Shown in pieces: positions 1 through 24,144 of a stretch of 24,144 nucleotides of DNA; position 1 is the first letter of the stretch, and each line of letters starts with the position of its first letter. The stretch covers positions 1 through 24,144 of the IMG/VR virus record IMGVR_UViG_3300030098_000913, one strand, 5' to 3'. A program made the position numbers and the translations under genes. The notes under the pieces were generated by a model. That model saw only the letters and a program-made list of their open reading frames with translations. It did no database searches and had not been told where the DNA came from. This DNA is from a virus.

Positions 1-16
1 ACTGCCCTTCAGTGAT

Positions 17-31
17 TCGGAGAGTCTCCGA
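17..31 (+). repeat. Palindromic hairpin, copy 1
   Basis: TCGGAG-AGT-CTCCGA: a 6-bp stem with a 3-nt loop, also readable as a 15-bp palindrome. A pyrimidine tract and an AGGAG SD follow, and a start codon lies 23 nt downstream. Three GANTC pentamers start at 14, 22 and 30. Confidence 0.8.
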
Positions 32-38
32 TTCCTTC

Positions 39-65
39 CAACTAGGAGAAGCACATGACTTGGAA
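39..65 (+). repeat. Leader repeat, copy A (27 bp, partner at 236-262)
   Basis: An exact 27-bp direct repeat that covers CAACTAGGAGAAGCAC plus the first codons ATGACTTGGAA. The partner lies at the start of the next gene, so both genes begin MTW. The palindrome normally preceding this leader survives only as a remnant (221-235) before the second copy. Confidence 0.85.
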
Positions 66-255
66 CCTACCCTTCATTATCAAGGAATCCGACATCGAGC
101 ACGCTCATCGGTTTCTACAGAGCCGAGTAGATCGGGGAGTCACTTGTCCCCACAAACTCAAAAGACTTCTTCATAGGAGGTGGGGCTGGGAATGTTCCGG
201 TGCGACCTGCTTGAAGATCGTTCGAGATTTCCTTTCAACTAGGAGAAGCACATGA
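55..255 (+). CDS. Small hypothetical protein, 66 aa
   Basis: I do not recognise this protein. It starts MTW, has an AGGAGA SD 6 nt upstream, and follows palindrome copy 1. Its leader and first codons are repeated exactly at the start of the next gene: 27 bp at 39-65 equal 236-262. The protein is basic in its second half (RRW, HRR, TRRST) with two or three Cys. Its last ten codons run through the leader of the next gene and its TGA overlaps that gene's ATG. It could be a real early gene or the remains of one truncated when the leader was duplicated. Codon-level support is weak. Confidence 0.4.
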   Translation: MTWNLPFIIKESDIEHAHRFLQSRVDRGVTCPHKLKRLLHRRWGWECSGATCLKIVRDFLSTRRST

Positions 256-262
256 CTTGGAA
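236..262 (+). repeat. Leader repeat, copy B
   Basis: Second copy of the 27-bp leader. Just upstream, 221-235 reads TTCGAGATTTCCTTT, which looks like the usual palindrome plus pyrimidine tract with about ten bases lost from the middle of the stem-loop. Confidence 0.85.
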
Positions 263-491
263 AGCATTCAGACAACTCGTGAATCAACACGTCTTGAAGA
301 TGACTGGCGGCCTTGGCCTTCAGGATCTCGCAGACGTCCTCATCGATGACTTCTATCCGGGGCAGGATGGCTTTGACTACCACTGGGATTCACTGGCGGA
401 GGAAGCCGCGTATCACGTCCTTGAGGAGAATGGTTTCCCGATGGACGATGAGGAAGGCTTTGAAGAATACCTTCTTCTCCACTTAGACTGA
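252..491 (+). CDS. Small acidic hypothetical protein, 79 aa
   Basis: The function is unknown. The protein is acidic, with Asp/Glu-rich segments in the middle and at the C-terminus (DDEEGFEEY), and has no membrane segment or signal peptide. ATG 252 has an AGGAGA SD 6 nt upstream and overlaps the TGA of the preceding ORF (ATGA). Palindrome copy 2 follows the stop within 3 nt. Small acidic early proteins of T7-like phages are often host-takeover or anti-defence factors (for example DNA mimics), but nothing here proves that role. Confidence 0.75.
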   Translation: MTWKAFRQLVNQHVLKMTGGLGLQDLADVLIDDFYPGQDGFDYHWDSLAEEAAYHVLEENGFPMDDEEGFEEYLLLHLD

Positions 492-492
492 T

Positions 493-507
493 TCGGAGAC
501 TCTCCGA
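493..507 (+). repeat. Palindromic hairpin, copy 2
   Basis: TCGGAG-ACT-CTCCGA followed by TTTCTTCC. It sits directly after the stop of the 252-491 gene and in front of a segment without a convincing ORF. The loop differs from copy 1 (ACT against AGT) while the stem is conserved. GANTC sites start at 490 and 498. Confidence 0.8.
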
Positions 508-522
508 TTTCTTCCAACTAAC

Positions 523-626
523 GGAGGGGTATCTGGACCGGCAAGGTTCACAACGCTTAGACATGGCGGCTTGTGAAACGTCAACGCTAAGTGCCTTGCT
601 TCCGGGTTCGAGTCCCGGCCTCCCTG
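523..626 (+). ncRNA. Candidate structured RNA with a tRNA-like T-arm
   Basis: Between palindromes 2 and 3 there is no convincing ORF but dense base pairing. Positions 602-618 form a perfect T-arm: stem CCGGG/CCCGG around loop TTCGAGT. GGAGG 523-527 pairs perfectly with CCTCC 619-623, next to the T-arm like an acceptor stem. GCAAGG 541-546 pairs with CCTTGC 594-599, TTCACAA 547-553 with TTGTGAA 571-577, and CGCTTAG 554-560 with CTAAGTG 587-593 (one G-U), giving a pseudoknot. TTTT follows at 627. No normal D-arm or anticodon arm can be drawn, and at about 104 nt it is not an ordinary tRNA. TCTGGA after the 5' stem recalls the tmRNA D-loop, but no tag reading frame is evident. Alternatives: a degenerate tRNA, a captured host tRNA end, or a novel phage RNA. 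Confidence 0.4.
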
Positions 627-635
627 TTTTCTACT

Positions 636-650
636 TCGGAGACTCTCCGA
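636..650 (+). repeat. Palindromic hairpin, copy 3
   Basis: TCGGAG-ACT-CTCCGA followed by TTTCTTCCTTCC and an AGGAG SD. The start codon at 679 is 28 nt downstream. Confidence 0.8.
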
Positions 651-678
651 TTTCTTCCTTCCAACTAGGAGTATTGAA

Positions 679-966
679 ATGCAAATCCACACTGATAATC
701 TTCTCATGTTCATGTCGATGATGGAGAAGAGAGGATGGTCAATGACGTTTGTCCATACGTCCACCTTTGAACGGTTCAAGATCTCTCCGCCAGAAGGCTG
801 TACGTTGACTTTCCATGACCCGAGGGTCGCGTTGTATGAAGTCAGGCAGTACTTCGTCAGTCCAGAGAACTCCGCATTCCTCACTACGGACTGCTCCAAT
901 GAGGAGTGGGCTAAGTGGGCGGAGCATGAAATCTACTTTGAGTTCGCTACGGGAGGTGACGCATGA
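679..966 (+). CDS. Hypothetical protein, 95 aa
   Basis: The function is unknown. ATG 679 has an AGGAG SD with 8-nt spacing and follows palindrome copy 3, the usual cassette layout here. The N-terminus is Met-rich and partly hydrophobic (LLMFMSMMEKRGW) but too short and mixed for a clear membrane helix. The C-terminus (NEEWAKWAEHEIYFEF) is acidic and aromatic. The stop overlaps the next gene's start (ATGA at 963), so the two are probably co-translated. Confidence 0.75.
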   Translation: MQIHTDNLLMFMSMMEKRGWSMTFVHTSTFERFKISPPEGCTLTFHDPRVALYEVRQYFVSPENSAFLTTDCSNEEWAKWAEHEIYFEFATGGDA

Positions 967-1250
967 AGATTTACATTTGGCAAGAAGGTTGGATTGGGAA
1001 CATCGTTGACGGTTATCCAAAGTACGGGTACTCCGAGAATCAATCAGACATTCCGAGAGTATCGATGGAAGACCTGAACATGGACAAGCAGTCCGAGTTC
1101 CTTGGCCTTCTCGACACGACCACGTTCTACATCGAATACATCGTCTGGGATGTCACCAAGGAGATGCTTGAGGAGTACCAGTATGGAAGCGACTTCGATC
1201 TTAAGGTGATTGAGTTCTGCCAGATGCAGGGATTCTACAGGTACGAATAA
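963..1250 (+). CDS. MKIYIW-family hypothetical protein, 95 aa
   Basis: One of three related small proteins in this region; the partners are at 2581-2865 and, more distantly, 2097-2318. Shared features with the 2581 protein are an N-terminal MKIYIWQ followed by W.GNI.DG.P.Y, a central DIP, a late ..IVWD(V/I).K, and a C-terminal (M/K)QGFY(R/K). The family is aromatic-rich, acidic and about 75-95 aa, with no signal peptide or membrane segment. The start overlaps the stop of the preceding gene. The function is unknown; an early host-interaction role is only a guess from position. Confidence 0.78.
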   Translation: MKIYIWQEGWIGNIVDGYPKYGYSENQSDIPRVSMEDLNMDKQSEFLGLLDTTTFYIEYIVWDVTKEMLEEYQYGSDFDLKVIEFCQMQGFYRYE

Positions 1251-1292
1251 CGCACACCAGCCGCCCGCCGCATATTAGTCAGGAGGTAACGC

Positions 1293-1532
1293 ATGAAGTA
1301 CCTTCCCCCACATCTACATAAGTGTCCCCGAGTTCGTAGAAGATTACTTATAGGCGCACAGATAGGCATTCATCGCGTCTGTAGTAATGGATTATTTTGG
1401 GGCTTGTCATCGAAGAAACAGTTGCAGAATATGGAGAGAATTTCTCTAAGAAACGCCAACCGTGCCTACAGGGCGGAATACGAGGCGGAACGGAAGTTCC
1501 AGACTATTATCGCAAGGGATCTACTGCCATGA
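1293..1532 (+). CDS. Basic hypothetical protein, 79 aa
   Basis: ATG 1293 has a strong AGGAGGT SD (1281-1287) with 5-nt spacing, and the stop overlaps the next ATG (ATGA at 1529). The protein is basic (RVRRRLL, KRRs near the start) with a possible short helix at the C-terminus (RAYRAEYEAERKFQ). I recognise no domain. The sequence is less convincing than its neighbours: another frame opens briefly inside it, so this could be a gene shifted by an old indel. Ribosome binding and coupling support translation. Confidence 0.5.
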   Translation: MKYLPPHLHKCPRVRRRLLIGAQIGIHRVCSNGLFWGLSSKKQLQNMERISLRNANRAYRAEYEAERKFQTIIARDLLP

Positions 1533-1714
1533 CTGAACCCAGCAAGCAGGAAGTGACTGAGTTTCTCGATGCTCTCTACAGTGACGGGTGGGGAGAAGAT
1601 ATGCACGATGCGGGTCCGTGTCTGGAGATCCGTTTCAACATAGGCCGTCACGCCGCGAACCGTTTCTTGAATAACTGGATTGATGATTTCAAAAAGGAGA
1701 ACTCCAATGCCTGA
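1529..1714 (+). CDS. Hypothetical protein, 61 aa
   Basis: Starts at ATG 1529, coupled by ATGA to the preceding stop. The longer upstream reading frame from a TTG at 1397 lacks an SD and lies inside the previous gene, so I prefer 1529. The sequence begins MTEPSKQEVTEFLDALYSDG and ends in a helix-like NRFLNNWIDDFKKENS. It is mildly acidic with no recognisable motif. Its 3' end overlaps the next gene's ATG at 1707 by 8 nt, continuing the tightly packed operon. Confidence 0.7.
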   Translation: MTEPSKQEVTEFLDALYSDGWGEDMHDAGPCLEIRFNIGRHAANRFLNNWIDDFKKENSNA

Positions 1715-1871
1715 ACAACTGGTGTTTGATTTCGGAGACCCTCCGAAAGAGGATGGTGTGGTGAATGATGGTAACTGGGTCTACTACCCCAACTATGAAA
1801 GGGATGCAATCGTGGCCTTCATGCGCGCTGAGGCAGTAATCAAATACTTTGAGAACGAGTCAGGATCATGA
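1707..1871 (+). CDS. Hypothetical protein containing an in-frame palindrome, 54 aa
   Basis: ATG 1707 is preceded by AAAGGAGA (1694-1700), so I choose it over the upstream in-frame ATGs. Codons 9-14 (FGDPPK) are written by the palindrome TTCGGAG-ACC-CTCCGAA (1731-1747), the same sequence family that elsewhere lies between genes. The rest is acidic with a WVYYPNYERDA segment and a helical AIVAFMRAEAVIKYF. No family is recognised. The TGA overlaps the following ATG at 1868. Confidence 0.7.
   Translation: MPEQLVFDFGDPPKEDGVVNDGNWVYYPNYERDAIVAFMRAEAVIKYFENESGS
1731..1747 (+). repeat. Palindromic hairpin inside a gene (FGDPP-coding), copy 4
   Basis: TTCGGAG-ACC-CTCCGAA, a 7-bp perfect stem with a 3-nt loop. 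It is read in frame as F-G-D-P-P, the same phase and peptide as the copy at 5065-5079. Confidence 0.75.
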
Positions 1872-2095
1872 AGATCTTCACGTCAGAAGAAGTCCGCAGG
1901 CTCCCCGGACTCGTTGAGGTAGTCAGTGAGCGTCCTTACACGAAGTCTGCTGCTATCCAGCGGAGCAAAGGCAAGTTGCCTAAAGGCTTGACTCCGGGTG
2001 GGCAGTTCATTCTGGAGAAGATGGAACCAGTGATATCCGATACGGGTAGAACCGTGACTCGATATCTACTACTTTGGTACGTAATAGGAGAATGA
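1868..2095 (+). CDS. Hypothetical protein, 75 aa
   Basis: Begins MKIFTSEEVRRLPGLVEVVSERPYTKSAAIQRSKGKLPKG and ends with a hydrophobic RYLLLWYVIGE. Start and stop are tightly coupled to the neighbours: ATGA at 1868, and a 1-nt gap before ATG 2097. The N-terminal half is basic and could bind nucleic acid, but I see no defined helix-turn-helix. The function is unknown. Confidence 0.72.
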   Translation: MKIFTSEEVRRLPGLVEVVSERPYTKSAAIQRSKGKLPKGLTPGGQFILEKMEPVISDTGRTVTRYLLLWYVIGE

Positions 2096-2096
2096 A

Positions 2097-2318
2097 ATGT
2101 ATCTCTATATCTGGAGAGTACGCTACACGTTCAACAATCAGGCCGTCTATGACTGGTCGGCGGACATCTTAGATGTTCCTGAGGACACTCAGTTCATCCA
2201 GATGAACATCGATGAATCGTGGGATGAGAAGAAGGAAACTGAGCAGGAGAAAGCGGTCATAGAGTACGTTCATAAGGCGTATCTGTATGATTGTTTGGTG
2301 AAATCAGATTTGACATAA
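2097..2318 (+). CDS. MYLYIW protein, distant MKIYIW-family member, 73 aa
   Basis: Begins MYLYIWRVRYTFNNQAVYDWSADILDVPEDTQ, with the same YIW opening, V/I-YDWS/YEWSS-like motif and D(V/I)P as the 2581 protein, followed by a Glu/Lys-rich helical segment. It is probably a diverged paralogue of the 963 and 2581 genes. SD AGGAG lies at 2086-2090. The last codons (TTG ACA TAA) overlap the -35 box of the promoter that drives the next transcription unit. Confidence 0.72.
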   Translation: MYLYIWRVRYTFNNQAVYDWSADILDVPEDTQFIQMNIDESWDEKKETEQEKAVIEYVHKAYLYDCLVKSDLT

Positions 2319-2337
2319 ATACGGTACTTGGTACAAT
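2310..2337 (+). promoter_or_regulatory. Sigma70-type promoter
   Basis: TTGACA (2310-2315), a 16-bp spacer, then TACAAT (2332-2337): a perfect -35 box and a five-of-six -10 box. Initiation about 7 nt downstream (near 2344) would put palindrome copy 5 within about the first ten bases of the transcript. This is a plausible early promoter used by host RNA polymerase for 2396 onward. Confidence 0.75.
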
Positions 2338-2351
2338 ATTGATTCAATGAT

Positions 2352-2366
2352 TCGGAGAGTCTCCGA
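2352..2366 (+). repeat. Palindromic hairpin, copy 5
   Basis: TCGGAG-AGT-CTCCGA. The 41 nt starting at 2352 are identical to the 41 nt starting at 2866, including the SD. GANTC sites start at 2349, 2357 and 2365. It lies in the 5' untranslated leader just after the sigma70 promoter, 29 nt before ATG 2396. Confidence 0.82.
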
Positions 2367-2395
2367 TTCCTTCCACACTTTCTAGGAGAACATAA

Positions 2396-2584
2396 ATGAA
2401 CGGCACCCCAATAGCGGATCGCATTCGCGTTCTATTACTTGAAGGCAGGGTTGACTTCGCAAGAGCGGTGTTTCGAAAGGCTGTCAACGAGGATCTATTC
2501 ACCGTGGATGGTCACTTCAACCTGTACGACAAGATCGCGTGCGTAGAGTTCTTTCAACTCCATGACTTGGGAGGTTTGTCATGA
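2396..2584 (+). CDS. Hypothetical protein, 62 aa
   Basis: First gene after the sigma70 promoter. ATG 2396 has a TAGGAGAA SD with suitable spacing. The sequence MNGTPIADRIRVLLLEGRVDFARAVFRKAVNEDLFTVDGHFNLYDKIACVEFF reads as a compact alpha-helical protein without known motifs. Its TGA overlaps ATG 2581 of the MKIYIW gene, so the two are probably made together. Confidence 0.72.
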   Translation: MNGTPIADRIRVLLLEGRVDFARAVFRKAVNEDLFTVDGHFNLYDKIACVEFFQLHDLGGLS

Positions 2585-2865
2585 AAATCTATATCTGGCA
2601 ACACAGTTGGGCTGGGAACATTCTCGACGGTACTCCCGTATATGAGTGGTCCTCAAACGAGAATGACATTCCGTATGTCTGCTCTGGTGAGATTAGGTTG
2701 AAGCCTTCCGAGACCCAACTCGACACCGTCAGGTTCGTTCAAGAGCATATCGTCTGGGACATCCCCAAGTCTACTTTTGCCAACTTTCCGATCGAGACCG
2801 ACATAGATATGGCGGATGCAGTCACGGAGTACGCACAAAAACAAGGCTTCTACAAGCACGACTAA
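2581..2865 (+). CDS. MKIYIW-family hypothetical protein, 94 aa
   Basis: A clear paralogue of 963-1250: both begin MKIYIWQ..W.GNI.DG.P, share ..ENDIP / ..QSDIP, have ..IVWD(I/V) about two thirds along, and end (K/M)QGFYK/R. Lengths are 94 and 95 aa and both starts use ATGA coupling. It belongs to the sigma70-driven early unit. The function is unknown. Two copies within 1.6 kb plus a third divergent one suggest expansion under selection, but that is inference. Confidence 0.8.
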   Translation: MKIYIWQHSWAGNILDGTPVYEWSSNENDIPYVCSGEIRLKPSETQLDTVRFVQEHIVWDIPKSTFANFPIETDIDMADAVTEYAQKQGFYKHD

Positions 2866-2882
2866 TCGGAGAGTCTCCGATT
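2864..2882 (+). repeat. Palindromic hairpin, copy 6 (19 bp perfect)
   Basis: AATCGGAGAGTCTCCGATT: 9-base arms around one central base, overlapping the preceding TAA. The same 19-mer occurs inside the RNA polymerase gene at 7857-7875. An SD and GTG start follow, with the start 28 nt after the core. Confidence 0.85.
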
Positions 2883-2908
2883 CCTTCCACACTTTCTAGG
2901 AGAACACA

Positions 2909-3700
2909 GTGAAACTACTAGGAACCAATAACAAACTCGACAAGCAGTCTTCCCGAGGTGAGCCATTCGTTCTCCGGGGTCTGTCCCTCGCTCCCGCTGA
3001 TCTTAGTGGGTATGAAACGTGTCCGATGCGGACTGCTGACTGCACGAAGGCGTGCATCGGGGTCAAGTCAGGGCATAACCGATTCAACCCTGCGAAGGAG
3101 GCGAAGATCAGGAAGACGAAGTTGTTCTTCGAGGATAACGAGACGTTCATGACTCAGTTATTCCGTGAGATCAATAATCTTCGGAAGTACTGTAATCGTC
3201 TCGACAAGCGTCCCGTGGTTCGTCTCAATACTTACTCGGATATTGTTTGGGAGAAGAAGCATCCAGAGATCTTCCTTGAGTTTCCTGATGTGCAGTTCTA
3301 TGACTACACGAAGATCCACCAGAGGCGGAATCTCCCAGACAACTACCATCTGACTCTCTCATACACGGGGTACAACTGGAAGGAGTGCGAGGCGTGGTTG
3401 AGTTCGGGCCGCAATGTCGCCGTCGTATTCAAGGACTGCTGGGACAATCCCCTGCCCGACAAGTGGCGAGGCTTCGATGTCGTAGACGCTGATGAGGATG
3501 ACTGTCGGTGGTTGGAAGATCCCGGCAAGATCTCAGGACTTCGCACAAAGGGGTCCGTCAAGCACGCTGGACCTTTCTTTGCGGATGCTACTGAACTCAC
3601 TGTTGGAGGTCTTCCCGTGATCTCCGGTCTTCGGGAGAAGGTCAGGACACGGTGGGAGAGGAGGGAAGTTGCATGCGAGTCAAGTGGAGCAATAAAGTAG
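2909..3700 (+). CDS. Mycobacteriophage L5 gp88-like domain protein, 263 aa
   Basis: Resembles the Pfam GP88 family seen in many phages. Hallmarks are an N-terminal G.SLAPADLSGYETCPMRTADC..AC.G..SGHNRFN and a central RLNTYSDIVWE, followed by a Y-D-Y-T-K segment. Cys38, Cys45 and Cys49 could bind metal. The family has no firmly assigned biochemical function that I know of. GTG 2909 is chosen because TAGGAG lies 5 nt upstream and the homologous cassette at 2352 uses the same spacing. It is the first large protein of the early region. Confidence 0.78.
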   Translation: MKLLGTNNKLDKQSSRGEPFVLRGLSLAPADLSGYETCPMRTADCTKACIGVKSGHNRFNPAKEAKIRKTKLFFEDNETFMTQLFREINNLRKYCNRLDKRPVVRLNTYSDIVWEKKHPEIFLEFPDVQFYDYTKIHQRRNLPDNYHLTLSYTGYNWKECEAWLSSGRNVAVVFKDCWDNPLPDKWRGFDVVDADEDDCRWLEDPGKISGLRTKGSVKHAGPFFADATELTVGGLPVISGLREKVRTRWERREVACESSGAIK

Positions 3701-3864
3701 ATATCGTCGTAGGCTTCATAGATATGAATAGGTTGAAAGCCGCTCAGGATGAAGCCAGAGAGTTACTGTCGATGGATCGGGAGCATGAGATGCTTCTTCC
3801 TCAAGAAATACATTTTCTGAAATCCGTAGTTAGAGCGAAAGGAATAGATGATGTTGAGTTTTGA
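3673..3864 (+). CDS. Hypothetical protein, 63 aa
   Basis: ATG 3673 follows GAGGAGGGA (3658-3666) at good spacing and lies inside the 3' end of the gp88-like gene, overlapping it by 28 nt. The protein MRVKWSNKVDIVVGFIDMNRL is followed by a long predicted helix rich in Glu, Lys and Leu (KAAQDEARELLSMDREHEM). No family is recognised. The stop overlaps the next start at 3848. Confidence 0.65.
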   Translation: MRVKWSNKVDIVVGFIDMNRLKAAQDEARELLSMDREHEMLLPQEIHFLKSVVRAKGIDDVEF

Positions 3865-4129
3865 TATAAGAGATTGGACACTGAGTAAGATCGACCCGAG
3901 TTCGGGAGATGGCGGCGTGAGTGGCGTGGACGTCGGGAGATTCCGAGAAGTTATGATCCTGAATGGTCATCTCAGTGAGATGAAAACCGGCATGCGTATG
4001 TCCAGACACGTTGACAAGTGCAGCACGATCATTCGACGCGAGTACGGGTTCAAGGGAAACAACGTCAAACTAGCGGAACAACTATTCGCCCATCTCGTTG
4101 AACAGGGCGTTCTTGTCCGCAAATCCTAA
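3848..4129 (+). CDS. Hypothetical protein, 93 aa
   Basis: ATGATG at 3848-3853 follows AAAGGA. The C-terminal part, FREVMILNGHLSEMKTGMRMSRHVDKCSTIIRREYGFKGNNVKLAEQLFAHLVEQG, is basic and helical and looks like a nucleic-acid-binding or adaptor fold, but I cannot assign a family. A transcription regulator of the lysogeny decision is one possibility given the integrase downstream. That is speculation. Confidence 0.68.
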   Translation: MMLSFDIRDWTLSKIDPSSGDGGVSGVDVGRFREVMILNGHLSEMKTGMRMSRHVDKCSTIIRREYGFKGNNVKLAEQLFAHLVEQGVLVRKS

Positions 4130-4133
4130 TAGT

Positions 4134-4164
4134 CTCCTAGAGGAGGTGGGTTGCGCATACCTCC
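4134..4164 (+). promoter_or_regulatory. Alternative hairpins in leader of DUF932 gene
   Basis: CTCCT (4134-4138) can pair with AGGAG (4141-4145), while GGAGGT (4142-4147) can instead pair with ACCTCC (4159-4164) across an 11-nt loop. The two are mutually exclusive and both involve a strong AGGAGGT motif that has no ATG at normal spacing. A small leader-RNA control element is possible; no ligand or protein is implied. Confidence 0.3.
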
Positions 4165-4202
4165 GGAAGAAATCACGCATTCTTTTCATAAGGAGAAACA
4201 CA

Positions 4203-5099
4203 ATGACTACAGAACTAATGGCTCCAACCGCATTCGACCCGAAGAACTGGGGAGAGCGGGTGGACATCGGAACAATCTCTAGAATCCGGGTTCCCGTTCA
4301 GGGTCCAGATACTTGGCGTCCGCTTCCTCATGATGTGTACGTTCACATGATTGAGAAGGCGTTCACTGAACAGGGGTTCACGATCAGTGAGCCTATTCAC
4401 TACATGGCGAAGGCGAGATCGAACCAGAAGATCAAGGATCTTCCAGAACACGGGCGGTTCCTTTCAACATACGGGATCATGCACCCCCTCCTCCCCGGTC
4501 TTGATGACCTCAGGTGGGAGGCGGCGTTCAAGAACTCGTATGACATGACGATGTCCGCCACCGGGAGTGCTGGGTATCGTGTGAAGGTATGCAGCAACGG
4601 GCTGGACATGGGAGCCGAACAAGGGTTCCGCCGTAAGCATACGAAGGGTATTGATGTGGATCGAGATGGCGTCTTCGAGCATATCCAGAGGCTCGTCACT
4701 GGGTCAATCGGAAACATTATCACTCAGGCAGTATCTGAGGAGAAGTTGATTGATACCTACAAGAACACCGAGTGTTCTAATGCGGATGCTAGGTTCGTCG
4801 CTATTGAGTCGGCCAAGCAGGGAGTCATCGGTGGTGCTGCTATTCTCCGAATCATGGATCACTGGGATTCTCCAGAGCATCCTGAGTTCAAGGACCGAAA
4901 CGTGTGGTCGCTTCAGAATGCGTTTACGTCAAATGACCGTGGTCAGAATCTTATGACTCAGGCGGACAGGTTCGCGAGTCTTCGGTCCATCATCAGCAAC
5001 CGCTTCGGGTTCACGGCTCAGGTCGTCCCCGACAGCATGGATGAGGATTACGTTGATACCTCTTTCGGAGACCCTCCGATTTCTGCTTCTGATTGGTAA
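4203..5099 (+). CDS. DUF932 family phage protein, 298 aa
   Basis: Matches the DUF932 (phage/plasmid-like protein) family: a central RVKVCSNGLDMGAEQGFRRKHTKGID (VCSNGL and RKHTKG are the family hallmarks), then long helices and a C-terminal RSIISNRFGFTAQ. The biochemical role of the family is not settled; such genes are common in phage early or replication regions. I choose ATG 4203 with its AAGGAGAAACACA leader over an upstream ATG at 4098 that lacks an SD and overlaps the previous gene. The C-terminus SFGDPPISASDW is written by a copy of the palindrome. Confidence 0.85.
   Translation: MTTELMAPTAFDPKNWGERVDIGTISRIRVPVQGPDTWRPLPHDVYVHMIEKAFTEQGFTISEPIHYMAKARSNQKIKDLPEHGRFLSTYGIMHPLLPGLDDLRWEAAFKNSYDMTMSATGSAGYRVKVCSNGLDMGAEQGFRRKHTKGIDVDRDGVFEHIQRLVTGSIGNIITQAVSEEKLIDTYKNTECSNADARFVAIESAKQGVIGGAAILRIMDHWDSPEHPEFKDRNVWSLQNAFTSNDRGQNLMTQADRFASLRSIISNRFGFTAQVVPDSMDEDYVDTSFGDPPISASDW
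5065..5079 (+). repeat. Palindromic hairpin inside a gene (FGDPP-coding), copy 7
   Basis: TCGGAG-ACC-CTCCGA with TTTCTGCTTC after it, about 20 nt before the stop of the DUF932 gene. It is read in frame as FGDPPI, as in copy 4. Confidence 0.75.
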
Positions 5100-5109
5100 T
5101 TCGTCCTTG

Positions 5110-5136
5110 GCGCAGCGGGGTTCTGCGCGTTAGAAC
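5110..5136 (+). promoter_or_regulatory. Overlapping hairpins between DUF932 and integrase genes
   Basis: GCGCAG (5110-5115) pairs perfectly with CTGCGC (5123-5128), loop 7 nt. GTTCT (5120-5124) can instead pair with AGAAC (5132-5136). They share bases, so only one can form. No U-run follows, so this is not a classic terminator; an attenuator or processing site ahead of int is possible. The rest of the 124-nt gap holds a GGGATCCC palindrome and a TTGACA (5204-5209) without a matching -10. Confidence 0.3.
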
Positions 5137-5223
5137 AGGAATGGGATCCCTCCTCCTTCATATCCACTAAGGAATGTGGGAGGCGGTGGTCCCAAAATCA
5201 ATGTTGACACACAGGAGGTAGTC

Positions 5224-6285
5224 ATGGCAATAAGTAAAAGAGGGGATTCTTTCCAAGTTTCCGTTTCATACCGGGGGCGAAGGGTCCGAAAGGCTTTCCG
5301 CGACAGGCAGGAAGCATTGAAATATGAGGCTGAGGTCACAGCCGATATGTTGGCAGGGAGGGAACCAAGGGATTTGACTAAGAAATCTAGACGGAAGGGA
5401 GTGCCGCTTACGGTCGGGGGGATGGCTGATCACGTGTACGAGATGGAGTGGAAGTATCAGAAGTCTGCTGATCACACCTATAACAGGGCGCAGAAGGTCG
5501 TCGATTACTTTGGCGAGAGCACGCCTCTGGAATCCATTACTTCGTACTCATTGGAAGCGTATTCACTTCATCTAAGGAACGTAGAACAGAATGGTCCAGC
5601 GACGATCAACAGGAAGATGGCGATCATCAGTAAGATCCTGTCATACGCTCACAGGCATGAAGTAATCAAGTTCAAGCCCCGAGTAAACAGTCAGCGAGAA
5701 CCTGACGGACGGATGAAGTACTACACGAAGGAGGAGGAGGAAGCGATCACGAACAAGATGGTCGAGTTGAACTCCCCCAAAAACTACTTTTGTTGCCTCT
5801 GTGATTTCTTCCGCATTCTTGTTGATACAGGTATGCGTAGGGGCGAGTGTCTCAGTTTGGAGTGGGAGGATATTGACTTCAAGAAGAATCAGATCACACT
5901 CCCCGACCCGGATCAGATCAAAGCGGCGTTGCCGAGGTCGATACCGATGACTACTAGAGTCAAGAAGATCTTCACTAAGAGGCGGATAGATAAGTGCGAT
6001 CGCCGTAAGCCATTCTTATTCACTTCGCACCAAATAGATAAAGAGGTACAGAAGTTTAAAGACAAGGTATATGGTTCCGATGAACCTTATATGGATATTG
6101 AGGATGTCGCGTTGTTCCACACCTGTAGACATACGTTCATCTCTAGGCTCCTTCAGAAAGGGGTTCCGTTGACGACTGTCCGTGAACTGGCAGGACACCG
6201 AGATATCAGTACGACAATGAGATACGCTCACTTGTCACCAAACAATCATACAGATGCAATATCATTACTGGAGTCGGATGAATAA
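5224..6285 (+). CDS. int: Tyrosine recombinase (phage integrase), 353 aa
   Basis: Site-specific recombinase that would insert the phage at a host tRNA gene. Residues 1-60 look like an arm-type DNA-binding domain, 65-150 the core-binding SAM-like domain, and 165-345 the catalytic domain. Visible catalytic residues are Arg205 (TGMRRGE), His299 and Arg302 (HTCRH), His325 (LAGH) and the nucleophile Tyr334 (MRYAH). ATG 5224 is chosen because AGGAGGT sits 3 nt upstream; an upstream GTG extension is unlikely. Length is normal for P4/lambda-type integrases. The attP-like site lies 100 bp after the stop, and no excisionase is recognisable. Confidence 0.93.
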   Translation: MAISKRGDSFQVSVSYRGRRVRKAFRDRQEALKYEAEVTADMLAGREPRDLTKKSRRKGVPLTVGGMADHVYEMEWKYQKSADHTYNRAQKVVDYFGESTPLESITSYSLEAYSLHLRNVEQNGPATINRKMAIISKILSYAHRHEVIKFKPRVNSQREPDGRMKYYTKEEEEAITNKMVELNSPKNYFCCLCDFFRILVDTGMRRGECLSLEWEDIDFKKNQITLPDPDQIKAALPRSIPMTTRVKKIFTKRRIDKCDRRKPFLFTSHQIDKEVQKFKDKVYGSDEPYMDIEDVALFHTCRHTFISRLLQKGVPLTTVRELAGHRDISTTMRYAHLSPNNHTDAISLLESDE

Positions 6286-6322
6286 TATGTGTCCGGCACT
6301 GTGTCCCAAGACGGATTTTGGG

Positions 6323-6336
6323 GGGACTCAAGTCCC
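6323..6336 (+). other. Small hairpin after integrase gene
   Basis: GGGAC-TCAA-GTCCC, a 5-bp stem with a 4-nt loop, 38 nt after the int stop. No U-run follows on the + strand, so termination is uncertain. It may mark the edge of the attachment region. Confidence 0.35.
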
Positions 6337-6357
6337 ATCGGAATGTTGTATACTGTG

Positions 6358-6449
6358 CTGTATAGAAGACACAAGGGAACGATTGGTAGCGGAGGAGGGA
6401 TTTGAACTCCATTCGCTGACAAACATCCCTACCAGTTTTTTCTATACAG
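6358..6449. repeat. Inverted repeat flanking the attP core
   Basis: CTGTATAGAA (6358-6367) and its exact reverse complement TTCTATACAG (6440-6449) lie either side of the tRNA-like core. GTTGTATAC (6345-6353) and GTTGCATAC (6458-6466) also flank it as a near-direct repeat. These are natural candidates for integrase arm-type or accessory-factor sites. Confidence 0.45.
6384..6410 (-). other. attP: Probable attP core: tRNA 3' end
   Basis: Read on the minus strand, the segment carries the end of a tRNA gene: T-loop GTTCAAAT, then CCCTC, acceptor CTCCGCT, discriminator A and CCA. No 5' half exists, and the T-stem 5' side is already mismatched (GGAG rather than GGGG), as expected where host identity ends. 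So at least 24 bp (6384-6407) probably match a host tRNA. The 3' end resembles CAU-anticodon (Met-type) tRNAs of proteobacteria. Its position just after int is the standard arrangement. Confidence 0.8.
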
Positions 6450-6492
6450 ATCAATAAGTTGCATACCGCAGTCAGCGGAGCCACAACGGAGT

Positions 6493-8910
6493 GTGTCTTT
6501 AGTCGTGTCCGAACATAAAAACAATCAATCAAAACTGGAAGAAGAAATGGTCTCTCTTGGGAGGGACCGTTATCACCACAAAGTCAAACGTGCGAAGGAG
6601 ACTTCACTGGAGTCAACGACAGCGGTCGGTCAACACTTACTTTCTGAATCAATCGATCTCATGAGTGAGTCTTTGAAGAGTTGGCTGCGATCCGCTGAAC
6701 ACGCTCCCGGTAAACGACATCGGGCTTATCCTTTCTTGATCGAAATCCCGGTGAAGGTTACGTCGGCGTTGACTGCTCGTTCTATTCTTGACTGCATCAG
6801 TATCGAGAGGAAGATCGCTAGCACCGCCGTCGCAATCGGGAGGCTTCTCGAAGATGAATTGAAGTTCAGAAAGATTAAATCAGAAGAACCAGCACTCTGG
6901 AATCAAATCAACAGAGTATTGGATCGCTTCAAATCACAGAAGACGAAGTCTAAGTTTATTAACAGGACTATTAAGTACCACAAAGTCGTCGTCCCTCAAT
7001 GGAGCAGGCAAGAAGCAGCCGCTGTTGGTTTAACTTGCATTGAACTGCTACGACAATCAACAGGGATTATTGAAACAGTCACGAGGAGAGACGCTCAAGG
7101 AAGATCTTATACGATCGTCAGGCCGACCGATGAGTTGATGACTTGGATGAAGAACTCCCATGAGTTCAAAGAACTTCTCAACCCCGTCTGGCTACCGATG
7201 GTGGAGACTCCGGTTGATTGGAACAATGTCTACATCGGAGGGTATCAGTCCGTTAACTACAGACGACGACCGTTGATCAAAACGCATGACTCGGCGTATC
7301 TCGAAGAGGCTGCCGGGGCTGAAATGTCAACCGTCTACGGTGCTGTAAATATGTTGCAGCGTACTCCGTACACGATCGATGGACAGATGCTTGAGGTTCT
7401 TCGACATTGTTGGGACAGTGGGCTTCCTATTGGTGGACTCCCATCTCTTGAGGATGACATCGTTCCGAACAAACCGGCGGACATCGGAACCAATAAAGAG
7501 TCGAGACGTAGATGGAGGAAGGCAGCGGCTCGAACTCACTTTGAAAACGAGAGACAGAAATCAAAACGTCTCCAAGTAATGAAGGTTCTTCATCTCGCTG
7601 ATAAGTTCATCAACGATAGTCTTTACTTTGTTCACCAGTTGGATTTCAGGGGCCGAGGTTATCCTGTTCCCTACTTCCTCCAACCTCAGGGAACGTCTTA
7701 TGTTCAGTCGCTGATGAATTTCGGTCGAGGTGAATTGCTTGATGACTCGGGGATCATGTGGCTTTACACAGCAGTAGCATCCAAGTGGGGACTAGATAAG
7801 CAGCCGTACAGAGAGCGACTTAGATGGACTGAAGACAACATTGAGATGATCCGAAGAATCGGAGAGTCTCCGATTAATGAGAAGATGTGGGCAGACGCAG
7901 ATGACCCTTGGCACTTCGCGAGGCTCTGTGTTGAAATTAATAGACTGCATAATGAAGGCGGTAAGTTCAGATCAAACCTTCCAATCAGTGTGGATGCGAC
8001 AAACCAAGGACACCAGATCTACGCAATGCTTCTAAGGGATCCTCTCGGCGGAGTACTGACAAACGTAGTGCCCGGAGACTTCCCAGAAGACTTGTATGGC
8101 CGAGTTGCTGATTCAGTGATTGAGAAGTTGAAGAGAGATGATCATCCGTATGCGGGAACATGGTTAGAGTTCGGCGTCGATAGGAAGACGACCAAGAGGC
8201 CAACAATGACGTTGACGTATGGGAGTACTTTCTTCTCATGCCGTTCATATACGACCGATTGGTTCTACGATAAGTTGAAATCAGGAGTACCTAATCCGTT
8301 CGGGGATGAGACGTACAAGCCCTGTAATTATCTTGCGGAAAAGATATGGGAGTCCATCAGCGAGGCTGTTCACTCTGCTCGGGTCGGCATGGATTGGCTG
8401 AAAGGAATAGCATCGCTTCTTGTTGACAACGCAGTGACTCCAAGATGGGTCAGCCCTCTCGGGTTCCCTGTCAAGATGCATTATGAGAACACTAATAAGT
8501 ACGCAGTCAAAACTCTAGTAGGAGGAACGCTACGCCAACATCGATTGAGAATACCTAACGGAACCACGAACAGGAGGAAGACAGTCAACGCAATCTGTCC
8601 CAACGTAATTCATGCGATCGATGGCTTGGGAGGTCTACTGGGATTGACTCTTAATAAAATGGAATCAATGGGAGTTCATGATGCAAGAGGTGTTCACGAT
8701 TCAATCGGAGTACATGCTCGAAATGTCGAAACACTACAAGCCTGTGTCAGAGAGGCAACGGTAGAAATATTTTCTGAAAATCAACTGGAAATACTGGGTA
8801 ATCAGTTTGCGGCCATGTTGCCTTCTGGAGTATCATTACCAAGCCTGCCTGAGATGGGAACCCTAGATATCGCAGATGTGCTGCGGTCTAAATACTACTT
8901 CAATCCATAA
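6493..8910 (+). CDS. T7-type single-subunit DNA-directed RNA polymerase, 805 aa
   Basis: Transcribes the middle and late phage genes. Alignment by eye to T7 gp1 (883 aa) gives Asp501 = T7 D537 and Asp736 = D812 (GVHDSIG) as metal ligands, and Arg564, Lys568, Tyr576 = R627, K631, Y639 (DRKTTKRPTMTLTYGS). DFRGRGYP near 384-391 matches DWRGRVYA. Motif A is unusual: DATNQGHQIYA where T7 has DGSCSGIQHFSA. The specificity-loop region (about 672-700) is shorter than in T7. The start is uncertain: GTG 6493 has poor spacing to CGGAG (6487-6491), GTG 6505 fits better, and ATG 6547 has GGAAGAAG before it. The coding sequence also contains the 19-bp palindrome. Confidence 0.95.
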   Translation: MSLVVSEHKNNQSKLEEEMVSLGRDRYHHKVKRAKETSLESTTAVGQHLLSESIDLMSESLKSWLRSAEHAPGKRHRAYPFLIEIPVKVTSALTARSILDCISIERKIASTAVAIGRLLEDELKFRKIKSEEPALWNQINRVLDRFKSQKTKSKFINRTIKYHKVVVPQWSRQEAAAVGLTCIELLRQSTGIIETVTRRDAQGRSYTIVRPTDELMTWMKNSHEFKELLNPVWLPMVETPVDWNNVYIGGYQSVNYRRRPLIKTHDSAYLEEAAGAEMSTVYGAVNMLQRTPYTIDGQMLEVLRHCWDSGLPIGGLPSLEDDIVPNKPADIGTNKESRRRWRKAAARTHFENERQKSKRLQVMKVLHLADKFINDSLYFVHQLDFRGRGYPVPYFLQPQGTSYVQSLMNFGRGELLDDSGIMWLYTAVASKWGLDKQPYRERLRWTEDNIEMIRRIGESPINEKMWADADDPWHFARLCVEINRLHNEGGKFRSNLPISVDATNQGHQIYAMLLRDPLGGVLTNVVPGDFPEDLYGRVADSVIEKLKRDDHPYAGTWLEFGVDRKTTKRPTMTLTYGSTFFSCRSYTTDWFYDKLKSGVPNPFGDETYKPCNYLAEKIWESISEAVHSARVGMDWLKGIASLLVDNAVTPRWVSPLGFPVKMHYENTNKYAVKTLVGGTLRQHRLRIPNGTTNRRKTVNAICPNVIHAIDGLGGLLGLTLNKMESMGVHDARGVHDSIGVHARNVETLQACVREATVEIFSENQLEILGNQFAAMLPSGVSLPSLPEMGTLDIADVLRSKYYFNP
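7857..7875 (+). repeat. Palindromic hairpin inside RNA polymerase gene, copy 8
   Basis: AATCGGAGAGTCTCCGATT, identical over 19 nt to the intergenic copy at 2864-2882. It codes IGESPI at residues 456-461, aligned without a gap to T7 AKSPL, so it is not an added peptide. Confidence 0.75.
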
Positions 8911-8923
8911 GGAGGATTCACGA

Positions 8924-9520
8924 ATGAAAAATAAGAACGAGAAGATCACGACGCCGATCGGGACGGCAATCTGGCCCAAACTAAATAAGCCAGAAACAAA
9001 ATTCAATAAGGACGGTGTTTATGAAGTCAAACTTCGTCTGAACGCAGAAGACTCCAAGGGAGTCATGGATTCCATCGGGGCGGTGCTTAATGCACATATC
9101 GCTGAGATGGAAGGAAGTAAGCCAAAGATGGCTCCGCTTCCGTACAAAGAAGTCATGGATGACAAGGGGAATCCCACCGGCGAGTTTGATTTCAAATTCA
9201 AGATGAAGGCTGTCGGTGGGTACGGAGATGAGAAGTGGACCCAGCGTCCAACATTGTTCGACTCAGAGTTGAAGCCAATGACTGAAGATATCGGCGGAGG
9301 GTCGAAAATTCAAGTCGGTGCTGAACTCGTCCCCTACTACACTGCTGCTATCGGAGCCGGAGTATCTCTTCGACTCAAGGTAGTCAAGGTGTTTGAACTC
9401 GTTTCATTCAGTAGGGGTGGAGCAGATCAATGGGAGTTCTCTGAAGGAGGTGATTTTGTCACTGAGGGAAGCGAGATGGCTTCTGAAGGAGTAACTCCTA
9501 GCGATGAGTTCGATTTCTGA
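8924..9520 (+). CDS. Single-stranded DNA-binding protein, T7 gp2.5-like, 198 aa
   Basis: Coats ssDNA and helps couple primase-helicase and polymerase. The family pattern is seen in the N-terminal TPIGTAIWPKLNKPETKFN..GVYEVKLRL, then PYKEVMDDKGNPTGEFDFKFKM and GAGVSLRLKVVKVFEL, and finally an acidic tail ending in an aromatic residue (SDEFDF). In T7 gp2.5 the acidic tail and terminal Phe are essential for protein contacts. ATG 8924 has GGAGG 8 nt upstream; an upstream in-frame start inside the polymerase gene is less likely. The gene follows the RNA polymerase gene as in T7, and its last 17 nt overlap the next gene. Confidence 0.9.
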   Translation: MKNKNEKITTPIGTAIWPKLNKPETKFNKDGVYEVKLRLNAEDSKGVMDSIGAVLNAHIAEMEGSKPKMAPLPYKEVMDDKGNPTGEFDFKFKMKAVGGYGDEKWTQRPTLFDSELKPMTEDIGGGSKIQVGAELVPYYTAAIGAGVSLRLKVVKVFELVSFSRGGADQWEFSEGGDFVTEGSEMASEGVTPSDEFDF

Positions 9521-9977
9521 AATACGATTTCGTAAACATCGGGGCAAGCCTCGGTGGTCGATATTCATCCCGTTGGATCCTGTCCCGGCCTCTAGACCAA
9601 GGTTTACGAGGTCGGGCAGGGTCTACTTCGGGAAGCGGTATACCGCATTCAGAAAGGAGGCGGACGCTCTCTTTAAACTGACTGAATTTCCTATTGAGTT
9701 TCCGCTGAGCGGTCCTCTCGCAGTCAGTGCAAAGTTCATCGTCACGCCTCCAAAGACGACGAAGCGATATTCCCCGAGGGGGGATGTCGATAATTATTTC
9801 AAAACACTGGATGTTCTAAATCAGATCGTCTGGTGGGATGATGACCAGTTGGTTTGGGCCTGCATGAGCAAGTCGTTTGGAGACCGCGCTGGTATTGAAT
9901 TGGAGGTAATGGAAATTGACGGAGTTCCTAAGGCACGAGCCTTGCCCCAGATGTTCATCAAGGGACAATCTGGCTAG
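9504..9977 (+). CDS. RusA-like Holliday junction resolvase, 157 aa
   Basis: Endonuclease for branched DNA, occupying the place of T7 endonuclease I (gene 3). RusA-family signs are PLDPVPASRPRFTRSGRVYF near the N-terminus, then PRGDVDNYFKTLDVLN (Asp94, Asp96, Lys100), WWDDDQ (Asp112-114) and Lys123, matching the acidic catalytic cluster and lysine of E. coli RusA. ATG 9504 overlaps the SSB stop by 17 nt and has GAAGGAG upstream. The 3' end overlaps the primase start by 62 nt. Replacing endonuclease I with RusA keeps the function with an unrelated fold. Confidence 0.88.
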   Translation: MSSISEIRFRKHRGKPRWSIFIPLDPVPASRPRFTRSGRVYFGKRYTAFRKEADALFKLTEFPIEFPLSGPLAVSAKFIVTPPKTTKRYSPRGDVDNYFKTLDVLNQIVWWDDDQLVWACMSKSFGDRAGIELEVMEIDGVPKARALPQMFIKGQSG

Positions 9978-11520
9978 GTACACAGACGGTCACGCATTCT
10001 GTTTTGGATGTAGTTATTACGAACACGGAGATGGCACAACAACCCAGATAAAGGAGACTCACAAAGTGTCTGGATTGATTGATTATGAAATCGTTCCTCT
10101 CAACCGTAGAGGCATTGATATTGAAACCTGTAAGCAGTGGAAGTATGGCGTAGGAGAATATGACGGACAGCCCGTTCAAGTGGCAAACTACTCGAACAGT
10201 ACTGGTCAAGTCATCGCCCAGAAACTTCGCTTCTCTGATAAACGATTCAAGTGGCTCGGAGATACGAGTCAAGTAGAACTATTCGGGATCAACCTCTGGA
10301 GAGACGGCGGCAAGATGGTCGTCGTTACTGAAGGAGAGATTGACAGCCTTAGTATCAGCAAGGCTAACGGAGGTAAGTGGCCTGTCGTCTCTGTCCCTAA
10401 CGGGGCGAAGTCGGCAGCGAAGGTTGTAGCAAAGCATATTGATTGGCTTGAGACTTTCGAGTCCGTCATTCTCTGCTTCGATCAGGATGATGCGGGACGT
10501 ACTGCTGCTGTCGAAGCGGCTCAGATGTTGAGTCCCGGTAAAGTCAAGATCGTCACCAGCCTTCCACAGAAGGATGCGAACGACTGTATCCAGAACGGTC
10601 AGATCAGAGAACTGATGGATGCGATCTGGGGCGCGAAGTCATTCAGACCTGATGGAGTCATCCCCGGTGAAGAGACTTGGGATCTGATTATTGCTGATGA
10701 TGGAAGGCAGTCGATCCCGTACACGTTCTCTGGTCTCAACGATATGTTGTTCGGAATGCGGGGAGGAGAACTCGTCACCCTCACTGCTGGAACGGGTATC
10801 GGTAAATCTAGTATCGCTCGTAAGTGGGCTTATGACCTGAACAAGGAGGGCCACCGGGTCGGCTACATCGCTCTCGAAGAGAGTATTCGGAAGACTGCGG
10901 AGAACATCATGGGATTTGAAATGGAGATCCCTCCGCACCGATGGGAACTTGAGGGCGTCACTGAAGAACAGAAGAGGAAAGCGTTTGAAGCAACTATTGG
11001 TTCAGGCAGGATGGTCCTCTACGATCACTGGGGATCTATTGATCCCGCTAATCTACTTAACAGAATTCGGTACATGGCGAGGGCTATGGACTGCAAGTAC
11101 ATCTTCCTCGATCACTTGTCGATCGTGGTGAGTGCTTTGGAATCTGGCGATGAGCGTCGGATGATTGACAGCACGATGACGAAACTCCGCTCACTGGTCG
11201 AGGAGACTGGAGTACACCTCGTTCTCGTGTCACACCTACGTCGGCCAGATGGGAGATCACATGAAGAAGGTGGGGCTACTAGCCTTTCTCAGTTGCGTGG
11301 TAGCCATGCTATTGCCCAACTCAGCGACGCAGTCATCGGCTGCGAAAGAAACCAACAGGACGACACGGCAGCCAACAGGCTCACGCTCCGAGTCCTCAAA
11401 AACAGATACGCAGGACTCACAGGAGTATGTCAGACTCTTGAATATGATGATCAGACAGGACTCCTCCATGAATGGGTCGCCCCGGAAGTCATCGACATCC
11501 CCGGCGTCAACACCCAATGA
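9916..11520 (+). CDS. Bifunctional DNA primase-helicase, T7 gp4-like, 534 aa
   Basis: Primes lagging strands and unwinds the fork. Domains in order: zinc-binding CPRC...CFGC (Cys10, 13, 29, 32); TOPRIM VVVTEGEID (Glu139) and CFDQDDAGR (189-195); linker; DnaB-type helicase with Walker A AGTGIGKSS (Lys297), LEES (Glu321), Walker B IFLDH (Asp399), VSH (440), LRGSHAIAQLSDAVI and KNRYAG (Arg497, a candidate arginine finger). TTG 9916 is the start because GGAGGT lies 8 nt upstream and only this start keeps the first two zinc cysteines. The C-terminus ends without the acidic tail of T7 gp4. The last 260 nt also encode the start of the lysozyme. Confidence 0.93.
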   Translation: MTEFLRHEPCPRCSSRDNLARYTDGHAFCFGCSYYEHGDGTTTQIKETHKVSGLIDYEIVPLNRRGIDIETCKQWKYGVGEYDGQPVQVANYSNSTGQVIAQKLRFSDKRFKWLGDTSQVELFGINLWRDGGKMVVVTEGEIDSLSISKANGGKWPVVSVPNGAKSAAKVVAKHIDWLETFESVILCFDQDDAGRTAAVEAAQMLSPGKVKIVTSLPQKDANDCIQNGQIRELMDAIWGAKSFRPDGVIPGEETWDLIIADDGRQSIPYTFSGLNDMLFGMRGGELVTLTAGTGIGKSSIARKWAYDLNKEGHRVGYIALEESIRKTAENIMGFEMEIPPHRWELEGVTEEQKRKAFEATIGSGRMVLYDHWGSIDPANLLNRIRYMARAMDCKYIFLDHLSIVVSALESGDERRMIDSTMTKLRSLVEETGVHLVLVSHLRRPDGRSHEEGGATSLSQLRGSHAIAQLSDAVIGCERNQQDDTAANRLTLRVLKNRYAGLTGVCQTLEYDDQTGLLHEWVAPEVIDIPGVNTQ

Positions 11521-11887
11521 GTACAGGGAACTGCTTGACGCGATACGCTCGGTTGAGACGGGAGGACACGATAACCCGTCAGAAGCAATCGGAGATGGCG
11601 GGCGATCGCTTGGGCCTTATCAAATATCAGAAGACTACTGGCTCGACGCTATCGAGTTCAGCGGTATCGGAGGTAAATATGAAGATGTCAAACAAGAAGA
11701 GTACGCAGAAAGAATCATCTGTGCCTACTGGGACCGATGGTGCGGAGACGGATCATGGGAAACTAGGTCACGCACGCATAACGGGGGGCCGTTGGGATCG
11801 TGGAAAACTGCTACAAAAAGATACTGGGAAGCCGTGTCCAATCGTCTTGAAGAACGGAGAATTAGCAACATGGCGTCAGATCGCTGA
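11261..11887 (+). CDS. Secreted lysozyme-like endolysin (i-type/destabilase-like), 208 aa
   Basis: Predicted peptidoglycan hydrolase. MKKVGLLAFLSCVVAMLLPNS is a Sec signal peptide, likely cut after SAA (residues 26-28), then a Ser/Thr-rich linker to about 86. The catalytic domain has IRSVETGG (Glu99, candidate acid), GDGG.SLGPYQI (118-122), YW.DA (126-130) and a late RTHNGGPLG, the order seen in invertebrate-type lysozymes and their phage relatives. GGGAG lies 5 nt before ATG 11261; another ATG at 11249 is in frame. The signal and linker are coded inside the helicase gene (+1 frame), and the domain begins at its stop. The 3' end overlaps the HTH gene. A signal peptide implies export without a holin pore. 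Confidence 0.82.
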   Translation: MKKVGLLAFLSCVVAMLLPNSATQSSAAKETNRTTRQPTGSRSESSKTDTQDSQEYVRLLNMMIRQDSSMNGSPRKSSTSPASTPNEYRELLDAIRSVETGGHDNPSEAIGDGGRSLGPYQISEDYWLDAIEFSGIGGKYEDVKQEEYAERIICAYWDRWCGDGSWETRSRTHNGGPLGSWKTATKRYWEAVSNRLEERRISNMASDR

Positions 11888-12062
11888 CTGGATATCGGAG
11901 GAAGAAGGAACCAAGATACCTCATCAGACAGTCCAGAGAGCATTCGATGCGACTCTGATCCGGCTCAAAAAGTCACTGATGGAGGATCCTTTTATCCTTT
12001 CGTACTTGAGAGACAATAACTTCAATATCCCAGAGGAAGAAGAAAAGGAAGGAGACTCATGA
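11679..12062 (+). CDS. Putative helix-turn-helix DNA-binding protein, 127 aa
   Basis: Residues 60-100 (GELATWRQIADWISEEEGTKIPHQTVQRAFDATLIRLKKSL) read like a helix-turn-helix of the sigma region 4 type (TWRQIADWI..., ...HQTVQRAFDATLIRLKK). The C-terminus is very acidic (PEEEEKEGDS). The N-terminal 70 residues overlap the lysozyme gene in its +1 frame and are polar and low in complexity. GGAGGT (11669-11674) supports ATG 11679 or 11685. The TGA overlaps the DNA polymerase ATG. It could regulate transcription or adapt a host or phage polymerase; the exact role is unknown. Confidence 0.65.
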   Translation: MKMSNKKSTQKESSVPTGTDGAETDHGKLGHARITGGRWDRGKLLQKDTGKPCPIVLKNGELATWRQIADWISEEEGTKIPHQTVQRAFDATLIRLKKSLMEDPFILSYLRDNNFNIPEEEEKEGDS

Positions 12063-13870
12063 ACGTAGTTATATTTGATATTGAAACCAACGCGATCGCT
12101 GACTTCAACACCCTGCTCGGACTGGAGAAAATCCACTGCATAGCAATCGCATCCCCCGGAGGAGACCCTGAGATCCTTCCTACTGAGGAAGCCTTGGAAC
12201 AACTCCGTCTCGCAGACGTTATTGTCGGACATAATATTCAGGACTTTGATATCAGAGCCATCCAACGCCTATACCCTGACTGGAAGCCTGAGGGCTGTGT
12301 CAGAGATACGTTGATCATGTCGAGGATGCTCTGGCCTGATGTCCAGAATGAAGATTGGCAGATCCCAGACTTCCCTCGGAATCTCATAGGTCGTCAATCT
12401 TTGAAGGCTTGGGGTGTTCGACTCGGTATTCATAAGGGCGATTTCGGAGAGTCTCAGAATTGGGACGAGTTCACTCCAGAGATGGCTGAGTACTGTATTC
12501 AAGATGTCCGGGTTACTCAGGCTCTCTGGGAGAGGATTGAGAAGGAGAACCCCCCGGAAAACCCCACAGTGCTGGAACACGAATTCGCGGAAATCGTCTC
12601 ACGACAAGAGAGAAACGGGTTCGCTTTCGACGTAGACGCCGCTAGAAAACTCCACAGTGAACTACTCGGTGAGAAGGACTCACTACTGAAGGAGTTGGAA
12701 TCTCGTTTTCCAGCGCAAGTAATCAAGATGAAGACCCCGAAGTACTGGGAAGATCCAGTGACGAAGGAACGCTACCGGGTGAAGAAGGACGCTCCCAGTA
12801 AAGTACAGAAGATCCTTGTCCGGGGAGAACTTAAAACGAAAGAGATACCGTTCAACCCCGGCAGTCGAGACCAGATCGCTAATGGACTTATTAATAAGTA
12901 CGGTTGGAAGCCTACTGAGTTCACTGGGGAAGGGAAGCCGAAGGTAGACGAGAGCGTTCTGAAGGAGATGGAATACGAAGAGGCTAAACTGCTGATCCGA
13001 TATTTGACTATCGTTAAACGACTCGGACAGATCAGTGACGGCAGGAATGCTTGGATCCGTCTGGAGAAAGAAGGCCGCATCCATGGTCGAGTCAACCCCT
13101 GCGGAGCCGTGACCGCTAGATGTACCCACGCTCGCCCGAATGTGGCACAGGTTCCAAGGGTAGGAGCATTGTGGGGAGAAGAGTGTAGAAGTCTGTTCAC
13201 TGTCCCTGAGGGGTATGTCCTTCTCGGAGTGGACGCTAGTGGATTGGAACTCCGGTGTCTTGCTCACTACACCCACCCCCTCGACAAGGGAAGGTACACG
13301 AACGAGATTCTTGAGGGCGACATTCACACAGCCAATCAAGAAGCGGCGGGCCTTGAAGACAGGAATGATGCGAAGACTTTTATCTACGCCCTACTCTATG
13401 GAGCGGGAGATCTTCGGATCGGTTCCATCGTCGGGGGAGGACAGCGAGAAGGTAAGGCTTTGAAGAATACTTTCTTCTCTCGGATGCCCGCACTCAAGAA
13501 GGTTCAGGAGGGAGTCAAGTACAGACTGAAGACTCAAAACTACCTGACCGGAATCGACAGCAGGAAACTTAGAATTCGATCTGAGCATTCTGCCCTTAAT
13601 ACTCTGCTACAATCAGCAGGGGCAATCGCTATGAAATATGCGACCTGTATTCTTGACAGTAAAATCAGAAGTCATGGATGGACTGATGATGATGTCATGC
13701 AAGTAGCCCACATTCACGACGAGATTCAACTTCAAGTACGCAAGGAGATCGCGGAAGATGTCGGGAAACTTTCAATACAGTCCATACAAGAGTCTGGGAA
13801 AGTCCTCGGATTCCGATGTCCCCTCGACGGGGAATACAAAGTCGGAAGAAACTGGGCGGAGACTCACTGA
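12059..13870 (+). CDS. Family A DNA polymerase with 3'-5' exonuclease, T7 gp5-like, 603 aa
   Basis: Replicative polymerase. Exonuclease motifs: DIET (Asp7, Glu9), GHNIQDFD (57-64), YCIQD (Tyr145, Asp149). Polymerase motifs: A DASGLELRCLAH (Asp392), B RNDAKTFIYALLYGAG (Arg435, Lys439, Tyr443, Tyr447), C HIHDEIQ (Asp554). Tyr443 takes the place of T7 Tyr526 (E. coli Pol I position 762). The protein is about 100 aa shorter than T7 gp5. Much of the difference falls between residues 205 and 265, the thumb region where T7 carries the thioredoxin-binding loop, so that loop is reduced or absent. ATG 12059 is coupled to the preceding TGA. Confidence 0.95.
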   Translation: MNVVIFDIETNAIADFNTLLGLEKIHCIAIASPGGDPEILPTEEALEQLRLADVIVGHNIQDFDIRAIQRLYPDWKPEGCVRDTLIMSRMLWPDVQNEDWQIPDFPRNLIGRQSLKAWGVRLGIHKGDFGESQNWDEFTPEMAEYCIQDVRVTQALWERIEKENPPENPTVLEHEFAEIVSRQERNGFAFDVDAARKLHSELLGEKDSLLKELESRFPAQVIKMKTPKYWEDPVTKERYRVKKDAPSKVQKILVRGELKTKEIPFNPGSRDQIANGLINKYGWKPTEFTGEGKPKVDESVLKEMEYEEAKLLIRYLTIVKRLGQISDGRNAWIRLEKEGRIHGRVNPCGAVTARCTHARPNVAQVPRVGALWGEECRSLFTVPEGYVLLGVDASGLELRCLAHYTHPLDKGRYTNEILEGDIHTANQEAAGLEDRNDAKTFIYALLYGAGDLRIGSIVGGGQREGKALKNTFFSRMPALKKVQEGVKYRLKTQNYLTGIDSRKLRIRSEHSALNTLLQSAGAIAMKYATCILDSKIRSHGWTDDDVMQVAHIHDEIQLQVRKEIAEDVGKLSIQSIQESGKVLGFRCPLDGEYKVGRNWAETH

Positions 13871-14213
13871 CTTATCATGGGCAGCAGGGTTGATGGATGG
13901 TGAAGGTCACTTCAGCGGTAATAAAACGACTATCACGGTCGAGTCAACTTCTAAAACTACTATTGAAGAACTCTACCGGATACTCGGCGGTAAATGCACA
14001 GTACTTAAAAGGAAGACGAATGCTAATCGCCCTGTATTCCGGTGGAGGGTCCATGGGGATTCTGCTCGGAACGTCTGTTCCTTACTCCTTCCTTTTCTTA
14101 TCGAGAAGAAGAAGCAAGCAGAAATCATTTCTATACTCAATAAGTTTCCAATCAGGTCGGCCATGCGGGATTCACTCTTGGAACGGCTCTCCGAACTTAA
14201 AAGGATGGTTTAA
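13758..14213 (+). CDS. LAGLIDADG-type homing endonuclease, 151 aa
   Basis: A freestanding homing endonuclease candidate. The motif LSWAAGLMDGEGHFS (39-53) matches the LAGLIDADG helix with its acidic catalytic residue, and LLLPFLIEKKKQAEI (109-123) fits the typical later helix of small single-motif members that act as dimers. ATG 13758 is the only in-frame start before the motif and has AAGGAG (13742-13747) upstream. Residues 1-37 are coded within the 3' end of the DNA polymerase gene in its +1 frame and are Ser/Thr-rich; the recognisable motif begins just after the polymerase stop. The stop TAA overlaps the next ATG (TAATG). Confidence 0.82.
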   Translation: MSGNFQYSPYKSLGKSSDSDVPSTGNTKSEETGRRLTDLSWAAGLMDGEGHFSGNKTTITVESTSKTTIEELYRILGGKCTVLKRKTNANRPVFRWRVHGDSARNVCSLLLPFLIEKKKQAEIISILNKFPIRSAMRDSLLERLSELKRMV

Positions 14214-14434
14214 TGGATGATCTAAGTTTCACGACTAGCGAAGCGATGCTTCGAGAACTACAGACTCGCTTTGATGAATTGGTTTTCATCGGGGCAATGC
14301 AATCAACTAACCAGACTGAAGATCTTACGATCTCCTTCTCAGGCTCCTACCATTCATGTGTCGGATTGATCGAGTTGGGTCGTCTGGCTATTCAAGCAGG
14401 AGGCAGCACAGATGAAGAGAACTATACTGATTGA
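14213..14434 (+). CDS. Small hypothetical protein, 73 aa
   Basis: Short soluble protein of a type common in T7-like phages. The N-terminal TSEAMLRELQTRFDELVFIG resembles ISEALLKELNNRFPEACPEL of the 15484 gene, and the middle GSYHSCVGLIELGRL aligns loosely with QRSVIRLLNTIF, suggesting a distant paralogue. It is translationally coupled to the homing endonuclease stop (TAATG) and overlaps the exonuclease start by 23 nt. The function is unknown. Confidence 0.75.
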   Translation: MDDLSFTTSEAMLRELQTRFDELVFIGAMQSTNQTEDLTISFSGSYHSCVGLIELGRLAIQAGGSTDEENYTD

Positions 14435-15176
14435 CGGAGATATCGCCCTATACGAGGTGACGATGTCTTGCGAATACGCTTTTGATTGGGGGAACGATAT
14501 TTGGACTCTTCATTCTGATTTCAAAACCGCTAAAGAGAAATTCGACTGTTGGGTGATGAGCGTCCAAGAAAAGACTGAGGCCGACAAAGCCATCATCGCA
14601 CTGTCTTCCAGACAGAATTGGCGGAAGAGTGTTCTTCCTACATACAAACAAAATAGAAAGAGCAAAAGGAAGCCGTTGATATTTGGTGAGTTGAAGAAGT
14701 ATGTCTCGGAAACTTACCGGACTTATATGATCGACAATTTGGAAGCAGATGATGTTCTCGGTCTTCTCGCTGGGTCTCCGGGCCTTGGAAACATCAAGGG
14801 GGAGAAAGTCATCGTGACGATCGATAAGGATCTGATGACGATCCCCGGCTACCACTACTATCCGAATAAGCCTGAGGATGGACTGATCCAAGTGAGTGAA
14901 GAGCAGGCTGACTACAACCACCTCCTCCAGACTCTCGCGGGAGATGCCGTAGACGGGTATGCAGGATGTCCTAAAATCGGCCCGGTCAGGGCTGCTAGAA
15001 TACTGAAAGATCCCTGTTGGGAGGCTGTCGTAGAAGCCTACGAGTCCGCAGGTTTGAACGAAGATGACGCACTAGTCCAAGCAAGGGTCGCGAGGATCCT
15101 CCGTTGGGGCGAATATGACATTAAGAAAGAAGAGGTACGACTATGGACACCGAAATCAACCGCGAAAAACTCCTGA
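14412..15176 (+). CDS. 5'-3' exonuclease, T7 gp6/FEN-like, 254 aa
   Basis: Removes RNA primers and degrades host DNA in T7-type replication. Metal-binding acidic residues are Asp8 and Asp10 (ILIDGDIALY), Glu111, Asp113 and Asp114 (NLEADDVLG), Asp138 and Asp140 (VTIDKDL), and Asp178 and Asp181 in the helix-three-turn-helix GDAVDGYAGCPKIGPVRA. It is somewhat shorter than T7 gp6 (300 aa). ATG 14412 has AGGAGG 8 nt upstream. The 3' end overlaps the next gene by 34 nt. The position after DNA polymerase is as in T7. Confidence 0.92.
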   Translation: MKRTILIDGDIALYEVTMSCEYAFDWGNDIWTLHSDFKTAKEKFDCWVMSVQEKTEADKAIIALSSRQNWRKSVLPTYKQNRKSKRKPLIFGELKKYVSETYRTYMIDNLEADDVLGLLAGSPGLGNIKGEKVIVTIDKDLMTIPGYHYYPNKPEDGLIQVSEEQADYNHLLQTLAGDAVDGYAGCPKIGPVRAARILKDPCWEAVVEAYESAGLNEDDALVQARVARILRWGEYDIKKEEVRLWTPKSTAKNS

Positions 15177-15487
15177 ACATGCATGAGCAACTCTGCCGGG
15201 AGGCAGTGACGCTTATGAGAGCAAAGAACCACGACTACAGCGGAGGGAAGGATGCTAGTGATCCCTTCCTGAATTTCACGCGAGTCGAGAGGCTCGGGAT
15301 CACGGATACTAAGACGGGCTTCATGGTCCGCATGACGGACAAGATCTCAAGGCTGATTACTTTCATCCAGAATGGTTCCTTTAAAACCAAGGATGAGGCT
15401 CTGAAAGACACGATTTTGGATCTAATTAACTACAGCATCCTGCTTTATGCTTATGCTCAAACAGAAAAGGATGACTATACGGAATGA
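15143..15487 (+). CDS. DUF1599 / MazG-like all-alpha nucleotide-associated protein, 114 aa
   Basis: Matches the DUF1599 (nucleotide modification associated domain 1) pattern: K..DYSGG near residue 28, NF..VE.LGI, then GFMVRMTDKISRLITF and DEALKDTILDLINYSILLY. The family is all-alpha and related to MazG/dUTPase-like nucleotide hydrolases, so a nucleotide-pool or modification role is plausible but the substrate is unknown. The start overlaps the exonuclease gene by 34 nt and the stop is joined by ATGA to the next gene. Confidence 0.82.
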   Translation: MDTEINREKLLNMHEQLCREAVTLMRAKNHDYSGGKDASDPFLNFTRVERLGITDTKTGFMVRMTDKISRLITFIQNGSFKTKDEALKDTILDLINYSILLYAYAQTEKDDYTE

Positions 15488-15690
15488 ATAACGATCAAAT
15501 TAACTCAACACCCTTTCCATCCATCAGTGAAGCACTCCTTAAGGAACTCAATAATCGGTTCCCTGAGGCGTGTCCTGAGTTGGACTGGGACGAAAAGACT
15601 GTCTGGTACGCTACTGGACAGCGATCAGTAATCCGTCTTCTCAATACGATATTCGAGGAGCAGCAACAGAACCTACTTGGAGGAAAATAA
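15484..15690 (+). CDS. Small hypothetical protein, 68 aa
   Basis: Begins MNNDQINSTPFPSISEALLKELNNRFPEACPELDWDEKTVWYATGQRSVIRLL. Proteins with S.ALL..L..RFPE.CP.L.W..K..W...GQRSV are common just upstream of the portal gene in marine T7-like phages; the function is unknown. Start ATG 15484 overlaps the preceding TGA. It is possibly related to the 14213 protein. Confidence 0.8.
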   Translation: MNNDQINSTPFPSISEALLKELNNRFPEACPELDWDEKTVWYATGQRSVIRLLNTIFEEQQQNLLGGK

Positions 15691-15691
15691 C

Positions 15692-15949
15692 ATGTGTTTC
15701 GGATCATCTGGACCTTCGGTAAAAGTGGCTCCCCCGCCACCTCCCGTGCCTGCACCTGCCCCTCCCCCTCCCGCACCTCAGATCATCCAACCTCCACAAG
15801 TGTTTCTCAACAAGCCTGAAGAGAAGAAGCAGAAGAGGGCTAAAAGGCCCAGTGCTATTAGGCGATCAAATCGAGGGGGTAGTCTTAGAAGTAAGATGAT
15901 TATCCCTCTGAATACTGCCGCATCAGGCTCGGGAACTCTCAACGTATAA
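15692..15949 (+). CDS. Proline-rich small protein, 85 aa
   Basis: MCFGSSGPSVKVA then a proline/alanine run (residues 14-36), a basic stretch EKKQKRAKRPSAIRRSNRGGS, and a short hydrophobic IIPLNTAAS. ATG 15692 has GGAGG at 8-nt spacing; an in-frame TTG at 15677 is less likely. Similar MCFG...PPP proteins sit ahead of portal genes in other T7-like phages, where they may be minor virion or assembly proteins. The role is not known. Confidence 0.75.
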   Translation: MCFGSSGPSVKVAPPPPPVPAPAPPPPAPQIIQPPQVFLNKPEEKKQKRAKRPSAIRRSNRGGSLRSKMIIPLNTAASGSGTLNV

Positions 15950-15968
15950 CAACCTAAGGGCTTAAACC

Positions 15969-17501
15969 ATGATTGAACAAGGATCAGTCGCGGCAATGTA
16001 CGCGAAATGTGAGACCCAGCGGTCTTCCTATTTGGAACGAGGCCGGGACTCCTCTCGTCTTACTATTGCGACCCTTCTACCCGACGAGGGTAAACAAGGG
16101 TCTAAACGCTTCGCTACCCCGTATCAATCTGTTGGTGCTAGAGGCGTCAATAATCTGGCGTCTGCCCTTCTGCTGTCTCTCCTCCCACCGAATTCTCCTT
16201 TCTTCCGTCTAGTTATTGATGAACGGGAAAAGGCGAAGATGGCTGCGATCGACCCTAAGATACAAACAGAAGTAGAATCCTCCCTCTCTGATATCGAAAG
16301 GGCGGTCGCACGAGAAATAGAAGTAAACAACATCCGCGTGGGTACATTTGAGGCCATACGGCATCTTGTCGTAACGGGCAATGCCCTTTTATATATGCCT
16401 GACGAAGGTTCCATGCGGGTGATTCACTTGGATCGATATATCGTCAAACGTGATCCTATGGGGAACCCCCTTCATATCATTATGAAAGAAACGGTTGCTC
16501 CTGCGGTACTCCCCCCGGAGATCCGCCAATACGTTGAGGCTAATCTCGCTGAGTATGAGGAGACCTGTGATGTCTTCACTATGCAGACCACCCTTCCAGA
16601 CGGAAAAGTCGAAGTGGTGCAAGAGGTTAAAGGAAGGATTATTGAGGAGACTAGACAGACGTTCCAGAAGGGTCGTTCTCCTTTCATTGCTCTCCGCATG
16701 ATGCGGGTAGATGGAGAGGACTACGGTCGAGGATACGTCGAACAATACTACGGAGACCTCGCGTCTCTTGAGGGTCTTACTAAGGCTATCGTTGAGGGTG
16801 CTGCCGCATCCTCCAAGGTTCTTTTCCTCGTCAATCCCAATGGGACTACACGGGCGAAGACTCTCGCTGAGAGTCCAAACGGAGCGATCAGGGAAGGAAG
16901 TGCTGCTGATGTCAGTGTTCTGCAAACTAACAAGTCAAATGATTTCTCAGTTTCAATGTCAGCAATGCAGCAGATTAATGAGCGTCTTTCGTATGCGTTC
17001 CTACTCACCGAGTCAACTATTCGTAATGCGGATCGTGTCACAGCCGAAGAAGTAAGGCTCGTCACTCAGTCCATTGAACGACAGTTGGGTGGTATTTACA
17101 GCGTACTGAGTCAGGAGTTCCAACTTCCGCTCGTCAATCGAATTATGGATCGGATGGAGAAGAAAAAGAAACTCCCCAAGATCCCAAGGGACAAAATCAC
17201 TCCCGCCATCGTCACCGGCATTGATGCTCTGGGGCGAGGAAACGATCTAAACCGTCTCGACGTCTACTTGTCTGGTATCGCTCAGGTACTGGGACCAGAG
17301 GCTTTGGGACAATACATTAATATCAGAGAATACATGGACCGCCGTGCGTCTGCATTAGGCATCGACACGGAAGGTCTTGTACGAACAGAAGAAGAAATTG
17401 CTGCTATGATGCAACAGTCTCAGCAACAGGCGATGGCCGAGCAGATGGGACCGAGTGCAGTAAATGCGATTTCTAAACAAATGGAGAATATGAATGGCTG
17501 A
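15969..17501 (+). CDS. Portal (head-tail connector) protein, T7 gp8-like, 510 aa
   Basis: Forms the dodecameric ring at the packaging vertex and nucleates head assembly. Characteristic podovirus features are an N-terminal ..YAKCETQRSSYLERGRDSSRLTIATLLPDE, SVGARGVNNLASALLLSLLPPNSPFF, a central PFIALRMMRVDGEDYGRGYVEQYYGDL, and ERLSYAFLLTESTIRNADRVTAEEVR near 340-365. Length is close to T7 gp8 (536 aa). ATG 15969 follows AAGGG. The stop overlaps the scaffold start by 8 nt. Confidence 0.94.
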   Translation: MIEQGSVAAMYAKCETQRSSYLERGRDSSRLTIATLLPDEGKQGSKRFATPYQSVGARGVNNLASALLLSLLPPNSPFFRLVIDEREKAKMAAIDPKIQTEVESSLSDIERAVAREIEVNNIRVGTFEAIRHLVVTGNALLYMPDEGSMRVIHLDRYIVKRDPMGNPLHIIMKETVAPAVLPPEIRQYVEANLAEYEETCDVFTMQTTLPDGKVEVVQEVKGRIIEETRQTFQKGRSPFIALRMMRVDGEDYGRGYVEQYYGDLASLEGLTKAIVEGAAASSKVLFLVNPNGTTRAKTLAESPNGAIREGSAADVSVLQTNKSNDFSVSMSAMQQINERLSYAFLLTESTIRNADRVTAEEVRLVTQSIERQLGGIYSVLSQEFQLPLVNRIMDRMEKKKKLPKIPRDKITPAIVTGIDALGRGNDLNRLDVYLSGIAQVLGPEALGQYINIREYMDRRASALGIDTEGLVRTEEEIAAMMQQSQQQAMAEQMGPSAVNAISKQMENMNG

Positions 17502-18267
17502 ACGAGTCGAAATCCCAGTGAATGAAGATGGACCTCTCTCGGAACAGGATGTACAAAACCTTGAGCAGGAAGCAGCGTCGGAAGGGCAAGAAGAACAAAC
17601 TCATGAGGAACGACCCGAGTGGCTTCCTGAAAAGTTCGAGACCGCCGAAGAGATGGCGAAAGCCTACGCGGAACTCCAATCAGAATTCACTAAGAAGCAG
17701 CAGGCTTCGGAATCAGGAAATCAGGAGACTGAATCGGCTGCTGGAAATGCTCAGGAGATGTCTGTAGAGTCTTTTGAAAACTTTACTAAAGAGTTTAATG
17801 AGACCGGCGACGTCTCAGAGGAATCCCGCCAGAATATCGTTGACACAATGGGTCTTCCCAGAGAGATGGTTGACGGATATATCGATGGACAGCGTGCCAT
17901 CATGGATTCTCACTTCGATGCCATCTACGGAGAAGTAGGTGGAGAAGAGAAGTACGGAGAAATGATCTCATGGGCCGTTGAGAACCTTCCAGAAGGTGAA
18001 CAGCAGGCTTTCAATGACGCCGTGATGAACGGAACTACTGATCAAATGAACTTCGCTGTGAAGAGTCTCGCGGCTCGATGGATGAGCAATGGTGGCGGTG
18101 CTGCTCCTGCTCCTCTGATTCAGGGAAGTACTAGTGCGGAAGGATCTTCGGGATCATTCAGGTCTGTCGCAGAACTGACGCGAGCGATGAAGGATCCAAG
18201 GTACACCAAGGACAAGGCGTATCGTCAAGATATCGAGACACGTCTCTCTAACTCAAACATTCTGTGA
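17494..18267 (+). CDS. Scaffolding (capsid assembly) protein, T7 gp9-like, 257 aa
   Basis: Internal scaffold for procapsid assembly. It is strongly acidic, with an N-terminal half full of Glu, Gln and Ser, a WLPEKFETAEEMAKAYAELQSEF segment typical of podovirus scaffolds, and a C-terminal MKDPRYTKDKAYRQDIETRLSNSNIL, the short region usually contacting the capsid protein. ATG 17494 overlaps the portal stop (ATGGCTGA). It sits between portal and capsid genes as in T7. Confidence 0.92.
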   Translation: MAERVEIPVNEDGPLSEQDVQNLEQEAASEGQEEQTHEERPEWLPEKFETAEEMAKAYAELQSEFTKKQQASESGNQETESAAGNAQEMSVESFENFTKEFNETGDVSEESRQNIVDTMGLPREMVDGYIDGQRAIMDSHFDAIYGEVGGEEKYGEMISWAVENLPEGEQQAFNDAVMNGTTDQMNFAVKSLAARWMSNGGGAAPAPLIQGSTSAEGSSGSFRSVAELTRAMKDPRYTKDKAYRQDIETRLSNSNIL

Positions 18268-18275
18268 GGTAAACA

Positions 18276-18473
18276 ATGAACAAGCCCGGATATAAGACTA
18301 CTGAATTTTGGATGAGCATGATCGCCGTAGTTATTGGTGCAGTCATGGCATCTGGAGCATTTGGAATCGAAGGTACTGCGGCTCAGATCGTAGGTATCGT
18401 TGAGTCCGCCCTTGTGGCACTCGGATACACGGGAGCCAGACTGACGCTCAAGCGAGAATCAGGACAAGGGTAA
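18276..18473 (+). CDS. Holin-like membrane protein, 65 aa
   Basis: Two hydrophobic segments, about 11-28 (FWMSMIAVVIGAVMASGAF) and 33-52 (GTAAQIVGIVESALVALGY), followed by a basic tail LTLKRESGQG. The size and layout fit a class II-like holin, which would form inner-membrane lesions at lysis time. MNKPGYKTTEFW.S is a common start of such proteins in marine phages. SD GAGGT precedes ATG 18276. The stop TAA overlaps the next start (TAATG). Its partner endolysin appears to be exported, so its role may be timing or membrane depolarisation. Confidence 0.75.
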   Translation: MNKPGYKTTEFWMSMIAVVIGAVMASGAFGIEGTAAQIVGIVESALVALGYTGARLTLKRESGQG

Positions 18474-18643
18474 TGTGGTATGCGATACTTCAAGCACTCT
18501 CTTCGATCCTTACGCCTATCCTTCGAGAACTGGTGTCTCAAGGTGTGGCTGCTACTAAAGGGATTGATGTTCATGTCAATCATGACGCTCGCCGTCGTTG
18601 GACTGAGCGGGTGCAAAAGTTCACGAGTAGTATTCGTTCCTGA
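18473..18643 (+). CDS. 56-aa ORF overlapping the lipoprotein gene
   Basis: Starts at the TAATG junction with the holin stop and reads MWYAILQALSSILTPILREL, then VSQGVAATKGIDVHVNHDARRRWTERVQKFTSSIRS. The N-terminal 20 residues form an amphipathic or hydrophobic helix and the C-terminus is basic. It shares almost all its length with the lipoprotein ORF, which lies in the +1 frame, the same register as Rz1 inside Rz. It is too short for an ordinary inner-membrane spanin, so the function is open. Coupling and composition favour a real gene. Confidence 0.5.
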   Translation: MWYAILQALSSILTPILRELVSQGVAATKGIDVHVNHDARRRWTERVQKFTSSIRS

Positions 18644-18791
18644 ATCAGATGGAATTATTAGGCTTGGCCCCGACATTCGGGGTCATGTCTATTTCTGGAA
18701 TGGTAATTCATGGGAATTATCTTCCAATAAGATTCTGCTGCCAGAGGGCTGGTATGCAGGAAGCGTTGAAGGTGAAGTCGAAGATCAATGA
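18480..18791 (+). CDS. Phage lipoprotein, possible outer-membrane spanin, 103 aa
   Basis: Residues 22-44 are hydrophobic and end in the lipobox LSGC (42-45), so Cys45 would be lipidated after signal peptidase II cleavage. The mature part KSSRVVFVPESDGIIRLGPDIRGHVYFWNG...ILLPEGWYAGS resembles small phage lipoproteins near holins. The N-terminal 30 residues are long for a lipoprotein signal; internal ATGs at 18567 or 18573 (the latter with AAGGGA 9 nt upstream) may be the true start. An outer-membrane lysis role is inferred from context. Confidence 0.7.
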   Translation: MRYFKHSLRSLRLSFENWCLKVWLLLKGLMFMSIMTLAVVGLSGCKSSRVVFVPESDGIIRLGPDIRGHVYFWNGNSWELSSNKILLPEGWYAGSVEGEVEDQ

Positions 18792-18819
18792 AATCTCGGC
18801 CCGCTGCGGTGGATAACTG

Positions 18820-18890
18820 AAACCTCAATTCTCCAAGACAAACCTCAACTTTGTTAACCTAGTTAAACAATTTTGAAGGAGTTAAACAAT
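18820..18890 (+). repeat. Short repeats in capsid leader
   Basis: AAACCTCAA occurs at 18820-18828 and 18840-18848 (20-bp spacing). AGTTAAACAAT occurs at 18861-18871 and 18880-18890, flanking the SD. TTGTTAACCTAGTTAAACAA (18851-18870) is an imperfect inverted repeat. A phage promoter is expected here (T7 has phi10), but I cannot define one. Confidence 0.4.
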
Positions 18891-19989
18891 GGCTTATTAT
18901 GGAGCAGATCCGTCACGTCTCGGTCAGGCTAACCTGACTGGTGATGCTGACGCACTTTTTCTGAAAGTCTTCGCTGGTGAAGTACTCACCACGTTTGAAG
19001 CAAATAATGTTATGATGCCTCTGCACCGTGTGCGGACCATCACTAGTGGTAAGACTGCATCTTTCCCGGTCACGGGCGTTGCAGCGGCTAAGTATCATAC
19101 CCCCGGCGACAGCCTGTTCGGTGATGATAATGAAGATGGCAACCCCCTGTACCTCTCTCAGGTCAAGCACAATGAGCGTTTGATCGCAATCGACGGTGTT
19201 CTCACTGCCTCGGCATTCCTCGCGGAAATCGACGAAGCAAAGAATCACTATGAGGTGCGTTCGATTTATTCCACGGAAATCGGGCGACAGTTGGCTTACA
19301 CCGCCGACAAGAACCTGATCCGTACTGTCATCGCGGGTGCGCGCTCAACTACTGACCGTTTCGGTGCTACCACTGCTGATGGCGTAAGCACTTATGGTGG
19401 TGCTGTCATCAACATGGGAACGACTGACGGCGGAGGCAACGAAGTCATCACCTCGACTAAGGTCGCTGATGGTGCTGCTGCTACTGGAGCCACTCTCGTC
19501 TCTGGTCTCTTCTTGGCCGCAGAACTGATGGATTCCAAGAACGTGCCGGATCAAGATCGCTTCTGCCTCCTGCCGCCTGCGGAATACTACAAGTTGGTCA
19601 ACGAGAACAAGGATGCGATCAACCGAGATTACAACCCGGACGGAAACGGTTCCGTCGCTGCGGGTGAGATCCTGTCGGTCGCGGGTATCCGCATTCTCAA
19701 GAGCAACCACGTTCCTAGTACCAACGAAGCCGGTACGATTCACGACGATCCCGGCATCAACAACAACGTCTTTGATTCTTCCGGATCCGCTGGTTACTCA
19801 GCAGACTTCGGTGAGACCAAGGGCATCGTCTTCCAGATGGAAGGTGTAGGCACGGTCAAGTTGCTTGATCTCGCTATGGAGTCTGAGTACTACATGGAGC
19901 GTCTCGGTACGATGCTTATGGCTCGCTACGCGATGGGCCACGGCGTCCTGCGTGAAGAGGCTTGCATGGAACTGATCGTCACTGACTGA
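18889..19989 (+). CDS. Major capsid protein, T7 gp10-like, 366 aa
   Basis: Builds the HK97-fold head shell. Close to T7 gp10A: LTGDADALFLKVFAGEVLTTFEANNV (T7 DPLALFLKVFGGEVLTAFARTSV), HRVRTITSGKTASFPVTG, YHTPGDSL, HNERLIAIDGVLTASAFLAEIDEAKNHYEVRSIYSTEIGRQLA, and ILKSNHVP later. Length is near T7 (345 aa). ATG 18889 has GAAGGAG 8 nt upstream. Codon use seems more regular than in neighbours, as expected for the most abundant protein. A terminator follows. Confidence 0.96.
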   Translation: MAYYGADPSRLGQANLTGDADALFLKVFAGEVLTTFEANNVMMPLHRVRTITSGKTASFPVTGVAAAKYHTPGDSLFGDDNEDGNPLYLSQVKHNERLIAIDGVLTASAFLAEIDEAKNHYEVRSIYSTEIGRQLAYTADKNLIRTVIAGARSTTDRFGATTADGVSTYGGAVINMGTTDGGGNEVITSTKVADGAAATGATLVSGLFLAAELMDSKNVPDQDRFCLLPPAEYYKLVNENKDAINRDYNPDGNGSVAAGEILSVAGIRILKSNHVPSTNEAGTIHDDPGINNNVFDSSGSAGYSADFGETKGIVFQMEGVGTVKLLDLAMESEYYMERLGTMLMARYAMGHGVLREEACMELIVTD

Positions 19990-20030
19990 TCATTTGTGCT
20001 ATACTCATTAACGTGAGTCTCCTACGACAC

Positions 20031-20071
20031 GGGGGCGTCCTCTCACTGAGCGGGCGTCCCCTTTTCTTATT
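20031..20071 (+). terminator. Intrinsic terminator after the capsid gene
   Basis: GGGGGCGTCC (20031-20040) pairs along its length with GGGCGTCCCC (20052-20061), a 10-bp stem with two G-U pairs. The intervening CTCACTGAG can extend it by a CTC/GAG pairing. TTTTCTTATTT follows. It lies between capsid and tail tubular A genes, exactly where T7 has T-phi, so it likely lowers tail gene expression relative to capsid. Confidence 0.85.
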
Positions 20072-20091
20072 TAACCTTTGGAGTGCTTATG

Positions 20092-20715
20092 ATGGCCGCA
20101 AATAGAACTACAGAACTGGAAGCAGTCAATACGATGCTGTCTGCCGTCGGAGAACCCCCAATCAACTCTCTCGACGATCAGAAGAATGCTGACGCTGCTA
20201 TTGCCAGAAACATTCTCTCAGAAGTGAGTAGAGAAGTACAGGCCCATGGTTGGCACTTCAACAGTCAGACGAAAGTCACTTTCTCCCCCTCAACAGATTC
20301 CAACATCCTCCTCCCAGAGAACGTTGCTCGAATTGATATTGAGAATTGGACTACGGGAAGTACTGGGTCCGTCAACACGATGGATATCACTCAGCGAGGA
20401 AACAAACTATTCAATAAGACAGATAACACGTACGTCTTCAGTGGAGACATTGTGGCGTCTGTCGTCTATCTTTTGGAGTGGACAGAACTCCCAGAGCCAG
20501 CCCGTCGATACATCACGGTTCGATCCGCAAGGATCTTCCAAGATCGCATGGTCGGCTCTCAGGCTCACCACGCATTCTCCCAAGAAGACGAAGTCCGGGC
20601 AAGGGCTTTGCTCAAGGAGTTTGAAGGCGACACCGCCGACCACTCTATCTTCAACAACTATGACACCTACAGGATCATCTCTCGACCAGATGCTATGAAT
20701 GGTAGGAGTTATTAA
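20092..20715 (+). CDS. Tail tubular protein A, T7 gp11-like, 207 aa
   Basis: Gatekeeper ring between portal and nozzle. The family pattern is TTELEAVNTMLSAVGEPPINSLDDQKNADAAIARNIL.EVSREVQAHGWHFN at the N-terminus and LPEPARRYITVRSARIFQDRMVGS centrally. Length is similar to T7 gp11 (196 aa). Either ATG 20089 or 20092 is possible; GGAG at 20080-20083 gives better spacing to 20092. The stop overlaps the next start (TAATG). Confidence 0.93.
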   Translation: MAANRTTELEAVNTMLSAVGEPPINSLDDQKNADAAIARNILSEVSREVQAHGWHFNSQTKVTFSPSTDSNILLPENVARIDIENWTTGSTGSVNTMDITQRGNKLFNKTDNTYVFSGDIVASVVYLLEWTELPEPARRYITVRSARIFQDRMVGSQAHHAFSQEDEVRARALLKEFEGDTADHSIFNNYDTYRIISRPDAMNGRSY

Positions 20716-23177
20716 TGCCTTTGATTACAACAAGCGTACCCAACCTAACTGGTGGTGTTTCTCAGCAACCTACTGCTCAACGTCTCCCCAACCAATGTGA
20801 GGCTCAGGAAAATGCTCTTCCCCTTCTTGTGGGAGGACTTATTAAACGTCCCCCGTCAAACCATGTGTCGGAAATAAAGACTTATGGAACCGATGGGGAC
20901 GACGGCGTTTCAATTAACTTGACTAATCCTTTCACTCACGTTGTTAACAGAGACGATACTGAGCAGTTTTTTGTAACTCTAGGTGGAAACGACGACGTCT
21001 ACATTAACTACCTCGATGGATCTCCGAGGAAGGTCTTAGAAAACTTTGTTGCTAGTGGTTATTTGACTTCTTCCAATCCCGCTACAGCATTCAGAGCGGT
21101 GACGGTCGGTGATGTGACTTACATCGTTAATACCGAAAAAGAAGTAACAATGAGTGGGGCTGCCGGAAGTTCTATTAACACTCATGAAGCCCTTATCTGG
21201 ATCAAAGCGACTCAGACAGCAGCAGAAGTAAAGATTAAAATTGATGACGCGGCTCCATATGCGTCGGGAACACCCGCCACCTCTGATCCTCCCCCTTCAA
21301 CTACTGATATGGCGACTACTATAGCCGGTGCGTTGGGTTCCTCTGGAACTGCCGAGTCATCAGGAAGTGTAATTTATTTTACTAAAGCAGCAGACTTTCA
21401 AATCAGCGGTTCGGACACGATGGGTCAAAACGGACACGTAATTATTAAAGAGAAAGTCAATAACTTTGCTGATCTCCCTCCTGTCGCTAAACACGGAATG
21501 ATTGTCCTAGTTGAAGGAGATCCTGAATCAGAAGTAGATGACTACTACGTTAAGTTTGAAGTCAACGAAGATTCTCCTACAGGAAATCCTATGGGAAACG
21601 GAGTCTGGGTTGAAACCGCAAAGCCCGGAATCATAGTTAACTACAATTATCAGAGGATGCCCCACCTCCTTGTAAGACAGACGAATGGAGAGTTTGTTAT
21701 TACAAAGGCTGACGGAACAGCACCCGCCGGAGAAGATGGAAGCGTTGACTTCGAGTCTTTGAAATTCACTCCACGACAAGTGGGGTCTGACTTAACCAAC
21801 CCATTACCTTCGTTTGTCGATAATAAGATTAGCGATGTCTCTTTCTTCAAGAACAGACTCGTCTTTCTAAGCGGAGAGAACATATCCCTGAGTGAAGCGG
21901 GAGAATACTCAAACTTCTTCAGAACTACTGTCACCCTTCTCCCTGATACCGCTCCTATTGATGTCGGGGCCGGAGGTACTGAAGTCAGTAAACTGGAAAC
22001 CGCTATTCCATTCAGTGACCGACTCATGCTCTTCTCTAAGCAGACTCAGTTCGCTTTCAGAGGAGAAGGAATTCTCAGTCCTCTAACTGCATCTATTACT
22101 CAGGTGACGAACTTCGACATCCTCACGGACGTCAAGCCTGTCCCCGCTGGGAATACGATCTTCTTTGGATTCAACAGGGGATCATTCAGTGGAGTGCGGG
22201 AGTACTTCAAGACGAATGAAACCGATATCAATTTCGATGCAGTTGAAGTTACGTCTCAGGCTCCGAAGTATATTGCCGGGGACATTCGCAAGATGACTGT
22301 TTCGACTATGGAGTCGATGTTAGCAGTCCTTGCCCGAACTAAGACTAGTGGAGTCTATAACGCTACGAATGAAATCTTCGTCTATAAATATTTCAACGGA
22401 GATCGAGGTAGACTTCAGTCTGCTTGGTTTAAGTTCTCCCTGTCGAACTGTGAAATTCTGGATATCCATTTCATTGAACAGTCTCTGTATATGATTATTA
22501 AGAGAGGTTCAAAGACGTTCATTGAGCGAATGGATCTGCAAACAGGACTAATAGACGAGGGTGCTACCTACACTACGCATCTTGATCGACGAGTTAAGAT
22601 CACTGGGGACGGTGCTGATCCCGCAGCCGCTGGAACAGTAATCAACCTTCCCTACTCCATCAATGGATCAGACGTCATGCAAGTCTGTGACTCAACAGGA
22701 GAAGTACGAACCATCGCTTCCCAGTCGGGGTCCACAGTCACTCTTACAGAAGAGTTTGCTGCTGATGAAGTGTTCTATGTCGGTATCGGGTACACGATGA
22801 CGTATGAGATGTCCTCGCCTGTTCTCAAGCGACCTAAGGAAGGTGGAGGGTATGAGATGCTCGCCACCGGACGTCACCAGTTGAGGTACATGACAGTCGT
22901 ATATGATGATACTGCTCACTTCCTTGTGAAGGTAAGCACGCCAACTGCTGGAGGAAACTATACGACTCCTATTGAATACCCGTTCAGCGGACGGTTCCTA
23001 AGTGCGGGTGGATATCTCGGTGCGGTTCCTTCGGAGACCGGAGACTTTAGATTCCCCGTATTTGCTGAGTCTGATTCTGTTAAGATCGAGATTGTCAATG
23101 ACTCTCCTCTTCCTAGTAATATTCAGTCAGTAGAATTTGAAGCGTACTACACTTCCAGATCTCAGAGAATGCAATGA
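20715..23177 (+). CDS. Tail tubular protein B, T7 gp12-like nozzle, 820 aa
   Basis: Forms the tail nozzle to which fibres attach. Signature opening is TSVPNLTGGVSQQPTAQRLPNQCEAQENALPLLVGGLIKRPPSNHV, followed by NRDDTEQFFVT; then ISDVSFFKNRLVFLSGENISLSEAGEYSNFFRTTVTLLPDTAPIDV, FSDRLMLFSKQTQFAFRG, and VFVYKYF/RLQSAWFKF-type blade motifs. Length is close to T7 gp12 (794 aa). ATG 20715 is joined to the preceding TAA. The 3' end overlaps the next gene by 4 nt. Confidence 0.94.
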   Translation: MPLITTSVPNLTGGVSQQPTAQRLPNQCEAQENALPLLVGGLIKRPPSNHVSEIKTYGTDGDDGVSINLTNPFTHVVNRDDTEQFFVTLGGNDDVYINYLDGSPRKVLENFVASGYLTSSNPATAFRAVTVGDVTYIVNTEKEVTMSGAAGSSINTHEALIWIKATQTAAEVKIKIDDAAPYASGTPATSDPPPSTTDMATTIAGALGSSGTAESSGSVIYFTKAADFQISGSDTMGQNGHVIIKEKVNNFADLPPVAKHGMIVLVEGDPESEVDDYYVKFEVNEDSPTGNPMGNGVWVETAKPGIIVNYNYQRMPHLLVRQTNGEFVITKADGTAPAGEDGSVDFESLKFTPRQVGSDLTNPLPSFVDNKISDVSFFKNRLVFLSGENISLSEAGEYSNFFRTTVTLLPDTAPIDVGAGGTEVSKLETAIPFSDRLMLFSKQTQFAFRGEGILSPLTASITQVTNFDILTDVKPVPAGNTIFFGFNRGSFSGVREYFKTNETDINFDAVEVTSQAPKYIAGDIRKMTVSTMESMLAVLARTKTSGVYNATNEIFVYKYFNGDRGRLQSAWFKFSLSNCEILDIHFIEQSLYMIIKRGSKTFIERMDLQTGLIDEGATYTTHLDRRVKITGDGADPAAAGTVINLPYSINGSDVMQVCDSTGEVRTIASQSGSTVTLTEEFAADEVFYVGIGYTMTYEMSSPVLKRPKEGGGYEMLATGRHQLRYMTVVYDDTAHFLVKVSTPTAGGNYTTPIEYPFSGRFLSAGGYLGAVPSETGDFRFPVFAESDSVKIEIVNDSPLPSNIQSVEFEAYYTSRSQRMQ

Positions 23178-23806
23178 CTTATATTCGTGTATCCACTGTA
23201 GAAGACATTATTCATGTATCTGAAAATCTCAGAGAAGATGACCGGAGAGAGATTGCGGCCTCCTCAAACAACCTCCCAATCGAATCACTTACTAGAGGGT
23301 ATGTGCTGTCGAAGCCGTCTTGTTTCTCCGTCATGAATGACCTGTATCCTACTGAAGCGGAATACGAAGATATTAAGAAGGTCGCCTCTGAGATGAGGGA
23401 AGCGGACAAGAATGAATTGAAAGCATTAGGAATGGATGATCCTGAAGAGGCTCTCAAGGAGAGTTACTTTGGATCGAAACCTAAGTGCTATACCGCCATC
23501 GGATCGGGAGTCCCGGTCGCCATGTTTGGTGTCGTCCCATTTAAAGAGAATGAAAGATGGGGCAGCATCTGGCTTCTTGGAACCGACGGCGTGACTAAAG
23601 ATATCCCTATTACGTTCCTTAAATGGACTAGGAAGTTTTTACCAACCCTTTTGGAGCCTTACGACATGGTATGCAACATCGTAGATGCACGCAATACGGT
23701 CCACATCAAGTGGATCAAGTGGTTAGGCTTCTCCTTTATGAGAGAATTGAAACACGGACCAGAAGGAAGAACATTTTATGAATTTGCGAGGTTGAATCAT
23801 GTGTGA
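23174..23806 (+). CDS. Internal virion protein, T7 gp13/DUF2833-like, with N-terminal duplication, 210 aa
   Basis: Resembles DUF2833 phage proteins (T7 gp13 group, GNAT-like): YEDIKKVASEMREADKNEL, P.EAL..SY..S..CYTA, G.PVAMFGVVPF, WGSIWLLGTDG, FL.....FLP.LL..YD...N.VD.RN..HIKWIKWLGF. T7 gp13 has 138 aa. The extra length is an N-terminal copy of the first part: residues 9-53 align without gaps to 64-108 (offset 55), with 17 of 45 identical, for example LSKPSCFS against FGSKPKCYT. ATG 23174 overlaps the gp12 stop. It is probably ejected or an assembly factor; acetyltransferase activity is unproven. Confidence 0.85.
   Translation: MTYIRVSTVEDIIHVSENLREDDRREIAASSNNLPIESLTRGYVLSKPSCFSVMNDLYPTEAEYEDIKKVASEMREADKNELKALGMDDPEEALKESYFGSKPKCYTAIGSGVPVAMFGVVPFKENERWGSIWLLGTDGVTKDIPITFLKWTRKFLPTLLEPYDMVCNIVDARNTVHIKWIKWLGFSFMRELKHGPEGRTFYEFARLNHV
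23198..23332 (+). repeat. Coding duplication, unit 1
   Basis: Codes residues 9-53 of the gp13-like protein (VEDIIHVSENLREDDRREI...). Unit 2 is at 23363-23497. Divergence is high, so the duplication is old. Confidence 0.8.
23363..23497 (+). repeat. Coding duplication, unit 2
   Basis: Codes residues 64-108 (YEDIKKVASEMREADKNEL...). This unit is contiguous with the rest of the domain, so it is probably the original copy. Confidence 0.8.
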
Positions 23807-24144
23807 ACCAATATCTATGACGATGGGAGCATTGGGAGTTGCCGGGGCGGTCACGAGCGGACTCGGAGCAAGAAGTGCTGCCAAATCCCAAGCCGAACAC
23901 AACCGACGCCTCTCTATTCACAACAATAAAAGATACAATCAGGCTGTCAAGTACCAGCAAGAACTCGCTGATTGGCAGGCTGATAACTATTACAAGAACG
24001 CGGCGAGTATTGCGGACAATGCCCAACAGCAGTACAGCACTGTTCTCGATCAAATTGAACAAGTAAGACAGAAGACGATGGGCGAAGTCCGGCAGTCAGG
24101 ACGAGCCGCTATTAAAGGCCAGTCCTATATTCGTGCAGCCGCGT
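23799..24144 (+). CDS. Internal virion protein B, T7 gp14-like, partial (3' end beyond window)
   Basis: Opens MCEPISMTMGALGVAGAVTSGLGARSAAKSQAEHNRR, then a long Gln/Ala-rich helical region (YNQAVKYQQELADWQADNYYKNAASIADNAQQQYSTVLDQIEQVR). The MCEP start followed by a short Gly/Ala hydrophobic segment is typical of T7 gp14 relatives, which are ejected to build a channel across the cell envelope. ATG 23799 overlaps the previous stop by 8 nt. About 115 codons are visible and the frame is open at the window end. Confidence 0.8.
   Translation, partial: MCEPISMTMGALGVAGAVTSGLGARSAAKSQAEHNRRLSIHNNKRYNQAVKYQQELADWQADNYYKNAASIADNAQQQYSTVLDQIEQVRQKTMGEVRQSGRAAIKGQSYIRAAA

Follow-up and report, generated by a model that had tools for sequence, protein, structure and literature searches.

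The stretch of DNA analyzed here, referred to below as the window, is a single IMG/VR virus record of 24,144 bases from a marine phage. Gene reading, together with DNA similarity to named phage genes, marks this phage as a T7-like podovirus with an integrase, a DNA polymerase, portal and capsid genes, and a single-subunit RNA polymerase that is 53–67% identical to its closest counterparts in the viral collection (Table 1). The element under study (523–626) lies between two codirectional open reading frames (ORFs), 252–491 and 679–966, starting 31 nt past the stop codon of the first and ahead of the leader of the second, and it is present as a single copy in its own record. As the first-pass annotation had described, it is bounded by two palindromes and no good ORF takes its place. 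The longest plus-strand ORF at the locus (563–721, 52 amino acids) was considered as a coding alternative; it runs into the gene that follows and lacks an evident ribosome-binding site.

Table 1. Coordinates of the features discussed in the text, in window positions.
Feature	Position	Strand	Remarks
Palindrome TTCGGAGACTCTCCGA	492–507	+	upstream border; resembles a terminator hairpin, with a T-rich tail
Acceptor-like stem, 5′ strand GGAGG	523–527	+	sequence and fold; 521–527 gives seven positions with one C–C mismatch
D-arm-like GGU / loop AUCUGG / ACC	528–539	+	minimum-energy fold; includes TCTGGA (532–537)
Helix A, 5′ strand GGCAAGG	540–546	+	partner 594–600
Helix B, 5′ strand, bulge TTCACAA	547–553	+	partner 571–577
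Helix C, 5′ strand CGCTTAG	554–560	+	partner 587–593
Helix B, 3′ strand TTGTGAA	571–577	+	all pairs Watson–Crick
Helix C, 3′ strand CTAAGTG	587–593	+	one G–U
Helix A, 3′ strand CCTTGCT	594–600	+	one G–U
T-arm CCGGG-TTCGAGT-CCCGG	602–618	+	CCGGG 602–606, loop TTCGAGT 607–613, CCCGG 614–618
Acceptor-like stem, 3′ strand CCTCC	619–623	+
Second palindrome	635–650	+	downstream border, before gene 679–966
Near-identical 26-nt copies (25/26)	454–479 and 13454–13479		end of small early gene; DNA polymerase gene
Copies of the repeated palindrome	16–31, 492–507, 635–650, 2351–2366, 2865–2880, 7858–7873		further, weaker copies in the window
Integrase	5176–6285
Single-subunit RNA polymerase	6493–8910		polymerase name from reading
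DNA polymerase	12059–13870		similarity/reading
Portal	15969–17501		similarity/reading
Capsid	18889–19989		similarity/reading

Direct reading of the sequence confirms the parts that had been described for the element. The T-arm is perfect, a 5-bp closing stem abuts it, and a TCTGGA follows the 5′ strand of that stem. The strand credited with three pairing parts spans 540–560 and divides into three segments of 7 nt each, which form helices A, B, and C with their respective partners. With pseudoknots disallowed, the minimum-energy fold of 520–630 is a four-way, cloverleaf-like junction, the arms of which are the closing stem, a 3-bp D-arm-like stem, the T-arm, and a long arm in which helices A and C are interrupted by a 7-nt bulge. 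A T-arm with a consensus T-loop is placed beside an acceptor stem, as in tRNA, although this stem has 5 bp rather than 7. The 3′ strand of the stem is followed by a T-rich stretch.

The first-pass annotation had proposed that the three pairings together create a pseudoknot. Residues 593 and 594 are adjacent, but helix B in its entirety lies between 554 and 546, with which they pair, and with a linker of 0 nt the simultaneous formation of A, B, and C is doubtful. Judged from this geometry, the three helices can hardly coexist, since the arrangement would be sterically very tight: with A stacked on C, the bulge would have no linker for seven pairs, and with A stacked on B, helix C would have to open or bend sharply. 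Helices B and C both have complete or almost complete pairing, and the computed energies of the two combinations are close (−13.5 kcal/mol for A+C and −11.8 kcal/mol for A+B, a difference of 1.7 kcal/mol), which leaves room for two alternative folds. On geometric grounds, a full pseudoknot is therefore less likely than a partial one or an arm with two states.

How readily such parts arise by chance was assessed by tests devised after the fact. A strict descriptor, comprising a perfect 5-bp T-arm, a tRNA-type T-loop, and an abutting all-Watson–Crick 5-bp closing stem, is matched once in the window. Of 300 dinucleotide shuffles of the complete window, 3 contain a match, and the 235,814 bases of relatives L002–L022 contain none, although two T-arms occur there without the stem. 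The central arm alone is equaled or bettered in folding by 19 of 1000 shuffles. The bulge is complementary to the arm loop over all 7 nt, a result that 70 of 20,000 shuffled loops equal. The parts are unlikely by chance, at about 0.01 for the T-arm with its stem, 0.02 for the arm, and 0.004 for the bulge–loop pairing. The total fold energy by itself would not convince, as 48 of 1000 shuffles of the whole element fold at least as well (17 of 200 in a separate run, z −1.5); the case for the element lies in a T-arm of tRNA type, accompanied by its partner strand, and in the neatly abutting 7-7-7 pairing. These figures also bear on the suggestion that the T-arm-like hairpin is fortuitous and has a terminator or regulatory function only, with no tRNA mimicry. 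The modest energy advantage of the whole element over shuffles would agree with such a hairpin, as would the T-rich stretch after CCTCC and the fact that the element was picked in the first-pass annotation from among many windows, but we consider it quite improbable given that an exact T-loop consensus, a five-pair T-stem, and an abutting stem are found jointly in so few shuffles.

Rather than a functional tRNA, the element is probably a small RNA or a processing mark. The earlier statement that it is not a normal tRNA agrees with ARAGORN, which reports 0 genes in the window, and with Rfam, where the tRNA match is limited to the T-arm. At curated thresholds, Rfam reports neither tRNA nor tmRNA in the window, and with E values up to 10 only T-arm fragments match. 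A canonical tRNA was rejected on a score of 11.8 bits against a gathering threshold of 29 for RF00005, again for the T-arm only and with no anticodon stem-loop recognized. Nor was an anticodon seen in the central arm: apart from the T-arm, the minimum-energy fold shows no 5-bp stem capped by a loop of 7 nt. The likening to a reduced tmRNA, by contrast, did not survive. Only one tmRNA model, tmRNA_permuted, matches at E values up to 10, with 7.3 bits against a gathering threshold of 47 and over the T-arm only, and among the ORFs of at least 20 amino acids touching 492–678 none would fit as a tag frame; with ARAGORN negative and Rfam negative at its thresholds, tmRNA was set aside as a candidate. 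What stands of the original interpretation is that an intergenic stretch, structured and apparently non-coding, has a tRNA-like end.

Integrase-bearing phages of this kind often integrate in tRNA genes, and the T-arm could in principle be an attP copied from a host tRNA, as the phage encodes an integrase. This origin is, however, highly improbable. The T-arm and seven acceptor bases (a 24-mer) have 0 exact matches in a genome collection of 84,980 species, and a better candidate adjoins the integrase gene, namely 24 nt at 6384–6407 on the minus strand, which are identical to tRNA 3′ ends in at least 117 stretches, most of which have alphaproteobacterial titles. ARAGORN, run on 80 of these stretches, identified 73 as tRNA-Met(CAT) and left 7 uncalled in the short stretch supplied. 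From its sequence, 6384–6407 is a candidate attP of the phage and, as it matches alphaproteobacterial tRNAs, the host is probably an alphaproteobacterium.

Nothing resembling the full form of the element was found elsewhere in the collections searched. No homologue was returned by blastn of window 400–760 against phages or of 515–630 against plasmids, by DNA comparison with four records, or by a scan of six records with R1, the model of the minihelix class described below. A T-loop pattern matched in 4 of 10 relatives, none of the matches being noted as a homologue and the one in L012 looking like an attP. At about 5799–5835 of L012, near the integrase of this relative, the reverse complement resembles a tRNA 3′ end and is probably its attP. 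Searches with neighboring genes found no relative for 679–966 and 963–1250, and yielded L236 and L237 for 2909–3700. The closest relative of the region, L236, aligns at 84% over window 239–453 and 2581–3606 but lacks the element, running directly on into other genes at that point; by this comparison, the element is accessory. Position 453 is the last with homology to L236, and a 26-nt copy (25/26) of the phage's own DNA polymerase gene starts at 454, which indicates that the region has been rearranged. The element may have arrived with that rearrangement.

The bordering palindromes belong to a repeat of the form TTCGGAGA(G/C)TCTCCGATT, with an arm also written TCTCCGA, which is found mostly between genes in the window. 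Copies within one genome are alike. The L236 counterpart, TTCGGGGATTCCCCGATT / TTCGGGGATTCCCCGA, is likewise mostly intergenic and has both arms altered together relative to the window version, and relative L015 has 12 copies. The repeat may be an operator, a terminator hairpin, or part of a promoter.

Other tRNA-like stretches were found in phages. In the viral collection, the 19-mer GGTTCGAGTCCCGGCCTCC is matched exactly at two loci, L028 and L029, both of which have, by reading, a GGGAG-type partner strand upstream, and neither of which is a tRNA according to ARAGORN; nine loci given to this program yielded no tRNA. A blastn search of named phages with 592–626 returned 401 records, largely tRNAs among the matches listed, and led to unannotated cases. 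A gapped pattern limited to GGAGG/CCTCC acceptors gave 10 stretches, three of which (L030, L033, and L034) lie within tRNA clusters, while the remaining seven (five distinct sequences) are ARAGORN-negative, tRNA-like, and of mixed quality, and by eye have no arm in common with the window element. In Klebsiella T7-like phages, an element with the acceptor TGGTCAG/CTGACCA and a T-arm is located between the endolysin and primase genes. This element (L040, L228–L235) is conserved but mostly unannotated and has 145 records matching over at least 80% of the query. Five of its nine aligned sequences were given to ARAGORN and were negative, as was L040, and changes among the nine are too few for a test of the stems.

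The many odd tRNA-like stretches in phages, as well as the rearranged state of the region, where homology to L236 stops at 453/454 and the 25/26 polymerase-gene copy starts, would suit a decayed or recombined tRNA remnant, the 3′ half of which was acquired by recombination with the remainder paired by chance. Such a remnant is nevertheless unlikely, because the 5′ partner strands are intact, the arm is not readily explained by chance, and the T-arm with its seven acceptor bases lacks an exact match in the 84,980-species collection.

A class of shorter elements of about 42 nt, which we call minihelices, is apparently undescribed and occurs in unrelated phages, among them Streptomyces, Mycobacterium, and uncultured phages; a literature search, with little coverage of subscription papers and preprints, found none naming these RNAs. 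When Mycobacterium phage Konstantine supplied a 42-nt query, 174 records gave matches, 141 of which covered at least 80% of the query, and the loci used were L170, L171, and L172 (NC_011292, NC_054672, and NC_042033) and the IMG/VR loci L173–L227. Each minihelix has a 5-bp acceptor, an 11-nt linker that is usually ACTGGCAGACA, a 6-bp T-stem, a 7-nt T-loop, and a GG-bearing D-like strand. In an alignment of 24 sequences from Konstantine (20000–68952), Streptomyces phage Endor1, and Send513 (22000–71547), 99.2% of 264 cells are paired, 10 of 11 pairs are changed on both sides, and 83 cells carry double changes where shuffling gives 24.1 ± 4.0, none of 500 shuffles reaching 83, although these figures are inflated by the use of a pairing criterion in picking the sequences. 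Sliding the partner strand lowers the pairing to 33–53%. A second test, free of the pairing bias, used a pattern fixing only the linker end and the T-loop. It matched 69 places in 55 viral contigs, with all five acceptor pairs present in 66 of them; the same holds for 36 of the 39 distinct sequences, which have 18 different acceptor sequences, whereas a control in which the 5′ strand of one member was combined with the 3′ strand of another gave five pairs in 145 of 1482 combinations. Judged by length, some of these contigs seem to be phages that had already supplied training sequences.

Rfam, run on the three aligned phage records, reported no such family and GOLLD RNA alone, the latter in Mycobacterium phage Send513 (L172, 29206–29666, 180.4 bits). 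In these three records, model R1 (E up to 0.1) finds 29 places (7, 9, and 13 each), of which 28 score 38–69 bits over positions 1–43 and one scores 23 bits. The gene tables show no gene overlapping 26 of the 29. For 28 of them an upstream gene is listed, and 23 of these begin 5–20 nt past its stop codon; the direction is that of the following gene. This placement fits a role at message ends, or mRNA punctuation. The window element was rejected as a member of the class, as R1 matches it at model positions 18–34 only (20.1 bits, E 0.022), that is, at the T-arm rather than over the full length; L028 and L029 also match at the T-arm only.

Our tentative preference, possible rather than probable, is that the element is an accessory tRNA-like RNA without an anticodon, which is recognized by host tRNA-processing enzymes and at which the early transcript is cut. 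Its ends would constitute the acceptor/D/T half of a tRNA, with the acceptor stem stacked on the T stem and the GG of the D-loop perhaps docking on the T-loop, while the anticodon arm would be replaced by a longer arm with two competing helices (A+C or A+B), an added and possibly switchable module. If transcribed as part of an early operon, this tRNA-like half would be recognized by host RNase P on the 5′ side and by a 3′ nuclease after CCTCC, and cutting between genes 252–491 and 679–966 would release a small stable RNA. This proposal is favored by the scarcity of the T-arm with stem, the arm, and the bulge–loop pairing among shuffles, by the intergenic position, the lack of a credible ORF of its own, and the cloverleaf-like junction with GG in the D-loop, and, by analogy, by the minihelices that follow stop codons and the Klebsiella element between endolysin and primase. 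According to an excerpt of PMC11143913, RNase P accepts tRNA-like structures (4.5S RNA, 10Sa RNA, and TYMV RNA) and cuts some polycistronic mRNAs. Several observations disfavor the proposal: the searches gave no homologue and hence no covariation, the closest relative of the region is without the element, the whole-element fold goes only modestly beyond shuffles, the acceptor stem of 5 bp (7 with a mismatch) is below the 7 bp of tRNA, the minihelix covariance model matches the T-arm only, and the adjoining terminator-like palindromes could alone separate the transcripts.

The released RNA could itself be a decoy or regulator, processed as a tRNA and then binding a host factor (a tRNA nuclease, EF-Tu, SmpB, or a tRNA-sensing defense protein would be candidate targets) or base-pairing through the switchable arm. 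An acceptor/D/T half in which a structured arm has replaced the anticodon arm would be appropriate for such a molecule, as would its single copy and its accessory presence, which counter-defense genes would also show. We regard this as not very likely, since no target was identified, the sequence offers nothing that separates a decoy from a processing role, and the multi-copy minihelices elsewhere suggest a role in cis. A broader form of the processing proposal is that unrelated phages punctuate their mRNAs with anticodon-less tRNA-like elements, cut by host RNase P and tRNA 3′ enzymes, and that the window holds an elaborated version in which flipping of the arm might switch cutting; in this general form we find it doubtful.

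If the element is real, a small phage would have retained the half of a tRNA recognized by host enzymes and swapped the decoding half for a different RNA module. Mitochondria cut their messages at tRNAs, a principle known as tRNA punctuation. Together with the multi-copy minihelices, the element raises the testable question of whether phages cut polycistronic messages using host RNase P. Such RNAs are missed by standard annotation.

Compared with known systems, the element shares with canonical tRNA the T-arm and the four-way junction, but its acceptor has 5 bp (7 with the mismatch) instead of 7, and no anticodon stem-loop is recognized. Its likeness to tmRNA comprises an acceptor and T-arm, a reduced D-arm with a TCTGGA-like stretch, which is a tmRNA motif, a long arm replacing the anticodon arm, and a possible pseudoknot; however, tmRNA is about 350 nt long, while the element has about 100 nt and no tag reading frame is seen in it. 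The mascRNA/menRNA family (RF01684), a tRNA-like RNA of animals that RNase P and RNase Z release, is also without an anticodon and matches at the T-arm, but only there, the element scoring 14.8 bits against 42.5. With the Klebsiella element (L040), it has in common a T7-like phage, an intergenic position, a T-arm with acceptor, and a negative ARAGORN result, whereas the Klebsiella element has a 7-bp acceptor, a short central part, and 145 records, with no sequence relation seen outside the T-arm. Like the minihelices, finally, it is intergenic, has no Rfam match, and combines abutting acceptor and T stems with a GG-bearing D-like strand, although they are 42–43 nt long, have a 6-bp T-stem and no central arm, and number 7–13 model matches per record. 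The window element consists of the same parts as the minihelices, arranged around a different center.

Follow-up and report, generated by a model that had tools for sequence, protein, structure and literature searches.

The window analysed here, i.e., all 24,144 nt of the viral record IMGVR_UViG_3300030098_000913, carries a primase/helicase gene of the T7 gp4 type whose 3' end is overlapped, in the +1 frame, by an open reading frame (ORF) encoding a lysozyme domain. The features of the locus are listed below.

9916-11520, plus strand: T7 gp4-type primase/helicase gene, host of the overlap (PHROG 239, E 6e-178; Pfam DnaB_C, E 2e-20; Helic-prim_T7_N)
11251-11256, plus strand: SD-like GGGAGA for the lysozyme, written in helicase Gly-Arg codons (anti-SD duplex)
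11261-11887, plus strand: overprinted lysozyme gene, an ORF of 208 aa in the +1 frame relative to the helicase
11261-11344, plus strand: putative export signal, comprising MKK, the core VGLLAFLSCVVAMLLP (codons 4-19) and a possible SAA site (codons 26-28) (hydrophobicity against the null, T-rich wobble positions, AF2)
11345-11515, plus strand: Ser/Thr-rich linker (about 57 residues), arising from the codons of the helicase C-terminus (alignment; pLDDT <50)
11516-11860, plus strand: i-type (destabilase-like) lysozyme domain with the ETGG Glu, the GDGG Asp and an HNGGP motif (PDB profile, Foldseek, relatives' alignment)
11679-12062, plus strand: next ORF, a small HTH-like protein (ATG at 11679 or 11685, or at 11517 in the same frame), overlapping the lysozyme 3' end

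The ATG of the lysozyme ORF at 11261 lies inside the HEEGG motif of the helicase, and another in-frame ATG is present at 11249. The ORF covers the last 260 nt of the helicase gene, which contain its first 86 codons, and codon 87 (11519-11521) straddles the helicase stop (11518-11520). The encoded protein consists, in order, of MKK, a hydrophobic core, the Ser/Thr-rich linker and the lysozyme domain, which begins at the helicase stop. The GGGAGA sequence forms an anti-SD duplex of -7.3 kcal/mol, compared to -4.5 under a recoding null (p 0.03), and its strength is comparable with that of other gene starts of this phage. By itself, upstream SD strength is weak support, with p<0.1 in only 6 of 23 lysozyme-bearing loci.

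The 3' end of the lysozyme gene (11679-11887) is shared with the ORF of the HTH-like protein, which extends to 12062, and because of this second overlap only about 160 nt of the gene remain free. In the loci L014, L061, L068 and L078, the lysozyme 3' end overlaps the start of the DNA polymerase gene instead of the HTH-like ORF.

Lysozyme domain and its N-terminal segment

The domain of the window product is an i-type (destabilase) lysozyme by sequence, fold and catalytic residues, and falls outside the usual phage lysozyme families; its muramidase activity is inferred. A Pfam search with the window protein gave only a sub-threshold Destabilase match (E 0.004). A profile built from twelve relatives, used in a PDB search, matched leech destabilase 8bbu with E 3e-21, as well as the clam lysozymes 3ab6, 4pj2 and 2dqa. 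The AlphaFold (AF2) model was confident over the lysozyme domain only (pLDDT about 90), and the best Foldseek matches of the modelled domain were again leech destabilase, in first place, and clam lysozymes (2dqa), with TMt of 0.71-0.77. In the alignment of relatives, aligned in turn with the destabilase sequence, E99 of ETGG is invariant and D112 of GDGG is nearly so, the catalytic Asp being absent in L014.

The N-terminus reads MKKVGLLAFLSCVVAMLLPNSATQSSAAKETN, where KK, a hydrophobic run of some 15 residues and, by inspection, SSAA follow one another. The basic n-region and the hydrophobic core (7-15 residues) expected of a Sec signal peptide are thus present in the window sequence. The peak of the 12-residue Kyte-Doolittle mean is 2.80, compared to a mean of 1.03 under a synonymous-recoding null (p = 0.002), and AF2 places a helix over residues 6-16 with low confidence. 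Residues 13-74, including the linker, have pLDDT <50. A small-X-small cleavage site is not clear in all clades, and the SSAA of the window was noted by inspection only. A lipoprotein reading, based on an LLSC box, was considered and rejected, as the Cys stands too early and is missing in L009.

The sequence-only reading of this stretch had placed the lysozyme in the +1 frame at these coordinates, with its domain starting at residue 87, within a codon of the helicase stop, and had described KK, a 15-residue hydrophobic core, SAA and a Ser/Thr-rich linker. All these features held. It had also taken SAA for a cleavage site; the residues are there, but cleavage has not been established and a consensus site is not conserved.

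Free-standing homologues of the domain bear on its export. A hydrophobic N-terminal segment adjoins the domain in 35 of 36 viral and 63 of 71 bacterial homologues of this kind, which indicates that export is a habit of the family. From sequence alone it is inferred that in the overlapping forms the helicase-derived N-terminus supplies this function. The linker of about 57 residues was found, by alignment, only in the forms overlapping the helicase and is lacking in free-standing homologues; it may be the price of starting the lysozyme at the helicase motif, which is likewise an inference. Chromosomal i-type lysozymes (L138-L208) come mostly from Planctomycetota MAGs, and nearly all of them have an N-terminal hydrophobic segment.

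A sub-variant of export is also possible, in which an uncleaved signal-anchor-release (SAR) domain holds the lysozyme in the inner membrane until a pinholin depolarises the membrane and frees it. It is favoured by several clades without a clear signal-peptidase site, with cores containing Trp and Gly, by the anchor-like look of the segment in some clades, and by a small holin-like ORF at 18276-18473 (a weak match). Against it stand the SSAA of the window sequence, the 57-residue linker separating the N-terminal segment from the catalytic domain, and the free-standing viral and bacterial homologues, whose signal often ends in a classical AxA type, e.g., MKLITLLLAMPFVAHA-APHKD in L018.

Open frame and codon choice in relatives

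Relatives were gathered by scans of IMG/VR, and the loci were sorted by the lysozyme domain alone. The lysozyme-bearing set comprised 23 non-duplicate loci (the window and 22 from IMG/VR) with the domain in the +1 frame of a related helicase; the lysozyme-less set comprised 21 helicase relatives, including those of cultured Pelagibacter and Roseobacter phages. The null was generated by synonymous recoding of the helicase tail, in which codons were sampled according to the usage of the gene itself. For the window, this null gave a probability of 0.015 for an open +1 frame and 0.002 for an open frame with the ATG. The +1 frame was open in all 23 long-overlap lysozyme-bearing loci (0.34 expected from synonymous recoding) and in none of the 21 lysozyme-less helicases (0.31 expected), each of which contained 1-8 stops. 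The ATG at the motif was present in 22/23 lysozyme-bearing loci (9.0 expected) versus 5/21 lysozyme-less ones (6.4 expected). The single lysozyme-bearing locus without it, L082, has ACG at the motif and an ATG four codons upstream, after AAGGAG. In L012 and L015, YEDG replaces HEEG, and ATGAAG still occupies that place.

Matches to the lysozyme profile in most lysozyme-less records represented only the helicase's own +1 peptide. Conservation of N-terminal residues was rejected as evidence, since it follows from helicase conservation and is uninformative; lysozyme-less helicases match too, but with stops. Cultured phages with the joint annotation of DNA primase and lysozyme (HTVC041P, HTVC025P and others) were also set aside, the lysozyme there lying before the primase and not over its end.

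The arrangement of the frames allows codon choice to be read directly, as each helicase wobble position coincides with the middle position of a lysozyme codon, where T means a hydrophobic residue. In lysozyme-bearing loci, the wobble T/(T+C) ratio was 0.76 in the core, 0.40 in the linker and 0.52 upstream (paired Wilcoxon, core versus linker p 2e-7, linker versus upstream p 1e-5); in lysozyme-less loci, the values were 0.61, 0.55 and 0.53, respectively. The codons chosen in the helicase thus favour hydrophobic residues and, further on, polar ones in the +1 frame. Hydrophobicity of the +1 product exceeded the null (p<0.05) in 18 of the 23 lysozyme-bearing loci, and the core was not significantly above it in L009, L010, L012, L014 and L060. 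A lysozyme-less cluster, L023-L031, also has a +1 hydrophobic stretch above the null, which may be a relic or may be due to chance.

The sequence-only reading could be checked by synonymous-site conservation. In the window clade, fourfold-site identity was 0.59 in the overlap versus 0.37 upstream (permutation p 5e-5), and the overlap exceeded every upstream stretch of equal length (maximum 0.579); in the lysozyme-less near relatives, the values were 0.32 and 0.31, so that the overlap is conserved in the window clade and not in these neighbours. The constraint was clear in three of five lysozyme-bearing groups, namely the window clade and two others (p 0.004 each), and no clear constraint was found in the L070 clade (p 0.09) or in L012/L015 (p 0.39). 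The p-values are optimistic and independence is overstated, because the loci share ancestry. An overprinted gene is expected to keep its frame open beyond chance and to show constraint in both frames, and this is met here, with constraint in those three groups of five.

A chance origin was considered, in which the +1 reading of conserved helicase sequence as MKK followed by hydrophobic residues would be a coincidence. H-E-E-G-G is encoded by CAY GAR GAR GGN GGN, which in +1 is AYG ARG ARG GNG, i.e., [M/T][K/R][K/R][V/A/E/G]; since no start other than [M/T][K/R][K/R] can result, the motif is pre-shaped as a start with a basic n-region. This necessity speaks for chance, as do the partly hydrophobic +1 peptides of lysozyme-less neighbours. 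Against it, the open frame, the ATG, the codon choice and the synonymous constraint all track the downstream lysozyme, which all but rules this explanation out.

Programmed +1 frameshifting, with the lysozyme as a C-terminal helicase extension lacking its own start, seems very improbable. It is supported by the +1 relation of the frames and by L011, where helicase and lysozyme share one frame after an indel. However, the +1 frame is open for only about 20-80 nt ahead of the ATG, the ATG is conserved in 22/23 loci while L082 has another with a strong SD, and a fusion protein would have no use for hydrophobic shaping immediately downstream of the start. In L011 itself (698-2737), helicase and i-type lysozyme form a single frame of 679 aa, differing from L010 by an indel of about 4 nt, which reflects either a real fused protein or an assembly error.

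A second ATG with a strong SD occurs in L069, L073, L075, L060, L016 and L067 near lysozyme codons 76-80, adjoining the domain, and may reflect a dual start giving exported and cytoplasmic forms. A late start only (at 11444, 11447 or 11468), which would make the product a cytoplasmic canonical endolysin freed by a holin and leave the upstream frame untranslated, is considered unlikely. In-frame ATGs do exist at those window positions, and the loci just listed, except L060, can be cited in its favour. However, the window alternatives have a weak SD (0.4 and -4.0 kcal/mol) and are not conserved, and a late start leaves unexplained the open frame, the wobble shaping, the upstream constraint and the signal sequences of free-standing homologues.

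Relatives keeping the lysozyme and losing the upstream frame would have counted against the sequence-only reading. No such case was met in the 23 loci; in one further relative, L011, the frame is broken by the indel. Three more distant phages (L092, L108 and L130) keep the lysozyme and have stops in the long +1 frame, using a second site nearer the helicase end. Their overlap is shorter (in L092, about 4180-4254), the lysozyme starting at the conserved TGRL[HN] codons near the end of the helicase; these starts read ...GGAAGATTAAATG or ...GGGAGGTTACATG, again with a hydrophobic N-terminus. The central claim of that reading, a secretion signal made from conserved helicase sequence, is supported, with export itself remaining an inference.

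Proposed mechanism and origin of the overlap

The frame, the start, the codon shaping, the domain identity and the co-occurrence with the lysozyme are shown by sequence. Translation, export, cleavage and a lysis role of the lysozyme ORF are inferred, without translation or secretion data. The signal is most likely a genuine export sequence, maintained by selection and overprinted on helicase coding sequence; its translation and cleavage, secretion of the product and lytic function are inferred.

In the proposed mechanism, which is considered likely, the lysozyme ORF would be a real gene with independent initiation. Ribosomes would start at the ATG within CAT-GAA-GAA (His-Glu-Glu of HEEGG), aided by the GGGAGA just upstream. 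The TSLxQLRGSHAIAQLSD motif would be read in +1 as the hydrophobic core when the helicase codons end in T, and the helicase C-terminal coding region would yield an unstructured linker, mainly needing to stay open. The Sec pathway would then carry the lysozyme to the periplasm, either with the signal cleaved off or still anchored in the membrane as a precursor, and there it may degrade peptidoglycan as the phage endolysin, its time being set by the holin-like protein of the late region.

The phages sharing the overlap belong to a marine, T7-like family. When the overlap region was left out of the helicase tree, the long overlap required four changes on it; the fewest-changes reading is one gain and three losses, and the +1 frame is closed by stops in each of the three loss lineages. 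A single origin could not be established from the lysozyme tree, whose resolution is poor. In the lysozyme-less L033 (L052), positions 3233-3337, the +1 frame can still be read as MKKEEIPAFLSCVAAMLSLSCLMLLLG up to an assembly gap, possibly a relic of a lost lysozyme. A host search found no chromosomal homologue (mostly Planctomycetota MAGs) near a related helicase.

A bolder reading joins several steps. An i-type domain would have arrived behind a T7-type helicase gene, and its export signal would have arisen de novo through overprinting of the near-invariant DnaB motif HEEGG...QLRGS...QLSD, whose +1 translation is by its nature [M/T][K/R][K/R] and then a stretch that easily becomes hydrophobic; the signal would have been kept clade-wide and have decayed on lysozyme loss, and some clades would also make a cytoplasmic form from a second start near the domain, giving a dual-start endolysin. 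As a whole, this scenario is favoured only by a narrow margin.

Known systems and genome context

Lysis genes nested out of frame are already known, the nearest being Rz1 in Rz. In the λ Rz/Rz1 spanins (PMC5295617), a lysis gene also lies in the +1 frame of another gene with its N-terminal export (lipoprotein) signal overprinted, and flexible linkers of one product coincide with parts of the other that are sensitive to mutation. However, the host gene Rz also encodes a lysis protein and contains the whole of Rz1, whereas in the window a replicative helicase gene accommodates the signal and linker, and the descent of the enzyme domain is known. The φX174 gene E within D and the lysis genes of leviviruses were born out of frame within essential genes. 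Unlike these small membrane proteins, the present case is an enzyme given an export signal. The SAR or Sec-exported endolysins P1 Lyz and phage 21 R (PMC8385771) resemble the role inferred for the window lysozyme, as an N-terminal sequence takes the endolysin across the inner membrane and a holin or pinholin sets the timing, but they belong to another lysozyme family and their signal does not share its coding sequence with an unrelated essential gene. The i-type lysozymes of leech (destabilase, 8bbu) and Tapes japonica (2dqa) share the domain sequence, fold and catalytic residues, but are secreted animal enzymes, unlike a phage protein with a helicase-derived N-terminus. In the open-access literature searched, neither a lysozyme gene overprinted on a helicase gene nor the derivation of an export signal from a helicase motif was found to be described.

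The locus appears to be a clean natural case of a targeting signal obtained without new sequence, by shifting the reading of a conserved enzyme motif by one base. Since the lysozyme was gained and lost among the relatives, built-in controls are available, and selection on overlapping genes can therefore be tested with a well-understood enzyme. Annotation limited to non-overlapping genes or to the common lysozyme families misses the likely endolysin of this phage group.

The T7 gene 3.5 lysozyme (amidase) is likewise a cell-wall enzyme in the DNA-metabolism block of T7-like phages, but it has another fold and precedes gene 4, whereas the window lysozyme lies within the helicase end. The T7 gp3.5 is cytoplasmic and carries no signal. 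The 21 records searched, the window included, contain no Amidase_2 (T7 gp3.5-type) match, and for this reason the overprinted lysozyme may have replaced a gp3.5-type amidase. Elsewhere in the window record, which is a 24 kb fragment, no T7-like amidase, M15 peptidase or GH24 lysozyme was found; the record of a lysozyme-less relative, L032, has a GH24 lysozyme elsewhere. Cultured T7-like relatives infecting Pelagibacter and Roseobacter have a gene annotated as lysozyme between the endonuclease and the primase, and thus a lysozyme among replication genes is not new. The earlier suggestion that such a location implies separate control of lysis timing has not been established.

Some other features of the window were observed. 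The small early ORFs 963-1250, 2097-2318 and 2581-2865 look like paralogues, with a common start MKIYIWQxxWxGNI... and a looser MYLYIW copy. The ORF 13758-14213, overlapping the 3' end of the DNA polymerase gene, contains a LAGLIDADG-like stretch, LSWAAGLMDGEGHF, and maybe encodes a homing endonuclease. A tyrosine-recombinase-like integrase gene is located at 5176-6285, before the RNA polymerase gene, and its presence suggests that the phage may be temperate.
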